Source: Aeromicrobium sp. Leaf350 (GTDB lineage: Bacteria > Actinomycetota > Actinomycetes > Propionibacteriales > Nocardioidaceae). Taken from it: a stretch of 64,000 nt of DNA. Position numbers and translations under genes: made by a program. Shown piece by piece: positions 1-64,000 of the stretch. The DNA lies in the NCBI RefSeq assembly GCF_916858655.1, contig NZ_CAKASL010000003.1:310001-374000 (forward strand), in the 5' to 3' direction. Below the pieces are notes generated by a model. The model ran no database searches and was not told the DNA's origin. It was given only the letters and a program-made list of their open reading frames with translations. The first letter of the stretch is position 1; every line of letters begins with the position of its first letter.

Positions 1-590
1 TGGCGCGACTCGCGACGCTGTCACTGGCGCACCTCGAGCCTCCGCGCGCCTCGGCCATCGACTTCTCGCCGGTCAGGGCCCTGTCCGCCGCCGACGAACC
101 ACCGACCGACGACCCCGAGCAGCTCGAGCGCGTGGGTCTGCGTGACTCCTCGGTCAGCGTCGTGCGCGACGAGATGCGGCCGGGCCCCACCTGGACGCTC
201 ACGCTCTCCTCGGCCGGGCACCCGCCGCCCCTGACCCGGCTCCCGAACGGCGAGGTCGTCTTCCTCGACCCCCCGTTCGCCCAGGGCCCGCTGCTGGGGC
301 TCGGACTGACCCGTCGCCGCCACGACGCCACGTTCCTGCTGCCCGCCGGTTCGGTCGTGCTCTTCTACACCGACGGGCTGATCGAGCGTCGCTCCGACCG
401 CCGCGACGAGGCGGAGCAGCGCCTGATCCGCGCCGCCGCGAGCGCGCCCGACGGGGTCGAGGCGTTCGTCGACCACGTGCTGGCCGAGCTCGTCGGGGAC
501 CGGTCCGACCGCATCGGCGACGCCGACGACGACGTCGTGGTCGTGGCCCTGTGCCTGCACGAGGAAGAGGCCGAGTCCGCGCGGGCCTGA
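1..590 (+). CDS. PP2C-type (SpoIIE domain) serine/threonine phosphatase, 3' part
   Basis: The gene is open at the left edge. The frame runs from base 3 to a TGA at 588-590 with no start that fits, so only the C-terminal part is present. The visible protein has the strand and turn motifs typical of SpoIIE/RsbU phosphatases: an ATLSLAHLEP strand, SSAGHPPPL, a G-P-L-L-G-L-G turn and VLFYTDGLIERR, whose Asp is a metal ligand in the family. Such proteins dephosphorylate anti-anti-sigma factors (STAS domain) in partner-switching stress pathways. The upstream sensor domain, if any, lies outside the window, so the input signal cannot be read. Confidence 0.88.
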   Translation, partial: ARLATLSLAHLEPPRASAIDFSPVRALSAADEPPTDDPEQLERVGLRDSSVSVVRDEMRPGPTWTLTLSSAGHPPPLTRLPNGEVVFLDPPFAQGPLLGLGLTRRRHDATFLLPAGSVVLFYTDGLIERRSDRRDEAEQRLIRAAASAPDGVEAFVDHVLAELVGDRSDRIGDADDDVVVVALCLHEEEAESARA

Positions 591-603
591 CCCGATCCCT
601 GGG

Positions 604-2253
<1,650 letters not shown>

Positions 2254-2319
2254 GGGACCACTCTGGGGGTGGCTGTCCTCCGCGCCAAGGGCTTTCGCTC
2301 GATGTGAGCGTCTCGAGTG

Positions 2320-3486
2320 TCAGGTGGTGACGGTGCCGCGCTCATCGCCGAGGACCGCGCACTCCAGCACGAACCGGTCCCAGGGCCGGTGCGGGTCGCG
2401 GCCCGTGAGCGCGGTGAGTCGCTTGAGCCGTTGCCGCAACGTCTGGGCGTGCAGGCCCAGGTCGGCGGCCGCGCCGGCCGCGGACCCGACGCGCAGGAAG
2501 GCCGCGAGACCCTCGGCCACGTGGGCGTGGTCGCCGCCGGCCAGTGGGCCCAGCACGAGGTCGGCCAGGCGTGAGGGGTCGGCGTCCGGGTGACGGCGCA
2601 CCAGGCCGAGGGCGTGGGCGTCGCCCTCGTCGAGCAGCGTCCCTGGCCGCGAGAACGCGGAGGAGGGTGCGTGGTCGAGGAGGTGCTCGGCCAGGCGCGA
2701 GGTCGCGGGGAGGTCGTCGACCCGCAGCCCGGTCGAGCGGAATCCGCGCCCCGTGCCAGCGGCGTTGGTCAGGAGCACGACCTGCGGCGGTGTGACGAGC
2801 ACCGCCGAGCTGCCGTGGACCCGCACGATCGACGTGTCGGCCGCGTCACCGAGCATCGCGAGCGCCACCTCGTCCGCGGCTGCCGCACGCAGCACCGTCA
2901 GCACCAGGCGTGGCGCGATCTCCACCCCGAGCTCGCGCGCCCGGTCGGCCAGGTTGGTCCGCGTCACCTGCCGGCCGACGAGCAGGTCGCCGGCGAGGTC
3001 ACCGATCGCGCGCACGCGGTCGACGCTGACCCGCTCCGAGGCTGCGTGGTAGCCCTCGTAGATCGCCTCGGACAGGGCATCCATCGAGGCCATCCAGAGC
3101 CGGGCCATCGCCATCGTGTCGGCCACGGTCAGCAGGTCGGGTCCGACCCGCTCGACCATCGCCGTGACCTCGGCCCCCGCCAGTCGGTAGGCCCGCAGCA
3201 CCGCCGGCAGGGGGCGGCCGTCGAGAGCGCGGGCGGCGCCGATGCCCTTGAAGCGGCGGAGGTCCTCGGTCGTCAGCTCCGCGCCGTCGACCCAGAGATC
3301 GAGGATCCGGGTCGTGCCCCAGGAGGCGATCTCGGTGACCTCCGCGACCTGTTCGCGCGACAGCGTCGCGTAGGTTGGGATCTCCAGCTGGATCGCGGCC
3401 ACGACCCGGTCGGTGACCTCGCCGAGGTGCTCCAGCACCTGGGCGCGGATGCGCGCTCGTGCGTCGTGGCCCGTCACTGATCTCAC
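2320..3486 (-). CDS. PucR/CdaR-family transcriptional regulator
   Basis: A 388-residue regulator. The N-terminal half (about 1-170) is a helical sensor region with RsbR-like character. The middle resembles the GGDEF-like domain of CdaR proteins. The C-terminus (about 325-385) has the PucR helix-turn-helix: AFLRVGSAAGAAADLGLH followed by AQTLRQRLKRLTALTGRDP, matching the family's TLxxRLxRIxxLTGRDL pattern. PucR proteins act as activators or repressors of nearby catabolic genes in response to metabolites. The flavoprotein dehydrogenase directly downstream is the obvious candidate target. The first Met is used as start; TTG/GTG alternatives cannot be excluded. Confidence 0.86.
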   Translation of the reverse strand: MRSVTGHDARARIRAQVLEHLGEVTDRVVAAIQLEIPTYATLSREQVAEVTEIASWGTTRILDLWVDGAELTTEDLRRFKGIGAARALDGRPLPAVLRAYRLAGAEVTAMVERVGPDLLTVADTMAMARLWMASMDALSEAIYEGYHAASERVSVDRVRAIGDLAGDLLVGRQVTRTNLADRARELGVEIAPRLVLTVLRAAAADEVALAMLGDAADTSIVRVHGSSAVLVTPPQVVLLTNAAGTGRGFRSTGLRVDDLPATSRLAEHLLDHAPSSAFSRPGTLLDEGDAHALGLVRRHPDADPSRLADLVLGPLAGGDHAHVAEGLAAFLRVGSAAGAAADLGLHAQTLRQRLKRLTALTGRDPHRPWDRFVLECAVLGDERGTVTT

Positions 3487-3759
3487 CTCGCTGCGGGTCT
3501 CGTGGTGGTCACTTCGGGGGTCGAGGCGACGTCCTGTCGGTCACGATCGTCCCAGCAACGCGGTTCGATCGCCGCCGGTATCCCCGCCTGAGCCCGGAAA
3601 ATCAGGGCCGAACCGCACTGCGTGACCCGGATCCGGAGTACCGTTGAAAGTGGAACTAGGGCCCCGACAACTCACGCGCCGTCGCTCCTCCGTCAGAACG
3701 TCATCGGCCGCACCGCGGAACTCCCGAGCACTGGCTTCCACCCCGAGAGGGGGTCGGGC
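3487..3759. other. Divergent intergenic region (PucR / LuxR regulator)
   Basis: This 273-nt stretch separates two divergently transcribed regulators. It is less GC-rich around 3638-3660, where a TTGAAA hexamer (3642-3647) occurs, so promoters for one or both genes probably lie here. An open frame continues upstream of the chosen LuxR start to 3622, but it lacks family similarity. I see no RNA gene or clear terminator. Confidence 0.4.
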
Positions 3760-6414
3760 ATGGACCAGGTCCACCGTCGCGCCGCGCTGGCACGGATCAC
3801 GGCGCTCGCCCGCGGGGACGAGGGCGCGCTGCTGGTGCACGGCGAGCCAGGGCTCGGCAAGAGCCACCTGCTCCGGTCGGCGATGGATGCGATGACGATC
3901 AGGACCGAGCTGGTCAGCGCCCCGGCCGGGGAGTCGGCGATCCCCCTGTCCGGATTCTCCGTGGTGCTCGACGCCATGCGGGGTGAGCACGCCACCAGCT
4001 TCGGACGCCACCTCGAGCTCCGGTCCACCACACCGGCGGGGCTCTTCTCCGCAGCGCAGGACGTGCTCGACCTCCTCCACGGCCTGGACCTGCCGCCGTG
4101 CCTCGTCCTCGTCGACGACCTGGACTCCATGGACGACGTGAGCCGGTCCCTGGTCGGGACCATGGCCGCCCACCTGCTGGGCACCGGGGTCCGGATCGTC
4201 GCGACAGCCCGCGACGGCCGTGTGGACGGCGCACTGGCCGGGCTCCCGGCGATCGAGCTGGCGCCGTGGAGCGTGGGGGACCTCGTCGATCTCGCCCTGC
4301 GCCACGACGAGCGCGCGGAGGAGTCGACGGTGCGCATCATGGCTCCGTACGCCGCAGGTAATCCGACCATCCTCGCCGAGCAGCTCGCCGCGCTACGACC
4401 GGACCAGCGCGCAGGCGACGCCTGGCTCACGCTCCCGCCCCGCGCGACCCCGACGCTGATCGAGGCCGTCAGCTGTCCGTCCCGCGGGGGGCAAGAGGCC
4501 GTGACCCAGCTCCTCGAGGTGGCCGCGCTCGCACCACTCGCCCACATCCAGACGCTGGGCGAGGTCCATGACGACGGTACCGACGCGATCGAGGACCTGA
4601 CGGACGCCGGGGTCCTGCGACCCCGCGGACTCCACGTGACCTTCGGGGACCAGCGTCTGAGGTCGATGCTGTACTGGCGGCAGCCGGCCCGGTTGAGGCG
4701 TGAGCGTCACTTCGAGACCCTGCCCCGACTCGCCGAGCATCACGACGGCGACCTGGCGACCTGGCACGGGAGCTTCGCGAGCCTGGGCGAGGACAGGGTC
4801 GCCGAGCTCATCCTTGCCGCCATCAGGCTGGTCGACGACCAGCGCGTTCCGGAGGCGATCGAGTTCGCCGAACGGGCCCTGCGCCACACGACACGACCCG
4901 GGGACCACTCCGCCGTGCTGATCCGCTTCTGTGGTCACCTGCTCCAGGTGGGCGAGGTCGGCCTCGCGGCGCGCTACAGCGAGCGGATCCAGACCTCGCA
5001 CGAGCAACCGGGGCTGCTGCTGGAGGCGGCCGTCTTCAAGATCGTCGCCCAGCTGTTCGACCGTCAACGGATCGGCGACGACGAGGCGCAGGCGCTCGTG
5101 GCGCTGCATGCCGAGGCCGGCGTCGACCGCGCCAGCGACCTCCTGACCCTGACGGCGTTCTACCGGGCCGAGCGCTGGGAGGTCCAGGAGGCGCGACACC
5201 TCATCGAGCCGGCGCTCACCCGCGTCGACGAGGTCTCCGCCGACACCCGCTCGAAGGTCATGACCCTGGTCGACATCCTCGACGCGGTCGACGGCCGCCC
5301 CGGCCCCCCGCGCACGCCGTCCGTCGACGAAGTCGAGCCGGCGAGGCTCCCTCCGGACGTCCTGCTGATGCGGGCGCGCGCCCTGACGCTGCGGGAACGC
5401 TATCCGCAGGCACGTGGCGTCTTCCACCTCGTGCTCAACCACCCGACGCAGCGCCAGCGCGTCTGGTCCGACCTGGCGCTCTACGGGACCATCGGCAACG
5501 AGATCAGTGCCGGGGAGTTCCAGCTCGCGCGGGACGCCATCGCCACGTGGGGCACCTCCTCACCGTGGGTCAACCGCCACACCGCCGCTCACACCATGAT
5601 CCGAGCCTGGCACCAGTACTCACTCGGGGCGACGGACACGGCGCTGGAGATCGTCGACGCGGTCGTGGAGCTGGCGTCGAAGGAGTCGAGCACGGGTCTC
5701 CGCGCCCGCGCCTACGCCCTCCGCGGCGCTATCGGTCTGCTGAACGGGGACCCGGAGGGTGCCGTGGCCGACCTCCGTCGTGTCACGGCCATGTCGCAGC
5801 GCTTTGCGAACCCGTCCTTGCTGCGTCACTGGGCCGACTACGTGGAGGCCTGTGTCCTGGTCGACCGCGTCCAGGAGGCGCAGTCGGCCACGGTCGCCCT
5901 CGAACGCCGCCTGACGAAGCGCGAGTCACGCTGGGGTGCCCTCGCCCTCGCGCGCTGCCGAGCCCTGTTGCAGCCCGGCGAGGAGTCCCTGGCCCTGTTC
6001 GCCCGAGCGGTCGACACGTTCGAGTGGGGGGAGGTGCCCTACGAGTTCGGTCGCACGACCGCCGCGTTCGCCGAGCGGCAGGAGTCGCTCGGGCTCGCCA
6101 ACCAGGCTCGGTACAACCGCATCGCTGCCATCACGGCGTTCGAGGCGTGCGGGGCGCACGCGTGGGCGGCCCGCGCGGCCCAGGCGCCGGAGGCAGCGCC
6201 GACACCGAGCGCCTCCCTGCTCGACCAGCTCACGCCCGAGCAGCAGGAAGTGGTGCAGTGCGTCCTGCGCGGCATGCGCACCCGAGAGGTCGCGGCGGCG
6301 ATGTTCGTCTCGCTGCGCACCGTCGAGCTGCGTCTCACGCAGGTGTACCGGACGCTCGGCGTGCGTTCCCGGGTGGAGCTCATGGCGCTGCTGGCCGATC
6401 GCGACCAGACCTGA
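3760..6414 (+). CDS. Large ATP-binding LuxR-family transcriptional regulator
   Basis: About 884 residues. An AAA/STAND-type NTPase lies at the N-terminus with a Walker A motif GEPGLGKSH and a Walker B-like VLVDDLDSM. The centre is a helical TPR-like region. The C-terminal 60 residues form a LuxR helix-turn-helix (LTPEQQEVVQCVLRGMRTREVAA, then VSLRTVELRLTQVYRTLGV, written here in two parts). ATG 3760 is chosen because GAGAGGGGG sits 7 nt upstream and the family motif begins immediately after; the frame stays open to 3622. LAL-type regulators usually activate secondary metabolism or polymer use. It lies beside the polysaccharide locus and may control it, which is inference. Confidence 0.86.
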   Translation: MDQVHRRAALARITALARGDEGALLVHGEPGLGKSHLLRSAMDAMTIRTELVSAPAGESAIPLSGFSVVLDAMRGEHATSFGRHLELRSTTPAGLFSAAQDVLDLLHGLDLPPCLVLVDDLDSMDDVSRSLVGTMAAHLLGTGVRIVATARDGRVDGALAGLPAIELAPWSVGDLVDLALRHDERAEESTVRIMAPYAAGNPTILAEQLAALRPDQRAGDAWLTLPPRATPTLIEAVSCPSRGGQEAVTQLLEVAALAPLAHIQTLGEVHDDGTDAIEDLTDAGVLRPRGLHVTFGDQRLRSMLYWRQPARLRRERHFETLPRLAEHHDGDLATWHGSFASLGEDRVAELILAAIRLVDDQRVPEAIEFAERALRHTTRPGDHSAVLIRFCGHLLQVGEVGLAARYSERIQTSHEQPGLLLEAAVFKIVAQLFDRQRIGDDEAQALVALHAEAGVDRASDLLTLTAFYRAERWEVQEARHLIEPALTRVDEVSADTRSKVMTLVDILDAVDGRPGPPRTPSVDEVEPARLPPDVLLMRARALTLRERYPQARGVFHLVLNHPTQRQRVWSDLALYGTIGNEISAGEFQLARDAIATWGTSSPWVNRHTAAHTMIRAWHQYSLGATDTALEIVDAVVELASKESSTGLRARAYALRGAIGLLNGDPEGAVADLRRVTAMSQRFANPSLLRHWADYVEACVLVDRVQEAQSATVALERRLTKRESRWGALALARCRALLQPGEESLALFARAVDTFEWGEVPYEFGRTTAAFAERQESLGLANQARYNRIAAITAFEACGAHAWAARAAQAPEAAPTPSASLLDQLTPEQQEVVQCVLRGMRTREVAAAMFVSLRTVELRLTQVYRTLGVRSRVELMALLADRDQT

Positions 6415-6441
6415 CCGGTCCCACCTCGGCCCGCGCGGGTC

Positions 6442-7692
6442 CTACCGGCGAACGGGACTGCGCCAGACGCCGCTCGATCCGCCCCGGAAGGCGCGCACCA
6501 ACGCTCGCAGCGACGACATCGAGTCGACCACACGCAGGGCGAGGAAGGCCGGCGCGTAGGCCACGAAGCGGAGGTTGCGCGTCATGACGGCTGCGTAGAG
6601 CGAGAGCATCAGGTCCGGCACCACGATCCCGGCGAGCACGGTCGTGACCGGGACCACCGCGGCGGTGCCGCTCGCGAGACCGCCCGGATCGAACCCCGCC
6701 TCGGCGAGCAGGCCGGCCAGGAGCAGCACGACCAGCACCGGCACGACCAGCACCAGGAGCAGGCTGGCCAGGAAGATCTCGGCGACGAAGACCAGCAGGC
6801 CCGCCCAGAAGACGTCCGGACGGATCCTGTGTCGCATCGTCGTCTGCCAGAAGCCGAGGCTCCAGCGATCCATCTGGCGCACATACTCCGAGAGGGAGTC
6901 CGGGTCCTGCGTGTAGGCGACGGCTGCCCCGGGGTCGAAAGCCACGCGGCCGAGCCGCTTCGTGTGGATCTCGAACGTCATGTTGTAGTCCTCGATCGCC
7001 AGGCCGGGTGCGGCGATGTCGACCTCGTGCAGGATCTCGGTCCGGTACATGCTGGCGAACCCCGGCACGATCGTCACCGCGTTGGCCCGACCGGCCGCCT
7101 GGCCGTACTTGTGCAGTGTCTGCACCGCCACGTAGGTCCGCTCCCGGTGTGCCAGCAGCACCCGGCCCGTGCGAGTGCCGGCGCGTGCGCCGTTCAACGT
7201 CGCTGCCCGACCCGCGACCGCCACCACGTCACGGCCGTTGAACAGCGGCAGGCCCGACGAGAGGTAGTCGGCCGACAGGTGGGTGTCGGCGTCGAGCAGG
7301 AGCACGACGGCGAAACGACCCGGGATGTCGAAGTGCCGCAGGCCCGCGACCAGGGCGCCTGCCTTGCCGCGATTGTGCACCAGCTCCATCACGCGCGCCC
7401 CTGCGGCGCGAGCCAGCTCGACCGTCGAGTCCGAGGAGGCGTCCGAGACGACGAAGATCTGCCGCCCGGGCAGCAGCTTTCGTACCGCGGCCAGGGTCGC
7501 CGGGAGCACGAGCTCCTCGTTGCGCGCCGCAATGATCACCGCAACGTCCTCGGGTGCGACCTCGGCCGGCAGCCAGCGCGGGTCGCGGTCGGGGAAGGCC
7601 TCGCCCATCACGGCTCGGGCCAGACCGACGCAGGCCCAGCAGATCGTGCTGACGCCGAGCACCAGCACGGCGGTCACCGCGAACCAGATCAT
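6442..7692 (-). CDS. Membrane glycosyltransferase family 2 (processive polysaccharide synthase-like)
   Basis: About 416 residues from ATG 7692, which has GGAGGCGG six bases upstream. The frame extends to 7767 but without a comparable ribosome site. One N-terminal membrane helix (residues 3-25) precedes the GT-A domain. The metal-binding D134-A-D136, the E234-D235 acid/base region and a QMDRW motif (273-277) match the D,D,D,QxxRW pattern of processive synthases such as cellulose, chitin or PNAG synthases. Several C-terminal helices (about 295-390) would form the export channel. It faces the sugar-nucleotide operon that starts at 7972, and I infer that it polymerises the sugars made there. Confidence 0.87.
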   Translation of the reverse strand: MIWFAVTAVLVLGVSTICWACVGLARAVMGEAFPDRDPRWLPAEVAPEDVAVIIAARNEELVLPATLAAVRKLLPGRQIFVVSDASSDSTVELARAAGARVMELVHNRGKAGALVAGLRHFDIPGRFAVVLLLDADTHLSADYLSSGLPLFNGRDVVAVAGRAATLNGARAGTRTGRVLLAHRERTYVAVQTLHKYGQAAGRANAVTIVPGFASMYRTEILHEVDIAAPGLAIEDYNMTFEIHTKRLGRVAFDPGAAVAYTQDPDSLSEYVRQMDRWSLGFWQTTMRHRIRPDVFWAGLLVFVAEIFLASLLLVLVVPVLVVLLLAGLLAEAGFDPGGLASGTAAVVPVTTVLAGIVVPDLMLSLYAAVMTRNLRFVAYAPAFLALRVVDSMSSLRALVRAFRGGSSGVWRSPVRR

Positions 7693-7971
7693 CGTCCGCC
7701 TCCAGTCCGGGGCGAAGGCTCCCGCGCCGGCCCAGCCTAGGGCCGAGGGAGGGATGCGGGACCGCACACTCGTGCGGGAACCCGCACTGCCGCGCTGCAG
7801 CCCGCAAGGCCTGGAACTGCAGTCGTTGCGGGGTGCCGCAGTCCTGACGGTAACTCGTTGTCACAGCCCCTGGTGAACGGGACAGTCGGTCCTGGCCGGG
7901 TCGGTGGGAGCCAACACCCGTCACTGACCCGCCGACGTCCGTTCGACCTCAGTCGCCCAGGGAGCAACAGC

Positions 7972-9324
7972 ATGTCCACAGCACCTGTCACCGGTCCTCA
8001 GCTCGAGCCGGCTGCCCACGGCCGCCAGCCCGACCTCAACATCGTCGACCCCTCGCCCGCGACCGGGTTCACCCGGGACGTCGCCGTGATCGGCCTCGGC
8101 TACGTCGGTCTGCCAACGGCGCTCGCCTACTTCGCCGCCGACCAGGCCGTGCTCGGCCTGGATGCGTCGGCCGCACGGCTCGTCGCCATCGGAGCAGGAC
8201 AGGTCGACGTCATCCCGACCGACCGGGCGCGCCTCGAGAGCGCGATGTTCGACGACCGCTTCCAGCTCACGGCCGATCCCGCGATGCTCTCGACGGCCGC
8301 GGCCGTCATCGTGTGCGTGCCGACCCCGGTCGACTCACACTTCGTCCCCGACCTCACGGCGCTGCGTGCTGCCTGCGACACCGCCGTCCGGCACGCCACC
8401 CCTGGCCAGGTCATCGTGCTGACCTCGACGACCTACGTCGGGTGCACGATCGACCTCCTGGTCGAGCCGCTCGCCCGCCGCGGCTTGCGTGCCGGCGAGG
8501 ACGTGTTCGTCGCGTTCAGCGCCGAACGCATCGACCCGGGCAACTCGGGCACGGCGCAGGAGGTGCTGCCTCGCGTCATCGGTGGAGCGACACCGGCCTG
8601 CGCCGAACGGGCGGCGGCGACGCTCGCCGGCTACGCCGAGCACGTGCACCAGGTGCCGTCCCTGGCGACGGCCGAGATGACCAAGCTCTTGGAGAACACG
8701 TTTCGCGCCGTCAACATCGCCCTCGTCAATGAGTTCGCCGACATCTGCCGCACCCTCGACATCGACGTGACGCACGTGATCGAGGCTGCCGCCACCAAGC
8801 CCTACGGGTTCATGGCCTTCACGCCCGGGCCCGGGGTCGGCGGCCACTGCATCCCGTGCGATCCGCACTACCTGCTGTGGCAGCTGCGCAAGGACCGGAC
8901 GGACGCCCCGATGATCACCGAGGCGATGCGCCAGATCGCCGGTCGTCCGGGCCGGACCGTGGACCGGGTCCGGGAGATGCTCGCGGAGCGCCCCATGGCG
9001 GTCAAGGGTGCCCGGGTGCTGGTGGTCGGCGTGGCCTACAAGCCGGACGTCGCCGACGTGCGGGAGTCGCCGGCGCTGGAGATCCTTCAGGGTCTGCGCG
9101 ACCTCGGTGCCGCGATCGGCTACGTCGACCCTCACGTGCCCGAGGTCCGGCTCCGCGACGGCGTCGTGCTGAAGTCGCTCGTCGACCCGCGCTGGTTCAA
9201 CCCCGCGCTCGTCCTGCTGCACACCCCTCATGCCGACACCGACCTCTCCTGGCTCACCCCGGGTCAGCCCGTGCTCGACGCGACCTTCGGCCGTCTCGAC
9301 GTGGCCGACGCGGTGGCGCTGTGA
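7972..9324 (+). CDS. Nucleotide-sugar 6-dehydrogenase (UDP-N-acetylhexosamine dehydrogenase type)
   Basis: 450 residues from ATG 7972 with AGGGAG ten bases upstream. The NAD-binding motif is AVIGLGYVGLPTA (38-50). The active site GPGVGGHCIPCDPHYLLW carries catalytic Cys293, and the C-terminal domain has VGVAYKPDVADVRESPA. The GGHCIPxDPxYL signature is that of the WbpA/WecC/WbpO group, which oxidises UDP-HexNAc to the uronic acid, rather than the YCLPKD signature of UDP-glucose dehydrogenases. It is the first gene of a tight operon whose GlmS supplies amino sugar. Exact substrate (GlcNAc, ManNAc or GalNAc) is not decidable from sequence. A second Cys296 sits three residues after the nucleophile. 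Confidence 0.9.
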   Translation: MSTAPVTGPQLEPAAHGRQPDLNIVDPSPATGFTRDVAVIGLGYVGLPTALAYFAADQAVLGLDASAARLVAIGAGQVDVIPTDRARLESAMFDDRFQLTADPAMLSTAAAVIVCVPTPVDSHFVPDLTALRAACDTAVRHATPGQVIVLTSTTYVGCTIDLLVEPLARRGLRAGEDVFVAFSAERIDPGNSGTAQEVLPRVIGGATPACAERAAATLAGYAEHVHQVPSLATAEMTKLLENTFRAVNIALVNEFADICRTLDIDVTHVIEAAATKPYGFMAFTPGPGVGGHCIPCDPHYLLWQLRKDRTDAPMITEAMRQIAGRPGRTVDRVREMLAERPMAVKGARVLVVGVAYKPDVADVRESPALEILQGLRDLGAAIGYVDPHVPEVRLRDGVVLKSLVDPRWFNPALVLLHTPHADTDLSWLTPGQPVLDATFGRLDVADAVAL

Positions 9325-10361
9325 GGAGCCTCGTCACGGGCGGTGCCGGATTCATCGGCAGCCACCTGGTCGAGCAGCTGCTCGAGATGGGCGATGACGT
9401 CGTCGTGCTGGACAACCTCTCGACCGGGTCGCTCGACAACCTCGAGCTCGTGCACGCGGACCCGCACCTGTCCTGGCACCAGGGTGACGTGACGGTCCGG
9501 TCAGACGTGCAGTGGGCCATGCGGGGGGTTGACCGGGTCTTCCACCTCGCTGCGGCCGTCGGCGTGCACCTCATCGTGGAGTCGCCGCTGGCCTCCCTGC
9601 GCACCAACATCCACGGCACCGAGCTCGTGCTCGAGACCGCCCAGCAGGTCGGTGTGCCGGTCCTGCTCGCCTCGACGAGCGAGATCTACGGCAAGAACAC
9701 GGCCGACCGTCTGCACGAGGACGCCGACCGCATCCTCGGCTCGACGCTCAAGTCCCGCTGGGGGTACGCCGCGGCCAAGGGCATCGACGAGGCCTTCGCC
9801 CACGCCTACTGGAGCGAGCACGGGCTGCCCGTCACGATCGTGAGGCTCTTCAACACCGTCGGCCCGCGCCAGACCGGCACCTACGGCATGGTCGTGCCGC
9901 GGCTGGTCGGGCAGGCGCTCGCCGGCGAGGACCTCACGGTCCACGGTGATGGCCACCAGACCCGCTGCTTCTCCTTCGTCCGCGACGTGGTGCCGGCCAT
10001 CGTCGCGCTGGCCGAGGAGCCTCGGTCGAGGGGGCTCGCGTACAACCTCGGAGGTGCCGAGGAGATCAGCGTGCTCGAGCTCGCGGCCCGCATCCTCTCG
10101 GTCACGGGGAGCGCGAGCGGCGTGAGGCTCGTGCCCTACGAGCAGGCCTACGCTCCGGGCTACGAGGACATGCGGCGACGGGTGCCGGACAACACGCGTT
10201 CGCACGAGCTCGTCGGATTCACGCCGACGACGTCGCTCGACGACATGATCGTGGCCGTTGCCGCCGACCTGAGCCAGCGACCTGCCCGAGGTGGCGTCCT
10301 CGTCGGCGCGACAGAGTCGGTACCAGTGCCGTCGCCCCTCACGCACCCCCGGTGGCACTGA
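9321..10361 (+). CDS. NAD-dependent nucleotide-sugar epimerase/dehydratase
   Basis: 346 residues. The GTG start overlaps the preceding stop (GTGA), implying translational coupling. It is a short-chain dehydrogenase of the extended type, with TGGAGFIGSHL at residues 6-16 and the YAAAK catalytic pair (Tyr149, Lys153). The C-terminus (YEDMRRRVPDNTRSHELVGF) is of the type seen in sugar-nucleotide epimerases and decarboxylases. It probably interconverts or modifies the UDP-uronate or UDP-HexNAc made by its neighbour. 4-Epimerase, 4,6-dehydratase and UDP-glucuronate decarboxylase activities cannot be told apart here. Confidence 0.86.
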   Translation: MRSLVTGGAGFIGSHLVEQLLEMGDDVVVLDNLSTGSLDNLELVHADPHLSWHQGDVTVRSDVQWAMRGVDRVFHLAAAVGVHLIVESPLASLRTNIHGTELVLETAQQVGVPVLLASTSEIYGKNTADRLHEDADRILGSTLKSRWGYAAAKGIDEAFAHAYWSEHGLPVTIVRLFNTVGPRQTGTYGMVVPRLVGQALAGEDLTVHGDGHQTRCFSFVRDVVPAIVALAEEPRSRGLAYNLGGAEEISVLELAARILSVTGSASGVRLVPYEQAYAPGYEDMRRRVPDNTRSHELVGFTPTTSLDDMIVAVAADLSQRPARGGVLVGATESVPVPSPLTHPRWH

Positions 10362-10362
10362 C

Positions 10363-12165
10363 GTGTGCGGCATCATCGCGGGCGTCTCGAGCACGCCGAT
10401 CGCGCCCTACCTCCTCGAAGGGCTCGAGCGACTGGAGTACCGCGGCTACGACTCCGTCGGGATCGCCGTGGCCGGGGGGTCGCACCTGGTCATGCGGCTC
10501 CGGTCGACGAAGCGGGTCAAGGACCTGGGCCGACGGGTCCGCGACCTGGACGTCCCCCGCCTCGGCACGATCGGCATCGGTCACACGCGGTGGGCGACCC
10601 ACGGAGAGGTGTCGACCCGCAACGCCCACCCGCACAACGACTGCACGGGTCGACTGGCGATCGTGCACAACGGGGTCATCGAGAACGCCGCCGAGCTCCG
10701 TGAGCTGCTGGTGGGCCTCGGACACGGGTTCGGCTCGGACGTCGACAGCGAGGTCGTCGCCCACCTGGTGGAGGAGGCGCGGGCCGGGTCCTCCCTCCTC
10801 GACGCCGTCAGGGAAGCCACCGATGCCCTCGTCGGATCCTGGGCGCTCGCCGTCTTCGACGGAACCACCGACGAGCTCGTGGTGGCGTCTCACCAGTCGC
10901 CACTGGTCGTCGCGCACTCCGTGCACGGCCACTTCGCCGCGAGCGACATCGGCGCGATCGCTCCGTGGGTCGAGGACTTCCAGGTGCTGGAGGACGGGGA
11001 CGTCGTCGAGATCAACGCCTCGCCGCGGTGGCACCGCCGAGAGGGCCTGCCCCCGGAGCCGGAGCTGCGCGCCCGTCCGCCCATGCACGTGCAGCCGTCG
11101 CTGGTCGTGCACGCCGACTACATGTCGAAGGAGATCGAGGAGCAGCCCGAGGTCGCTGCGCGCATCATGACCGAGCTCGGGCCGAGGGTCGCCGACGGCG
11201 AGCTCTGGCGCTCTCTCGGCCTGCCGGACTTCGCGCGTGTGACCTTCCTCGGCTGTGGCACGTCGTTGAACGCCGGCCGCGCCCTCGGTCAGCTCTTGAC
11301 GCGGAACTCCGGGGTCCCCCACCAGTGCATCGTCGCGAGCGAGGTCGCCACGGCCTCGGTCGAGGACAAGACCCTGGTCATGGCGCTCAGTCAGTCCGGT
11401 GAGACAGCCGACGTGCTGCGTGCATTGTCGTCGAACCTGCTCGGAAGCGCCCCCGTCCTGGCCGTCACCAACGTCGGTCACTCGGCGCTCGGCCGCCGGG
11501 CCGACGCCGTCGTCGAGTGCTCGGCCGGCCCGGAGATCGGGGTCGCCGCCACCAAGACCTACATGGCGCAGCTCCTCACGGGCACCTGCATCATCCTGTC
11601 GGCGCTCGTCGCCCGCGGGACTCTCGACCCGGTGAGAGCGGCCCAGCTCGTCGGCGACCTGCAACGAGCGCCCGACCTGCTGGCCCAGGCGATCGGTGCC
11701 TCGCGGCGGGCGGTGCCGGCCATCGCGGAAGCGACGTCCGAGGCCCCCGGTTTCCTCTTCCTCGGTCGGGGTGCCGGGTGGCGCTTCGCCGAGGAGGGGG
11801 CGCTGAAGCTGACCGAGCTGACGTACCGCTGGGCCGTCAGCTACCCGGCCGGCGAGCTGAAGCACGGGCCGCTCGCCCTCGTCGAGCGGGGCACCCCGGT
11901 GGTCGTCGTCGACGACCAGGCGCGGCGTCTCGCGGTCGACATTTCCGAGGTCGCGGCCCGGGGCGGCCGCGTCGTGCGCATCGGCGGACCCGGATCGACC
12001 ATCCCCGCTCTGGGGAACCGCGAGGCCACCGTCCTGGGAATCCCCTGGTGCGGTCCCTTCGAGTCGGTCGTCGCGATGCAGGTCCTCGCTCGAGAGCTGG
12101 CCCTCACCCTCGGGTGCGACGTCGACAAGCCCCGCAACCTCGCCAAGTCCGTCACCGTCCACTGA
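10363..12165 (+). CDS. glmS: Glutamine--fructose-6-phosphate aminotransferase (isomerizing)
   Basis: 600 residues from GTG 10363, directly after the epimerase stop. The second codon is Cys, the Ntn nucleophile that must become residue 1 (CGIIAGVSS). The glutaminase domain occupies about 1-240 (YRGYDSVGIA, TRWATHG, HPHND, HNGVIEN). Two SIS isomerase domains follow (GCGTSLNAGR, ALSQSGETADV), and the C-terminus is DVDKPRNLAKSVTV. It makes glucosamine-6-phosphate from Fru-6-P and Gln. Since a housekeeping glmS is expected elsewhere, this operon copy likely boosts UDP-GlcNAc supply for the polysaccharide, as inferred from context. Confidence 0.96.
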   Translation: MCGIIAGVSSTPIAPYLLEGLERLEYRGYDSVGIAVAGGSHLVMRLRSTKRVKDLGRRVRDLDVPRLGTIGIGHTRWATHGEVSTRNAHPHNDCTGRLAIVHNGVIENAAELRELLVGLGHGFGSDVDSEVVAHLVEEARAGSSLLDAVREATDALVGSWALAVFDGTTDELVVASHQSPLVVAHSVHGHFAASDIGAIAPWVEDFQVLEDGDVVEINASPRWHRREGLPPEPELRARPPMHVQPSLVVHADYMSKEIEEQPEVAARIMTELGPRVADGELWRSLGLPDFARVTFLGCGTSLNAGRALGQLLTRNSGVPHQCIVASEVATASVEDKTLVMALSQSGETADVLRALSSNLLGSAPVLAVTNVGHSALGRRADAVVECSAGPEIGVAATKTYMAQLLTGTCIILSALVARGTLDPVRAAQLVGDLQRAPDLLAQAIGASRRAVPAIAEATSEAPGFLFLGRGAGWRFAEEGALKLTELTYRWAVSYPAGELKHGPLALVERGTPVVVVDDQARRLAVDISEVAARGGRVVRIGGPGSTIPALGNREATVLGIPWCGPFESVVAMQVLARELALTLGCDVDKPRNLAKSVTVH

Positions 12166-12179
12166 AGAAGGAAGTCGCC

Positions 12180-13649
12180 ATGTCAACGCCCGCCCCCCGC
12201 CCCCACCGATCTCGATCGCTCCGTCGTCGGATCGCCGTGGTCCTCGCCACCACCGGTCTGCTCGCCCTGACCTCGCTCACGGCTACCCCGGCACCGACCG
12301 AGGCGGTCGGCACCTCGCTGCTCCGCCCCCTTACGGTGAGCCTCACGTTCGATGACGGCAACGCCAACCAGGCCGCGGCCGGGGCCACGCTGAAGAAGTA
12401 CGGCCTCAAGGGCACCTTCTTCGTGAACTCGGGCACGATCGGCGCACCAGGTTTCATGACCTGGGCCGATCTGAACACGCTCAAGAGCCAGGGCAACGAG
12501 ATCGGTGGTCACACCCTCAGCCACCCCGACCTCGCGACGATCGCCCCCGACGAGGCCAAGCGCCAGGTCTGCGACGATCGTGCGGCACTCACCGCGAAGG
12601 GCTTCAGCGTCCGCAGCTTCGCCTACCCGTTCGCCAGCTTGACGCCGGCGCTCGAGACGATCGTCAAGAACTGTGGCTACAACAGCGCCCGCGCCCTGGG
12701 GGACCTCGCGTACCCCGGCGACCCCGACTGCGTCGGGTGCCCCTCAGCGGCCAAGCTCCCCCCGGTCGACCCCTTCGCGACCCAGGCCCTCCCGCAGGTC
12801 GAGAGCTCCTGGACCCTCAACGACCTCAAAGGCACCGTGACGCGGGCCGAGGCGGCAGGTGGATGGCTGCAGCTGACGTTCCACAACGTCTGTGCGGCGA
12901 CGTGCGAGCTGAACGTGACTCCGGCCGTGCTCGATGCCTTCGCGAAGTGGCTCGCACCACGGGTGCTGATGCGCACGACCGTGAAGACCGTGGGCGACGT
13001 CGTCGGTGGCGCCGTCAAGCCCGTCGTCCGTGGTCCCGTCGCGGGCCCGATCGGCCCCGGCGTCAACGGGGTCGTCAATCCCGGCATGGAGGACGTCACG
13101 GCTGACGGGTCGCCGCGCTGCTGGATGAAGGGCGGCTATGGGGCCAACACCGCAGTGCTCGGGCTCGGGACTCCCGCTCACGGCGGCTCCCGTGCCGGCA
13201 CCCTCACGATGTCGGGCTACTCCGACGGTGACGCCAAGTGGGTCCAGCAGTTCGATCTCGGAGCGTGCACCCCGACCGTCCAGGCAGGCCGGACGTATTC
13301 GCTGCGTCAGTGGTACACCTCGAGCGCCGTGACCCAGTTCGCCGTCTATCTCCGCGATGCTGCCGGGGTCTGGCACTACTGGACCTCCAGCCCCTGGTTC
13401 GCGGCGAGCTCGTCGTACACCGAGGCGGCCTGGACGACGCCGGCGATCCCGGCCGGGATGACCGGCATCAGCTTCGGGCTCAACCTGTTCAGCAACGGGA
13501 CGCTCGTGACCGATGACGCGGCGATCTACGACACGGTCGGGGCCCCCGCGGTCGCCGCATCGGCGGTCGAGGCGCCGACACCGGCTCAGGCACCGGCGGT
13601 CGCACCCGGGGTCGAGCCGCAGGGCCTCACCGAGACGCATGTCGACTGA
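12180..13649 (+). CDS. Secreted polysaccharide deacetylase (NodB domain) with C-terminal carbohydrate-binding-like module
   Basis: 489 residues from ATG 12180, preceded by GAAGAAGGAAG. A Sec signal (Arg-rich n-region 10-17, hydrophobic 18-35) directs export. The NodB domain follows with SLTFDDG (Asp58-Asp59) and HTLSH (His111, His115), the metal-binding motifs of carbohydrate esterase family 4. Residues about 295-455 form a beta-rich module beginning NPGMEDVTADGSPRCW, similar in style to jelly-roll carbohydrate-binding modules. The tail is Pro/Ala-rich. It probably removes acetyl groups from the polymer made by the divergent GT2 synthase, as PgaB does for PNAG; this role is inferred from the operon. 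Confidence 0.88.
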   Translation: MSTPAPRPHRSRSLRRRIAVVLATTGLLALTSLTATPAPTEAVGTSLLRPLTVSLTFDDGNANQAAAGATLKKYGLKGTFFVNSGTIGAPGFMTWADLNTLKSQGNEIGGHTLSHPDLATIAPDEAKRQVCDDRAALTAKGFSVRSFAYPFASLTPALETIVKNCGYNSARALGDLAYPGDPDCVGCPSAAKLPPVDPFATQALPQVESSWTLNDLKGTVTRAEAAGGWLQLTFHNVCAATCELNVTPAVLDAFAKWLAPRVLMRTTVKTVGDVVGGAVKPVVRGPVAGPIGPGVNGVVNPGMEDVTADGSPRCWMKGGYGANTAVLGLGTPAHGGSRAGTLTMSGYSDGDAKWVQQFDLGACTPTVQAGRTYSLRQWYTSSAVTQFAVYLRDAAGVWHYWTSSPWFAASSSYTEAAWTTPAIPAGMTGISFGLNLFSNGTLVTDDAAIYDTVGAPAVAASAVEAPTPAQAPAVAPGVEPQGLTETHVD

Positions 13650-14559
13650 GAGGTCACCTGCTCCCCATGGCGGGATCGCGGTGCTCTCGGCCGTGGTCGT
13701 GCTCATCACCCTCCTCGCGGTCGGCGTGCTCGTGACGAGCGCCGTCGACCGCGGGGAGGGCGAGCGCCGGTATCCCTGGCACACCGACATCGTCGCCACG
13801 ACGTTCTGGGTGGGTGAGGAGTTCGACCCGACGGCCGAGGACGGCAGCCAGTCGATCTCGACGTACGACGACGCGTGGCTGCTCAGCTACGGCGGGTGCG
13901 ACGGCGTGATCGAGGACGGCGTGTGCCGCACCGAGCGCCGCAGCGCGGCGAACGGCTGGTTCCCGACCAGCATGAACCCCCTCCAGAACCCGTTCTACCT
14001 GGACCTGCCCTTCGACGACGTCAACGATCCGAGGGCGGCTGCGATGCGGGCCGAGGTGGTGCCCTGGGCGGACGAGGAGCCGTACGCCTCGATGCTGGAC
14101 GACCCGGACACCAGCATCATGAAGGACCGCTGGGTCGAGCTGCGACGCGGCGGGCGGACGTGCTTCGGTCAGGTGGAGGACGCCGGGCCAGGCCGGTACG
14201 ACGACGCGCGCTACGTGTTCGGGTCGAGGGACGCCCGACCGACCAACGGGCGTTTCAATGGCGCCGGCATGGACGTCTCACCCGCGATCAACGGCTGTCT
14301 CGGCTTCACCGAGCTGAACGGTGAGGACGACCGGGTCGACTGGCGCTTCGTGGACGAGCAGGACGTCCCCGAGGGTCCGTGGACGCGGCTCGTCACGACG
14401 ACGCCACCCCAGGCCGACAGCACCTCTCCCGATCCGTACCGCAGGGAGGTGCGCGTCAGGCCGGGGGCAGGTCGAGCTCGTCGGGGGAGCGGAGGGCGTC
14501 GCGCACGACCTGGACCGCCCAGGTCGCCAGAGGGGCGTGATGGTCCACGGCGCCACTGA
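13639..14559 (+). CDS. Membrane-anchored or secreted protein of unknown function, end of polysaccharide operon
   Basis: 306 residues from ATG 13639, overlapping the deacetylase by 11 nt. One membrane helix or uncleaved signal spans about 13-36, and the rest would be extracytoplasmic. Conserved-looking blocks include HTDIVATTFWVGE, NGWFPTSMNPLQNPFYLDLP, FGQVEDAGPG and GMDVSPAINGCLGF. Four Cys could form disulfides. The TTFWVGE start and late MDVSPA Asp are reminiscent of double-psi beta-barrel (RlpA/expansin-like) proteins that act on cell walls or glycans, but this is a weak fold guess. The last ~34 residues are Arg/Pro-rich and read antisense through the end of the convergent GAF-ANTAR gene (overlap 14456-14559). 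Confidence 0.72.
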   Translation: MSTERSPAPHGGIAVLSAVVVLITLLAVGVLVTSAVDRGEGERRYPWHTDIVATTFWVGEEFDPTAEDGSQSISTYDDAWLLSYGGCDGVIEDGVCRTERRSAANGWFPTSMNPLQNPFYLDLPFDDVNDPRAAAMRAEVVPWADEEPYASMLDDPDTSIMKDRWVELRRGGRTCFGQVEDAGPGRYDDARYVFGSRDARPTNGRFNGAGMDVSPAINGCLGFTELNGEDDRVDWRFVDEQDVPEGPWTRLVTTTPPQADSTSPDPYRREVRVRPGAGRARRGSGGRRARPGPPRSPEGRDGPRRH

Positions 14560-15178
14560 CCAGTCGGTCGTAGGCGGCCGCCATCGTGAGTCCGTGTCGT
14601 TCAGCGAGCACGCCCTTGGCCTGCTCGATCGCGATGCGGTCGCTCAGGACGGAGTCGAGCCTCTCGGCGAGTGCCTCGGTGCTCGGCCCCTCGGTGCTGA
14701 GGATCAGCAGGGTCGCCATGTCAGCGAACGCCTGGGCGAACACGATGTCCTCGGCGGAGAACGAGACGTCGGCACGGCGGAAGAGGCCGAGCGCGCCGAT
14801 CGAACGGTGCTGCCACCGCAAGGGTGAGGCGAGCACTGCCTCGAACCCGCTGCCGATCATCGTGGAGGCATACGTCGGCCAGCGGGCCAGCAGGTTCTCG
14901 CGGCCCACGACCTCGACCGCCGTGTCGGTGCGGAAGGCGTCGACGCACGGCCCCTCCGCCACCTGGGCGTGGAGCAGGTCGAGCTCCGCCGAGCCGTGAC
15001 TCGCGGAGGACACCGGCTCGAGCTCCCCACTTGCGCCGACCAGGATGCCGGCCGAGTCCACGTGCATCGTCACGACGCAGCTACGCACCAGCGCGGCGAG
15101 CCCGCCCGAGACGTCGTGGTGGTCGGTCATCGAGGCCGAGGCGCGGGCCAGGGCGTGGGCGGCTCCGCTGACGTCCAT
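14456..15178 (-). CDS. GAF and ANTAR domain protein (downstream member of pair 1)
   Basis: 240 residues. A GAF sensor occupies about 20-165 (VAEGPCVDAF, ARWPTYASTMIGSGF, SIGALGLF). The C-terminal ANTAR RNA-binding domain is about 175-235 (SDRIAIEQAKGVLAERHG). ANTAR proteins bind paired stem-loops in nascent RNA and prevent termination. The ATG lies 2 nt after the stop of the upstream GAF-ANTAR gene, with GAGGGGGA placed inside that gene's end, so the two are translationally coupled. Closest relative in the window is 18507-19208, which occupies the same place in the second pair. Ligand and RNA targets are unknown. Confidence 0.88.
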   Translation of the reverse strand: MDVSGAAHALARASASMTDHHDVSGGLAALVRSCVVTMHVDSAGILVGASGELEPVSSASHGSAELDLLHAQVAEGPCVDAFRTDTAVEVVGRENLLARWPTYASTMIGSGFEAVLASPLRWQHRSIGALGLFRRADVSFSAEDIVFAQAFADMATLLILSTEGPSTEALAERLDSVLSDRIAIEQAKGVLAERHGLTMAAAYDRLVSGAVDHHAPLATWAVQVVRDALRSPDELDLPPA

Positions 15179-15180
15179 GT

Positions 15181-15897
15181 CTAGTCCCCCTCGACGGTGA
15201 AGTGGCGGAAGCTGATCTGCTGCGCGATGACCTGCCCGGCGACGTCGGCCAACGTCGTGTCCTGCGCGAAGGCGTGGCCACGGAGCAGTGACATCGCATC
15301 CTCCGGCAGGACCCCGACCTGGGCCACGACCATGCCGGTCGCTTGGTGGATCTCGGCCTGCGCGGGCCAGGAGCTGGGGTGGGCCAAAGGGTCGAGACCG
15401 AGCTCGGCGTCCTGTAGCAGCGCCGCCGTGAGGGCGGTGCCCAGGAATGATCCGACCTGCTCGACGGTGGACGTCGGACCGTCTGACCGGCGGGCGCTGA
15501 GCACTCCCATCACCTGGTCGTCGAGCTTCAGAGGGATCGCGAGAAGAGCGCCCATGAAACCGAGCCGTGAGCTGCGCGCTCGCATCAGAGGCCAGGGCTC
15601 GTCTGCGTCGGACCCGCGACCGAGGTGGGCGACCTCGAGGACGCCCGAGTCGAGCGCTGCGAAGCTCGGACCCTCGCCCGTCAGGTCCTGAACGTCCTCG
15701 AGCGCGCTTGCTAGGTCGTCGGTCGCGGCGACGACCAGACGAATGCCGTCGAGGGTCGAGAGAGTCATCGCAGTGCCTTCCGCGTCGAGCAGCGTTCGGG
15801 CCGCCTGGCACAGGCGCAAGGGGAGCGAGGTCGTGTCCCGCAGGTTGACGAGGGTCACGGCGAGCTGAGCGAGGAGGTGCTCGTGCGACACGTCCAC
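15181..15897 (-). CDS. GAF and ANTAR domain protein (upstream member of pair 1)
   Basis: 238 residues. The GAF domain spans about 15-165 (LCQAARTLLDAEG, DLTGEGPSFAA). The C-terminal ANTAR is divergent (EIHQATGMVVAQVGVLPEDAM) and the protein ends in FRHFTVEGD. The same architecture and tail (NFRNFTIEGD) recur in 19210-19920. It is first in a two-gene unit with 14456-15178. The promoter probably lies in 15898-16060, which it shares divergently with the HNH gene. Its ANTAR helix keeps the A-x-G core but has His-Gln in place of the usual Gly-Gln start, so RNA affinity may differ. Confidence 0.86.
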   Translation of the reverse strand: MDVSHEHLLAQLAVTLVNLRDTTSLPLRLCQAARTLLDAEGTAMTLSTLDGIRLVVAATDDLASALEDVQDLTGEGPSFAALDSGVLEVAHLGRGSDADEPWPLMRARSSRLGFMGALLAIPLKLDDQVMGVLSARRSDGPTSTVEQVGSFLGTALTAALLQDAELGLDPLAHPSSWPAQAEIHQATGMVVAQVGVLPEDAMSLLRGHAFAQDTTLADVAGQVIAQQISFRHFTVEGD

Positions 15898-16060
15898 GGC
15901 TGGACCTCCGGTCTGATGCCGGCGTCCGCAGGTGCGGGGGAGCCTGATGGCAGCCTACTCGCCCTGCGGGTCGGCTCCAGGACGTCGGTCGTCCACCGTT
16001 GTCCACAGCCCTTCTGGTGGTTCGGGGCGCGGTGTCGGTGGGGGCGGGTTGGCTGGTCTC
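15898..16060. other. Divergent intergenic region (GAF-ANTAR pair 1 / HNH gene)
   Basis: 163 nt between divergent genes. It contains a G-rich tract (TGTCGGTGGGGGCGGGTT, 16033-16050) just before the HNH start and the sequence GTTGTCCACAGCCC (16000-16013). I see no confident hairpin. Promoters for both directions are expected here. Confidence 0.35.
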
Positions 16061-17284
16061 ATGTTCGACGATCTGGCGCCTGCGGAGGTGCTCGCCGCCG
16101 TGGCGGGCACGGATTTCGCGATGGCTGAGCCGATCGACGTGATGGGTGGCAGGCGGATCGACGCGATCGCCGCGTTGGAGCGGCTGGTGCGTGCGGCGCA
16201 GGCCCTGCAGGCCGAGCAGACCGCGGCACTGTTGGCTGATCGCCGCAGCGTGACCCCGTTCGGGATGGGTGATCCGTTCCTGTCGGTCGCGGCCGAGGTC
16301 GCCATGGCCCGCGGCATGTCACCCAGCTCGGGCATCGGGTTGCTCAACGTGGCCCTGGGGTTGCGGCCCATGGTCAACGTCCGCACGGCCCTGACCAACG
16401 GGGTCATCAACGAGGCCACGATGCGTGCGATCGTGCGCGAGTCCGACACCCTCGACCCGGCAGCCGCCGGTGACCTGGATGCGGCGATCGCCGAGCACCT
16501 CCCCGGCCTCACACCACGGCGGGCAGCCGAGCTGACGCGCTCGTTGGTGGTCACGATCGACATGGAGGCCGCCGTCGAGCGGGAGAAGCAGGAACGCAAG
16601 AACCAGTACGTGACCTACGTCGGTGAAGCGCACGGCATGGGCACCCTGATCGCCCGGGGACCGGCCGAGCAGCTGCTCCTGATCCGCGACTCCCTGGCCA
16701 AGCATGCCGACACGCTGCGCGCGAAGGGCGACCCCCGCGACCGTGGCCAGATCATGCTCAACAGCCTGTTCGAGCGGGCCACCGGACAGGTCGTCCTCGA
16801 CGGCCCCGACACGCACCTCGACATCCTGATGCCCATCGAGGCGCTGCAGGGCGAGCCGGTCGCGGCCGAGCTCGCCGGCCACGGCCCCATCACCCCCCAC
16901 CTGGCGGCCGAGCTGGTCGACCAGGCCGGTCAGGCGTGGTTCCGGCGACTGTTCACCGACCCCACCGGCACCCTGGTCGGCCTCGACACCCGCAGACGCT
17001 GCTTCACCGGCCTGCTCGCGAAGTGGATCCACACCCGCGACCACCACCGCTGCCGACAACCGAGTTGCGAATGTCGGTCGCGGGAAGTGGACCACATCCA
17101 GGCTCACAGCCGAGGCGGACCCACCACCCAGACCAACGGCCAGGGCGTCTGCAAGCTCTCCCACCAGGTCAAGGAGCTCCCCGGCTGGAACGTCCGCGCC
17201 CACACCGACGGCCAGATCGAGTGGACCACCCCCACCGGACACCAGTACGTCTCGCCAGCACCTAGGCGGGCGCAGCGGGAGTGA
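16061..17284 (+). CDS. HNH endonuclease of the DUF222 (13E12 repeat) family
   Basis: 407 residues from ATG 16061; the frame stays open to 15932. The N-terminal ~300 residues form the DUF222 region. The C-terminus (about 335-390) holds an HNH nuclease: RDHHRCRQPSCECR (zinc-type Cys pairs), EVDHIQAHSRGGPT (first His), TQTNGQGVC (Asn) and LSHQVKELPGW (last His). These proteins are highly multiplied in actinobacteria, and their biological role is not established; they may be selfish DNA-targeting genes. It sits between two GAF-ANTAR cassettes. Its 3' end overlaps the convergent membrane protein by 23 nt. Confidence 0.9.
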   Translation: MFDDLAPAEVLAAVAGTDFAMAEPIDVMGGRRIDAIAALERLVRAAQALQAEQTAALLADRRSVTPFGMGDPFLSVAAEVAMARGMSPSSGIGLLNVALGLRPMVNVRTALTNGVINEATMRAIVRESDTLDPAAAGDLDAAIAEHLPGLTPRRAAELTRSLVVTIDMEAAVEREKQERKNQYVTYVGEAHGMGTLIARGPAEQLLLIRDSLAKHADTLRAKGDPRDRGQIMLNSLFERATGQVVLDGPDTHLDILMPIEALQGEPVAAELAGHGPITPHLAAELVDQAGQAWFRRLFTDPTGTLVGLDTRRRCFTGLLAKWIHTRDHHRCRQPSCECRSREVDHIQAHSRGGPTTQTNGQGVCKLSHQVKELPGWNVRAHTDGQIEWTTPTGHQYVSPAPRRAQRE

Positions 17285-17846
17285 CCTCGGTCGTGCGGCC
17301 CAGCCACGCGAACCAGCCCCACCCGGCGGCGAGCAGCACCATCGCGGTGACGCCCCAGGGGCGGTACACGTGCTCCTGCCAGAACATCACCGTGCCGACC
17401 ACGACGAGCACGGCTCCGGGCACGGCCCGCAGCAGCCCGGTGTCGCGGGCAGCGACGACGATCGCCACCACCGAGGCGCCCGCGTACGCGAGGATGCCGA
17501 CGTCGCCGAGGTCGCCGGCCACGCCGAACACGACCCCGAGGTCCTCCGAGCGGGCGTGCTTCAGGGCCCCGGCCGTGATGCCGGCGATCACGTCGAGACT
17601 CGTGTAGAAGCAGGCGTAGACGAAGGCGAGCACGCCCGCGACGACACCGGCGACGCGGCTGGACCGGCGGGCGACGAGCCACGGCCCGAGCGCCAGCAGC
17701 GGGAACACCGGCAGCAGCACGGTGTGCATCATCTGCCAGTGGTGGGCGGCCTCGAACGTGAGCGTGGGCGGGTGGGTCAGCCCGACGGCCGCAGTGACGA
17801 GCGGCGGGACCGTCACGGCGGCGAGCAGACGAGCGCGGTGGTCCAT
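17262..17846 (-). CDS. Multi-spanning membrane protein of unknown function
   Basis: 194 residues with about six hydrophobic helices, starting at ATG 17846 (MDHRARLLAAV). The first loop contains HPPTLTFEAAHHWQMMH, rich in His. The C-terminus is short and Ala/Pro-rich. I recognise no enzyme motif. It lies downstream of the cytochrome b561 gene on the same strand with a 50-nt gap, so it may be a partner in the same membrane redox unit; the His-rich loop would suit haem or metal contact, which is speculation. The stop overlaps the end of the HNH gene. Confidence 0.72.
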   Translation of the reverse strand: MDHRARLLAAVTVPPLVTAAVGLTHPPTLTFEAAHHWQMMHTVLLPVFPLLALGPWLVARRSSRVAGVVAGVLAFVYACFYTSLDVIAGITAGALKHARSEDLGVVFGVAGDLGDVGILAYAGASVVAIVVAARDTGLLRAVPGAVLVVVGTVMFWQEHVYRPWGVTAMVLLAAGWGWFAWLGRTTEVTPAAPA

Positions 17847-17896
17847 GCCCTCACGGTAGGCGCGGTCGGCCGCTCCCGCCGGTGGCGCGGACCAGG

Positions 17897-18457
17897 TCAG
17901 AGCATCCGGCTGAGAGTGCGGCTCCGCACGGCCAGGCCCACGTGCACGAGCAGCGCGGCGTAGAACGTGAGGTGACCCCCGACGTGCAGCACGAGCATGA
18001 GGTCGTCGCTGACCACGTCCAGCGGCGGGAACCACTCGCGCCGGTTCTCGAGCTCGCGCTCCTCGCCCGAGAAGAACAGCAGCCCGATGCCGCTCAGGGG
18101 GATGACGAACAGCGTCGCGTAGAGCACGCGCTCGACCCAGCTCTCCACCCGCCGTGCCACCGGTCCGAGACGCTCGGACCACGGGGGCAACGGCGTCGAG
18201 AGGCGCCACAGCAGCCTGACGGAGGCGAGCACCAGGATCAGGGCGCCGATGCCGGCGTGGAGGAACACCAGCTGGTCGTCGCCCGCCCGCACACGATCTC
18301 CTCCCGACCCGCCCGAGGAGTCCTCCTCGAACAGCGCCTCGGCGACGGCCTCCATCGTGTAGCCCAGGACCAGCTGGATGAGGAGCAGCCCGACCGTCAG
18401 CCAGTGCAGGAAGCGCGTGACGCCCCCGTACCCGTGGGGACCGTTGAGCATCGGCAT
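17897..18457 (-). CDS. Cytochrome b561-type membrane protein
   Basis: 186 residues with four transmembrane helices. Likely haem-ligand histidines are in RFLHWLTVGLLL (helix 1), VFLHAGIGALILVL (helix 2) and the VLHVGGHLTFYAALLVHVGLA helix near the end, which is the b561/prokaryotic DUF4405-like spacing. It would pass electrons between quinone and a periplasmic or membrane partner. An acidic, Gly/Ser-rich loop (EEDSSGGSGGD) follows helix 1. Two start codons (18457, 18451) are possible. It probably forms an operon with 17262-17846. Confidence 0.82.
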   Translation of the reverse strand: MPMLNGPHGYGGVTRFLHWLTVGLLLIQLVLGYTMEAVAEALFEEDSSGGSGGDRVRAGDDQLVFLHAGIGALILVLASVRLLWRLSTPLPPWSERLGPVARRVESWVERVLYATLFVIPLSGIGLLFFSGEERELENRREWFPPLDVVSDDLMLVLHVGGHLTFYAALLVHVGLAVRSRTLSRML

Positions 18458-18506
18458 CCCGCCATCGAACCACCGGCGGACGGCGAATGCCCGACGAAGC
18501 GGATCG

Positions 18507-19208
18507 TCAGAGCATCTGGCGTTGGGCCTCGGTCAGGACCCGGCGCGCGGTGTCGGTGATCGACTCGCTCCGGTCGCGGGCGTCGCGCACGAGCTCGTCG
18601 TACGCCTCGGCCATCGTCGAGCCCTGCATCTCGGCGATGACCCCCTTCGCCTGCTCGATCACGATGCGGTCGGCGAACGACCCGTCGACCCGGCGGCGGA
18701 TCTCGTCGGCGCTCACGTCCGCCGCGTGCAGCAGGTGGTTGGCCGACAGGCTCGCGAAGGCGGCAGCCATCTCCTGGTCGGACCCGCTGAACTCCCGTGG
18801 CTCGTGCCGGAAGAGGTTGAGGCCACCGAGGGCCGTGTCGTGCCACGAGACGGGCGAGGCGATCACCGAGTGCAGGTCGGCGGCGAGCATCAGCGGGGCG
18901 ACCTGCGGCCAGCGCCGGGTGATCTCGGCATCACCCGCGGCGACGACCGGTCGTCGCGTGCTGATCGCCTCGACACAAGGACCCTCCTCCAGGTGCAGCT
19001 GGTGCAGCTCGAGGTCGGCGGCGCGATGGCTCGTCGCGGCCAGCATCTCCAGGTGCCCACCCGTCGACACGAGGATGGCCGCCGTGTCGGCCTCGAGCGC
19101 CTCGCAGGCTCCGTCCATGACGGCGAGGAGGCCGGTGTGCACGTCCCGTTGGTGCGCGAGGGCCGCGGTGGCGGAGGCGAGGGCGTGGGCAGCGCGCGCT
19201 GCGTCCAT
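18507..19208 (-). CDS. GAF and ANTAR domain protein (downstream member of pair 2)
   Basis: 233 residues. The GAF domain is about 18-160 (LEEGPCVEAI, RRWPQVAPLMLAADLHSV, ALGGLNLFRHE). ANTAR is about 170-228 (ADRIVIEQAKGVIAEMQG). It closely parallels 14456-15178 in order of motifs and length. The ATG begins one base after the stop of 19210-19920, and the upstream gene's last codons (GAGGG) supply its ribosome site. This pair and the 14.5-15.9 kb pair look like duplicated two-gene cassettes. Confidence 0.88.
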   Translation of the reverse strand: MDAARAAHALASATAALAHQRDVHTGLLAVMDGACEALEADTAAILVSTGGHLEMLAATSHRAADLELHQLHLEEGPCVEAISTRRPVVAAGDAEITRRWPQVAPLMLAADLHSVIASPVSWHDTALGGLNLFRHEPREFSGSDQEMAAAFASLSANHLLHAADVSADEIRRRVDGSFADRIVIEQAKGVIAEMQGSTMAEAYDELVRDARDRSESITDTARRVLTEAQRQML

Positions 19209-19209
19209 G

Positions 19210-19920
19210 TCAGTCGCCCTCGATCGTGAAGTTGCGGAAGTTGATCTCGCGTCGGACCACCTGACGCGCCACCTCGAGCAGCGGCACGTTCTGCATGAAG
19301 GCCTGCCCCTTGAGCAGGGCCAGCGCGTCCTCCGGAAGGACCCCCACCTGCGCCACGATCATGCCGGTGGCCTGGTGCACCTCGGCCCGCACGGCCCAGG
19401 ACTGTCGCCCGACCTCTTCGGCGCCGACCGCGGCGCTGTCCTGCAGGAGTGCGGCACCGACGGCGTGCCCCAGGAACTCGGCGGTGCGGGCGTCGTTGTC
19501 GAGCGGTGCGCCGGACCGGTGCGCCGTCAGCGTGCCGATCGTGGACGTCTCGCCGAGCAACGGTGCAGCGACGACGGTGCCGATGGGACCCAGCGCACGG
19601 GCCTGCTCGTGAAGGATCGACCAGGAGTCGCTGCTGCGCCGGTCGAGTCGCGCGACGACCACCCTGCCGCTGGCCTGGGCGTCGATGCTGGGGCCTTCGC
19701 CGGCGACGTCCTGCACGTCCTGCAGGCGCGTGGCGATGTCGTCGGTCGCCGCGATCAGGAGTCGCGGGTCCTTGCTGCTGCGCAGGGTGATGGCGGCGCC
19801 GTCGGCCACCAGCAGCCGTCGGGCTGCCTCGCAGAGCCGGACGGGCACGGGAACGTGGCGATCCAGCCCGCTCAGCACGTGCACGAAGCGACGCACGAGC
19901 TGCTCATCGGTGGCGGACAC
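19210..19920 (-). CDS. GAF and ANTAR domain protein (upstream member of pair 2)
   Basis: 236 residues. The GAF domain (LCEAARRLLVADG, DVAGEGPSIDA) is followed by the divergent ANTAR EVHQATGMIVAQVGVLPEDAL and the tail NFRNFTIEGD. It is paralogous to 15181-15897 over its whole length, including the C-terminal signature. The gene diverges from 19987, so the short interval 19921-19986 must hold both promoters. Ligand unknown. Confidence 0.86.
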   Translation of the reverse strand: MSATDEQLVRRFVHVLSGLDRHVPVPVRLCEAARRLLVADGAAITLRSSKDPRLLIAATDDIATRLQDVQDVAGEGPSIDAQASGRVVVARLDRRSSDSWSILHEQARALGPIGTVVAAPLLGETSTIGTLTAHRSGAPLDNDARTAEFLGHAVGAALLQDSAAVGAEEVGRQSWAVRAEVHQATGMIVAQVGVLPEDALALLKGQAFMQNVPLLEVARQVVRREINFRNFTIEGD

Positions 19921-19974
19921 GGGTGCTCCTCGGTTCGAGCCGGCGAGACTGGCGAGCGTGACGTGCCCAGGCCC

Positions 19975-19980
19975 TAGGGT
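19975..19980 (+). promoter_or_regulatory. -10 box of a leaderless promoter
   Basis: TAGGGT lies exactly 6 nt before ATG 19987 with no ribosome site between, the layout expected when transcription starts at the A of the start codon. Confidence 0.6.
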
Positions 19981-19986
19981 GACCGC

Positions 19987-20673
19987 ATGAGGCCACTCGA
20001 TCCCGTCACCGTAGCGCGTCTGGTGACCGACATCGTCGAGGCCGACACCGAGCAGAGCACGGTCGAGCAGGTCGTGGCGTCAGCGGTCGCGATGCTCGAG
20101 GTGGTCGGCGGCGGGGTGACCTTCCTCCAGGGCGGCGGGACCCCCCCGGTGTCGATCGGCGCGTCGGACCACCGGGTCGAACGGGCCGACCTGCTGCAGC
20201 ACCAGCTCGGTGAGGGCCCGTGCCTGGAGGCGTCGATCGCCTCCCGCATCGTGTGGTCGGTCGACCTGCGCCACGACGAGCGCTGGCCGACGTGGGGACC
20301 GCTGGCCGCGGACCTCGGACTCGGGTCGATCCTCTCGGTCGAGATGCACAGCAAGGAGCGCCGCATCGGCGCCCTCAACCTGTATGGCGCTCACGCGCAC
20401 GAGTTCGGGAACGACGACCGCGACCTCGCCCAGCTGCTCGGGAGGCAGGCGTCCGCGGCGGTGCTGCGGCTCCGCACCGAGCACAACCTCCAGGAGGCGC
20501 TGACCTCACGCACGCTGATCGGTCAGGCGCAGGGCATCCTCATGGAGCGGTTCGGCGTCGACGCGGACCGCGCCTTCCAGGTCCTCCAGCGCTACTCGCA
20601 GGACCGCAACGTGAAGCTGCGCGACGTCGCCGAGCGCCTCGTCGCCACGTACCCCGCGGGGGACGAGTCGTAG
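19987..20673 (+). CDS. GAF and ANTAR domain protein
   Basis: 228 residues. The GAF domain is about 20-160 (LGEGPCLEASI, ERWPTWGPLAADLGLGS, RIGALNLYGAHAH). A canonical ANTAR domain is about 165-222 (RTLIGQAQGILMERFGVDADRAF), with A-x-G and ADxAF residues intact. It is a different subgroup from the minus-strand pairs and most similar to the next gene. Probably read from a leaderless promoter. It reads divergently from pair 2. Confidence 0.88.
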   Translation: MRPLDPVTVARLVTDIVEADTEQSTVEQVVASAVAMLEVVGGGVTFLQGGGTPPVSIGASDHRVERADLLQHQLGEGPCLEASIASRIVWSVDLRHDERWPTWGPLAADLGLGSILSVEMHSKERRIGALNLYGAHAHEFGNDDRDLAQLLGRQASAAVLRLRTEHNLQEALTSRTLIGQAQGILMERFGVDADRAFQVLQRYSQDRNVKLRDVAERLVATYPAGDES

Positions 20674-20693
20674 CAGCGCCGACGGGCGGGTCG

Positions 20694-20699
20694 TAGGAT
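20694..20699 (+). promoter_or_regulatory. -10 box upstream of the sixth GAF-ANTAR gene
   Basis: TAGGAT lies 33 nt before ATG 20733. A GGAGGT ribosome site (20722-20727) lies between, so this gene has its own short leader, unlike its leaderless neighbour. Confidence 0.5.
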
Positions 20700-20732
20700 C
20701 GCACGAGGCCAGGTCGACCACGGAGGTGCAGC

Positions 20733-21413
20733 ATGGACGTCGCGAGGATGCTCGCCGACATGGCGCTCGAGCTCGAGCAGGTCGGTAGTCCGACGACCGT
20801 CCTGGAGCGGGTCAGCCACTACGCCCTCCGGGTGGTGACCGCCGAGGACGCCGGCGTCCTGCGCCTTCACGGGCGCTCACGCATCGAGACCCCTGCTGCC
20901 ACCTCGGAGCGCGTCGGCCAGGCACACCAGCTGCAGCTGCAGTTCCAGGAAGGTCCCTGCTACGACGCCATCACGGGGCGGGCCACGTACCTCACGAACG
21001 ACGTGTGCCACGACCAGCGGTGGCCGCAGTGGGGGCCCGCAGTCGCCGAGATCGGTATCCGCAGCGCCGTGGGCGTGCAGCTGGCGACCCGGGGCCGCAG
21101 CTACGGCTCGCTCAACGTCTACGCGAACGAGGAGGACGCCTTCAGCGAGCGCGACGCCGAGATCATCGAGATGCTCGCGGCGCACGCCACCACCGCGTTC
21201 GCGGCCGCCCACCAGGCCGAGGGCCTGCAGACCGCGATGGACTCACGCTCGCTCATCGGTCAGGCCCAGGGCATCGTGATGCAGACCTTCGCGATCGACG
21301 CCCACACCGCCTTCGAGTTCCTCAAGCGCATCTCGCAGCACGAGAACCACCGTCTCGTCGCCCTGGCGGAGGCCATCGTGGTGCAGCGCGACGCCAACGC
21401 TCGACCGTCCTGA
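20733..21413 (+). CDS. GAF and ANTAR domain protein
   Basis: 226 residues, with GGAGGT six bases before ATG 20733. The GAF domain is about 18-155 (FQEGPCYDAI, QRWPQWGPAVAEIGIRS, RSYGSLNVYAN). ANTAR is about 163-220 (RSLIGQAQGIVMQTFAIDAHTAF, written as one helix region). It is paralogous to 19987-20673, from which it is separated by 59 nt. It is the sixth ANTAR gene within 7 kb. Confidence 0.88.
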   Translation: MDVARMLADMALELEQVGSPTTVLERVSHYALRVVTAEDAGVLRLHGRSRIETPAATSERVGQAHQLQLQFQEGPCYDAITGRATYLTNDVCHDQRWPQWGPAVAEIGIRSAVGVQLATRGRSYGSLNVYANEEDAFSERDAEIIEMLAAHATTAFAAAHQAEGLQTAMDSRSLIGQAQGIVMQTFAIDAHTAFEFLKRISQHENHRLVALAEAIVVQRDANARPS

Positions 21414-21465
21414 GCCTGCTCGCGTCGGGGGAGTCGTCCCCATCGCGCAGGCGGTGCCGGGCTCG

Positions 21466-21471
21466 TAGCGT
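21466..21471 (+). promoter_or_regulatory. -10 box of a leaderless promoter
   Basis: TAGCGT lies 7 nt before ATG 21479 and no Shine-Dalgarno sequence intervenes. Confidence 0.5.
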
Positions 21472-21478
21472 CGTCCCC

Positions 21479-21760
21479 ATGAAGAGCTTCCGCCGTGCGA
21501 CGGCCGCCACCCTGATGACCCTCCTGACGATCGGTGGCGCCACCGCGCTGAGCGCCGCCCCCGCGGAGGCCGCCAAGTCCCGCGTCGAGACCATCACCTA
21601 CCCCGGCTACCACTACGGCTCGGGCGCGCTGTCGGCGTGCCTGACGGGCCGGACCAACGTCGACCGCTGGCCGGGCACCACGATCCTGACCGGCTGCTAC
21701 CCCCTCAAGAGTGCGGGCACCGGCACCCCGACGACGTACGCCTTCCAGTTCAGCCGCTGA
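21479..21760 (+). CDS. Small secreted protein of unknown function
   Basis: 93 residues. The signal peptide is clear: MKSFRRAT n-region, a hydrophobic stretch (8-27), and an AEA site near 32. The mature part is about 60 residues, with two Cys (ACLTGR, GCYPLK) that could form one disulfide. I recognise no family. Probably leaderless. It lies downstream of the GAF-ANTAR genes on the same strand but likely has its own promoter. Confidence 0.7.
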   Translation: MKSFRRATAATLMTLLTIGGATALSAAPAEAAKSRVETITYPGYHYGSGALSACLTGRTNVDRWPGTTILTGCYPLKSAGTGTPTTYAFQFSR

Positions 21761-21766
21761 GCCGGT

Positions 21767-22297
21767 TCAGGTGCTGAGCGGCCACAGCAGGATCGCGCGG
21801 CCCGTGTAGGACGCGAAGCGGTCGAGCGGCACGCGATCGTGTGTGGCACCCCAACGACCGGGGTCGGCGATGCGGACCGACCCGTCCCCTTCGGAGCCTC
21901 CGACCACGATCAGGTGTCCGCCGCGTGATCCGTCGTCGGGGAGCGCGGGCGAGACCGAGACGATCGTCGGCAACCCGGCGTCGGCGATCTGCACGACGTC
22001 GCCGATCTCGGGCAGGGCGACCGCGGCACCACCGAGACCGAACCGACTCGCGACCTCCACGAGGCGCGCGTGGACGATGCCTGCCGGCACGTAGGCGTCG
22101 AGCTCGCGAGCGACCGTGACCAGGTCCCACGTGCGCGGCACCGGGAGGCCGTGGAACGCCAGTACCGTCCGCAGGCACGCGAGTCCGCAGACCCGCTCGC
22201 CCCACTCCTCCAGCTCCGCCGCACCGATCCCGAGCGGCAGCTCTGCCTCCGGCTGGAGGTGGAAGTGCTGAGGGAAGCGGACGAGCCCCGAGGTCAC
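21767..22297 (-). CDS. C39-like cysteine peptidase family protein
   Basis: 176 residues, no signal peptide. The papain-like triad can be placed: Cys in ERVCGLACLRTVLAFHG, His in GGHLIVVGG and Asp in IADPGRWG, the order of peptidase C39/C39-like proteins. The GTG start overlaps the stop of the CNNM gene upstream (GTGA), so it is cotranscribed and coupled. Because there is no transporter fusion or leader substrate nearby, a role in bacteriocin processing is not supported; it may be an intracellular peptidase or an inactive relative. Confidence 0.78.
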   Translation of the reverse strand: MTSGLVRFPQHFHLQPEAELPLGIGAAELEEWGERVCGLACLRTVLAFHGLPVPRTWDLVTVARELDAYVPAGIVHARLVEVASRFGLGGAAVALPEIGDVVQIADAGLPTIVSVSPALPDDGSRGGHLIVVGGSEGDGSVRIADPGRWGATHDRVPLDRFASYTGRAILLWPLST

Positions 22298-23316
22298 GGA
22301 CCGACCGTAGCCCCGTTCGAGCCGCTGGGCACGAGGCCCTGCAGCATGTCGGCGATCGTCACGACGCCCAGGTCGCCCGACTCACGGCGGACCATGCTGA
22401 GCTGGGTGCTGGTCTCACGCATCGTGGCCAGGGCCTCCAGCACCGTCATGCCGGAGTCGAGCACGTGGCAGTCGCGCAGCAGGCCGGTGACCGGGGTGCT
22501 GCCCGGCAGCGTCATGGTGTCGCGCACGTGCACGACGTCCATCGTCTCGTCGCCGGTGCGCACCAGGATGCGGAGGTGCCCGGACTCGTGGCTCGCGCGC
22601 TGCACCTGCGAGATCGTCGCGTCCGCGTCGACCGCGACCGGCACCGACGGGCGCACGACGTCGGCCAGCGTGAGCCGGCCCAGGTCGAGCGCGCCCGAGA
22701 GCTGCTCGGAGAACGACTCGTCCAGCACGCCGACCGAGGACGAGTGCTTGACCAGGGCGCGCAGGTCGTCCGGGTTCTGGCCGGCGCTGAGGGAGTCGAC
22801 CGCGTCGACGCCGACCCGGCGCAGGATCCAGTTGGCCAGGTTGTTGAGCAGGTGCAGCAGCGGCCGGGTGACCCACATGAAGCCCCGCATCGGCAGTGCG
22901 AGCAGCGTCGCCGACCGTTCGGGGTGCGCGATCGCCCAGGACTTCGGCGCCATCTCGCCGACCACCAGGTGCAGGAACGTCACGATCACGAGCGCCAGGA
23001 CGAATCCGACGACGTCAGCGCTCCAGTAGGGCAGGCCGAGGTCCTCGAACGCCGGGGTCAGCCAGTGATGCACGGCGGGCTTGGTGATGGCGCCGAGCGC
23101 CAGCACGCACAGCGTGATCCCGAGCTGTGAGCCGGCCAGCAGCACCGACAGCTCCGAGGCGCTGCGCAGGGCGGCGCGTCCCGCGCGGCTCTCGGCCGCG
23201 ACCTCCTCGAGACGGTGGCGCTTGGCCGCGATGAGGGCGAACTCGATCGCGACGAAGAAGGCGCTCGCCGCGATGATCACGACGGTCGCCGCGAGCACGA
23301 TCCACGGGTCATCCAC
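22294..23316 (-). CDS. CNNM/hemolysin C-family membrane protein with CBS pair
   Basis: 340 residues from GTG 23316, overlapping the upstream paralogue by 8 nt. The N-terminal DUF21 domain (about 1-190) has four hydrophobic helices including LLAGSQLGITLCVLALGA and GEMAPKSWAIAHPE. A CBS pair follows (about 210-330). The C-terminal CorC-type domain seen in the neighbour is missing. CNNM/CorC proteins export or sense Mg2+ and other divalent ions. Two tandem, overlapping members suggest a heteromeric complex. Confidence 0.87.
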   Translation of the reverse strand: MDDPWIVLAATVVIIAASAFFVAIEFALIAAKRHRLEEVAAESRAGRAALRSASELSVLLAGSQLGITLCVLALGAITKPAVHHWLTPAFEDLGLPYWSADVVGFVLALVIVTFLHLVVGEMAPKSWAIAHPERSATLLALPMRGFMWVTRPLLHLLNNLANWILRRVGVDAVDSLSAGQNPDDLRALVKHSSSVGVLDESFSEQLSGALDLGRLTLADVVRPSVPVAVDADATISQVQRASHESGHLRILVRTGDETMDVVHVRDTMTLPGSTPVTGLLRDCHVLDSGMTVLEALATMRETSTQLSMVRRESGDLGVVTIADMLQGLVPSGSNGATVGP

Positions 23317-24685
23317 GGGTGGCCTCCTCGAGGACGCTGAGCCTGACGGACGACGGCACGTACTGGTCGACCTCGATCACGTCGACCACCAGGTGGCGGA
23401 CGATCGGCTCGTCCTCGTGGGCGAGGTCGCCCGGGTCGTCGGGCAGGCGGACGTGGAGGGTGTCTCCCACGTCGGGGAGCGCGCCGTTCTCGGCGATCAC
23501 GAGGCCCGCGATCGTCTCGAAGTCGCCGCGGGGCAGGGTCAGGACGAGCTCGCGCTCGATCTCGTCGAGCGGTGCGTCGCCGCGCACGATCCAGCCGTCG
23601 CCGTCCTGCACGAGGAGCGGCTCCTCGGTCTCGTCGTGCTCGTCCTGCAGGTCGCCCACGATCTCCTCGACGAGGTCCTCGATCGTGATGATGCCGGCGA
23701 GTCCGCCGTACTCGTCGACGACGCAGGCCAGCTGGTCGCCGGCGGCCACGATCTGGGCCAGGGCCTCGGGCAGGAGCATGAGCTCGGGCACCACCACCGG
23801 TGGTCGCATCACGTCGGTGACGGGGCGGTCGTCGGCCTGGTCGACGTCCGGGAGGTCGTCGGGCACGAGCAGGTCGGTGAGGTGCACGACCCCGAGGATG
23901 CGGTCGTCCTCGTCGATCACGGGATAGCGCGAGTGCTCGGTGCTCATGAGGCGCCGCACCTCCTCGACCGTGGTGTCGCCCTCGACCGTGTCGACGCGGG
24001 AGCGGGGCACGAGGGCGTGGTCGACGTCCCGGCGCGGGAAGTCGAGCACGCGGTCGAGGAGGATCGACATCTCGTCGGTGAGGTCGCCGGCCGCGCGCGA
24101 CTCGGCCACGATGTGCCGCAGGTCGCGCGGGGTCGCCGAGGACTCGACGTCGTGGACCGGCTCGATGCGCAGGGCCTTGAGCAGCAGGTTGGAGGACTGG
24201 TCGAAGAACCAGATGAGCCAGCCGGTGACGGCGAGGTAGGCCAGCGTCGACCGGGCGAGCCAGCGCGCGACGGGCTCCGGCCGGGCGATTGCGAGGTTCT
24301 TCGGCACGAGCTCGCCGAAGACCATCTGCACCAGGGTCGCGAACGCCAGCGCCAGCACGGTGCCGATGGCGACCCCCGTGCCGGTCGAGACGCCGGAGCC
24401 GGAGAGCAGGTCACCGAACGCGGCACCGATGAGCGGCTCGGCCACGTAGCCGACGAGCAGGCCGGTCACGGTGATGCCGAGCTGGGCGCCCGACAGCATG
24501 AACGAGGTGCGGCCGGTGACCTTGAGCGTGCGCTCGGCCGAGGCGTCGCCGGCCTCGGCGCGGGCGCGCAGTCGAGACCGGTCGACGGCCATGTAGGCGA
24601 ACTCCTGGGCCACGAAGTAGCCGGTGGCGAGCGTGATCACGAAGACCACGAGCACGCCGAGGAGCAGGGACAAAGCGATGGTCAT
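23309..24685 (-). CDS. CNNM/hemolysin C-family membrane protein with CBS pair and CorC domain
   Basis: 458 residues from ATG 24685; the frame is open further upstream but lacks family similarity. DUF21 (about 1-195: SGAQLGITVTGLLVGY, FGELVPKNLAIARPE), a CBS pair (about 215-345: HSRYPVIDEDDRILGV, DEYGGLAGIITIEDL) and a C-terminal CorC/HlyC domain (about 360-445) are all present. It heads the operon with the shorter paralogue and the C39-like gene. A 17-bp palindrome (24701-24717) lies just upstream of the start and may control expression or translation. Confidence 0.88.
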   Translation of the reverse strand: MTIALSLLLGVLVVFVITLATGYFVAQEFAYMAVDRSRLRARAEAGDASAERTLKVTGRTSFMLSGAQLGITVTGLLVGYVAEPLIGAAFGDLLSGSGVSTGTGVAIGTVLALAFATLVQMVFGELVPKNLAIARPEPVARWLARSTLAYLAVTGWLIWFFDQSSNLLLKALRIEPVHDVESSATPRDLRHIVAESRAAGDLTDEMSILLDRVLDFPRRDVDHALVPRSRVDTVEGDTTVEEVRRLMSTEHSRYPVIDEDDRILGVVHLTDLLVPDDLPDVDQADDRPVTDVMRPPVVVPELMLLPEALAQIVAAGDQLACVVDEYGGLAGIITIEDLVEEIVGDLQDEHDETEEPLLVQDGDGWIVRGDAPLDEIERELVLTLPRGDFETIAGLVIAENGALPDVGDTLHVRLPDDPGDLAHEDEPIVRHLVVDVIEVDQYVPSSVRLSVLEEATRG

Positions 24686-24700
24686 GACATCCGGCCCGTC

Positions 24701-24717
24701 AGGAGAGAGTCTCTCCT
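24701..24717. promoter_or_regulatory. 17-bp palindrome upstream of the CNNM operon
   Basis: AGGAGAGA-G-TCTCTCCT is a perfect 8-1-8 inverted repeat. It lies 16 nt upstream of ATG 24685, and on the mRNA strand one arm reads AGGAGAGA, like a ribosome site. It could be a repressor operator or an RNA hairpin hiding the start region. I could not identify a known metal riboswitch. Confidence 0.55.
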
Positions 24718-24854
24718 GGCTTGATACGGACCGGATCTCGGACTGTGACCGGGCACTGGCTCCCTCACTGGAGTCGTCGGTGAATGCGCTGAATCTAGCA
24801 GCGGCACCAAGGCCCCGCACGCCTGCTGTGTGCGGGACCTGTGGAGCGTCTGTG

Positions 24855-27116
24855 TCAGGAGGCGGCGTGGGTCCCGGCAGCGTGCTTCGCGCCGTCGTGG
24901 TCCCCGCCCGACTGCTCGGCCTCGAGGCGTCGTGCGAGCGACTCGCCCTCGACGTCGAGGTCGGGCATCGCCCGGTCGAGCCAGCGGGGGAGCCACCACA
25001 TGTGCTTGCCGACGATCGACATCACGGCGGGCACGATCAGCATCCGCACGAGGAAGGCGTCGGCCAGCACGCCGACCGCGAGCGCGAAGCCGATCGTCTT
25101 GATGATGATGTCGGCGCTGCCGGCGAACCCGCCGAAGACGCCGACCATGATCAGCGCCGCGGCCGTCACGACGCGGGCGCTGTGCGCGAACCCGTGCACC
25201 ACGGCGTCGCGGGCCTCGCGACCGTGGACGAACTCCTCACGCATGCGGGAGACGAGGAAGACCTCGTAGTCCATCGCGAGTCCGAACAGGATGCCGGTGA
25301 GCAGCAGCGGCAGGATGAACATGACCGGCGCCTCGGCGTCGAGGCCGACGAGACCCTGCAGCCAGCCCCACTGGAACACCGCGACCGTGGCGCCGAGCGA
25401 GACGCCCACCGAGGCGAGGAAGCCCAGCGTGGCCTTCAGCGGCACCAGGATCGAGCGGAACACCAGCACCAGCAGCACGAACGCGAGCCCGATGACCACC
25501 ACGAGGTACTTCGGGAACGCCTCGGCCAGGCTCTCGGAGATGTCGACGCCGGCCGCCGTCTGACCGGTCACGTAGGGCACCGCGCCGGTGTCGGCCTCGA
25601 GGGAGGACAGGGCGTCGCGCACGTCGGCGACGAGGTCCTTCGTGGCCTGGCCCGACGGGCCGCTCTCGGGCACCACGGTGATGGACGCGAACTGGGTCTG
25701 CTCCAGCTGCGCCGCGAACGTCTGCACCGCCACGGGGTCGGACGGATCGGTCACGGGGGGCACGACCGCGGCGACGTCCTGGTCGACGGAGCCGACCTCC
25801 GCGAGGGCCTCGTCCACCGCGGCGGCCGGGTCGTCGGCGCCGGCCGTGTCGATGATGACGGTCAGCGGGCCGTTCGCTCCCGCACCGAACGAGTCGGCGA
25901 TCAGGTCGTACGACTGCCGCGCCTCGTCGCTCGAGGGCTTCGAGCCGTCGTCGGGCAGCGCCAGCTCCATCTGCAGCACCGGGATCGATGCGACGACCGC
26001 GAACGCGAGCCCGGCGAGCAGGGCCGGGACGCGGAACCGGGTGACGAGGTCGACCCACCGACGACCGGTCGTGACGCCGCCCTTCGCCTCCGGGTCGCGG
26101 TTCTTCAGCCCGGGGATGCGGCCCGAGACGACCCGCTTGCCGGTCAGCGCGAGGATCGCGGGCAGCAGGGTCAGGGAGACGAGGACCGCGACGGCGACCG
26201 TGGCGGCGCCGGCCAGACCCATCTGCGTCAGGAACGAGATGCCGGTGATGGCGAGCCCCGAGAGCGCGATCACGACCGTCAGGCCGGCGAACACGACCGC
26301 CGACCCGGCGGTGCCCACCGCGATCGCGGCGGCCTGCTCGTGGTCGCGACCCTCCTGCACCTCGTGCTTGAAGCGAGACATGATGAAGAGCGCGTAGTCG
26401 ATGCCGACGGCGAGGCCGAGCATCGAGGCGAGGGCCGGGGTGACGGACGACAGCTCGAGGAAGCCCGAGAGCGTCGTGACGCCCAGGATGCCGATGCCGA
26501 CGCCCACGACCGCGGTGACCAGCGGCATGCCGGCCGCCACGAGCGAGCCGAACGTGATGGTGAGGACGACGAGGGCGATCGCGATGCCGATCGCCTCGGC
26601 GGTGTGCGAGAGCTCGGTCGCGCTGACGGCGTCGCCGCTGACGAGTGCCGTCAGGTCGGCGTCCTCGAGGTCGGCCACCGCGTCGTCGAGCGCGGACAGG
26701 TCGGCCTCGGCGAGCTCGGAGGCCTGGCGGTCGTAGGAGACGGTGATGTAGCCCGTCGTGCCGTCCTCGGAGAGGGTGCCCGCCGCGAAGGGATCGGTGG
26801 CCGACACGACGTGGTCGGTCGAGAGCGTCTCGACCGCCGCGGTGACGTCGGCCTGGTAGTCGGCCAGGGTCTCGCCATCGGGGGCCTGCACGACCACGCG
26901 GGCGACCGCGCCGTTGGTCGTGACCCCGGTGCGGTCCTGGACGAGGTCGGCGGCCTGGCTCGACTCGATGTCGGGCAGCTCGAAGGAGTCGCTCGTCTCG
27001 CCCGAGAGGGTCAGCGCGGCGACGCCGCCGCCCAGCAGGAGGGCGACCCAGACCCCGATGACCGCGAAGCGACGCCGGAAGCTCCAGCGCCCGAGCTTGT
27101 ACAGGTACCAGGCCAC
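24855..27116 (-). CDS. MMPL family (RND-type) transporter
   Basis: About 753 residues from GTG 27116 (GGGAG five bases upstream); a second GTG at 27143 would add nine residues. Twelve hydrophobic segments form two MMPL repeats, each with one helix, a large outside domain (about 40-180 and 385-530) and five or more helices. FGLAMDYEVFLVSRMREEF and the equivalent LAVGIDYALFIMSRFKHEV carry the intramembrane Asp-Tyr pairs used for proton coupling. Such proteins export lipids, drugs or small molecules. The divergent TetR gene and the nested dyad between them indicate local repression and induction by a substrate. Confidence 0.92.
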   Translation of the reverse strand: MAWYLYKLGRWSFRRRFAVIGVWVALLLGGGVAALTLSGETSDSFELPDIESSQAADLVQDRTGVTTNGAVARVVVQAPDGETLADYQADVTAAVETLSTDHVVSATDPFAAGTLSEDGTTGYITVSYDRQASELAEADLSALDDAVADLEDADLTALVSGDAVSATELSHTAEAIGIAIALVVLTITFGSLVAAGMPLVTAVVGVGIGILGVTTLSGFLELSSVTPALASMLGLAVGIDYALFIMSRFKHEVQEGRDHEQAAAIAVGTAGSAVVFAGLTVVIALSGLAITGISFLTQMGLAGAATVAVAVLVSLTLLPAILALTGKRVVSGRIPGLKNRDPEAKGGVTTGRRWVDLVTRFRVPALLAGLAFAVVASIPVLQMELALPDDGSKPSSDEARQSYDLIADSFGAGANGPLTVIIDTAGADDPAAAVDEALAEVGSVDQDVAAVVPPVTDPSDPVAVQTFAAQLEQTQFASITVVPESGPSGQATKDLVADVRDALSSLEADTGAVPYVTGQTAAGVDISESLAEAFPKYLVVVIGLAFVLLVLVFRSILVPLKATLGFLASVGVSLGATVAVFQWGWLQGLVGLDAEAPVMFILPLLLTGILFGLAMDYEVFLVSRMREEFVHGREARDAVVHGFAHSARVVTAAALIMVGVFGGFAGSADIIIKTIGFALAVGVLADAFLVRMLIVPAVMSIVGKHMWWLPRWLDRAMPDLDVEGESLARRLEAEQSGGDHDGAKHAAGTHAAS

Positions 27117-27164
27117 GACGACTCCCGCTCTCCCCCGATCCACCGACTGCGGACCACCAATATG

Positions 27165-27193
27165 GAAGTAAATCCCATCTTGGGAGGAACTTC
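27165..27193. promoter_or_regulatory. Nested 29-bp dyad, likely TetR operator
   Basis: Outer arms GAAGT (27165-27169) and ACTTC (27189-27193) enclose inner arms TCCCA (27173-27177) and TGGGA (27181-27185), each separated by exactly 3 nt. The centre overlaps a candidate -35 TTGGGA (27180-27185) of the TetR promoter and lies in the MMPL upstream region, so one bound dimer or dimer pair could repress both genes. Confidence 0.72.
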
Positions 27194-27203
27194 AAGTGTG
27201 ATA

Positions 27204-27209
27204 TAAACT
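27204..27209 (+). promoter_or_regulatory. -10 box of tetR, leaderless
   Basis: TAAACT lies 6 nt before ATG 27216, and TTGGGA lies 18 nt upstream as the -35. Transcription should start at or next to the start codon. Confidence 0.6.
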
Positions 27210-27215
27210 GCACCT

Positions 27216-27806
27216 ATGGGACTGCGGGAGCAGAACGCTGCGCGAACACGCCGGCACATCGCCGCTGCGGCGATGCGGGAGTTCGGTGACCGCGGGTACG
27301 ACGCTACGACGATGGAGGACGTCGCGCGCGGCGCCGACATCGGTCTCTCGACGCTGTATCGGTACTTCCCGACCAAGGAGCAGCTCGCGACGGCCTACCT
27401 CGGCGATCCCGGCCTGATGGGCGAAGAGCTCCGCGCCCGCCCCGTCGACGAGCCGACGGAGGTCGCCCTCGGGCAGGTGCTGCTGGGCTTCATCGACCAG
27501 GTGACGTCGACCCCGGAGGAGGGTCGCATCTTCGGCGGCGTGATGGAGGAGAGCAGCCGGGTGCGCGCGCGGCTCCTGGAGTGGCTCGGTGACGCGCACG
27601 TCGCGCTGAGCGACGCGCTCACCGACCGCGAGGGTCTCCCCGCGGGTGACGTCGGTGCCGCGGCGGAGGCGTGGGTCGCGATCCTCGTGCTCCAGCAGGC
27701 GACGCTGGGCTCCGACGTCGACGACCCGACCCGGGCCCGCGACGAGGTCGTCGCCGTGATGCGCGACCTGTCGACCCGCACCTTGCGCACCCCCCGCGCG
27801 GAGTAG
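27216..27806 (+). CDS. TetR/AcrR-family repressor
   Basis: 196 residues. The DNA-binding domain is residues 8-55: AARTRRHIAAAAMREFGDRG, then TTMEDVARGADIGLSTLYRYFPTKEQL, here given as two halves of the classic TetR helix-turn-helix. The rest is the helical ligand domain. It diverges from the MMPL exporter with a strong dyad between them, the usual autoregulated efflux arrangement. Ligand unknown; presumably the MMPL substrate. Confidence 0.92.
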   Translation: MGLREQNAARTRRHIAAAAMREFGDRGYDATTMEDVARGADIGLSTLYRYFPTKEQLATAYLGDPGLMGEELRARPVDEPTEVALGQVLLGFIDQVTSTPEEGRIFGGVMEESSRVRARLLEWLGDAHVALSDALTDREGLPAGDVGAAAEAWVAILVLQQATLGSDVDDPTRARDEVVAVMRDLSTRTLRTPRAE

Positions 27807-27826
27807 GACCCGCCCGGCGGCACCCC

Positions 27827-28444
27827 CTACGGGGCGGGGACGAAGCCGCGTGTGCCGAGCAGGGGCACCGTGCGCGAGCCGTCGACGTCGGCCGCGCGGT
27901 GCAGCTCGTCGTGCTCGCCCGCCGCGATGCAGAGCTGACCGCCGGCGCAGGCGACGAGGTGCGACTCCTCGCGTCCGGCGATGAGGCGGTACGAGTCGGC
28001 GGCCCAGGCCGCCTCCGGCGAGAGCCCGCGCCAGTCGTGGTCCTCGAGCGCCGCGAGGATCGCTCCCGCACCCCAGAGGTCCTCGACGGCGGGTCGCAGC
28101 GAGCCGTCGGGCCAGGTGGCTCCGGCGGCGATGACCGCGACGGTCTGCTCCTCCTCGTCGTGCTCGCGGGCGAGCCAGTCGGCCACCGCGCGGGCGTTGT
28201 GCAGGGACCCGGCCACGACCGTGGTCACGCGTTCGGCGAGGTCGGCGGCGAGGCGACCGGTCGGGTCCGTCGGATCGACGGCCCAGACCGGAGAGCCAGC
28301 ATCGAGGGCGTGGGTCACGGCCGTCGTGGCGTGCAGGACGTCGACCACCACCACGACGTCGACGCCGTCGGCCACGGCCGCGGCACCGGAGGCGCCCCAC
28401 TCGAAGCGCACGGTGTGCGCGAGCTGGGCGAGCGCGGGTTCCAT
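27827..28444 (-). CDS. 2-phosphosulfolactate phosphatase (ComB)-family protein
   Basis: 205 residues. ComB motifs are visible: VVDVLHATTAVTHAL (residues about 34-48), VAGSLHNARAVADWL and VAVIAAGATWPDGSLRPAVEDLWGAGAIL (given as the family's continuous acidic block). ComB hydrolyses 2-phosphosulfolactate in coenzyme M synthesis, but actinobacteria lack that pathway, and homologues there are of unknown function. Convergent with tetR (20-nt gap) and divergent from the alcohol dehydrogenase, with which it may share an operator at 28488-28506. Confidence 0.82.
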   Translation of the reverse strand: MEPALAQLAHTVRFEWGASGAAAVADGVDVVVVVDVLHATTAVTHALDAGSPVWAVDPTDPTGRLAADLAERVTTVVAGSLHNARAVADWLAREHDEEEQTVAVIAAGATWPDGSLRPAVEDLWGAGAILAALEDHDWRGLSPEAAWAADSYRLIAGREESHLVACAGGQLCIAAGEHDELHRAADVDGSRTVPLLGTRGFVPAP

Positions 28445-28487
28445 GCCTCCAGTCTGCCGCGCGCCCGGTCAGACCACGCACGCCGAT

Positions 28488-28506
28488 CAGATACATTCCT
28501 GTACTG
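28488..28506. promoter_or_regulatory. Inverted repeat in the ComB-like / alcohol dehydrogenase divergent promoter
   Basis: CAG-A-TACA-TTCC-TGTA-CTG is a dyad with one extra base in the left arm. It lies between the divergent starts at 28444 and 28565, upstream of a TAGGCT -10 (28536-28541). TACAnnnnTGTA is a shape commonly used by TetR- or GntR-type repressors; no regulator is assigned. Confidence 0.45.
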
Positions 28507-28564
28507 AAACGCGTGACCCGGGCCACAGCGACCGCTAGGCTCCACGCACGATCGGAGGTCACCC

Positions 28565-29728
28565 ATGCGCGCCGTCGTCTGCCACCAGACCGAGCTCACC
28601 GTCGAGGACGTCCCGGACCTGGAGCCGGGGCCGGGACAGGTGCTGCTCAAGGTCCTGCGGGCCGGGATCTGCGGGTCCGACCTGCACGCCCGCCACCATT
28701 CCCAGGTCACGCACGACACCGTCGCCGAGGTCGGGTACGACGACTTCATGACCCCCGACGACCACGTCGTGATGGGGCACGAGTTCGTCGGTGAGGTCGT
28801 GGCCTACGGACCGAAGACGCACGGTCGCTGGCCCGTGGGCACCCGGGTCGTCTCGCTCCCGCTGGTCCGCACCGAGCACGGCCTGCAGATGACAGGTCTG
28901 ACCCCGAGGGCTCCGGGTGGCTACGCCGAGCACGTGCTGGTCTCCGAGGCCGTGACGATGGAGGTCCCGTCGAAGGTGCCGGTCGACCACGCTGCGATGA
29001 CCGAGCCGCTGGCCGTGGCCTGGCACGCGGTGCGCAAGGGTCGGGTGGGCCGCAAGGACACCGCCGTCGTCATCGGCTGCGGGCCCATCGGGCTCGCCGT
29101 GATCCTCATGCTCAAGGCGTCCGGGGTGAAGAACGTCGTCGCGAGCGACTTCTCGGCCGGTCGGCGCGAGCTCGCCCGGCAGTGTGGTGCCGACGTCGTG
29201 GTCGACCCGGCTGTCGAGTCGCCGTGGACCCGTTTCGAGACCAGCAAGCGCTACGTCACCGACGCCCCGAGCTTCATGGAGCTCGGCATGTCGACGATGG
29301 AGAAGCTCCGCCGGCTGCCGAAAGTGCCGTGGTGGCGGGCCTTCCAGATCGCCGAGAAGGTCGGCGCCCTGCCGACCGGGCCCGTCGTGTTCGAGTGCGT
29401 CGGCGTGCCCGGCATCCTCGAGCAGATCAGCACGGCCGCTCCGCTGCAGAGCCGCATCGTCGTGGTCGGCGTCTGCATGGAGCCCGACACGTTCCGGCCG
29501 GTCATGGCGATCAACAAGGAGCACGAGCTGAGGTTCGCGTTCTGCTACGACCCGGCCGAGTTCCGCCAGGTGCTGGTGTGGCTCGCCGACGGCACCGTCG
29601 ACCCGTCGCCGCTGCACACCGGCACGGTCGGTCTCGACGGCGTGGCCACGGCCTTCGACCAGCTCGGCGACCCGGAGGCGCACGCCAAGATCCTGGTCGA
29701 CCCCGAGAGCGCCGCCACCAGCGCCTAG
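28565..29728 (+). CDS. Zinc-dependent alcohol dehydrogenase (MDR superfamily)
   Basis: 387 residues from ATG 28565 with GGAGGTC five bases upstream. Catalytic zinc ligands are recognisable: Cys36 (GICGSDLHARHH), His72-Glu73 (MGHEFVGEV). NAD(P) is bound through AVVIGCGPIGLAVILML. The four-Cys structural-zinc lobe normal in classical ADHs is absent, its place being taken by VVSLPLVRTEHGLQM. An inserted stretch FMELGMSTMEKLRRL interrupts the nucleotide domain. Probably oxidises an alcohol or aldehyde-adduct; substrate unknown. TAGGCT (28536) is a likely -10. Confidence 0.88.
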   Translation: MRAVVCHQTELTVEDVPDLEPGPGQVLLKVLRAGICGSDLHARHHSQVTHDTVAEVGYDDFMTPDDHVVMGHEFVGEVVAYGPKTHGRWPVGTRVVSLPLVRTEHGLQMTGLTPRAPGGYAEHVLVSEAVTMEVPSKVPVDHAAMTEPLAVAWHAVRKGRVGRKDTAVVIGCGPIGLAVILMLKASGVKNVVASDFSAGRRELARQCGADVVVDPAVESPWTRFETSKRYVTDAPSFMELGMSTMEKLRRLPKVPWWRAFQIAEKVGALPTGPVVFECVGVPGILEQISTAAPLQSRIVVVGVCMEPDTFRPVMAINKEHELRFAFCYDPAEFRQVLVWLADGTVDPSPLHTGTVGLDGVATAFDQLGDPEAHAKILVDPESAATSA

Positions 29729-29732
29729 CGGA

Positions 29733-30218
29733 CTACTCCGACTCGTAGGGGTAGCCGCGGTCGACGAACGCGCGGCGCACGGCCTCGCGCTTGGCCTCCA
29801 CGGTCTCCTCGAACAGGCGGCGGCCCTGGGTGCCGTCGATCACGACCTTCTTGCGGTCGCGGTGGATGCCCACGACCTGGTCGCGGGTCAGCGTCCGACG
29901 GTCCTGGCCGTGCACGACGACCACCCGGTCGTCGTGCACCTCGAGGCTGTACTGGGACTCCAGCTCGACGGCTGCGAGCACGAGTCCGAGCACGAGGCCC
30001 ACCACTCCCCGCACGACCCACTGCCACGGCTCGTCGAAGTCGCCGACCCAGCGCAGTGGCTCGCTGAAGGGGATGAACGGCACGTCGGCCAGCCAGGCGG
30101 CCAGGAGCGGCGCCAGCAGGAGGACCAGCGCGCCACCACCGCCGAGGAGGACGTACGTCCAGACCGTGTCCTCACGGCTCGACCCGAGGAGGTCGTGGTC
30201 GGAGGGCGCCGCCGCCAT
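29733..30218 (-). CDS. YqeB-family membrane protein
   Basis: 161 residues. Two hydrophobic helices (about 20-45 and 67-85) flank the segment PFIPFSEPLRW. A C-terminal PH-like beta domain follows (DDRVVVVHGQDRRTLTRDQVVGIHRDRKKVVI) and ends in FVDRGYPYESE. This layout matches actinobacterial YqeB-family proteins, whose function is unknown. It is convergent with the alcohol dehydrogenase (4-nt gap) and adjacent to a small gene 2 nt upstream on the same strand. Confidence 0.8.
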   Translation of the reverse strand: MAAAPSDHDLLGSSREDTVWTYVLLGGGGALVLLLAPLLAAWLADVPFIPFSEPLRWVGDFDEPWQWVVRGVVGLVLGLVLAAVELESQYSLEVHDDRVVVVHGQDRRTLTRDQVVGIHRDRKKVVIDGTQGRRLFEETVEAKREAVRRAFVDRGYPYESE

Positions 30219-30220
30219 GC

Positions 30221-30481
30221 TCAGCTGGCGGAGGGCTCGTCGACGACAGCGGACTCGTTCTCGTCGGCGCCCGTGGGCTCGTCGCGCGGCGGGGCCGGCG
30301 TCTCGGACGAAGTGCTCGAGGAGGCGGCAGCGCGCAACGCCGGGGGACCGATCACGGCCTGCTTGACCAGGTCGTACGCGTGCGCGACACCCGACAGCGC
30401 CCGGTCGGAGGCCTCCACCCAGGAGTGCCCTTCACCCAGGTTGCGGTGAAGGAGCGTCAGGTAGAGCGACGGGCGGGGCAT
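30221..30481 (-). CDS. Small hypothetical protein
   Basis: 86 residues. The N-terminal half (MPRPSLYLTLLHRNLGEGH, WVEASDRALSGVAHAYDLVK) looks helical and folded. The C-terminal 35 residues are Ser/Ala/Glu/Pro-rich and probably disordered. No family recognised. It sits between the HerA-like ATPase gene (16 nt) and the YqeB gene (2 nt), so all three are likely cotranscribed. Confidence 0.62.
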   Translation of the reverse strand: MPRPSLYLTLLHRNLGEGHSWVEASDRALSGVAHAYDLVKQAVIGPPALRAAASSSTSSETPAPPRDEPTGADENESAVVDEPSAS

Positions 30482-30496
30482 GGGTCAACTCTACGT

Positions 30497-32110
30497 TCAC
30501 CTTCGCCGCTTGCCGAACAGGATGCGCACGACTTCCCGACCGATCGTCCTGCCGGCCTCTCCGGCGGCCCGGTCGAGCGGTGACTGCCGGCGTGTCGTGC
30601 GGCGCGGTGCGCGCGAGCGCCTGCGGCTGCGCGGGGTGCGGCTCGGCGCGGGTTCCGGCTCGGGCGACCGCTCGCGGAGCTGGTCCTCCAGGCGTCCGGC
30701 CTCCTCGGCCAGACGGTCGTCGCGGACCGGAGGCGCGGCCTCGGGCGACGGCGCGGGTGCGGCCGGTGGGGCGGTCGGCGCCGCGGCGGCCGCGTACTTC
30801 GCGGTCAGCGGCGAGCTCGCGACGAGCGACTGCAGCACCTCGGGAGGCGCGGGCGCCATCGAGGCCTTCGGGGCGCGGAGGCGGGTCCAGGCGACGGGCG
30901 TCGGCGCGCCCTTCTCGCTCAGCACGGTCACGACGGCCTCGCCGGTCGCGAGCTGGGTGAGCACGGCCGCCAGGTCGTAGGAGGAATGTGGATATGTCGA
31001 CACGGCGGACCTGAGCGCCTTCGCATCGGCCGGTGTGTGGGCCCGCAGCTGGTGCTGCACGCGCGACCCGAGCTGGGCGAGGACGGCATCCGGCAGGTCG
31101 GTGGGGCTCTGCGTCACGAACACGATGCCCACCCCCTTGGACCGGATCAGGCGCACGGTCTGCGTCACGACCTCGAGGAAGTCCTTCGACGCGTCGGCGA
31201 ACAGCAGGTGCGCCTCGTCGAGGAAGAACACGAGCTTCGGACGGGGCAGGTCGCCGACCTCCGGCAGCTCGGCGAACAGGCGCCGCAGCAGGTACATCAA
31301 GAACGTCGAGAACAGCACGGGGCGGTCCTGCACCCCCGGCAGCTCCAGCAGCGACACCTGTCCGCGGCCGTCGGCGGCCGTGGCCAGGAGGTCCGTGACC
31401 TGGAACGAGGGCTCGCCGAAGAACACGTCGGCCCCCGCGTCCGCGAACACGACGAGCTCGCGCAGGATCACGCCGGCCGTGGCCTTCGAGAGCCCGCCCA
31501 GATCTTCCAGGTCGACCTTGCCCTCGGCGCTGGTCAGGCGGTGCACGACCTGACGCAGGTCCTCGAGCGTCACGAGGGGGCGCCCGGTCCGCTCGGCGTG
31601 GTGGAACACCAGCGCCAGCGACGACTCCTGCGTCTCGTTGAGCCCGAGCACCTTCGCCAGCATGACGGGCCCGAAGTCGGCCACCGAGGCCCTGATCGGC
31701 ACACCGGTGCCGACGCCGCCGAGCACGAACGGCGTGACGGAGCAGGCCGCGGGTCGCCAGTCCTGGCCGATGTCCTGCGTGCGCTCGGTGAGCCGCTCGT
31801 CGGCCACGCCGGCGACGGCCATGCCGGACAGGTCGCCCTTCAGGTCGGGGGCGAACACGGGGACGCTCAGCGCGCTCAGCTGCTCGGCGAGGAGCTGCAG
31901 GGTGCGGGTCTTGCCGGTGCCGGTCGCCCCGGCGACGAGGCCGTGCCGGTTGAACATCGCCACCGGGATGCGCACCGGGACGTCGGGCACCGCCTCCCCG
32001 TCGACCAGCACACCGAGCTCGACGGTCTCACCGCTGAAGGCGTATCCCTCGCGGACCGTCGCGCGGACGTCGTCGGCGGCCCCGGGGGCCTCGCCACTCC
32101 CACTCGCCAT
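30497..32110 (-). CDS. HerA-like (DUF853) P-loop ATPase
   Basis: 537 residues. Walker A GATGTGKT is residues 61-68 (HGLVAGATGTGKTRTLQ) and Walker B is KLVFFLDEAHLLF. VTQSPTDLPDAVLAQLGSRVQHQLRA is the sensor and arginine-finger region of HerA/DUF853 ATPases. The last ~110 residues are Pro/Ala- then Arg-rich (RRRSRAPRRTTRRQ) and should bind nucleic acid or be flexible. HerA proteins form hexameric DNA translocases, usually with NurA nuclease; no nuclease partner is next to it here. Function of the bacterial DUF853 group is not established. Confidence 0.88.
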   Translation of the reverse strand: MASGSGEAPGAADDVRATVREGYAFSGETVELGVLVDGEAVPDVPVRIPVAMFNRHGLVAGATGTGKTRTLQLLAEQLSALSVPVFAPDLKGDLSGMAVAGVADERLTERTQDIGQDWRPAACSVTPFVLGGVGTGVPIRASVADFGPVMLAKVLGLNETQESSLALVFHHAERTGRPLVTLEDLRQVVHRLTSAEGKVDLEDLGGLSKATAGVILRELVVFADAGADVFFGEPSFQVTDLLATAADGRGQVSLLELPGVQDRPVLFSTFLMYLLRRLFAELPEVGDLPRPKLVFFLDEAHLLFADASKDFLEVVTQTVRLIRSKGVGIVFVTQSPTDLPDAVLAQLGSRVQHQLRAHTPADAKALRSAVSTYPHSSYDLAAVLTQLATGEAVVTVLSEKGAPTPVAWTRLRAPKASMAPAPPEVLQSLVASSPLTAKYAAAAAPTAPPAAPAPSPEAAPPVRDDRLAEEAGRLEDQLRERSPEPEPAPSRTPRSRRRSRAPRRTTRRQSPLDRAAGEAGRTIGREVVRILFGKRRR

Positions 32111-32145
32111 GCGCGCAGCCTAACCGTGTGACGGCCGGCGTCTCC

Positions 32146-32151
32146 TAGACT
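32146..32151 (+). promoter_or_regulatory. -10 box of a leaderless promoter
   Basis: TAGACT lies 6 nt before ATG 32158. Confidence 0.6.
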
Positions 32152-32157
32152 GGCGTG

Positions 32158-32460
32158 ATGATCTTCCGGGAGGTGTCCGAGGGGCGGCCGTACCCCGAGC
32201 ACGGGCTCAGTGCCTCCGGTTGGGCGGAGATCTCGCCCAGTCAGGTCCGTCTCGACGACCTCACGACCACCAAGAGCCAGCTCGACCTCGCCCTGCTGCT
32301 CGACGAGGACTCCACGTACTACGGTGACCTTTTCGCCCACGTCGTGAGCTGGCAGGGTCGCCTCTACCTCGAGGACGGCCTCCACCGCGCGGTCCGCACC
32401 GCCCTCCAGCAGCGCCACATGCTGCACGCCAGGGTCTACACGATGGGAGCCCGCCGATGA
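32158..32460 (+). CDS. Small conserved protein (annotated in relatives as VapB-family antitoxin)
   Basis: 100 residues from ATG 32158 (the preceding GTG at 32155 is also in frame). Conserved features are a GRPYPEHGL segment, SQVRLDDLTTTKSQLDL, the acidic LLDEDSTYYGDLFAHVVSWQG block and LEDGLHRAVRTALQQR. Close relatives occur widely in actinobacteria directly upstream of a LytR_C protein, as here. The antitoxin label is carried in databases, but I see no VapC toxin gene beside it, and the constant linkage argues for a housekeeping role. Confidence 0.8.
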   Translation: MIFREVSEGRPYPEHGLSASGWAEISPSQVRLDDLTTTKSQLDLALLLDEDSTYYGDLFAHVVSWQGRLYLEDGLHRAVRTALQQRHMLHARVYTMGARR

Positions 32461-32966
32461 CGCGGACCTGGAACCTGCTGACGTCGCTCGTCGCGATCGC
32501 GGTGTTCGCCGGTGGCGCCCTGATCGGCTGGAACCTGCTGACGGCCAAGGCCGACACCGGTGGCGGCCCGACCTGCACCGAGCGCAGCGTCGCGACCGGC
32601 GAGCCGCTGACCCCCAACCTCGTGCAGGTCAACGTGCTCAACGCCTCCGGTCGCAGCGGCCTGGCGAACCGGGTCAGCATCAACCTGCAGCGCTACGGCT
32701 TCCTGGCGGGCACGATCGACAACACGACGAGCCAGATCCCCGTCGACCACGTCGCGATCTTCACCGACGACCCGGAGGACCCGATGGTCCAGCTCGTCGC
32801 GCAGCAGTTCCAGGTGCCGCCGCAGATCGTCGCACCCGACGTGAAGATCGGCGACGGCGTCACGGTCGTCGTGGGCCCGAACTACACCGACCTCAACCCG
32901 GCTCCGCCGACCGAGATCGCCGCGACGCGAGACGTCAACGTGTGCGTGCCGCTCGTCGAGCTCTGA
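32457..32966 (+). CDS. LytR_C domain membrane-anchored protein
   Basis: 169 residues. ATGA overlap with the preceding gene implies coupling. One N-terminal membrane helix (about 8-29) anchors a LytR C-terminal domain: LVQVNVLNASGRSGLANRVSINL and LQRYGF, then a beta region to VVVGPNYTDL. Two outside Cys (PTCTE and VNVCVPL) may pair. LytR_C domains are found at the ends of LCP phosphotransferases and alone in many actinobacteria. The stand-alone forms are thought to work at the cell wall, but the role is unproven. Confidence 0.88.
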   Translation: MTRTWNLLTSLVAIAVFAGGALIGWNLLTAKADTGGGPTCTERSVATGEPLTPNLVQVNVLNASGRSGLANRVSINLQRYGFLAGTIDNTTSQIPVDHVAIFTDDPEDPMVQLVAQQFQVPPQIVAPDVKIGDGVTVVVGPNYTDLNPAPPTEIAATRDVNVCVPLVEL

Positions 32967-32983
32967 GCACGCGCCGACGACGG

Positions 32984-34462
32984 TCAGTCGCCCCAGCCGG
33001 CGAGCCGGCCGTGACGCGCCACCTGGCTCAGGCGACGGTCGACCTCGTCGCGCACGTGACGTGAGCTGACGATCAGCATCTCGTCGCCGGCCATGATGCG
33101 GGTCGTCGTGGTGGGCACGATCGTGCGCTCACCGCGCACGAGGAGCGAGACCATCGCCCCTTCGGGCAGCCGGAGCTCGCCCACCTCGATGCCGGACAGT
33201 CGTGAGCTCTCGGCGACCCGCACCTGCAGCAGGTCGGCCTCGACCCGCTCGAGCGGGGCGGACTCGACCTCGAGCTGACGCACGTCGCCGAGCACCCCGC
33301 TCCACGCGGCGAGCGCCCCCAGAGGCGCCGCCTGCGCCAGCGTGTAGACGACGACGGCGACGAAGACGATGTTGAACAGGTCGCGCGAGCCGGCCACGCC
33401 GTTGGCGAGCGGGATCGTGGCCAGGATGATCGGCACGGCTCCTCGGAGCCCGGCCCAGCCGAGGAACAGCTGTTCCCGCCAGTCGATCCCGAACCACACG
33501 GCGCACGCCGCGATCGACAGGGGTCGCGCCACGAAGGTCAGGATGGCGCCGACCGCGAGACCCATCCAGACGTGCCAGGCGGAGAACTCGTCCGGGTTGG
33601 CGAGCAGCCCCAGCATGACGAACAGGGCGATCTGGGCCAGCCAGCCGACCCCCTCGACGAACGAGCGGGTCGCGGTGCGGTGGGGGAGCACCGTGTTGCC
33701 GAGCACCAGGGCGGCGATGTAGATCGCGGCGAAGCCGGAGGCGTGGATAGCGGCCGCCGAGGCGTACGCCAGGATCGTGAATGCCAGGACCACGAGCGGG
33801 TACAGGCCGGAGGCGGGCAGCGCGACGCGACGCAGCAGGGCGCCGCCCAGGGCGCCGACGGCGAGGCCGATGCCGATGCCCACGACGATCTCGTAGAGGA
33901 TCAGGGCCACGAAGGCCCACACCCCGTTCTCGGCGAGCTCGCCCGTGCTGATCGCGATCACGAGCACGACGATCGGCGCGTCGTTGAGGCCCGACTCGGC
34001 TTCGAGCGTGCCGCTGACCCGGTGCTTGAGGTTGACCGTGCGCAGCACCGAGAAGACGGCCGCGGCGTCGGTGGGCGTCAGCACCGCCGCCAGCAGGACC
34101 GAGAGCGTCCAGTCCATGCCGAGGAACGTGTGCACGCACACCGCGACGACCAGCACGCTCACGACCGACCCCAGCGTCGCGAGCAGGAGGCCGAAGCCGA
34201 TCGAGGGGCGCACGTGAGCCCAGTTCGTCGTGATGCCGCCCTCGGCGAGGATCAGCATGAGCGCCGCGAAGCCGAGCGAGAGCGCGAGGTCGGCGTCGTC
34301 GAACTCGATGCCCAGCCCGTTGGTGCCGAGCAGCAGGCCGAGGCCCAGGTACATCAGCAGCGACGGCAGACCCGCCGTGACGGAGAGGCGAACGGCGAGG
34401 ACGGCGACGATCAGCACCGCGGACCCGATCAGCAGGAACTGGTCGAGGTCGTGGACGTCCAC
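32984..34462 (-). CDS. K+/H+ antiporter (CPA1/NhaP2 type) with RCK_C domain
   Basis: 492 residues. About 12-13 transmembrane helices contain the CPA ion-binding motif TPTDAAAVFSVL and LEAESGLNDAPIVVLVIAIS, where the Asp pair carries cations. The C-terminal ~90 residues form a TrkA_C/RCK_C regulatory domain (VRQLEVESAPLERVEADLLQ, then GEMLIV-like strands around DEMLIVSSRHVRDEV). It would export K+ against H+. RCK_C domains in several bacteria bind c-di-AMP, and disA is in this window, so nucleotide control is possible but untested. Confidence 0.88.
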   Translation of the reverse strand: MDVHDLDQFLLIGSAVLIVAVLAVRLSVTAGLPSLLMYLGLGLLLGTNGLGIEFDDADLALSLGFAALMLILAEGGITTNWAHVRPSIGFGLLLATLGSVVSVLVVAVCVHTFLGMDWTLSVLLAAVLTPTDAAAVFSVLRTVNLKHRVSGTLEAESGLNDAPIVVLVIAISTGELAENGVWAFVALILYEIVVGIGIGLAVGALGGALLRRVALPASGLYPLVVLAFTILAYASAAAIHASGFAAIYIAALVLGNTVLPHRTATRSFVEGVGWLAQIALFVMLGLLANPDEFSAWHVWMGLAVGAILTFVARPLSIAACAVWFGIDWREQLFLGWAGLRGAVPIILATIPLANGVAGSRDLFNIVFVAVVVYTLAQAAPLGALAAWSGVLGDVRQLEVESAPLERVEADLLQVRVAESSRLSGIEVGELRLPEGAMVSLLVRGERTIVPTTTTRIMAGDEMLIVSSRHVRDEVDRRLSQVARHGRLAGWGD

Positions 34463-34566
34463 CGCGGCCTCCCGGGTCTGGTGCGTGGGCTGAAGTCTAT
34501 CGGCCCGGCCACCGTGCGGGGGTCACGGCAGCCGGACCGACAGCCCGGGCGGAGGTCGGCCCCAGA

Positions 34567-36342
34567 TCAGGACCAGACCTTCACGTAGTCGACCTCCATG
34601 GTCGCCGGGAACGTCGACGCGGGGGTCGGGGCGTTCTCCCCGAGACCGATGCCCTGCGTCAGGTTGATGGCGAACGGCTGGTCGAAGGGATGTGACAGCA
34701 GCCCCTCCAGCAGACCCAGCTGGTAGTTCAGGCACAGGGCGCCGTCGTACCAGATCTTGAGGCTCGTCTGCGTCCACTCGGCCGTGTAGGTGTGGAACTG
34801 GGTCGGGTCCTGGATCAGGCACTGGTAGTTGCTGCGCTCGGACTCCGGCTGCGTCGTGTCGAAGTGGATCATCGGGATCAGCCGGTCGGGGTGCACCGAG
34901 AAGAACTCGGCGATGTCGATCTCGCCCGACAGGGGCCATGCGCCGTACTTCGGCTCCTCCGGGTACAGCCAGAAGGCCGAGTGCGCGCCGCCGGTCGTCG
35001 TCGCGGGCATCTTCGCGCGGATCTCGAAGCGCCCGTACGTCTGGCTGAACAGGCCCTGGGTCGAGACCATGCCGGCGATGTGCGCCGACGTGAACGGGCC
35101 GTCGGGGGCGTCGCACGTGAACGGCGTGGCGGCCTTGGCCGTGAGCTTCAGGGTGCCGCTGCTGACCGCGACGGTCTCCGGGCTGTCGACGTAGCAGTCG
35201 TGGTTCACGGTGTAGCTGTTCTCCTCGGTGCGGATCGGCAGCCACTTGGCGCGGTCGAGCTCGGTGCCGCCGAAGTCGTCGGAGAAGGTGCAGGCCCACG
35301 GACTGCCGTCGGACTTGGTGATCGACGGGCCGCACGACGCGGCCAGCGCGACCGAGGCGTCGTACTTCGCCTGGGCGTCGGCCTGGGCCTGCGCCTTCGC
35401 GAGGGGACGGGCCTGGGCGTCGGCCTTGGCCTTGGCGGAGTCGACGGCGGCGGCGTAGGAGCCCCAGATCGCGGCGTAGTACGCGTCCCAGAACGTGGGT
35501 CGGTTGACCGTGACGGTCTCGGTGGCGGTGGCCGTGGCGGTCGCGGAGGCCGTGGCGGTGAACCCGTTGACCTCGGCCGTCTCGTAGACGGTCAGGGTCT
35601 CCTCCTGCGTCCAGGTGTAGGTCTGCTCGACGCCGGCGGCGAGCAGCGCCTCGGCGTCGGCCTTGGCCTTCGCCCGGGCGATCGGTCGCGCCTGGGCGTC
35701 GGCCTTGGCGCGCGCCTGCTCGCCGGCCGCGGCGTAGGCGTTCCAGAACGCGCCGACGTAGGCCTCCCAGTACGTGTGGGCATGGCTCGACCCCGTGGCC
35801 GTGGCCGAGGCCGTCGCGGTCGCCGACCCGTGTCCGACGTGGCCCTGGAGCTCGTAGGTCTCCTCGACGGTGACGGTCTCCTCCTGGGTCCAGGTGTAGG
35901 TCTCCGTGACGCCGGCGTCGTACATCGCCTGCGCCTGCGCCTGGGCCTGGGCCTTCGCGACGGGGCGCGCCTGCGCGTCGGCCGTGGCGCGCGCCTGCTC
36001 CGCGGCGGCGGCGTAGGCCGACCAGAACGCCGAGAAGTAGGCGTCCCAGAACGTCGGGCCGGTCGCCGTCTTGGTGGCGGTCGCCGAGGCGGTGGCCGTC
36101 GCCGACGCGGTGGCGACGTGGCCCCCGACCTCGGCGGTCTCGGTGACCGTGACGGTCTCCTCCTGGGTCCAGGTCTGCGTCGACGACTCCACGGCCGGCG
36201 CTGCCGGGGCGGCAGGTGCAGCCTTCGGACCCGCCGCATGGGCCGCGGTGACGGCGACGCTCGTGACCAGCAACGTGGCGGTGGCGACGGCGACGACGCG
36301 AGACGCCGTCGCCGAGCCACGCCACCGAGTGATGGCGTTCAT
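34567..36342 (-). CDS. Secreted glycoside hydrolase family 16 enzyme with three 93-residue N-terminal repeats
   Basis: 591 residues. Signal peptide 1-37. Residues 57-335 are three tandem repeats of exactly 93 residues, each opening with TWTQEET (57, 150, 243), passing through an ATASATATA-type strand, an aromatic FWDAY motif (98, 191, 284) and an Ala/Lys/Gln-rich helix (ADAQARP). The GH16 domain follows (about 350-591) with the catalytic GEIDIAE, nucleophile Glu474 and acid/base Glu479, so the enzyme should be active. GH16 enzymes cleave beta-1,3/1,4-glucans, galactans or related polymers. The repeat region resembles no binding module I know. The family's usual form is just the catalytic domain plus known CBMs. 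Confidence 0.9.
   Translation of the reverse strand: MNAITRWRGSATASRVVAVATATLLVTSVAVTAAHAAGPKAAPAAPAAPAVESSTQTWTQEETVTVTETAEVGGHVATASATATASATATKTATGPTFWDAYFSAFWSAYAAAAEQARATADAQARPVAKAQAQAQAQAMYDAGVTETYTWTQEETVTVEETYELQGHVGHGSATATASATATGSSHAHTYWEAYVGAFWNAYAAAGEQARAKADAQARPIARAKAKADAEALLAAGVEQTYTWTQEETLTVYETAEVNGFTATASATATATATETVTVNRPTFWDAYYAAIWGSYAAAVDSAKAKADAQARPLAKAQAQADAQAKYDASVALAASCGPSITKSDGSPWACTFSDDFGGTELDRAKWLPIRTEENSYTVNHDCYVDSPETVAVSSGTLKLTAKAATPFTCDAPDGPFTSAHIAGMVSTQGLFSQTYGRFEIRAKMPATTTGGAHSAFWLYPEEPKYGAWPLSGEIDIAEFFSVHPDRLIPMIHFDTTQPESERSNYQCLIQDPTQFHTYTAEWTQTSLKIWYDGALCLNYQLGLLEGLLSHPFDQPFAINLTQGIGLGENAPTPASTFPATMEVDYVKVWS
35338..36174 (-). repeat. Three 279-bp in-frame tandem repeats in the GH16 gene
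   Basis: Units at 36174-35896, 35895-35617 and 35616-35338 encode the 93-residue repeats. All landmark motifs recur at exactly 93-codon spacing with no indels, while the sequence within units has diverged, which points to duplication followed by selection to keep length. Confidence 0.88.
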
Positions 36343-36682
36343 GTGGTTCTCCCTAGGTCCACGAGAGAGCGGTCTCGCGACCGGATGCCACAGACAGGTG
36401 CCGTTTCCGCCCTCCCAAGCGGATCAGGAACCACTCTCCCTACGGGGAGATTACTGCTGATCGGGGGGTGCCGCATGGTCCGGTCGAACTATTTTGGGAC
36501 TTTGGGCCTGTCCGGAGTGCTCCATCCGGGCTGGAGCTCGGCCCTGTCGAAGGTCGATCCGCCGAGGGGAGCAGGACCTGACCTCGCCGGCGCCGCGGGC
36601 GTCCCAGATGTCGGGACGCGGGGTCCGCAGGGAGTTCCTCGCCGCAGACTGGGCACCGTCACCCACCTCTCAGGAGCTCGCG
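36343..36682. other. Long divergent leader region (GH16 / OsmC-like)
   Basis: 340 nt without a convincing gene. Proximal to GH16 it contains a perfect hairpin (36435-36450, TCTCCC-TACG-GGGAGA) and a second TCTCCC at 36349-36354 that could pair with either side. A T-rich AACTATTTTGGGACTTTGGG (36487-36506) is the only low-GC point and may hold the divergent promoters. The long GH16 leader could carry a structured RNA, but I could not match a known riboswitch class. Confidence 0.45.
36435..36450. promoter_or_regulatory. Perfect 16-nt hairpin in the GH16 upstream region
   Basis: TCTCCC and GGGAGA flank a 4-nt loop. On the GH16 mRNA strand it lies about 95 nt before the start codon. No T-run follows, so it is a candidate leader structure or operator rather than a clear terminator. 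Confidence 0.45.
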
Positions 36683-37126
36683 ATGTCCGGCTACGACTAC
36701 ATCAGCGCCGTCACCGGCTGCACGACGGACGTCCGCGGACGGTTCACGCTGAGCGGCGCGAGCTTCCAGATGCTGGCCGACGGCTCGGTCGCGACGGGTG
36801 GTCCCGGCCGTGCGCCTGGTCCGCTCGACCTGCTGGTCTCGGCGCTCGTGACGAACATGCTCAACGTGTTGCGGGGTGGCGGTGACCTGGACCTCGACGA
36901 GGTCGAGACGCGCGCCGTGCAGGTCCGGGCGCGGGCGACCCGGTACATGCCGGACCGCCTCAAGGCCGGTCACCTCCTCGTCGAGGTCGTGATCGACGAG
37001 CTGGACGCCCTCGACACCGAGGTGCTGCTGGAGCAGTACCGGGCGGGCTGCCGGGTGCTGCCGGCGATCGAGACGGTGCTCGACGTGACCATCCGTCCGG
37101 TGGCCGCTGCCGACGTCGCCGCCTGA
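36683..37126 (+). CDS. OsmC-like protein lacking the first peroxidatic Cys
   Basis: 147 residues from ATG 36683 with AGGAG seven bases upstream. The OsmC/Ohr shape is recognisable: an N-terminal beta sheet with ADGSVATGGPGRAPGPLDLL, the central helix LVSALVTNMLNVLRGGGDL, and the C-terminal QYRAGCRVLPAIETVL with Cys123. In OsmC/Ohr the central helix begins with a reactive Cys (usually S-C); here the position is SALVTNML with none, so the normal two-Cys peroxidase cycle cannot run. Lies upstream of the LLM monooxygenase and may bind or transfer a thiol-linked intermediate, which is inference. Confidence 0.72.
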   Translation: MSGYDYISAVTGCTTDVRGRFTLSGASFQMLADGSVATGGPGRAPGPLDLLVSALVTNMLNVLRGGGDLDLDEVETRAVQVRARATRYMPDRLKAGHLLVEVVIDELDALDTEVLLEQYRAGCRVLPAIETVLDVTIRPVAAADVAA

Positions 37127-37139
37127 TCGTCCACGCTAC

Positions 37140-37156
37140 GACCGAACCGTTCGGTC
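37140..37156. promoter_or_regulatory. 17-bp palindrome upstream of the LLM monooxygenase gene
   Basis: GACCGAAC-C-GTTCGGTC is a perfect 8-1-8 inverted repeat 98 bp before ATG 37254. It has the look of a TetR-family operator; being 14 nt after the OsmC-like stop it could also terminate that gene, but it lacks a T-run. Confidence 0.6.
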
Positions 37157-37186
37157 AGCCTTCGTTCCGTATAGAATGCAATAAAA

Positions 37187-37197
37187 CTTCTAGCGTG
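37187..37197 (+). promoter_or_regulatory. Promoter motif shared with the NMT1-type gene
   Basis: CTTCTAGCGTG includes a TAGCGT -10 candidate (37191-37196). Nine of eleven bases match CTTCTAATGTG at 43891-43901. Both lie in A+T-rich islets that stand out from the GC-rich background. Confidence 0.45.
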
Positions 37198-37253
37198 CTG
37201 GGCCTTCGACCGTAGAGAGGCCGGCGCGTTCACGGGACAAGGACGCGCCGCCG

Positions 37254-38345
37254 ATGTACACCTCGATCCACTTCAGCCCGCAGAGCCGTGACGCGCGCGA
37301 CGACGCCGAGATCATCCACACGATCGTCGACCAGGCCATCCGCGCCGAGGCCGCCGGCTGCGCCTCGATCGGCCTGACCGAGCACCACCTCGCGGGGTTC
37401 AACACCTACGTCGATCCGTTCATGCTGGGCGCCCACCTGGCGGCCAGGCTGGAGCAGGCGTACGTATCGGTCACCGTCGCGCAGGTGGCGCTCGAGCACC
37501 CGCTCAGGCTCGTCGAGAAGATCAACCTCCTCGACGTCCTGACGCGCGGTCGCAGCATGGTGGCACTGGCCCCCGGGTCGGCGTCGAGGACCGAGCTGCA
37601 GGCGTTCGGTGCCGAGGACCTCGACCGCAACCGGGTGACCGCCGAGCGCATCGACGCGATGCTGCGCGCCTGGGAGTGGGACGGGGAGCAGCCGGGGGTC
37701 GACGTGGGCACCAGCGTCGACCGCGGTCTCGTCGAGGCGCGCATCAACCCGGCGTCCTACCGCTACCCGCGACCCCTGATCGGCCGCGCGACCCGCACGC
37801 CCGAGACCATCGCGCGCCTCGGCCGCGAGGGCACCCCGGCGATCTTCGGCCAGTGGCTGACGAAGGACGGCGACGCGCGCGACCAGCTCGGCATCTACAC
37901 CGACGCCCTGCTCGGCGCGGGCCACGACCAGGAGACGGTCGACGAGTGCCTGCGGTGGCTCGGCTTCGGTCTCACGATCGTCGTGGCGCCCACGCAGGCG
38001 CAGGCGGAGAAGAACTGGCGCGAGTACGTGGAGGTCGGCGGCGAGGGTCCGCAGCCCGGCCGGCTCGGCGGAGCGGCCGCGTGGGAGAAGGAGTGGACGC
38101 ACCGTGAGGTGGCCCGTGCCTCGGGCTCGCTGGTCGGCGACCCGGCCCGCATCGTCGAGGAGATCCTCCGCATGAAGGAGGCCGGCTCGCACGCGCTCCG
38201 CCTCATCCCAGCCGTGGTGGCCGGCCGCGCCGAGGACCGCGAGGAGACCTTCTCGCTGATCTTCGACGAGATCCTGCCCCACATCGGGACCCAGCAGCTC
38301 CCCGACCCCGCCCAGGTCCGCAGCCGCGTGGCGGCCGCGGTCTGA
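37254..38345 (+). CDS. LLM-class flavin-dependent monooxygenase
   Basis: 363 residues forming a bacterial luciferase-like TIM barrel: MYTSIHFSPQSRDARDD at the start, GLTEHHLAGFNTYVDPFML (substrate/FMN region), VSVTVAQVALEHPLRLVEK and LTRGRSMVALAPGSASRTEL (phosphate-binding). Such enzymes use FMNH2 and O2 to oxidise sulfonates, sulfones, amines, alkanes or other small compounds. A flavin reductase is not encoded nearby. It sits convergent to a complete dipeptide/opine-type importer, a pairing found in several bacteria but of unknown substrate. Confidence 0.9.
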   Translation: MYTSIHFSPQSRDARDDAEIIHTIVDQAIRAEAAGCASIGLTEHHLAGFNTYVDPFMLGAHLAARLEQAYVSVTVAQVALEHPLRLVEKINLLDVLTRGRSMVALAPGSASRTELQAFGAEDLDRNRVTAERIDAMLRAWEWDGEQPGVDVGTSVDRGLVEARINPASYRYPRPLIGRATRTPETIARLGREGTPAIFGQWLTKDGDARDQLGIYTDALLGAGHDQETVDECLRWLGFGLTIVVAPTQAQAEKNWREYVEVGGEGPQPGRLGGAAAWEKEWTHREVARASGSLVGDPARIVEEILRMKEAGSHALRLIPAVVAGRAEDREETFSLIFDEILPHIGTQQLPDPAQVRSRVAAAV

Positions 38346-38350
38346 CTTTC

Positions 38351-38411
38351 AAGATGTGTGCACTTATCGGCGTCGCGGGGGCCGTTTGAGGCCGGTTGGC
38401 GCACACATCTT
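38351..38411. repeat. REP-like inverted repeat between convergent genes
   Basis: AAGATGTGTGC (38351-38361) pairs with GCACACATCTT (38401-38411) across a 39-nt centre. A third copy of GCACACATCT lies at 38432-38441. The AGATGTG/CACATCT ends recur in the element at 51417-51475. It may end transcription of the LLM gene. Confidence 0.6.
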
Positions 38412-38476
38412 TCGAACTGAGCCCGGTAACCGCACACATCTGGACGAGGACGGTCGGCTCAGGTCCGACAAACCCG

Positions 38477-38534
38477 CTCGCGAGCCCCAACAAACTCACT
38501 CGCGAGGGGTAACAAAGCCTCTCGCGAGGGGTCA
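38477..38534. repeat. Three 22-bp phased repeats with CTCGCGAG palindromes
   Basis: CTCGCGAG occurs at 38477, 38499 and 38521, exactly 22 bp apart, with similar flanks (GGGGT and ACAAA). The third unit runs up to the stop of the ABC ATPase gene. A spacing of two helical turns puts the palindromes on one DNA face. Confidence 0.7.
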
Positions 38535-40148
38535 TCAGACGGCGAGGAGGGCCTTCGTGTAGGTGTCCTCGGCGCGGAGGATGACCTGGTCGGTCGTGCC
38601 CTGCTCGACGATGCGGCCGCGGCGCATGACCGCGACGGTCTGGGCGACGTCGGCGACGACCGCGAGGTCGTGCGTGACGAGGAAGTAGGTCAGGCCGAGC
38701 TCACGCTGGATCTCGCCGAGCAGGTCCAGCACCTGCGCCTGCACCGTCGCGTCGAGGGCCGAGACCGGCTCGTCGAGCACGACGACCTCGGGCTGGATCG
38801 CCAGCGCCCGCGCGATCGCGACGCGCTGCCGCTGGCCGCCCGACAGCTCGCGCGGCCGACGTTCGGCGTACGCCGCCGGCAGCTGCACGAGCTCGAGCAG
38901 CTCCGCGACCCGCGCCGCACGCTCGGTCGGCGTGCCGACCTTGAACGCGTCGAGCGGCTCGCCGATGATGCCGCGCAGGCTGAGCCGCGGGTTCAGCGAC
39001 TCGAACGGGCTCTGGTAGACGACCTGCACGCGCCGACGCAGGTCGCGCAGCTGCTTGCGCTTCAGGGACCCGACGTCCTGGCCCAGCACCTGCACGGTGC
39101 CGGCGTCCGCCGACTCGAGCCCGAGGATGACCCGGCTGGTCGTGGTCTTGCCCGACCCCGACTCACCGACGAGGGCGAACGTCGACCCCCGGGGCACCTC
39201 GAGCGAGACGCCCTCCATCGCGACGGTCCCGCCCCGGCCGCTGCCGAAGCGCTTGTGCACGCCGTCGAGCCGGATCGCGACGTCGGTCGACAGGGCCGGC
39301 GCCGTGCCGCGGTCGTGCCGGGCGTACGCCTCGGCGATGCTGAGCACCCGCCCCTCGGCGACGCGGGCCGAGCTGGCGAGCAGCGCCCGCGTGTACTCGT
39401 GCTGCGGGTCGGCGAAGACCTCGGCGACCGGCCCCGCCTCGGCCACGACGCCGCGCTGCAGCACGATCACGTGGTCGGCGTTGCGGCTGGCAAGGGCGAG
39501 GTCGTGGGTGATGAGCACGACGGTGCTGTCGTGCTTGGTGCGCGCCTCGTGGATGCTGCGCAGCACGTCCTGCCCGACGAGCACGTCGAGCGCGCTGGTC
39601 GGCTCGTCCGCGATCACGAGCGCGGGTCGCTGGCTGAACGCGATGGCCACCAGGATCCGCTGACGCATGCCACCGGAGAGCTCGTGCGGGTACCGCGTCA
39701 GCAGGGTCTCGGGATCGGTGAACCCGACGTCACGCAGGTCGGTCAGGATCCGCTCCTGCACGGCGGCGGGCGAGAGGGGGGAGTGGGCCAGCTTGAACGA
39801 CTCGCGCAGCTGCGCCCCGATCGTGCGGGTGGGGTTGAGCGAGGCGATCGGGTCCTGCGGCACGAAGCCGACGTGGCGACCCCGGAGCGGCCGGAAGGCC
39901 TTGTCGCTGCGCTCGAGGACGTTCTCGCCCTCGAAGTCGATCGCGCCCGCCGGGATGCCGCCGTTGTGGGGGAGCAGGCGCACGATCGCGTGCGCCAGCG
40001 TGCTCTTGCCCGAGCCGGACTCGCCGATGATGGCGGTCACCTTGCCGCGCGGCACCTCGATCGACACGGCGTCGAGCGCGGTGTCGACCTGGTCGTCGCG
40101 GCGATAGGTGACGGTGAGGTCGGTGACCCGCAGGATGGCATCGGTCAT
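38535..40148 (-). CDS. Dipeptide/opine ABC importer, fused twin ATPases (DppD-DppF type)
   Basis: 537 residues from ATG 40148, which overlaps the upstream permease stop by one base. Two complete nucleotide-binding domains are joined. The first has Walker A GESGSGKST (42-50) and signature LSGGMRQRI. The second has GESGSGKTT and LSGGQRQRV. Oligopeptide-type linkers such as PLDAFKVGTPTERAARVAEL follow the second domain. Energises import through the two permeases encoded upstream. Part of the four-gene operon that begins with the lipoprotein SBP at 43759. Confidence 0.93.
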   Translation of the reverse strand: MTDAILRVTDLTVTYRRDDQVDTALDAVSIEVPRGKVTAIIGESGSGKSTLAHAIVRLLPHNGGIPAGAIDFEGENVLERSDKAFRPLRGRHVGFVPQDPIASLNPTRTIGAQLRESFKLAHSPLSPAAVQERILTDLRDVGFTDPETLLTRYPHELSGGMRQRILVAIAFSQRPALVIADEPTSALDVLVGQDVLRSIHEARTKHDSTVVLITHDLALASRNADHVIVLQRGVVAEAGPVAEVFADPQHEYTRALLASSARVAEGRVLSIAEAYARHDRGTAPALSTDVAIRLDGVHKRFGSGRGGTVAMEGVSLEVPRGSTFALVGESGSGKTTTSRVILGLESADAGTVQVLGQDVGSLKRKQLRDLRRRVQVVYQSPFESLNPRLSLRGIIGEPLDAFKVGTPTERAARVAELLELVQLPAAYAERRPRELSGGQRQRVAIARALAIQPEVVVLDEPVSALDATVQAQVLDLLGEIQRELGLTYFLVTHDLAVVADVAQTVAVMRRGRIVEQGTTDQVILRAEDTYTKALLAV

Positions 40149-41050
40149 CAGTGGTCCTCCTGCAGCAGGTAGGCGATGCGGTTGAGCAGCACCACGACCG
40201 CCGTGAGCGCGAGGCCGGGGATGATCGCCACCCACCACGCGTGGGCCAGGTACTTCTGGCCGCCGGCGATCAGCACGCCCCACTCGGGTGACGGCGGCGC
40301 CTCGCCGAAGCCGAGGTAGCTCAGCGAGCCGATCGCGAGCAGCGCGAGGCCGAACTGGAGGGCCGTGTAGGACAGCACCGGGTGGAAGACGTTCGGGACG
40401 ATGTGCCGCGTGATCGTGCGGATCGGTCCGGCACCGCAGGTGCGGGCGGCCTCGACGAACGTGAACGTGCTCGACTGGATGACGACGCCGCGCACGAGAC
40501 GGGCGAAGCCGGTCGCCTCACCCAGCCCGATCGCGATGGCGGCCACGAAGGCGCCACGGCCGTAGGTCGTGATCACGGCGAGCGCCAGCAGCACCGCCGG
40601 CACGGCCATGACGGCCTCGGTGCCCACGCCGAGGACCCGGTCGAGCCAGCTGCCCGGCCGCAGGCCCGAGAGGATGCCCACGACGCTGCCGAGCACGAGC
40701 GCCACGACGACCGCGAGCGTCGCGGAGAACAGCGAGATCTGCAGACCGTGCACGACCCGCGAGTACAGGTCGCGGCCGATCTCGTCGGTGCCGAAGAAGT
40801 GCGTGCCGTTCGGCGAGGTGAACGGGATGCCGTCGAGCTCGAACGGGTCGTGCGTCGCCACGAGGGTGGGGAAGACCGCGATGACCACGAGCGCCGCGAG
40901 CAGCAGCAGGTGGACGTGGATCTCCTTGAGTCGGCGACGACGGCGCCGCGGCGGCTCGGCGGCCCGGGCGACCGCTGCGGCGACGGGGCCGGAGCCGGTC
41001 TTCGCGGCACCCACCCCGACGGGCGTGTCGGGCAGCAGGGTGTCGGTCAT
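40148..41050 (-). CDS. Dipeptide/opine ABC importer permease (DppC type)
   Basis: 300 residues with an N-terminal basic cytoplasmic segment (RRRRRLKEIHVHL) and six transmembrane helices. The DppC-type loop THDPFELDGIPFTSPNGTHFFGTDEIGRDLYSR is present in part, and the EAA-like coupling segment FARLVRGVVIQSS contacts the ATPase. The ATG overlaps the DppB-type gene by 4 nt and its stop overlaps the ATPase start. Confidence 0.92.
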   Translation of the reverse strand: MTDTLLPDTPVGVGAAKTGSGPVAAAVARAAEPPRRRRRRLKEIHVHLLLLAALVVIAVFPTLVATHDPFELDGIPFTSPNGTHFFGTDEIGRDLYSRVVHGLQISLFSATLAVVVALVLGSVVGILSGLRPGSWLDRVLGVGTEAVMAVPAVLLALAVITTYGRGAFVAAIAIGLGEATGFARLVRGVVIQSSTFTFVEAARTCGAGPIRTITRHIVPNVFHPVLSYTALQFGLALLAIGSLSYLGFGEAPPSPEWGVLIAGGQKYLAHAWWVAIIPGLALTAVVVLLNRIAYLLQEDH

Positions 41051-42096
41051 GACGTGACCTCCTGGGTCGTGCTCGCGCGTCGGCGGAGCCGCGGGTCGAG
41101 CAGGGAGTAGCCGATGTCGACGAGCATGTTGACGACGACGTAGACGATCGCGAGCACCACGACGAGGCCGAGCACGACGGTCAGGTCCACGGCCTTGACG
41201 GAGTCGACCATGAGTCGACCGATGCCGGTGCGCGAGAACACGACCTCGATCACGACGGTGCCGCCGAGCAGCTGCCCGACCCGCAGGCCGAAGACCGCGA
41301 GGAACGGGAACGCCGCGTTGCGCAGGCAGTGGTGCCAGAGCGTGTAGAAGCGGCTGGCGCCCTTCGCCGGAGCCGTCACGGACGCGTAGGTCGTGCCGAG
41401 CTCGGTGCGCAGGCTGCTGATCAGCACCTGCGCGAACTGCGCGGCCCCGAGGAGCGCCAGCACCGCGACGGGCAGCACCAGCGCCGACGCGCTCTGGCTG
41501 CCGCCGGAGGGGAACCAGCCGAGCGTGATCGAGAACAGGTAGATGAACAGGATGCCGATCCAGAAGACCGGGAGGCTCACGTAGGCCGACGGCACGAGCG
41601 CGGCGAACGAGCGCACGAGGCGCGAGCGGGGGTTGACCGCGAGCAGGGCCAGCAGGAAGCCGAGCGGCACCGACAGCAGGAGCGAGAGCCCGGCCAGGGC
41701 GAGCGTGTTCGGCAGCGCCTCCGCCAGCAGGTCGGTCACGGCGCGGTCGTTGACGAGCGAGCTGCCCAGGTCGCCGCGGAACAGGCCGGCGATGCCGTTC
41801 CAGTACTGCGTCCAGAGGCTGTCGGACAGACCGACCTCGTCACGCAGGACGTCGAGGTCGAGGTCGGAGATGTCGGCCACGCCGACCGTGTCGGTGGTGC
41901 CGATGCGGGCCAGGACGGCGTCGCCGGGCAGCACGAAGAGCAGGAAGAACGAGGCCGAGTAGGCGGCGTAGATGACGAGCGCGGCGTGCACGAGGCGTCC
42001 GGCGACGACCCGCGAGACGTCGCGCACGACGGTCGAGCGTGGGGTCGCGGGGGTCTCGAGCGGCGTGGGCTCGGTCGTGTCGGTCGTCGTGGTCAT
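41047..42096 (-). CDS. Dipeptide/opine ABC importer permease (DppB type)
   Basis: 349 residues from ATG 42096. A Thr/Pro-rich N-terminus (MTTTTDTTEPTPLETPATP) precedes the first helix. The DppB features are FVLPGDAVLARIG, DLGSSLVNDRAVTDLLAEALPNTLALA and the EAA-like loop AKGASRFYTLWHHCLRNAAF. It pairs with the DppC-type permease to form the channel. Gap of 73 nt to the SBP gene. Confidence 0.92.
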   Translation of the reverse strand: MTTTTDTTEPTPLETPATPRSTVVRDVSRVVAGRLVHAALVIYAAYSASFFLLFVLPGDAVLARIGTTDTVGVADISDLDLDVLRDEVGLSDSLWTQYWNGIAGLFRGDLGSSLVNDRAVTDLLAEALPNTLALAGLSLLLSVPLGFLLALLAVNPRSRLVRSFAALVPSAYVSLPVFWIGILFIYLFSITLGWFPSGGSQSASALVLPVAVLALLGAAQFAQVLISSLRTELGTTYASVTAPAKGASRFYTLWHHCLRNAAFPFLAVFGLRVGQLLGGTVVIEVVFSRTGIGRLMVDSVKAVDLTVVLGLVVVLAIVYVVVNMLVDIGYSLLDPRLRRRASTTQEVTS

Positions 42097-42169
42097 CGTG
42101 CTGGTCTCCTGGGGTGGGAGTCGTGCGGGGCGGCGCACGGCCCGAGCCGTGCGCCGCCTCCGGTGAAGG

Positions 42170-43759
42170 TCAGGCCTTGTCGAGCCAGACGTCACCGAGC
42201 CACGGGATGTGGCTCGCCTCGAACGTCGGGAGCTTCGTCGTGTTGCGGTACGCCAGCGGCTGGATGAAGTCGTACAGCGGCAGGTAGTACGCCTCGGTCA
42301 GGATCAGCTCCGAGGCCTCGGCGGCGAGCGCCTTGCGGCCCTCGAAGTCGGGCTCGGCGAGGATCTCGGTGAACAGCGCGTCGAGCTCGGGGTCGAGGCC
42401 CTTGTAGTTCGTCCGCAACGCGTCGGTGTCGGGCCGGGTGCTCGAGGCCCAGGTCAGCGCGTAGTCGCCGGAGATCTGGCGCTGGTTGAGCTCGGCCGGG
42501 GTCAGGCTGTTGAACTTCAGCTCGACGCCGAGGTCCTTCCACTGCGACTGCACGACCGCCAGGTTCGGCTCGTGCGAGACCGTCGAGGCGCCGTAGATCA
42601 GCTCGAAGGACAGGCGGTTGCCGTCCTTCTCGCGGACGCCGTCGCTGCCGACCTCCCAGCCGGCGTCGTCGAGGATCTGCGCGGCCTGCTTGGCGTCGCT
42701 CGAGATCAGGTCGGACTGGTCGGTGTAGAAGGGGTTGCTCGCGGTGAACGCGCTGGTCGGGGCGACGTCGATCGTCGAGGCGCGCTCCAGCACGGCGTCA
42801 CGGTCGATGCCGAGGGCCAGGGCCCGGCGGACCTCGACGTCGTCGAGTCCGGGCACGTCGGTGTTCACGACGAAGCCGAGCGCGCTGCCGGGCAGCGGCT
42901 CCTTGCGGATCGTGATCTCGTCGCTGGCGGCGAAGTCGGTCTTGTCGGCCGGCTCGGTGTTGTGCAGCAGGTCGAGGTTGCCGGCGCGCAGCTCTGCGGC
43001 GGCGATGCTGTTGTCGGGCGTGGTGAACACCTCGATCGTGTCGAGGTAGGCCGCGCCCTGGTTCTCGGCCACGGCCGGCGCCCAGGCGTAGTCGTCGCGG
43101 CGCGTCAGGACGTAGCCCTCGTCGCCGTTGTTCTCGCTCAGGGTGAAGGCGCCCGATCCGATGATCGTGAGCCCCTCCTGGCGCTGGTCGAAGGAGAGCG
43201 CCGACGTCTCGGGGGCCACGATGCCGAGCGAGGTCGTCGAGACGGCCTGCAGGAACGAGGAGTTCGGGGCGTTGAAGTCGAAGACGACCGTCTGCGCGTC
43301 CGGCGTGGTGATCTCCTTGAGGTTGCCGATCCAGGAGTTCACGACCGCGTACTTGGCGCCCTGGGCGCGCAGTGCGTCGAAGCTCGTCTTGACGGCGGCC
43401 GCGTCCAGGACCTCGCCGTTGCTGAAGGTCACGCCGTCACGCAGCGTGAACTCGTACCGCGTGGCGTTCTCGTTGACGGTCCACTCGGTCGCGAGCCAGG
43501 GCTCGAACGAGCCGTCGTAGGCGTTGAAGACCAGCGAGTCGACCAGGCCGCGCAGCGGGACGACGGGACCGTAGCCCGTGTTGGCGGCGGGGTCGGCGGA
43601 CTGCACGTTGGTCGAGCGGTACTTCAGGGTGCCGCCCTGGATCGGGTCCTCGGACCCGGCGGCGTCGGCGCCTCCGCCGGCGCAGGCGGACAGCAGGAGG
43701 GTCGCTGCGGCCAGGGCGGCCATCAGCGCGGTTCCAGCGCGTCGGGGGTGGCGCTTCAT
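42170..43759 (-). CDS. Dipeptide/opine/nickel-type ABC substrate-binding lipoprotein (SBP_bac_5)
   Basis: 529 residues. The lipoprotein signal is MKRHPRRAGT, a hydrophobic core and the lipobox LSAC with Cys26. The mature protein has SBP family 5 motifs (VDSLVFNAYDGSFEPWLATEW, FTLRDGVTFSNGEVLDAAAV and RALALGIDRDAVLE, each given in part). First gene of the importer operon. Its promoter likely includes TATATT near 43857-43862 on the minus strand. Ligand unknown; family members bind peptides, opines, nickel chelates or glutathione. Confidence 0.92.
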   Translation of the reverse strand: MKRHPRRAGTALMAALAAATLLLSACAGGGADAAGSEDPIQGGTLKYRSTNVQSADPAANTGYGPVVPLRGLVDSLVFNAYDGSFEPWLATEWTVNENATRYEFTLRDGVTFSNGEVLDAAAVKTSFDALRAQGAKYAVVNSWIGNLKEITTPDAQTVVFDFNAPNSSFLQAVSTTSLGIVAPETSALSFDQRQEGLTIIGSGAFTLSENNGDEGYVLTRRDDYAWAPAVAENQGAAYLDTIEVFTTPDNSIAAAELRAGNLDLLHNTEPADKTDFAASDEITIRKEPLPGSALGFVVNTDVPGLDDVEVRRALALGIDRDAVLERASTIDVAPTSAFTASNPFYTDQSDLISSDAKQAAQILDDAGWEVGSDGVREKDGNRLSFELIYGASTVSHEPNLAVVQSQWKDLGVELKFNSLTPAELNQRQISGDYALTWASSTRPDTDALRTNYKGLDPELDALFTEILAEPDFEGRKALAAEASELILTEAYYLPLYDFIQPLAYRNTTKLPTFEASHIPWLGDVWLDKA

Positions 43760-43981
43760 CGTCGTGACTCACTCTCGTCGTGCCGACGCCGACGGGTTCG
43801 GCGTCATCGTGCACGGGAACCGTAGGACGGCGTCCATGGTGAAAGATGCCCATCTCAATATATGAAACTTTTACGAAGTACCTGCTAGATCTTCTAATGT
43901 GCGGTGCGTGCTTCTACGGGCTTGCGCCCCTGACCACGACAGCGACACGACAGCCCCTGTCACCACTTCAAGGAGTCCTTC
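43760..43981. other. A+T-rich divergent promoter region (SBP operon / NMT1-type gene)
   Basis: 222 nt containing the lowest-GC stretch of this island (43855-43900). It includes AGATG-CC-CATCT (43844-43855), a short dyad near the minus-strand start, and CTTCTAATGTG (43891-43901), a -10-like motif shared with the LLM gene. This suggests coordinated control of the importer, the NMT1-type protein and the monooxygenase. Confidence 0.5.
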
Positions 43982-44878
43982 ATGACCATCAAGATCGAGG
44001 CGGCAGGCGCCGTCTTCTACCTCCCGTACTACGTCGCCGAGGAGGAGGGCTTCTTCGCCGACGAGGGCCTGGACGTCGAGCTCATCCGCGAGCGCGCCAA
44101 CGAGGAGACCGAGCTCCGGTTCATCGAGCGCCCCGACGCGGTCTCGTCCTTCAGCAGCTTCAAGCTGTTCGAGGCCGGCCAGTCGCAGCTGTACAACGCC
44201 TGCGAGTGGGGCCAGCTCCGCCGGTCGCAGGACAGCCAGGTCTCCGGCAAGGTCGTCGCGCGCCGCTCGGCCGTCGCGAGCCAGGCCATCATCGTGCGGC
44301 CCGACTCGCCGTACGAGGTTCCCGGCGACCTCGCCGGCGTGCGCGTGGGCGTCAACTTCCACCACGGCTCGCACTACCTGGTGCTGCAGCTGCTCGAGGG
44401 CTTCCTCGCCCGCACCGACATCAACCTGGTCGGCATCAAGGGCAAGGGCCGCTTCCAGGCGCTGCGCGACGGCGACATCGACGCGGTCGCGGTCATGGAG
44501 CCGTGGATCACGGTCGCCGAGAAGGCCGGCTACAAGATCCTCACCGAGGGCCACTACTTCGGCGCCGAGATCGCCGGGGAGTCGCTGACCGACGACGAGT
44601 TCACCAAGATCAACCGCGCCGTGAACCGGGCCGTCGACCTGATCCGCACCGACATCCGCCCGTACCTCAAGCACCTGATCGCCACGGCCGCCGCCGAGGG
44701 CGAGGACCTGCAGCCCGAGGACTTCAAGCTCGGCCGTCTGCGGTACATCCACGCCGGCCCGTACCCGGAGGACCACTTCAACCGCACGGTCGACTGGGTC
44801 GCGAGCTGGGGCCTGATCGGCGGCGAGAACGACTTCGTCAAGCTCGTCGACAACACCAAGCTGCTGCAGGAGGCGTGA
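43982..44878 (+). CDS. NMT1/THI5-like (SsuA-fold) protein without signal peptide
   Basis: 298 residues from ATG 43982, with AAGGAG 8-13 bases upstream. The fold is that of aromatic sulfonate/nitrate/taurine-type binding proteins: LPYYVAEEEGFFADEGLDVE at the start, GDLAGVRVGVNFHHGSHYLV and GDIDAVAVMEPWITVAEKAG. Unusually the protein starts directly in the first strand and has no signal or lipobox, so it should remain in the cytoplasm. Cytosolic members of this fold include enzymes (DszB desulfinase, eukaryotic THI5). The only Cys, Cys74, is not at DszB's nucleophile position. Function open. Confidence 0.82.
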   Translation: MTIKIEAAGAVFYLPYYVAEEEGFFADEGLDVELIRERANEETELRFIERPDAVSSFSSFKLFEAGQSQLYNACEWGQLRRSQDSQVSGKVVARRSAVASQAIIVRPDSPYEVPGDLAGVRVGVNFHHGSHYLVLQLLEGFLARTDINLVGIKGKGRFQALRDGDIDAVAVMEPWITVAEKAGYKILTEGHYFGAEIAGESLTDDEFTKINRAVNRAVDLIRTDIRPYLKHLIATAAAEGEDLQPEDFKLGRLRYIHAGPYPEDHFNRTVDWVASWGLIGGENDFVKLVDNTKLLQEA

Positions 44879-44939
44879 GCCTCGGCCCACGGCTGAACCC
44901 GGCGGTGCGGACCTCGGTCCGCACCGCCGGTGCCGTGTC

Positions 44940-46463
44940 ATGACCACGGCGCCCACCACGGCCAACCGCTCCGCCGTCCTCGTGCTCTGCGGGGTCACGG
45001 CGGGCATGCTGCTGCTCGACATCCACAAGGTCACGATCGCGATCCCGTCGATCGAGCGTGCCCTCGGCGCGGGCCCGGTCTGGATCCAGCTGGTCTCGGC
45101 CGCCTACGTCGTGGCCTTCGCCGTGACGCTGGTGCCTGCCGGACGCCTGGGTGACGGCGGTCGGCGCATCCAGCTCGTCTACGTGGGTCTGTGGCTCTCG
45201 CTGGCGGCCAGCCTGGTGTGCGCGATCGCGCCGACCGCGCCCGTCCTGGTGCTGGGTCGCGCCCTGCTGGGGGTGTCGGCCGGCCTGCTGATGCCGCAGA
45301 TGATGGGTCTCGTCCAGCACCTGTTCGCCCCGGCCGAGCGGGGGCGCGCGTTCGGCACGTACGGGGTCTGCGTGAGCTTGGCGACCGCCCTCGGCCCGAC
45401 GGTCGGCGGACTGCTGATCACGACGCCGCTGCTCGGCTGGCGCGGCGTGTTCGTGCTGAACCTGCCGGTCGTGGTGGGGCTGCTCGTGGCCGCCCACCGC
45501 CTGCTGCCGGCCGTGGGCCCGGCGCGCGCTGACCGGACCTTGCGCCCCGACCTCGACGTGCTGGGGCTCGGGCTCGGCAGCATCGCGCTCGTGCTGCTGC
45601 TGGCACCCCTGATCTTCACGACGGGTCGGCCCGGCGACGTCGAGCTGCGCTGGCTGGCGCTCCTGCCGGCGGTGCTGCTGGCCGTGGCCTTCGTGCGCCG
45701 CAGCCGCCGCCGGGTCGCGGACGGTCGCGCTGCGGTCATCGATCCCGACCTGCTCCGCATCCCGAGCTTCCGCACCGGAGTGCTGGTCTCCCTGACCTGG
45801 TTCGCCAGCGGTCCGGGCGTCAACCTGGGGCTGTTGATCCATCTCCAGCAGGCCCAGGGGCTCTCCCCGTTCGTGGCCGGCCTGCTGATGCTGCCCTCGT
45901 CGGCGACCTCGGTCGTCGGCGCCTGGGTCGGCGGACGCGTCGTGCAGCGGTGGGGCCGGGCGCTCACCGTGACAGGCATGCTCCTGACCCTCGTGAGCGT
46001 GCTCGGCACCGTCACGATCCTGCTCTCCGGTCCTTCGACGCTCCTGGTCGTGACCGCACTGCCGGCCCTGCAGCTGCTCAGTGGGCTCGGCGCCGGTTTC
46101 GTGGTCTCGCCCAACCACTCGATGACGCTGCAGGACGTGCCGCGCGAGCAGGGCAGCGCGGCCTCGTCGATCGGACAGCTCGGCCAGCGGGTCGCGAACA
46201 GCCTGGGTGTCGCGACGGCATCGATGGCGTACTACGCCGTGGTCTACGGCTCAGGCGCGACGCTGACGACCGCGTCGGCGGAGCTGCACACCGAGGCGCT
46301 GGCCCGTTCCACCGCTGTCGCGCTGGGGTTCCTGCTCGTCGCGCTCGTCGTGGTGCTGCTCGACCTGCGCCGGACCCGCCGCGACGCTCGTTCGCTCCCT
46401 GAGGCGGCGGACCCTTCGAGGCTCGTGCCACGCACCTCAGGGGCCGGGGTCACCGCTCCCTGA
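44940..46463 (+). CDS. MFS transporter, DHA2 (14-helix) family
   Basis: 507 residues, about 14 transmembrane helices. Motifs include AGRLGDGGRRIQLVYVG (the A-type loop between helices 2 and 3), LLGVSAGLLMPQMMG and the motif C-like ALGPTVGGLL. DHA2 proteins export drugs or small molecules by proton antiport. The last ~25 codons lie inside a REP-like palindrome (46409-46497), and the stop is within its inner arm, so the tail DPSRLVPRTSGAGVTAP appears to be donated by the repeat. Follows the NMT1-type gene with a 61-nt gap. Confidence 0.9.
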   Translation: MTTAPTTANRSAVLVLCGVTAGMLLLDIHKVTIAIPSIERALGAGPVWIQLVSAAYVVAFAVTLVPAGRLGDGGRRIQLVYVGLWLSLAASLVCAIAPTAPVLVLGRALLGVSAGLLMPQMMGLVQHLFAPAERGRAFGTYGVCVSLATALGPTVGGLLITTPLLGWRGVFVLNLPVVVGLLVAAHRLLPAVGPARADRTLRPDLDVLGLGLGSIALVLLLAPLIFTTGRPGDVELRWLALLPAVLLAVAFVRRSRRRVADGRAAVIDPDLLRIPSFRTGVLVSLTWFASGPGVNLGLLIHLQQAQGLSPFVAGLLMLPSSATSVVGAWVGGRVVQRWGRALTVTGMLLTLVSVLGTVTILLSGPSTLLVVTALPALQLLSGLGAGFVVSPNHSMTLQDVPREQGSAASSIGQLGQRVANSLGVATASMAYYAVVYGSGATLTTASAELHTEALARSTAVALGFLLVALVVVLLDLRRTRRDARSLPEAADPSRLVPRTSGAGVTAP

Positions 46464-46497
46464 GGTGCGAGGAGGAACGACGAGCCTCGAAGGGTCC
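46409..46497. repeat. REP-like nested palindrome overlapping the MFS gene end
   Basis: Outer arms of 18 bp (46409-46426 and 46480-46497, GGACCCTTCGAGGCTCGT and its complement) are perfect. Inner arms of 12 bp (46431-46442 and 46458-46469, CGCACCTCAGGG and its complement) are also perfect. A half-copy containing GAGCCTCGAAGGG is at 57263-57275, so this is probably a dispersed element that can also act as a terminator. Confidence 0.8.
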
Positions 46498-46607
46498 TCA
46501 CCTGGGCCGAGGCGCTGGCCTCGACCTCGTGCTGTCATCTGGCCCGGCGAGTCAAGAGATCTGTCTTTTGCACATTCAAAGCGCTACTGATTCATGATGT
46601 GGAGACG

Positions 46608-47120
46608 ATGAGCATGATGGATGAGGGTGCGGAAGAGGACAGGATCGTCCACATCTCGGTCGGGAACTGGCAGTTCTTCGCCGGCGAGACTGCGGTGCTC
46701 CGAGTCGGCGACATCTTCCCGCTGGCCCTCGGATTGACCCTCAGGAGCCGGCCCGTGCCGGTGGAGTCGTCCGTGCCGGAGTTCTCACACCTCGGTGGTG
46801 GTCGCTATCGCGCGACTTCTTCGTACATGGAACGGTCTGGCCGCTACATCTTGACGAGCTTCTTCAATGCCCTGGGGCCACCAATCGGTCCGAAGATGCC
46901 AACGCTGCTTCCCAAGACCATGTACCAGGCCGACATGGACTTCAACATCCAGACGGCCTATCTCTACGGTCCGCCCATTGATTGTCTCTACAGGTGGAGG
47001 GTCGAATTCATCTTTGAGAAGTCAGGGCCCACCGCGGGTAGTACGCCGTCTGCGGTGTCCGCTGAAGGTGCTCGGGCCTACCTCATCGGTCTGCAGCTCG
47101 TTGAAGGTCCGATCGGCTGA
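46608..47120 (+). CDS. Orphan hypothetical protein, lower GC
   Basis: About 170 residues. The start is uncertain: GTG 46599, ATG 46608, 46614 and 46617 are all in frame, none with an ideal ribosome site. The protein is mostly beta-like with no membrane helix; blocks include VHISVGNWQFFAGETAVLRVGD and YLYGPPIDCLYRWRVEFIFEKSG, partly quoted. It uses codons rare here (AGG, ATT, TTT, CTC/TTG mix) and its upstream sequence is A+T-rich, which suggests recent acquisition. No family recognised. Confidence 0.6.
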   Translation: MSMMDEGAEEDRIVHISVGNWQFFAGETAVLRVGDIFPLALGLTLRSRPVPVESSVPEFSHLGGGRYRATSSYMERSGRYILTSFFNALGPPIGPKMPTLLPKTMYQADMDFNIQTAYLYGPPIDCLYRWRVEFIFEKSGPTAGSTPSAVSAEGARAYLIGLQLVEGPIG

Positions 47121-47186
47121 GGGCGCGGTTGCAGGTGTCCGGGCCCCACGAGAACCGGGCCACGACTCCGGTGGAGACGGCAGGGG

Positions 47187-48254
47187 TCAGACGTAGCGCT
47201 CGAGGATGCTCGAGTCGGCCAGGCGTGAGAGGCCCTCGCGCAGGCTCTTGGCGCGCAGCTCGCCGACGCCGTCGACGGAGGTGAGGTCGTCGACGCTCGC
47301 GGCCAGCAGCTTCTGCAGCGAGCCGAAGTGCTCCACGACGCGCTCGGCGACCGTGGCCGGGATGCGCGGCACTCGGGCCAGCATGCGGTGGCCGCGCGGC
47401 GAGAGCGGTGCGTCGAGGGTGTCGTCGGTGCCGATGCGCATGGCGCGGGCGATGCGGCCGAGGTCGACCAGGTCGGGGGCGTCGACGGCCTCCAGGTCGC
47501 TGAGCACCTGGGTCGTGGGGCGAGCCCGACGGCCGCGCGGCATGTAGTCGCGGATCAGCAGCTCGCGCTCGTTCTGCACCCCGCTGACCAGCTCGTCGAG
47601 CTGCAGCGCCAGCAGGCGGCCCTCGACTCCGAGCTCGAGGACGTACTGGTCGATCTCGCGGGCGATGCGGTCGACCATCTCGAGGCGCTGCGCGACCTGC
47701 GCGACGTCGCGGACCGTCACGAGGTCCTCGATCTCGAGCGCCGACAGCGAGTCGGCGACCTCGTCGAGCCGGTGCCGGTAGCGCTCCAGCGTCTGCAGGG
47801 CCTGGTCGGCGCGACCGATGATGGCCGCGGCCTCCTCCAGCACGTGGCGGACGTCGCCGCTGTAGACCGCGATCGTGTGCATCGAGGCCGACACCGAGAT
47901 GACGGGCAGGCCCGTCTGGCGGGCGACGCGGTCGGCGGTGCGGTGCCGGGTGCCCGACTCGACGGTCGGGATGCTGGGGTCGGGCATCAGGTGCACGCCG
48001 GCACGCAGGATGCGCTCGGCCTGGGCGTCCAGGATGATCGCGCCGTCCATCTTGGCGAGCTCACGGACCCCGGTGGCCGAGAACGGCACGTCGAGCACGA
48101 ACCCGCCCGTCGACAGCGCCTCGATCTGCTTGTCCTGCCCGATCACGACGAGGGCGCCCGTGCGGCCACGCAGGATGCGCTGCAAGCCCTCACGGAGCTC
48201 GGTGCCGGGCGCGACGGACGCGAGGACGGTCCGCAGGTCGGGTGGAGTCGGCAC
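47187..48254 (-). CDS. disA: DNA integrity scanning diadenylate cyclase
   Basis: 355 residues from GTG 48254. The DAC domain (about 5-145) has DGAIILD (Asp70) and GTRHR (101-105), the catalytic pair that condenses two ATP into c-di-AMP. The central helical spine (about 150-290) and C-terminal helix-hairpin-helix (about 300-350: LTSVDGVGELRAKSLREGL) bind branched DNA. It lies downstream of radA in the same direction, the arrangement known from Bacillus and mycobacteria, although a TACACT -10 gives it its own leaderless promoter. Confidence 0.95.
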   Translation of the reverse strand: MPTPPDLRTVLASVAPGTELREGLQRILRGRTGALVVIGQDKQIEALSTGGFVLDVPFSATGVRELAKMDGAIILDAQAERILRAGVHLMPDPSIPTVESGTRHRTADRVARQTGLPVISVSASMHTIAVYSGDVRHVLEEAAAIIGRADQALQTLERYRHRLDEVADSLSALEIEDLVTVRDVAQVAQRLEMVDRIAREIDQYVLELGVEGRLLALQLDELVSGVQNERELLIRDYMPRGRRARPTTQVLSDLEAVDAPDLVDLGRIARAMRIGTDDTLDAPLSPRGHRMLARVPRIPATVAERVVEHFGSLQKLLAASVDDLTSVDGVGELRAKSLREGLSRLADSSILERYV

Positions 48255-48261
48255 AGCCGCC

Positions 48262-48267
48262 AGTGTA
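48262..48267 (-). promoter_or_regulatory. -10 box of disA, leaderless
   Basis: On the minus strand TACACT lies 7 nt before GTG 48254, inside the short radA-disA gap. Confidence 0.55.
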
Positions 48268-48307
48268 GATGTCTTCAGGCCCACCGCGGACCCCGTCGTT
48301 CGAGGCG

Positions 48308-49684
48308 TCAGTCGAGGGCGGCGCGCACCGCGGTGGCGACGTCGCCGACCGCGGCGATCCTGATCGAGTCGGGCACCCCGGCGAGTTCGCTGCCGGCCGG
48401 CACGATGGCGCGCTTGAACCCGATGCGTGACGCCTCGCGCAGGCGCGCGCCGAGCTCGCGCACCGGGCGGACCTCGCCCGCGAGACCGACCTCGCCGATC
48501 GCCACCAGGTCGCTGGGGCACGGCTTCTCGAGCACGGCCGAGGCGAGCCCGACCGCCGTGGCGAGGTCGACCGAGGGCTCGGTCAGGCGGGCGCCGCCGA
48601 CCGAGGCGGTGTAGACGTCGAGCTGCTGCACGGGGACCCCGACGTGCTTCGTGAGCACGGCCAGGATCATCGCCACGCGCGAGCCGTCGAGACCGCTCGA
48701 CGTGCGGCGCGGGTTGCCGCCCGACGTGGCCACGACCGTGAGCGCCTGCACCTCGGCGAGCAGCGGGCGCCGGCCCTCCATCGTCACGGTGACGCAGGTG
48801 CCGGCGACCGGCTGCTCGTGGCGTGAGACGAACAGGCCGGTGGGGTCGGGCACCTCGACGATGCCGTCGCTGGTGAGGTCGAAGCAGCCGATCTCGTCGA
48901 CGGGACCGAAGCGGTTCTTGACCGCCCGCAGCAGACGGAGGCGCGAGGTGCGGTCGCCCTCGAACTGCAGCACGACGTCGACGAGGTGCTCGAGCACCCG
49001 GGGGCCGGCGACCGAGCCGTCCTTCGTGACGTGGCCGACCAGGAGCGTGGCGATGTTGGCGGTCTTGGCCCGCCCGATGACGGCGGCGGCGACCTCGCGC
49101 ACCTGGGTCACGCCACCCGGCACGCCGTCGACGTCGGCCGAGCCGAAGGTCTGCACCGAGTCGACGATCAGCAGGCTGGGCTGCACCTCCTCGATGTGGG
49201 TGAGCAGGGCGCCGAGATCGGTCTCGGCGGCGAGGTACAGCTCGTCGGCGACGGCGTCCATGCGCTCGGCGCGCAGGCGGACCTGGGCGGCCGACTCCTC
49301 GCCCGAGACGTAGAGCGTGCGACGCCCGGCGCGGGCCCAGCGGGCCGCGGCCTCGAGCAGCAGCGTGGACTTGCCGACGCCCGGCTCGCCCGCCATGAGC
49401 AGGACGGCGCCGGGCACGACGCCGCCGCCGAGCACGCGGTCGAGCTCGGGGATGCCGGAGGTGACCGCGCGGGCCTCCTCGGTCAACACCTGCCCGATGG
49501 GGACGGCGGGGCGCGTGACGGCGGCGGCCGCCGTGCGACCGGCCGTGCGCTCACCGCCCGCGACGTCGACCGTTCCCCACGCCTGGCACTCGCCACAGCG
49601 ACCGACCCACTTCGAGGTGGTCCAGCCGCACTCCGCGCAGCGGTAGGCCGGGCGCGCCGGCTTGCTCGCCTTGGTGGTCGCCAT
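48308..49684 (-). CDS. radA: DNA repair protein RadA/Sms
   Basis: 458 residues from ATG 49684. A four-Cys zinc finger (Cys16, 19, 30, 33: CAECG...CGECQAWG) leads into a RecA-like ATPase with Walker A GEPGVGKST (99-107), the RadA-specific KNRFG motif (VKNRFGPVDEIG) and a Lon-protease-like C-terminal domain. RadA drives branch migration in recombination repair. In Bacillus RadA regulates DisA activity, which fits the radA-disA order here. Confidence 0.96.
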   Translation of the reverse strand: MATTKASKPARPAYRCAECGWTTSKWVGRCGECQAWGTVDVAGGERTAGRTAAAAVTRPAVPIGQVLTEEARAVTSGIPELDRVLGGGVVPGAVLLMAGEPGVGKSTLLLEAAARWARAGRRTLYVSGEESAAQVRLRAERMDAVADELYLAAETDLGALLTHIEEVQPSLLIVDSVQTFGSADVDGVPGGVTQVREVAAAVIGRAKTANIATLLVGHVTKDGSVAGPRVLEHLVDVVLQFEGDRTSRLRLLRAVKNRFGPVDEIGCFDLTSDGIVEVPDPTGLFVSRHEQPVAGTCVTVTMEGRRPLLAEVQALTVVATSGGNPRRTSSGLDGSRVAMILAVLTKHVGVPVQQLDVYTASVGGARLTEPSVDLATAVGLASAVLEKPCPSDLVAIGEVGLAGEVRPVRELGARLREASRIGFKRAIVPAGSELAGVPDSIRIAAVGDVATAVRAALD

Positions 49685-49691
49685 GGGGGCC

Positions 49692-49697
49692 ACCCTA
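49692..49697 (-). promoter_or_regulatory. -10 box of radA, leaderless
   Basis: On the minus strand TAGGGT lies 7 nt before ATG 49684. Confidence 0.55.
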
Positions 49698-49760
49698 GGT
49701 CGCCGGACCGACATCTCCTCGTGGTGTGCACGTGACGGTGCGCGGTGCCATGCTGACGAG

Positions 49761-51404
49761 GTGAAGCGCGCACTGGTGGTGGGTGGCGTCCTGATCGTCG
49801 GCGCCGCTGCCCTGTTCGTCGGCGGGACGACCGACAAGTGGTTCCTCGACGTGGTGGGCCTCGGGGTCCTGCTCCTCGGCCTCACGGGCGTGTACGACCT
49901 CGTGCAGACCCGGCACAGCATCACCCGCAACTACCCGATCGCGGGCCACGCCCGGTTCCTGCTCGAGCACATCCGGCCCGAGATCCAGCAGTACTTCGTC
50001 GAGACCAACACCCAGGGCACCCCCTTCGACCGCGAGACGCGCGACCTGGTCTACGACCGAGCGAAGGGCAACCACGGCGACGAGCCGTTCGGCACCGAGC
50101 GCGACGTCACTGCGGTCGGCTACGAGTTCGTGGCCCACTCGATGCGCGCCCGCCCCAAGCCCGACACCCCGCAGCCCCGGGTGCGCCTCGGCGGTCGACA
50201 CTGCACGCAGCCCTACGACATCGCCCTGCTCAACGTCTCGGCCATGAGCTTCGGCTCGTTGTCCGGCAACGCCATCGAGGCGCTCAACCGCGGCGCGGCG
50301 AAGGGCGGGTTCGCGCACGACACCGGCGAGGGCTCGGTCTCGACCTATCACACGCGCGGCGGGGGCGACCTGATCATGGAGGTCGCCTCGGGCTACTTCG
50401 GCTGCCGCACGCCCGAGGGTCGTTTCGACGACGCGAAGTTCGCCGCGCGGGCCGGGCTCGACCAGGTCAAGGCGATCAACATCAAGATCTCCCAGGGCGC
50501 CAAGCCCGGCCTCGGGGGCCTCCTGCCGGGCTCGAAGGTCAACGCCGAGGTGGCCGAGGCCCGCGGCGTGCCCGTCGGCACCACGGTCGTCTCGCCGCCG
50601 GTGCACCCGGAGTTCTCGACCCCCGCCGAGCTCATCGACTTCATCGACCGGCTGCGCGGGCTGAGCGGCGGCAAGCCGGTCGGCTTCAAGATCTGCATCG
50701 GCTCACGGCGTGAGTTCCTCGCGATCTGCAAGGCGATGCTCGAGCGCGGCAGCACCCCGGACTTCATCATCGTCGACGGCTCCGAGGGGGGTACGGGTGC
50801 CGGCCCGGTCGAGTTCGAGGACCACGTGGGCATGCCGCTGACCGAGGCCCTGATGTTCGTGCACAACGCCCTAGTCGGTGTCGGGCTCCGCCACGAGGTG
50901 CGCATCGGCGCGAGCGGCAAGGTCGCGACCGGCATCGACATCGTCAAGCGCATCTGCCAGGGCGCCGACTTCACGATGTCGGCGCGCGCCATGATGTTCG
51001 CGGTCGGATGCATCCAGGCGCAGACGTGCCACACCAACACGTGTCCCGTCGGCGTCGCGACGCAGGACCCGCAGCGGGCCCGCGCCCTCGTCGTGCCAGA
51101 CAAGGCCGAGCGCGTGTTCCAGTACCAGGAGAAGACCGTCAACTCCGCGCGTCAGATCGTCGCGTCGATGGGCCTGGACGACTTCGACCAGCTCAACCCG
51201 CGCAAGCTGTTCCGCCGCGTCGACCCGCAGGTCACGAAGACGTACCACGACCTCTTCGAGTGGCTCGAGCCCGAGCAGCTGCTCACCGATCCGCCCGAGG
51301 CCTGGGAGCGCGACTGGCTCGAGGCCGCCACCGACACCTTCGAGCCCGCGAGCAACTCAGGGCCGCGCGAGGACCAGCCGGCCATGTCCCGCAGCAACCA
51401 CTGA
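49761..51404 (+). CDS. FMN-binding glutamate synthase-like protein (GltB central-domain homologue), membrane-anchored
   Basis: 547 residues from GTG 49761. Two N-terminal hydrophobic helices (about 3-45) anchor a GltB-type TIM barrel. The FMN region has NVSAMSFGSLSGNAIEALNRGA and GEGSVSTYHTRGGGDLIMEV, partly quoted. IKISQGAKPGLGGLLPG and IIVDGSEGGTGAGP follow. The 3Fe-4S cluster motif is Cys-x5-Cys-x4-Cys (CIQAQTCHTNTCPVG). The glutaminase domain of true glutamate synthase is absent, so ammonia cannot be taken from Gln internally. Role of this stand-alone family is unknown; it may be an FMN oxidoreductase fed by a membrane donor. Confidence 0.88.
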   Translation: MKRALVVGGVLIVGAAALFVGGTTDKWFLDVVGLGVLLLGLTGVYDLVQTRHSITRNYPIAGHARFLLEHIRPEIQQYFVETNTQGTPFDRETRDLVYDRAKGNHGDEPFGTERDVTAVGYEFVAHSMRARPKPDTPQPRVRLGGRHCTQPYDIALLNVSAMSFGSLSGNAIEALNRGAAKGGFAHDTGEGSVSTYHTRGGGDLIMEVASGYFGCRTPEGRFDDAKFAARAGLDQVKAINIKISQGAKPGLGGLLPGSKVNAEVAEARGVPVGTTVVSPPVHPEFSTPAELIDFIDRLRGLSGGKPVGFKICIGSRREFLAICKAMLERGSTPDFIIVDGSEGGTGAGPVEFEDHVGMPLTEALMFVHNALVGVGLRHEVRIGASGKVATGIDIVKRICQGADFTMSARAMMFAVGCIQAQTCHTNTCPVGVATQDPQRARALVVPDKAERVFQYQEKTVNSARQIVASMGLDDFDQLNPRKLFRRVDPQVTKTYHDLFEWLEPEQLLTDPPEAWERDWLEAATDTFEPASNSGPREDQPAMSRSNH

Positions 51405-51416
51405 CGGTGTCCGCCC

Positions 51417-51475
51417 AGATGTGACGACTTTGGCCCCGTTTTGACGCCAAGGATGGGGCCAAAGTCGACACATCT
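51417..51475. terminator. 21-bp inverted repeat between convergent genes (REP-like/bidirectional terminator)
   Basis: Arms 51417-51437 and 51455-51475 match at 20 of 21 positions (AGATGTG...CGACTTTGGCCCC and complement) around a 17-nt loop. It sits between the stops at 51404 and 51499 and could end both transcripts. End sequences resemble those of the repeat at 38351-38411. Confidence 0.7.
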
Positions 51476-51498
51476 CGCGGGGGCGGGGCCGCCGTTCG

Positions 51499-52137
51499 TC
51501 AGATGCGGACGTCGCCGTGGGGGGTGCGGAAGGTGACCGCGAGGATGCCGGGCATCGCGTTCGGGGCGGCCCAGTCGACCTTGATCGACTCCAGGGCGTC
51601 GAAGACCTTCTCGCCGAGCCAGTCGGCGACGCGCTGGGGGTCGCCCGCGATCTCCATCTGCACCAGCTCGATGTCGGTCTGCGCCTCCTGCGAGGGGTGC
51701 TCCTCGGGGGCGATGTCCCACCGGGTCACGTACGGCAGCTGCGGGTCGGCCTTCATCGAGCTCGTGCCGATCTGGTGCCACTCGAGGTTGAAGCCGTCGG
51801 GACGACGGCGGTTGCCGGGCACCGCGTGACGGCCCATCCGCTCCTCGACCTCGGCGAGCTCCTCGACCGCGAGGCACCAGTGGAGCCATCCGCCGCCGGC
51901 CTCGGACCGCTGGCGCACGACCTGGCCGAAGGCCAGCTTGTCGGCCGCCGGGTGGTCGAGGACCTCCACGACCTCCAGGTACTGGCGGTTCGCCAGCGGG
52001 AGGATGCGGTTGCGGGTGCCGAAGCGCGGGTGCACGCCCCCGTCGAGGAAGGTCGAGCCCAGCTGGGACCCGAGCTTCTCGGTCGTGGCGTCGAGCCCCT
52101 GGGGCCCCACGGCGAACGTCACGTGGTCGAGATGCAT
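51499..52137 (-). CDS. VOC (glyoxalase-like) superfamily protein
   Basis: 212 residues. Starts MHLDHVTFAVGPQGLD, the typical first strand with a metal-ligand His. FGTRNRILPLANRQYLEVVEV and the late TDIELVQMEIAGDP give the paired beta-alpha-beta-beta-beta modules. The pattern fits the Glyoxalase_3 group, which includes dioxygenase- and isomerase-like proteins of unknown substrate. No operon partner; convergent with the GltB-like gene. Confidence 0.84.
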   Translation of the reverse strand: MHLDHVTFAVGPQGLDATTEKLGSQLGSTFLDGGVHPRFGTRNRILPLANRQYLEVVEVLDHPAADKLAFGQVVRQRSEAGGGWLHWCLAVEELAEVEERMGRHAVPGNRRRPDGFNLEWHQIGTSSMKADPQLPYVTRWDIAPEEHPSQEAQTDIELVQMEIAGDPQRVADWLGEKVFDALESIKVDWAAPNAMPGILAVTFRTPHGDVRI

Positions 52138-52174
52138 GCCGTCAGTGTCGCCCGGCGCGCGGTCGATCGATTTC

Positions 52175-52927
52175 TCAGGGTCGCCTTAGTGGGTCGGACG
52201 CCGGGTGCGGCACGGGGATGCCGGCGGCCTCGAACTCCTCGCAGTGGCGGACGAGCTCGGCGTACCCGTCGGCCCCCATCAGCGCGACGAGCTCGGCCCG
52301 GTTGGCGCGGTAGACCGGCTCCATCCCGACGTGCGCGTCGGTGTTGGAGGAGCAGTACCAGTCGAGGTCGTGGCCGCCCGGTCCCCAGCCGGCGCGCACG
52401 TACTCGCCGATCGTGACCTCGGTGTACTCCTCGCCGTCGCCCGGGTCGACCTCGCGGAACTGACGCCGCAGCGGCAGCTGCCAGCACACCTGCGGCTTGG
52501 CCTCGAGAGGCTCGATGCCCTCCGCGAGCGCCAGCCCGTGCAGGGCACAGCCGTAGCCGCCGGCGAAGTCGCGGGCGTTGTGGAAGATGCACGCGCCGCC
52601 GACCGCCCGGGTCTTCAGGTCACCCTCGTCGTCGAGCTCGGTCCAGCCGTTCGCCATCCCCTCGTCGTACCGCTGCCACCGCTCGGGCGTCAGCCGGTCG
52701 ACGAAGGTCGCGACCGTGGCGTGGTCCTCGGCGTCGGCGAAGTGCGCCCCGAGGGTGCAGCAGCCGGCGTCAGGGCTGGACTCGAAGATGCCGGGGCAGC
52801 CCGCTCCGAAGATGCAGGTCCACCGGGACGTCAGCCACGTGAGGTCGCACCGGAACGCCTCTGAGGTGTCGGCCGGGTTCGTGAACTCCACCCATGAGCG
52901 GGGGAATCCGAGGGCGACTTCGGGCAT
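52175..52927 (-). CDS. Cys-rich metal-binding hypothetical protein
   Basis: 250 residues from ATG 52927; the frame extends upstream without similarity. Cysteines cluster as [49 protein letters not shown] and PQVCWQLPL, spacing like that of YkgJ/DUF3109-type putative Zn or Fe-S proteins. Length and cluster position are consistent with that group, but I cannot confirm it. A TAGAGT box lies 10 nt before the start. It diverges from the Ppx/GppA gene. Confidence 0.72.
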
Positions 52928-52991
52928 GGTGTCGGCCACTCTACGTCGGCCCGACAGGTTCGCGAGCCGACCGCGTGGGACGATGGTGCTC

Positions 52992-53900
52992 ATGCGCATG
53001 GGCGTCCTCGACATCGGGTCGAACACCGGGCACCTCCTCGTGGTCGACGCGTTCCGTGGGGGTCCGCCGGTGGCGGCCTACTCCTACAAGGAGCCGCTGC
53101 GCCTCGCGGAGCACCTCGAGCACGGCTCGGTGTCCGCGGAGGGCGTCCGCCGGCTGGTCGCCTTCTGCCAGGAGGCCAAGCGCGCGGCGGAGGACCAGGG
53201 CTGTTCGGAGGTCATGGCGTTCGCCACCTCCGCGGTGCGGGAGGCCAGCAACGCCGAGGACGTCATCGCCGAGGTCAACGCGGCCACGGGCCTGGACCTC
53301 CAGGTGCTCGCGGGCGCCGACGAGGCCCGGCTGACGTTCCTCGCCGTGCGTCGCTGGTTCGGCTGGTCGGCCGGACGCATGGGCGTCTTCGACATCGGTG
53401 GAGGCTCGCTCGAGATCGCCGCCGGAGCCGACGAGACGCCGGACGTCGCCTACTCGCTGCCCCTCGGTGCCGGCCGGCTGACCCGGGAGTGGGTCGACGC
53501 GGGTCGCACGGTCGACGACCTGCGCAAGCACGTGCGGGCCGAGATCGCCGACGGCGCCGGGCCGATCCTGCGCGCGGGCTCGTTCGACCACGCCGTCGCC
53601 ACCAGCAAGACCTTCCGCTCGCTCGCCCGCGTGTGCGGCGCTGCGCCGTCGGGCGACGGCCACTACGTGCGCCGCTCCCTCACCCACGCCGACCTCACGA
53701 CCCTCGTCGACAAGCTGCGCGAGCTCAGCGTCGAGGAGGTCGCGGCGCTTCCCGGCGTCTCGACCGACCGTGCCCACCAGCTGCTGGCGGGCGCCCTCGT
53801 CGCGGACGCCACCATGAGCCTGTTCGGCCTCGAGCGCCTCGAGGTCTGCCCGTGGGCGCTGCGCGAGGGCGTGCTGCTCGAGCGCATCGACGCCCTCTGA
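52992..53900 (+). CDS. Ppx/GppA family exopolyphosphatase-like protein
   Basis: 302 residues from ATG 52992 (52983 and 52998 are alternatives). The ASKHA fold is shown by [19 protein letters not shown] (phosphate 1), [16 protein letters not shown], and [13 protein letters not shown] (phosphate 2). Actinobacterial members hydrolyse polyphosphate or pppGpp, some weakly. It opens a cluster whose order matches the mycobacterial Rv0496 region. Some metal/phosphate residues vary (SNTGH for SNSxR), as is common in the shorter actinobacterial type. Confidence 0.88.
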
Positions 53901-53914
53901 CGAAGGAGCGGCCC

Positions 53915-54754
53915 GTGTCGACGACCGTCGTCCTGACCCTCACCTGCCCGGACCGGGCGGGACTCGTCTACGCCGTGACCCGCTGGATCGCCGAGTCGGG
54001 CGGCAACATCCTCGACAGCCAGCAGTTCACCGACACGGCCGACGCGGAGTTCTTCCTCCGGGTCCACTTCGACCACCCGCAGCCGGTCGACGAGCTGCGT
54101 GCGTCGTTCGGCCCCGTCGCGGTCGAGCACGCGATGCGGTTCCAGCTCGTGGTGGCCGAGCAGCCCACCCGCACGCTGGTGATGGTCTCGAAGGAGGGGC
54201 ACTGCCTCAACGACCTGCTGTACCGGCAGAGCACCGGCGCGCTGCCGATCGAGGTGCCCGCGGTCGTGTCCAACCACCGCGACCTGGAGCGGCTCGCGAC
54301 GATGTACGGCGTTCCGTTCCACCACGTCCCCTCCGGCGACAAGGTGGAGGCCGAGGCCACGGTGCTGCGGCTCGTCGAGGAGCTCGACGTCGACCTCGTC
54401 GTGCTGGCGCGGTACATGCAGATCCTGAGCGACGACCTCTGCCGGTCGCTGGCGGGCCGGGCGATCAACATCCACCACAGCTTCCTGCCGAGCTTCAAGG
54501 GCGCGCGTCCGTACCACCAGGCGCACGACCGCGGGGTCAAGCTGATCGGGGCCACGGCGCACTACGTGACGGCCGACCTCGACGAGGGGCCGATCATCGA
54601 CCAGGACGTCCAGCGCGTCGACCACCGTCTGGGCCCGACCGACCTCGCCCGCGTGGGCCGCGACGTCGAGGCGCGCACCCTCTCGCGCGCGGTGGCGCTG
54701 CACGCCGAGTCCCGCGTCCTGCTCAACGGCCCCCGTACCGTCGTCTTCGGCTGA
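53915..54754 (+). CDS. purU: Formyltetrahydrofolate deformylase
   Basis: 279 residues from GTG 53915 with AAGGAG seven bases upstream and 14 nt after the Ppx stop. An ACT domain (about 4-80: LTCPDRAGLVYAVTRWIAESG) precedes the formyltransferase-type hydrolase domain (about 88-279), with catalytic INIHHSFLPSFKGA (Asn, His) and HYVTADLDEGPIIDQDV (Asp). It releases formate from 10-formyl-THF to balance folate pools. Confidence 0.95.
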   Translation: MSTTVVLTLTCPDRAGLVYAVTRWIAESGGNILDSQQFTDTADAEFFLRVHFDHPQPVDELRASFGPVAVEHAMRFQLVVAEQPTRTLVMVSKEGHCLNDLLYRQSTGALPIEVPAVVSNHRDLERLATMYGVPFHHVPSGDKVEAEATVLRLVEELDVDLVVLARYMQILSDDLCRSLAGRAINIHHSFLPSFKGARPYHQAHDRGVKLIGATAHYVTADLDEGPIIDQDVQRVDHRLGPTDLARVGRDVEARTLSRAVALHAESRVLLNGPRTVVFG

Positions 54755-54803
54755 CCCGGCCAGCCCCTGGGGGGAAACTTTCCCCGACGCTGGCTCGCGC
54801 CCC

Positions 54804-54809
54804 TAGGCT
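54804..54809 (+). promoter_or_regulatory. -10 box of a leaderless promoter
   Basis: TAGGCT lies 7 nt before GTG 54817. Confidence 0.6.
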
Positions 54810-54816
54810 GGAGATC

Positions 54817-55602
54817 GTGTCCACCCCTGCGCGCGTCTCGCTGTCGACGTCGTCGGTGTACCCCGGCTCCACGGCCAGCGCGTTCGAGGCCGCCGCGCGC
54901 ATCGGGTACGACGGCGTGGAGATCATGGTCGGCACCGACGAGGTCAGCGCCGACATCGAGGCGGTCACCCGGCTCTCGGAGTTCCACGAGATCCCGGTCG
55001 TCTCGGTGCACGCGCCCACCCTGCTGCTGACCCAGCGGGTCTGGGGCATCGAGCCGTGGGGCAAGCTGCACCGCGCCGCCGACATGGCTCACGCGGTCGG
55101 CTGCGACACGATCGTCGTGCACCCGCCGTTCCGCTGGCAGCGCGAGTACGCCGCCGACTTCGTGCAGGGCATCGCCGACCTCGAGGCCGAGCACGGCATC
55201 ACCTACGCGGTCGAGAACATGTATCCGTGGCGCACCGGTCGCCGCGAGTTCCAGGCCTACGCGCCCGACTGGGACCCGGTGGGACAGGACTACGCCCACG
55301 TCACGGTCGACCTGTCCCACAGCGGCACCGCGAAGCAGGACCCGGTCCAGATGGTGCGCGACCTGGGCGACCGGCTGGCGCACGTCCACATCGCCGACAG
55401 CAAGGGCAGCGCCAAGGACGAGCACATGATCCCGGGCCGCGGCAGCCAGCCCTGCGCGGAGTTCCTCGCCGAGGTGGTCAAGAGCGGCTACACCGGCGAG
55501 GTCGTCGTCGAGATCAACACCCGCAAGGCGCTCGACGCCCGCACCCGCGAGGACGGCCTGATCGAGGCCCTCGACTTCTGCCGACGTCACCTGAAGGCCT
55601 GA
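54817..55602 (+). CDS. Xylose isomerase-like TIM-barrel protein (sugar phosphate isomerase/epimerase family)
   Basis: 261 residues from leaderless GTG 54817. AP endonuclease 2/xylose-isomerase-like fold: RIGYDGVEIMVGTDEV, VVSVHAPTLLL, DTIVVHPPFRWQ, YAVENMYPW (Glu metal ligand), HVTVDLSHSG (Asp, His) and HVHIADSKGSAKDEHMIPGRG. It corresponds in context to mycobacterial Rv0498, a member of the conserved block. Reaction unknown. Confidence 0.88.
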   Translation: MSTPARVSLSTSSVYPGSTASAFEAAARIGYDGVEIMVGTDEVSADIEAVTRLSEFHEIPVVSVHAPTLLLTQRVWGIEPWGKLHRAADMAHAVGCDTIVVHPPFRWQREYAADFVQGIADLEAEHGITYAVENMYPWRTGRREFQAYAPDWDPVGQDYAHVTVDLSHSGTAKQDPVQMVRDLGDRLAHVHIADSKGSAKDEHMIPGRGSQPCAEFLAEVVKSGYTGEVVVEINTRKALDARTREDGLIEALDFCRRHLKA

Positions 55603-56237
55603 TGGTCACGACCGAGCAGCTGCTCGCCTTCGGCCTGGCGGCGTTCGTGCTCATCGCGATCCCGGGCCCCAGCGTCGTCTTCGTGATCGGTCGCGCCCTG
55701 GTCTACGGCCGCGCCGTCGCGCTGGCGACCGTCCTCGGCAACTCGCTGGGGCTGCTCGTCATCATCACCGCGGTCTCGCTGGGGCTGGGCGTCGTGGTGG
55801 CCGAGTCGATCCTGGTGTTCACCGTGATCAAGCTCGTCGGCGCGGCCTACCTGGTCTGGCTGGGCGTGCAGGCCCTGCGGCACCGCGCGGACTTCACCGC
55901 CGTGACGGTCGGACAGGAACGCACCCTGCCGATCGGGCGCGCGGTCCGCCAGGGATTCGTCGTTGGCATCACCAACCCGAAGGCGTTCATGATCTTCGGC
56001 GCCGTCCTGCCGCAGTTCCTGGACCGCAGCGCCGGGCACCTGCCGGTACAGATGCTCCTGCTGGGGCTCCTGGGGTTCGTGATCGGACTCGCCTCCGACG
56101 GGCTCTGGGCGCTGATCGCCAGCCGACTGCGTGACTGGTTCGCCCGGTCCCCGCGGCGCGGCCGGGCCGTCGGCACGGTCGGCGGGGTCTCGATGGTGGG
56201 CCTGGGCGTGAGCCTCGCGGTCACGAACCACCGCTGA
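55602..56237 (+). CDS. LysE-family amino acid exporter
   Basis: 211 residues. ATG overlaps the preceding stop by one base (TGATG). Six hydrophobic segments; the family signature is IPGPSVVFVIGRALVYG near the N-terminus, and GFVVGITNPKAFMIFGAVLPQF in the middle. Members export amino acids or homoserine lactones. The substrate is not readable. Likely cotranscribed with the TIM-barrel gene. Confidence 0.9.
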   Translation: MVTTEQLLAFGLAAFVLIAIPGPSVVFVIGRALVYGRAVALATVLGNSLGLLVIITAVSLGLGVVVAESILVFTVIKLVGAAYLVWLGVQALRHRADFTAVTVGQERTLPIGRAVRQGFVVGITNPKAFMIFGAVLPQFLDRSAGHLPVQMLLLGLLGFVIGLASDGLWALIASRLRDWFARSPRRGRAVGTVGGVSMVGLGVSLAVTNHR

Positions 56238-56238
56238 C

Positions 56239-57195
56239 TCAGGCGGGATCGTCCGGAGCGGACCGCGCGAGCCGTTCGGACAGCACGGTGCTCGTGAGCA
56301 GCTGGAGCTGGTGGTAGATCATCAGCGGCAGCACGACCAGGGCCGCCGTGGACCCAGGGAACAGCACCGCGACCATCGGTAGTCCGCTCGCGAGGCTCTT
56401 CGTGGAGCCGCAGAACAGCAGCGCCACGCGATCGGGGCGCGAGAACCGCAGCCAGCGTCCGAGCAGCGCCGTCCAGCCGAAGGCCAGCGCGAGCAGCACG
56501 GCGCAGATCCCGGCGACGACGGCGAACGAGGAGACCGGCACCGCGGTCCAGATGCCGGCCTCCGTGCCCTCGCTGAAGGCGACGTAGACCACCAGCAGGA
56601 TCGTGCTGCGGTCGAACGGCTTCAGCCAGGGGTCGTTGCGCTCGACCCAGCGGCCGATGAGGGGCCGCAGCAGCTGGCCCGCCAGGAACGGCGCCAGCAG
56701 CTGACCCACGATCCGCAGCACCGAGCTGCCGTCGACCTGGGTGTCGGCACCCATCAGCAGCGCCACGTACAGCGGCACGAGGAAGACTCCGAGCAGGTTC
56801 GACATCGACGCGCTCACGACCGCGGCGGCGCTGTTGCCGTGCGCGATGCGGGTGTAGACGACGCAGCCCTGGATCGTCGAGGGCACGAGGCAGAGCAGGA
56901 GGACGCCGGCCGCGAGACCGTCCGGCAGCACGGCGTCGGGCAGCAGGCGGACGCCGAGGCCGACGAGCGGGAAGACGACGAACGTCGTCACGAGGATCGC
57001 GAGCTGGAGGCGCCAGTGCCGCAGGTTGCGCACCGTCTCGGCCGTCGACAGGCGCGCGCCGTACAGGAAGAACAGCAGACCGATCGTGACCATCGCCGCG
57101 ATCTTGATCGCCTGGAGGCCGTCGCCCGTCGCCGGGAGGAACCCGCCGAGCCCCGCCGCGGCCAGGAGCACCACGAGGAACGGGTCGATGCGCAC
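56239..57195 (-). CDS. Bile acid:Na+ symporter-like (SBF) transporter
   Basis: 318 residues from GTG 57195; ten hydrophobic helices. It has the SBF_like features FLYGARLSTAETVRNLRHWR, LCLVPSTIQGCVVYTRIAHGNSAAAVV and CGSTKSLASGLPMVAVLF, the last being the crossover helix near the ion site, all partly quoted. This subgroup (Rch1/YfeH-like) transports organic anions of unknown identity. Convergent with LysE (1-nt gap between stops). Confidence 0.88.
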   Translation of the reverse strand: MRIDPFLVVLLAAAGLGGFLPATGDGLQAIKIAAMVTIGLLFFLYGARLSTAETVRNLRHWRLQLAILVTTFVVFPLVGLGVRLLPDAVLPDGLAAGVLLLCLVPSTIQGCVVYTRIAHGNSAAAVVSASMSNLLGVFLVPLYVALLMGADTQVDGSSVLRIVGQLLAPFLAGQLLRPLIGRWVERNDPWLKPFDRSTILLVVYVAFSEGTEAGIWTAVPVSSFAVVAGICAVLLALAFGWTALLGRWLRFSRPDRVALLFCGSTKSLASGLPMVAVLFPGSTAALVVLPLMIYHQLQLLTSTVLSERLARSAPDDPA

Positions 57196-57302
57196 CCGCC
57201 GACACTACGTGGGCCACACGGTGGTCCGCGGGCAGGTGCCCGCCCGATGCGGTGCGACGAAGGAGCCTCGAAGGGGGCACCGTCACCACGGGGCGGGCGT
57301 CC

Positions 57303-57308
57303 TAGGGT
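57303..57308 (+). promoter_or_regulatory. -10 box of proC, leaderless
   Basis: TAGGGT lies 7 nt before ATG 57316. Confidence 0.6.
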
Positions 57309-57315
57309 GGAGGTC

Positions 57316-58113
57316 ATGACGACGATCGCGTTCCTCGGTGCCGGTGTCATGGGCGAGACGATCCTCGCCGCGATCCTCCGGGCGGGGCAGTCGCCGGCCG
57401 ACGTCCGCGTCGCGGAGAAGAGCCCCGAGCGTGCCGCGTCGCTGGAGCAGACCCACGGGGTCGTCGTGACCGAGGCGCGTGCGGCCGTCGAGGGTGCTGA
57501 CGTGGTGGTCGTCGCGGTCAAGCCGCAGGACGTGCCGGCCGTGCTGGCCGACGTGGCCGACGCCGTGTCGCCCGCGGCCACGGTGGTCTCGATCGCCGCC
57601 GGGGTCCGCACCTCCACCTTCGAGGCGGCCCTGCCTGTCGGCACCGCGGTCGTGCGGGCGATGCCGAACACGCCGGCGCTCGTGGGCGAGGGCATGTTCG
57701 GTGTCTCGGCCGGCTCCAGCTGCACCGACGAGCAGGTGCAGGCGGTCGCCTCCCTGCTCGGCACGGCCGGTCGGGTGGTGGTGGTCGACGAGTCGATGCA
57801 GGACGCGGTCACCGCGGTCTCCGGATCCGGGCCGGCGTACGTGTTCTACCTCGTCGAGCAGATGATCGCCGGGGGAGTGGAGGCCGGCCTCGACCCCGAG
57901 ACCGCGCGCACCCTCGCGACCCAGACCCTGGTCGGCGCGGCGACCCTCCTCGATCGCTCGGGCGACGAGCCGTCCGAGCTGCGCCGTCGCGTGACGTCTC
58001 CGGGTGGCACGACCGCCGCAGCGATCTCGACCTTCGACGACACCGGCGTCGCCGCGGGCCTGCGGGCCGGTGTCGTGGCCGCCGCGCGCCGCTCGTCGGA
58101 GCTGTCCGGCTGA
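57316..58113 (+). CDS. proC: Pyrroline-5-carboxylate reductase
   Basis: 265 residues. NADPH-binding IAFLGAGVMGETILAAIL (residues 4-21), AVKPQDVPAVL, RAMPNTPALVGEGM and the C-terminal substrate helix AVSGSGPAYVFYLVEQM with DEPSELRRRVTSPGGTTAAAI, partly quoted. Last step of proline synthesis. In mycobacteria proC (Rv0500) is directly followed by bldC-like and bS22 genes; here an AcuC-like gene intervenes. Confidence 0.96.
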   Translation: MTTIAFLGAGVMGETILAAILRAGQSPADVRVAEKSPERAASLEQTHGVVVTEARAAVEGADVVVVAVKPQDVPAVLADVADAVSPAATVVSIAAGVRTSTFEAALPVGTAVVRAMPNTPALVGEGMFGVSAGSSCTDEQVQAVASLLGTAGRVVVVDESMQDAVTAVSGSGPAYVFYLVEQMIAGGVEAGLDPETARTLATQTLVGAATLLDRSGDEPSELRRRVTSPGGTTAAAISTFDDTGVAAGLRAGVVAAARRSSELSG

Positions 58114-58157
58114 CGCCGCCCGGCAGGGGCGTGACCGCCCCGGGCACCCCTGGGGAC

Positions 58158-58163
58158 TACGCT
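58158..58163 (+). promoter_or_regulatory. -10 box of a leaderless promoter
   Basis: TACGCT lies 6 nt before GTG 58170. Confidence 0.5.
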
Positions 58164-58169
58164 CGAGAG

Positions 58170-59351
58170 GTGGGTCACAGTCCTCGCCCCGTCGTCGTGT
58201 TCGACGACGCCGTCTCGTCGTATGACTTCGGTCCGACGCATCCCATGGCGCCCGTACGGGTCGAGCTCACCCTGGAGCTCGCCGGCAGTCTCGGCGTGCT
58301 CGACCACTTCGACCGGGTCGGCGCCGCATCGGCGACCGACGACGAGCTGGCCGCGATCCACTCGGCGAGCTACATCGAACGCGTCCAGAAGCTCAGCGCC
58401 CACCCGATCCACGTCGACATCGAGGCCGGGCTCGGCAACGACGACAACCCGGTCTTCGCCGGCATGCACGAGGTCAGCGCCCTGATCGCCGGCGCCAGCG
58501 TCGAGGCGGCCCGTCGGGTCTGGACCGGCCAGGCGCCGCGGGCGGCCAACGTCGCCGGCGGCCTGCACCACGCGATGCCCGACCGGGCCAGCGGCTTCTG
58601 CATCTACAACGACGTCGCCCTGGCGATCCAGTGGCTCCTGGACAACGGCGCCGAGCGCGTCGCCTACGTCGACATCGACGCCCACCACGGCGACGGCGTG
58701 CAGACGATGTTCTGGAACGACCCCCGCGTGCTCACGATCTCGATCCACGAGGGCCCGCAGACGCTGTTCCCCGGCACGGGCTTCGCCACCGAGACGGGCG
58801 GGCCCGAGGCCCCCGGCTCGGCGGTCAACGTCCCGCTGCCGCCCGGCACGTCCGACGCCGGCTGGTTCCGCGCCTTCCACGCCGTGGTGCCGCAGATCCT
58901 GCGCGAGTTCCAGCCGCAGATCATGGTCACGCAGCACGGCTGCGACTCCCACATGGACGACCCGCTGACCAACCTGATGCTCAGCGTCGACGGCCAGCGC
59001 GAGTCCTACCTCGCCCTCCGCGGGCTCGCCGAGGAGCTCTGCGACGGCAAGTGGGTCGTCACCGGTGGCGGCGGCTACGCCGTCTCCGAGGTCGTGCCCC
59101 GCGCCTGGACCCACCTGCTCGGCATCGTGGCCGACCATCCGATCGACCCCGCGACGCCGACGCCGGCGGAGTGGCAGTCGTTCGTGCAGCACCGGCGCGG
59201 CGTGCTCGCGCCGACCCGCATGGGCGACGGACGCACGCCGTCGTACCGGCCCTGGGAGAACGGCTTCGACCCGGCGAGCTGGCTCGACCGGCAGATCAAC
59301 GCCGCACGCCAGGCCACGTTCCCCGCGTTCGGCATCGACCCGCTCTACTGA
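58170..59351 (+). CDS. Class I histone deacetylase-like protein (AcuC type)
   Basis: 393 residues from GTG 58170. Catalytic features are GLHHAMPDRASGFCIYND (His133-His134), VDIDAHHGDGVQ (zinc ligands Asp170 and His172) and the third ligand Asp in TQHGCDSHMDDPL; GGGGYAV closes the pocket. AcuC proteins deacetylate acetyl-CoA synthetase or other proteins. Its insertion between proC and the bldC-like gene is an accessory feature of this lineage. Confidence 0.9.
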   Translation: MGHSPRPVVVFDDAVSSYDFGPTHPMAPVRVELTLELAGSLGVLDHFDRVGAASATDDELAAIHSASYIERVQKLSAHPIHVDIEAGLGNDDNPVFAGMHEVSALIAGASVEAARRVWTGQAPRAANVAGGLHHAMPDRASGFCIYNDVALAIQWLLDNGAERVAYVDIDAHHGDGVQTMFWNDPRVLTISIHEGPQTLFPGTGFATETGGPEAPGSAVNVPLPPGTSDAGWFRAFHAVVPQILREFQPQIMVTQHGCDSHMDDPLTNLMLSVDGQRESYLALRGLAEELCDGKWVVTGGGGYAVSEVVPRAWTHLLGIVADHPIDPATPTPAEWQSFVQHRRGVLAPTRMGDGRTPSYRPWENGFDPASWLDRQINAARQATFPAFGIDPLY

Positions 59352-59463
59352 CCCGGTCGGCCGACCCGGTCTGGTCACCAGCGGGGCTGCTGGGGCTCGG
59401 GGTTCCTGAGGGTCTGCTGAGACGATTTGCGGCAACCCCTGTACGCCCGGGAGTCGGGTCCAC

Positions 59464-59469
59464 TACGCT
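59464..59469 (+). promoter_or_regulatory. -10 box upstream of the bldC-like gene
   Basis: TACGCT lies 79 nt before ATG 59548, giving a leader that begins near 59476, exactly at the long hairpin. Confidence 0.4.
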
Positions 59470-59477
59470 CCCATCAA

Positions 59478-59523
59478 GCACGCGCGCTGCCTCTCCGGTG
59501 GGGAAGCCGGAGAGCGCGCGTGC
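59478..59523 (+). promoter_or_regulatory. Long hairpin in the bldC leader
   Basis: The left arm starting GCACGCGCGC (59478) and ending TCTCCGG (59498) pairs with CCGGAGAGCGCGCGTGC (59507-59523), with one 4-nt bulge and an 8-nt loop. It lies at the presumed 5' end of the transcript and would stabilise the mRNA or be a protein target. No T-run, so it is not a simple terminator. Confidence 0.6.
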
Positions 59524-59547
59524 CCTAGGTGCGAAAGGGGAATGCAG

Positions 59548-59733
59548 ATGGCGTCCGCTGGCGAGTTCCTGACGATTGCCGAAGTGGCCGCTCAGATGCG
59601 TGTCTCCAAGATGACGGTCTACCGCCTGGTGCACGGTGGCGAGCTCGAGGCGGTCCGTGTCGGCCGCTCGTTCCGCGTCACGCAGCAGGCCGTCGATGCC
59701 TTCATCGACAAGTCCTTCTACCAGGCCGGCTGA
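59548..59733 (+). CDS. BldC-like MerR/excisionase-type DNA-binding protein
   Basis: 61 residues from ATG 59548 (AGGGGA six bases upstream; ATG 59542 is too close to it). A single winged helix-turn-helix: EFLTIAEVAAQMRVSKMTVYR, VHGGELEAVRVGRSFRVTQQ and a short C-terminal helix AVDAFIDKSFYQ, partly quoted. BldC controls the onset of differentiation in Streptomyces by cooperative binding to direct repeats; the mycobacterial homologue is Rv0500A. The long upstream hairpin suggests control of its mRNA. Confidence 0.9.
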   Translation: MASAGEFLTIAEVAAQMRVSKMTVYRLVHGGELEAVRVGRSFRVTQQAVDAFIDKSFYQAG

Positions 59734-59821
59734 GACCGCTCTTTCGCGTCCTGTCCACAGGCCTGGCACGGCCGCCAGGTCTCACGCCGCTTGGCGATGT
59801 GTGATGGGCTCGACGTTGCGG

Positions 59822-59827
59822 GTACTC
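59822..59827 (+). promoter_or_regulatory. -10 box of the bS22 gene
   Basis: TACTCT lies 38 nt before GTG 59866, followed by A-rich leader sequence and GGGGA at 59855-59859. Confidence 0.45.
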
Positions 59828-59865
59828 TGAGCCGTCATCTCAATCAATCAGTACTGGGGATTTTC

Positions 59866-59967
59866 GTGGGTTCTGTCATCAAGAAGCGTCGCAAGCGGAT
59901 GTCGAAGAAGAAGCACCGCAAGATGCTGAAGCGCACGCGCGTCCAGCGTCGCAAGCTCGGTAAGTAG
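59866..59967 (+). CDS. Small ribosomal subunit protein bS22 (AURKAIP1/COX24 domain)
   Basis: 33 residues from GTG 59866, with GGGGA six bases upstream. The protein is almost all Lys/Arg: [18 protein letters not shown] and [11 protein letters not shown]. It is nearly identical to mycobacterial Rv0500B, which is the small ribosomal protein bS22 seen in mycobacterial 30S structures and is homologous to mitochondrial mS38. Usually missed by gene finders owing to its length. It sits between bldC-like and the epimerase, as in mycobacteria. Confidence 0.92.
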
Positions 59968-59981
59968 TCCGGGCCGACGCC

Positions 59982-60950
59982 ATGGGCAAGGTCGTTCTCG
60001 TCACGGGCGTGTCGGACTCGTTCGCCACGCTGGTGGCGCGGAACCTTGCCGACGAGCCCTCGATCGACAAGGTCGTCGGCGTCGACACGGTGCTGCCCGA
60101 CGGCGACCTCACGGGCGTCAAGTTCGTGCGGGCCGACATCCGCACCCCCGTGATCGGCAAGGTCATCGCGGTCGAGGACGTCGACACCGTGGTGCACCTC
60201 GACCTGAGCCCGCAGGTGCGGGGCCGTGGTGGCGGCAAGGAGCTCAACGTCATCGGGACGATGCAGCTGCTCGCCGCGTGCCAGCGCTCCGCCGTCGTCT
60301 CCAAGCTCGTGCTGGGCTCGTCGACCGCGGTCTACGGCTCCTCCTCGCGCGACCCCGCACTGTTCCGTGAGTCCACGAGCGCCCGCGGCGGCATCCGCTC
60401 GGGCTTCCCGAAGGACATCGTCGAGGTCGAGGCGTACGTGCGGGGCTTCGCCCGCCGACGCCCCGAGGTCCTGATCACGACCCTGCGCCCCGCGCACCTG
60501 CTCGACGCCGACCACTACTCCCCGCTCGGCCAGTACTTCCGCAGCGCGCTGCTGCCTGCTGCGCTGGGCTTCGACCCGCGCCTGCAGTTCGTGCACGTGC
60601 AGGACCTCCTGGAGATCTTCGTGGAGTCCGTGCGCAAGGACCGACCGGGCACCTTCAACGTGGCCGGCGACGGCGTCGTGCTGCTGACCCAGGTGGCCCG
60701 GCGGCTCGGCCGTCCGGTCGTGCCGGTTCCGCCGTTCGGCTTCGCCAGCGGCGCGCGCCGCGTGCTGCGCTCGGTCGGGTCCGACATCTCGCCCGACCTG
60801 CACCGCCTGCTGATGTACGGCCGGGCGGTCGACACCTCCGCCCTGCGTGACATCTTCGGCTTCGAACCGACCTACTCGACCGAGCAGGTCGTGGAGCAGT
60901 TCCGCGCCGCGATCCGTCCTGGTGTGCTGTCCGGCCTGGGAGGCTCTTGA
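59982..60950 (+). CDS. NAD-dependent epimerase/dehydratase family protein (Rv0501-like)
   Basis: 322 residues, starting 15 nt after the bS22 stop. Extended SDR: VVLVTGVSDSFATLVARNLA at the N-terminus departs from the usual GxxGxxG (GVSDSFA), so nucleotide binding may be altered. It continues with VVHLDLSPQ and LGSSTAVYGSS. The active-site Tyr-x3-Lys is not obvious (candidate GFPKDIVEVEAYVRG). Matches mycobacterial galE2 (Rv0501) in position. Sugar-nucleotide epimerase activity is doubtful given these changes. Confidence 0.82.
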   Translation: MGKVVLVTGVSDSFATLVARNLADEPSIDKVVGVDTVLPDGDLTGVKFVRADIRTPVIGKVIAVEDVDTVVHLDLSPQVRGRGGGKELNVIGTMQLLAACQRSAVVSKLVLGSSTAVYGSSSRDPALFRESTSARGGIRSGFPKDIVEVEAYVRGFARRRPEVLITTLRPAHLLDADHYSPLGQYFRSALLPAALGFDPRLQFVHVQDLLEIFVESVRKDRPGTFNVAGDGVVLLTQVARRLGRPVVPVPPFGFASGARRVLRSVGSDISPDLHRLLMYGRAVDTSALRDIFGFEPTYSTEQVVEQFRAAIRPGVLSGLGGS

Positions 60951-62260
60951 TGTCCGAGGACACGCGCAAGAACATCGGGGCCCGCTCGGCCAAGCCCGGG
61001 GCCGGCCGCACGTCGCCGTCCACGGCGGCCCGCTCGCTCGCGGGCGGATCCGCTCCGCGCAAGCCCCCCACGAAGGCCAAGCCGAAGGCACCAGCGGACG
61101 AGCCGACGAAGACGCCCGCGGCGAAGGCGGCCCCGAAGGCCGACGCGAAGAAGGCCGCTCCCAAGAAGTCGGCAGCCAAGCCCGCGGCGAAGAAGTCCGC
61201 CGGCGCCAAGGAGTCCGCGCGACCGACGGCCAGCGCCTCGGCGCGCAGCACGGCCACGGGCCGGCGGCTCCGAGCGGTCACCGACGACGACGCGGCCCGC
61301 GCGGCCGCTGAGGCGGCCGAGGAGGCGCAGCGTCGCACCCGGTCGGCCGGTGCGACCCCGGCTGCCGCCGGCATCCCGGTCGACGAGATCTTCGCGGCCG
61401 TCGTGCAGGCTGCCCAGCGCGTGCTCGGCTCCGACTGGGAGGCGCGGCTCGCGACCCTCCTGGCGACCGTGCGTCGTCGCCTCAACGGTGAGTACGCGGT
61501 CGACGACTTCGGTTTCGACCCGCAGATCACCGAGGTGCTGATCGGTGCCGTCGAGCCCCTCGCGGAGAAGTGGTTCCGCCTCGAGGTGCGTGGCATCGAG
61601 AACATCCCCACCGACGGCGGCGCGCTGCTCGTGGCCAACCACTCCGGCACCGTGCCCATCGATGGCGTCATCACGGGCTACGCGGTCAAGAAGTACGCCA
61701 ACCGCAACTTGCGCCCGCTGGGTGCCGACCTGGTGTTCGCGCTGCCGTTCGTCAGCCAGATGGCACGCAAGCTCGGCGCCACGCTCGCCTGCACCGAGGA
61801 CGCCGAGCGCCTCCTCAGCAGCGGCGAGCTCGCCGGCGTCTGGCCCGAGGGCTTCAAGGGCATCGGCAAGCCGTATGCCGAGCGCTACAAGCTGCAGCGC
61901 TTCGGCCGCGGCGGCTTCGTGTCGTCCGCGATGCGCGCCCAGGTGCCGATCGTCCCGGTCTCGATCGTCGGCGCCGAGGAGATCTACCCCCTCATCGGCA
62001 ACGTGCCGTCGCTCGCGCGTCTGCTGGGTGTGCCCTACCTGCCGATCACGCCGTTCTTCCCGCTGCTCGGTCCGCTGGGCCTCATCCCGCTGCCGAGCAA
62101 GTGGATCATCGAGTTCGGCGAGCCGATCCGCACCGATGCCTACGACCCCGAGGCGGCCGACGACCCGATGCTGCTGTTCAACGTCACCGACCAGGTGCGC
62201 GAGACGATCCAGCAGACCCTATACAAGCTCCTCGTCGATCGCGGCAGCGCCTTCTTCTGA
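60950..62260 (+). CDS. Lysophospholipid acyltransferase family protein with basic Ala/Lys-rich N-terminus
   Basis: 436 residues from ATG 60950, whose first base is the last base of the preceding stop. Residues 1-110 are a low-complexity Lys/Ala/Pro tract (KAAPKKSAAKPAAKKSAG), probably binding membrane phosphate or nucleic acid. The acyltransferase domain (about 200-420) has LLVANHSGTVPIDG (catalytic His), ACTEDAERLL, GVWPEGFKGIGKP and PIVPVSIVGAEE, the PlsC-type blocks 1-4. It corresponds to mycobacterial Rv0502. Acyl acceptor unknown. Confidence 0.88.
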   Translation: MSEDTRKNIGARSAKPGAGRTSPSTAARSLAGGSAPRKPPTKAKPKAPADEPTKTPAAKAAPKADAKKAAPKKSAAKPAAKKSAGAKESARPTASASARSTATGRRLRAVTDDDAARAAAEAAEEAQRRTRSAGATPAAAGIPVDEIFAAVVQAAQRVLGSDWEARLATLLATVRRRLNGEYAVDDFGFDPQITEVLIGAVEPLAEKWFRLEVRGIENIPTDGGALLVANHSGTVPIDGVITGYAVKKYANRNLRPLGADLVFALPFVSQMARKLGATLACTEDAERLLSSGELAGVWPEGFKGIGKPYAERYKLQRFGRGGFVSSAMRAQVPIVPVSIVGAEEIYPLIGNVPSLARLLGVPYLPITPFFPLLGPLGLIPLPSKWIIEFGEPIRTDAYDPEAADDPMLLFNVTDQVRETIQQTLYKLLVDRGSAFF

Positions 62261-62306
62261 GGGTCGGCTCCGCCCCTCATCCGACGGCTTGACGACGGAG
62301 GTCGGG

Positions 62307-62336
62307 GGATCGTGGTCGCCCCAGCGACCACGATCC
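62307..62336. terminator. Perfect 13-bp hairpin after the acyltransferase gene
   Basis: GGATCGTGGTCGC and its complement surround the loop CCCA, 47 nt after the stop. No T-run, as is usual for actinobacterial terminators. Confidence 0.6.
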
Positions 62337-62426
62337 CTGGGCCTTGGTCGCGAGGACGTCAAGGTCAGGGCGTAGCGGTCGTCGGAGCAGCCACAATCCC
62401 CCGAACTTCGTCGTGAGGGACCGGGA

Positions 62427-62466
62427 ATGATGCTTTTCGGTCGCCAGGGCACCCCGAAAGCATCAT
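62427..62466. repeat. Second inverted repeat in the 62.3-62.5 kb region
   Basis: ATGATGCTTTTCGG (62427-62440) pairs with CCGAAAGCATCAT (62454-62466) with one bulged T. It lies downstream of the DUF5667 gene's stop and could end that transcript. Confidence 0.55.
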
Positions 62467-62562
62467 CGCGAGCGGCGACCCCGCTGCTGGTCCATGCCGA
62501 ACGACACCTGGCTCACCGCCGACGGCAGCCGCGCTCACAGCCGCTCGCGGGAGCGGGACTGC

Positions 62563-63597
62563 CTACTTGTTCGTGCCGAGGAGGTTGCCGAGCAGCGTCG
62601 GCACGAGGCCGTTCTCGCCGAGGAGACCCTGCACGAGCGGCGTGACGACCGGGATCTGCGGCGGTGCCGTGGCGGCCGGCGCGGGGGTCGGCAGCGTGGG
62701 CAGCGTGAGCACCGGGGTCTTGGTCGGCGTGGGTGCCGGCGCGGCGGACGACGGAGCCGAGGTGGGCGCGGCCGGGGCTGCGCTGGGCGCCGCCGGGGCG
62801 GCCGCCGGCGCGCTGCTGGCCGGGCTGGCGATCGTCGCGAGGTCGGGCAGCGACACGCTGCTGCACTCGACGCACAGGACGCTGGCCTGCGTGGCGATCT
62901 CGCGGACGGTGTCCATCGCGAGGTCGAGCGGGTCGGACGCCTCGGCCGGGAAGAGGTCGGCCATGTCGGTCAGGATCGAGGCCGACTCGGCCGCGAACTC
63001 GTTGACGGACTCGACCTGGGCGGCCGTGCCATCGCTCTCGTACGCGGTGAAGAGGTCGGCGGTGCCGGCATCGGCCTGCGACCGGAAGTCGGCCAGCGCG
63101 GTCGCCGAGCGCTCGAGGTCGCCCTCGTCGGCCAGGTGCTCGGCCTCGGCGAGACGCTCGCGGGCCTGGTCGAGCTGGAACTGGCCGCGCGACTCGTCGG
63201 AGCGGTGCAGCGCGAGCTCGACCGACTCGACGCTGCGCTTGACGCCGTAGAGCATGTCGCCCGGCACGGCCTGCGCGCTCGAGGCGATGATGCCGACGCC
63301 GCCGACCGCGATGACGGCAGCGGCGCTCAGGCGGGCGAAGCGGCGGCGGACGCCGACGGTGCGCGGGACGTGGGCGGCCGGACGGGCCGTGGCCGTGAGC
63401 ACCTCGGGGGCCTCGGCCATGAGGCGCTCACGCAGCGAGGCGCGGAAGTCGTCGGAGGGGACGACCGTCGCAGCCGTGGCGCAGACGGCCTCGGCGTGAC
63501 GGACGAGCTCGAGGACAGCCGTGTCGACCGTGCCCGGACGCGCGGCTCCGCGCAGGGCAGCGTCGAAGGCCTCGGCCTCGTGCTTGTGGGTCGTCAT
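62563..63597 (-). CDS. DUF5667 membrane protein, likely RsbN-like anti-sigma factor
   Basis: 344 residues. The N-terminal cytoplasmic part (about 1-85) would bind sigma (LRERLMAEAPEVL). One membrane helix follows at about 90-108 (AAAVIAVGGVGIIASSAQA). The DUF5667 domain outside (about 110-225) begins PGDMLYGVKRSVESVELAL. The C-terminus is a long Pro/Ala/Thr linker ending VPTLLGNLLG. In Streptomyces rsbN, the anti-sigma of BldN, lies directly downstream of bldN; the same order occurs here (94-nt gap). Confidence 0.82.
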   Translation of the reverse strand: MTTHKHEAEAFDAALRGAARPGTVDTAVLELVRHAEAVCATAATVVPSDDFRASLRERLMAEAPEVLTATARPAAHVPRTVGVRRRFARLSAAAVIAVGGVGIIASSAQAVPGDMLYGVKRSVESVELALHRSDESRGQFQLDQARERLAEAEHLADEGDLERSATALADFRSQADAGTADLFTAYESDGTAAQVESVNEFAAESASILTDMADLFPAEASDPLDLAMDTVREIATQASVLCVECSSVSLPDLATIASPASSAPAAAPAAPSAAPAAPTSAPSSAAPAPTPTKTPVLTLPTLPTPAPAATAPPQIPVVTPLVQGLLGENGLVPTLLGNLLGTNK

Positions 63598-63691
63598 GAG
63601 TCCCGCCTCGTCGACAAAAGGTCTTCACTGGTGCGAACGACCATGAGACGGGCGGAGTTACGGATCGTGACGCGAAAAGGACTGGCCAATG

Positions 63692-64000
63692 TCATCGGAC
63701 GTCCTCCGAGATGTTCTTCGCGAGCCGGCGGACCGCGCGCAGCTGCAGCTGCTTGACGGCTCCCTCGCTGCGGCCGAGAGCGGCGGCGGTCTGCGCGATC
63801 GAGAGTCCCTGCATGAAGCGCATGAGGATGCAGTCGCGCTGCTCCTCCGGGAGCGCGTTGACGGCGGTCAGCAGCATCTCGTTCGAGACGAGGCTCAGGA
63901 CCTCGTCCTCGGGGGTGGGCGGACTCGAGCGGGTCTCGGGCACGGAGTCCGAGACGATCTCTAGCCGGGAGCGGCTCGACTTGAAGTGGTCGGTGATGAG
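63692..64000 (-). CDS. BldN-like ECF RNA polymerase sigma factor, 3' part
   Basis: The gene is open at the right edge; at least 102 codons are visible. The reading frame continues from LITDHFKSSRSRLEIV (end of region 2) through a Pro/Glu linker to sigma region 4: VSNEMLLTAVNALPEEQRDC and MQGLSIAQTAAALGRSEGAVKQLQLRAVRRL, partly quoted. The sequence pattern and linked DUF5667 gene fit BldN of Streptomyces, which drives sporulation genes there; in a non-sporulating relative the regulon would differ. Confidence 0.88.
   Translation of the reverse strand, partial: LITDHFKSSRSRLEIVSDSVPETRSSPPTPEDEVLSLVSNEMLLTAVNALPEEQRDCILMRFMQGLSIAQTAAALGRSEGAVKQLQLRAVRRLAKNISEDVR

What the first reader, a model, noticed from the sequence alone, without database searches (positions are those of the whole stretch)
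34567..36342. GH16 enzyme with three exact 93-residue repeats of an unknown module
Seen: TWTQEET at residues 57, 150, 243 and FWDAY/YWEAY/FWDAY at 98, 191, 284, each spaced exactly 93, with ATASATATA strands and an ADAQARP helix in every unit. The catalytic GEIDIAE is intact. Known GH16 accessory domains (CBM4, 6, 13, lectin) do not look like this. Inference: a new anchoring, polymer-binding or stalk module that positions the enzyme on the cell surface or glycan.
Basis: partly seen in the sequence, partly recalled or inferred. Interest (0 to 1): 0.76.

Follow-up and report, generated by a model that had tools for sequence, protein, structure and literature searches.

The report
New repeated module on glucan-cutting enzyme
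A secreted enzyme of the actinobacterium Aeromicrobium, of a kind that usually cuts glucans, carries three copies of a folded module that matched nothing in the libraries searched; it is most likely a sticky foot or arm that holds the enzyme at a surface, and it recurs in one to four copies in related species.

Summary
The ORF at 34567-36342 (-) encodes 591 aa with three 93-aa units (residues 57-335; 55-69% identical: exact in spacing, not in sequence) and a C-terminal GH16 domain with intact GEIDIAE. The unit matches no Pfam, NCBIfam or PDB-sequence family searched. It is no assembly artefact: 12 of 49 genus genomes hold it (13 proteins, 42 units, 1-4 each), each time in front of GH16; sampled draws of family, order, class and phylum gave nothing convincing outside the genus. 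AlphaFold2 predicts (pLDDT 95, two units) a long two-stranded hairpin followed by one 46-residue helix. The sequence fits: Ser/Thr fills about 80% of one hairpin face and 2% of the other, and Ala sits at seven successive fourth positions of the helix in 36 of 36 units aligned. A probable diverged, strongly basic single-copy form stands in the same place in three further GH16 proteins and one contig-edge fragment. No lipobox at the signal end, LPXTG or second hydrophobic segment was seen, and the nearest GH16 paralogue has SLH domains there; I favour non-covalent surface or polymer attachment by avidity (0.43) over a mere stalk (0.27). Ligand and function are untested. A new module of a known kind, not a new kind of system.

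The parts
36232..36342 (-). signal peptide, residues 1-37 (inferred; ends ...AHA-A)
   Evidence: hydrophobic segment (mean Kyte-Doolittle 2.11 over 19 residues from residue 16), no lipobox; cleavage site by eye, no predictor run
36175..36231 (-). Ala/Pro-rich linker, residues 38-56
   Evidence: sequence
35896..36174 (-). module unit 1, residues 57-149
36073..36174 (-). unit 1 hairpin, residues 57-90 (strands 57-72 and 75-90), Ser/Thr on one face
   Evidence: AlphaFold2 two-unit model, composition
35914..36051 (-). unit 1 helix, residues 98-143, starts at FWDAY, Ala at every fourth residue
   Evidence: AlphaFold2, conservation
35617..35895 (-). module unit 2, residues 150-242 (YWEAY form)
35338..35616 (-). 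module unit 3, residues 243-335
34570..35328 (-). GH16 catalytic domain, residues 339-591, runs to the last residue
   Evidence: Pfam PF00722 E 2.2e-13 over 389-559; solved laminarinases and beta-1,3-glucanases, best E 1.5e-20
34906..34926 (-). catalytic motif GEIDIAE, residues 473-479
32984..34462 (-). neighbouring Na+/H+ exchanger gene (context only; homologues lie within about 4 kb of the GH16 gene in four relatives' loci)
   Evidence: Pfam PF00999 E 4.1e-46; tblastn of flanks

Best explanation
The three units are a tandem, non-covalent attachment module of a secreted GH16 beta-glucanase-type enzyme. Each unit folds as a long two-stranded beta-hairpin backed by one long alpha-helix; the Ala/Val face of the hairpin packs on the Ala stripe of the helix (inferred from composition), leaving a Ser/Thr-only hairpin face and charged helix flanks exposed. 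Repetition gives avidity for a repeating polymer at the cell envelope or in the substrate and holds the C-terminal enzyme there. Shown: the array, copy-number differences between species, the link to GH16 in all 13 canonical proteins found, no anchor signal by simple motif and hydrophobicity tests. Predicted: the fold. Inferred: which face is exposed, binding, avidity, place of action. Ligand unknown.
For: Units stand in front of GH16 in 13 of 13 canonical proteins. Of the 16 canonical or diverged-module proteins examined, 16 end with the GH16 domain, 0 have LPXTG, 14 have no lipobox match before the first unit and the two that do (L033, L036) have it before the hydrophobic segment, and none has a hydrophobic stretch over mean 1.0 after the signal. 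A stalk with a free N-terminal end would project nothing, whereas tandem modules on a secreted enzyme fit avidity (inference). The nearest GH16 (L080/L109, 58-59%) has two SLH stretches plus an fn3-like one just under cut-off in that place; SLH domains attach by binding wall polymers (PMC6081394, start of abstract in the search listing only). Ser/Thr face conserved: strand 1 78% at odd vs 2% at even positions, strand 2 81% at even vs 2% at odd, in 36 of 42 units. The diverged form has net charge +15, +16 and +23 in 93-95 residues (3 of the 3 full ones) against -10 to 0 for the 36 canonical units, as if the ligand had changed.
Against: No binding datum. No aromatic ladder on the hairpin's Ser/Thr face, as many carbohydrate-binding modules have (recalled); the conserved aromatics (W43, Y46, Y47, W48) cluster at the helix start and may be core. 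Other GH16s carry likely spacers in the same place (8 TIG stretches in L120; PT-rich linkers in L040 and L111-L113), and some relatives have adjacent units up to 98% identical, as length-varying stalks do. Domain order alone does not show localisation; no signal-peptide, anchor or transmembrane predictor was available.
Confidence: 0.43

Rival explanations
1. Rigid or hinged spacer (stalk): units follow end to end, roughly 6-7 nm each by ideal helix length, to set the reach of the enzyme from an unknown attachment point; copy number tunes length, as in Periscope proteins.
For: Copy number 1-4 between species; adjacent units 50-98% identical, over 84% in four relatives (G012, G013, G019, G146), so recent duplications occur; long hairpin and 46-residue helix predicted, the next strand starting after one residue; pTM 0.64 beside pLDDT 95 suggests elongated or loosely placed units (inference); TIG and PT-rich stretches in the same place in relatives.
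Against: No anchor signal found at the N-terminal end of the array, so nothing to stand on. Ser/Thr face and Ala stripe are more uniform than a spacer seems to need (judgement).
Confidence: 0.27
2. Self-assembly module: helices with two opposite Ala stripes and Ser/Thr-faced hairpins pack with those of other molecules, making enzyme clusters, fibres or a matrix.
Confidence: 0.13
3. Ser/Thr-lattice surface binder of the ice-binding kind: the paired Thr rows of each hairpin order water or meet a crystalline surface.
For: With the turn at unit positions 17-18 the strands would pair as T9-T26, T7-T28, T/E5-T/S30, T3-T32, T1-T34, two adjacent ranks of Thr; Thr outnumbers Ser at each of these sites. 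[quoted passage not shown]
Against: Register is inferred from a model; Thr is also simply a good strand former; an antiparallel hairpin, likely twisted, not a flat parallel solenoid; position 5 is Glu in 13 of 36 units; nothing links ice to a GH16 enzyme or to this organism here.
Confidence: 0.05
4. The Ser/Thr-rich strands carry O-mannose added during secretion, for protease protection or lectin binding.
For: Own genome has a Pmt-family gene (PF02366, E 7.3e-30; the family also rings in 8 of 14 control genomes, so its mere presence says little); relatives use PT-rich linkers in the same place; actinobacterial secreted enzymes are O-mannosylated on Pro-Thr linkers (PMC12757957, passages).
Against: Sites described in the passages read lie in unstructured linkers or loops, often Pro-rich; here the Thr strands are predicted folded and hold no Pro.
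Confidence: 0.05
5. Assembly or frame artefact.
For: High-GC, Ala-rich sequence gives long spurious ORFs in other frames here.
Against: Signal-like start, GH16 match in the same frame, and the same architecture in 12 other proteins.
Confidence: 0.01

Closest known systems
GH16 laminarinase-type enzymes (PF00722)
   Same: C-terminal domain over the PF00722 cut-off; nearest solved sequences include laminarinases and beta-1,3-glucanases (3iln, 2vy0, 2hyk); GEIDIAE motif; signal-like start. Assignment to CAZy subfamily GH16_3 is my inference.
   Different: The 93-aa tandem module is not among the accessory domains named in the passages of the GH16 roadmap that I saw (PMC6827312: CBM32, CBM13, CBM6, CBM18, for other subfamilies). 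Activity untested.
SLH-domain GH16 paralogue (L080/L109, genome G002)
   Same: Closest GH16 domain (58-59%), N-terminal tandem domains in the same place.
   Different: SLH (PF00395) domains, no match of the unit profile.
Periscope proteins (SHIRT, Rib, SasG stalks)
   Same: Tandem folded domains, copy number differs between relatives; in some relatives adjacent units are 85-98% identical.
   Different: Those project an N-terminal domain from the surface, with a C-terminal LPXTG in the Sgo_0707 homologues (PMC8201768, passages); here no LPXTG, enzyme at the C-terminus, and 55-69% identity in the window's own array.
TxT ice-binding and ice-nucleation solenoids
   Same: Ranks of outward Thr on strands (inferred here).
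   Different: Hairpin plus helix, not a beta-solenoid; no binding data.
RAD52 / ribosomal S5-type hairpin-helix arrangements
   Different: No Foldseek match at E <= 0.001; 46-residue helix here only partly covered; may be a common arrangement.

Membership tests
GH16 (PF00722) | Profile match over the curated cut-off | tested here: met
   50.5 bits against 22
GH16 (PF00722) | ExDx(x)E catalytic motif | tested here: met
   GEIDIAE 473-479
GH16 (PF00722) | Glycan cleavage and specificity | not testable with these tools
   nearest solved relatives include laminarinases; needs an assay
Known carbohydrate-binding module families | Profile match of the unit to a known model | tested here: not met
   Pfam and NCBIfam: nothing over cut-off outside GH16 (the two NCBIfam rows are GH16 models far under cut-off); 36 of 42 units scanned alone in Pfam, best E 0.011 to an unrelated model. 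CAZy's own CBM models are not in these libraries
Known carbohydrate-binding module families | Binds a glycan | not testable with these tools
   needs pull-down or calorimetry
SLH wall-anchoring domains | PF00395 match | tested here: not met
   no match; the L109 paralogue does match
Periscope proteins | Highly identical tandem repeats whose number varies | tested here: inconclusive
   window 55-69%; relatives 50-98% between neighbours (G010 left out: out of register there); number varies between species; strains not compared
Periscope proteins | Rod that projects a functional domain from the cell surface | tested here: inconclusive
   long unit predicted but no anchor signal found
Coiled coils | Heptad pattern | tested here: inconclusive
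   Ala pattern has period 4 (seven steps invariant in 36 of 36 units), not 3.5; no coiled-coil predictor was run
Ice-binding TxT proteins | Flat array of outward Thr on strands | tested here: inconclusive
   composition and inferred register fit; no coordinates were available to measure spacing
RAD52-like fold | Significant structural match | tested here: inconclusive

The most novel reading that the evidence does not exclude
A domain family so far seen in one genus: a hairpin-helix unit whose helix keeps a strict four-residue Ala period matched to a twisted hairpin, showing a pure Ser/Thr lattice to the outside, that binds an ordered surface (crystalline glucan or chitin, an envelope glycopolymer, or ice) without an aromatic ladder, and whose diverged basic form (+15 to +23) was retargeted to an acidic polymer.
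Probability: 0.12. Interest if true: 0.78.

Novelty: new variant of a known kind. Interest (0 to 1): 0.5.

Why it matters
Tandem accessory modules often decide where a secreted hydrolase works. Here such a module matches no family model used and was found in one genus only, with a simple sequence rule (alternating Thr strands, Ala at every fourth helix residue) and a confident two-unit model from ten sequences. If it binds a surface through a Thr lattice, it would add a way of recognising glycans or crystals without the usual aromatic platform; if it is a stalk, it adds a new rod-forming repeat. Related GH16s with SLH, TIG, PT-rich or no such domains in the same place offer a natural swap series for testing.

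Tried and rejected
Rejected readings. Tox-GHH (PF15636, 19.1 bits, cut-off 25) is taken as a compositional chance match: 1 of 36 units matches it alone, at 0.46. Weak hits outside the canonical set were looked at: L077 and L078 (E 1.6e-4 and 7.1e-4) lie in Arg/Gly-rich or low-complexity frames; G014 (E 0.0014) lies in an ORF that does not look like the module; G165 (E 3.2e-4) is a 49-aa frame with a stop inside (DNA seen), taken as chance.

Results against or short of my reading: the GH16 tree puts the window's enzyme with two module-less paralogues (L080, L081; 96/90) and not with the 12 other canonical-module enzymes (100/99), but holding all 13 together is not rejected (p-AU 0.072); the unit tree nests the window's units among the others at 86/83 only; so domain transfer is not claimed. 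Profile comparison of canonical and diverged modules gives probability 53.8% over 35 columns, not decisive alone. The large genome draws scored only 13-17 first-look candidates per genome, are samples, and overlap, so divergent copies may be missed; the diverged forms were themselves missed by the canonical profile at 0.001. Synteny was printed with its middle cut out; I use only rows that were shown.

Rows dropped: A2 holds 36 of 42 units (two of G019 that are identical or nearly identical to others left out; the four of G146 not extracted then; one unit trimmed by three residues). The tree used 55 GH16 domains from the loci chosen, not all those listed. Alignments A3 and A4 use only the window, L042 and L043. 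In one search G010 was out of register and its identities are not used. One search read part of its loci on the wrong strand and was redone; I use from it only rows of plus-strand loci.

Change made on re-checking: one search showed that neighbouring units are 85-98% identical in some relatives, which fits a length-varying stalk, so I moved the stalk from 0.25 to 0.27 and attachment from 0.45 to 0.43.

Full report
What is there. The minus-strand ORF 34567-36342 encodes 591 residues: a signal-like start, an Ala/Pro linker, three 93-residue units (57-149, 150-242, 243-335) and a GH16 domain that runs to the last residue. The copies share 67, 69 and 55% of residues, so they are diverged duplicates with a fixed period. 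GEIDIAE is intact (473-479). The nearest solved relatives of the catalytic part include laminarinases and beta-1,3-glucanases; the GH16 roadmap says that subfamily GH16_3 has endo-beta-1,3- and 1,3/1,4-glucanases (PMC6827312, passages). Activity is not tested.

The module is a family. With a profile made only from the window's three units, 11 further genomes of the same genus gave matches, best E per genome 2e-19 to 4e-29. Together 12 of the 49 genus genomes held (handles listed; by their numbering all were covered) carry 13 proteins with 42 units: one in G004, two in G015, three in G000, G002, G010, G012 and G187, four in G013, G030, G032, G146 and in both tandem paralogues of G019. Spacing is 93 or 96 in the 11 multi-unit proteins, and 96, 92, 96 in G146. 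In 13 of 13 the units precede a GH16 domain that keeps GEIDxxE. The genus is Aeromicrobium, judged from the title of L043, whose contig length equals that of G012:C104; L042 (actinobacterium LLX17) equals G019:C1 in the same way. Outside the genus, sampled draws of 294 family, 293 order, 393 class and 396 phylum genomes gave no convincing match; plasmid and phage records gave none.

A probable diverged form. Three GH16 proteins (G018, G134, second copy of G004) and a frame cut by the contig end in G028 carry, after a signal-like start, one unit-length stretch of strand-like and Ala-rich helix-like sequence with many Arg and Lys (net +23, +16 and +15 in the three full proteins; 36 canonical units -10 to 0), followed in the three full proteins by a PT-rich linker. 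Its profile reaches canonical units of G187 and G012 at E 9e-7 to 3e-5; the profile comparison alone is weak (53.8%); their GH16 domains form a clade beside the 12 canonical ones (94/83); and the three full loci share the Na+/H+ exchanger neighbour with the window and G013. I take them as homologous, with moderate confidence.

Evolution and surroundings. In a tree of 55 GH16 domains the 12 other canonical-module enzymes form one clade (100/99), the diverged ones lie beside them, and the window's enzyme lies with an SLH-bearing and a module-less paralogue (96/90) inside a 19-row clade (99/94) that holds all module-bearing enzymes of the set. Either the module was ancestral to that clade and later lost or replaced in two lineages, or the window's lineage gained it anew; holding all 13 together is not rejected (p-AU 0.072). 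Homologues of the exchanger next to the window's gene (70-77% identical) lie within about 4 kb of the GH16 gene in L035, L111, L112 and L113, which favours ancestry at this locus. Neighbouring units are 50-98% identical in the relatives (G010 left out), so arrays are still being duplicated. Other GH16s of the family carry SLH, TIG, Ig-like or PT-rich segments, or nothing, in the same place (the Ig-like label is by eye).

Mechanism. In 16 of 16 canonical or diverged-module proteins examined there was no LPXTG, no lipobox at the end of the signal and no strongly hydrophobic second segment, so a stalk would stand on nothing known. That, the tandem copies, the SLH domains in the same place in the nearest paralogue and the conserved Ser/Thr face make non-covalent attachment by avidity the best reading (0.43). 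A spacer (0.27), self-assembly (0.13), a Thr lattice for ice or crystals (0.05) and an O-mannose carrier (0.05; a Pmt gene exists) remain. Which one holds needs the bench.

Novelty. Tandem accessory modules on secreted hydrolases are a known kind; this module matches no model in Pfam, NCBIfam or the PDB sequences as held here. Two paper searches joining the genus with GH16 or laminarinase found nothing in the open library, which does not show absence from print. I rate it a new variant of a known kind.

Noticed in passing
L032 (G019:C1:2468000-2487000), same region as L042: Two tandem GH16 paralogues, each with four units; their last units are identical in sequence, and two neighbouring units of one are 98% identical.
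   Followed up: partly
L109 (G002:C8:40000-52000), ORF 4902-6503 (-): GH16 with two SLH stretches and an fn3-like one, the closest GH16 domain to the window's (58-59%); the same genome also holds a three-unit module GH16 (L036).
   Followed up: partly
L120 (G150:C6:48000-60000), ORF 2193-6245 (+): 1351-aa GH16 protein with eight TIG stretches in front, outside the genus but in the same family.
   Followed up: no
window 32984-34462 (-): Na+/H+ exchanger gene next to the GH16 gene; homologues (70-77%) lie near module or diverged-module GH16 genes in L035, L111, L112 and L113.
   Followed up: partly
G000:C1:1740397-1740729 (L137): A second GH16-family match in the same genome (33.8 bits, frame of 269 aa); the unit profile matched nothing in this genome outside the window's gene.
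   Followed up: no
L033 4322-5926 (+) and L052 4892-6496 (+): A highly conserved 535-aa ORF (98% between the two; homologues 90% in L040, 82% in L039) lies after the module GH16 gene in these two loci; not identified.
   Followed up: no
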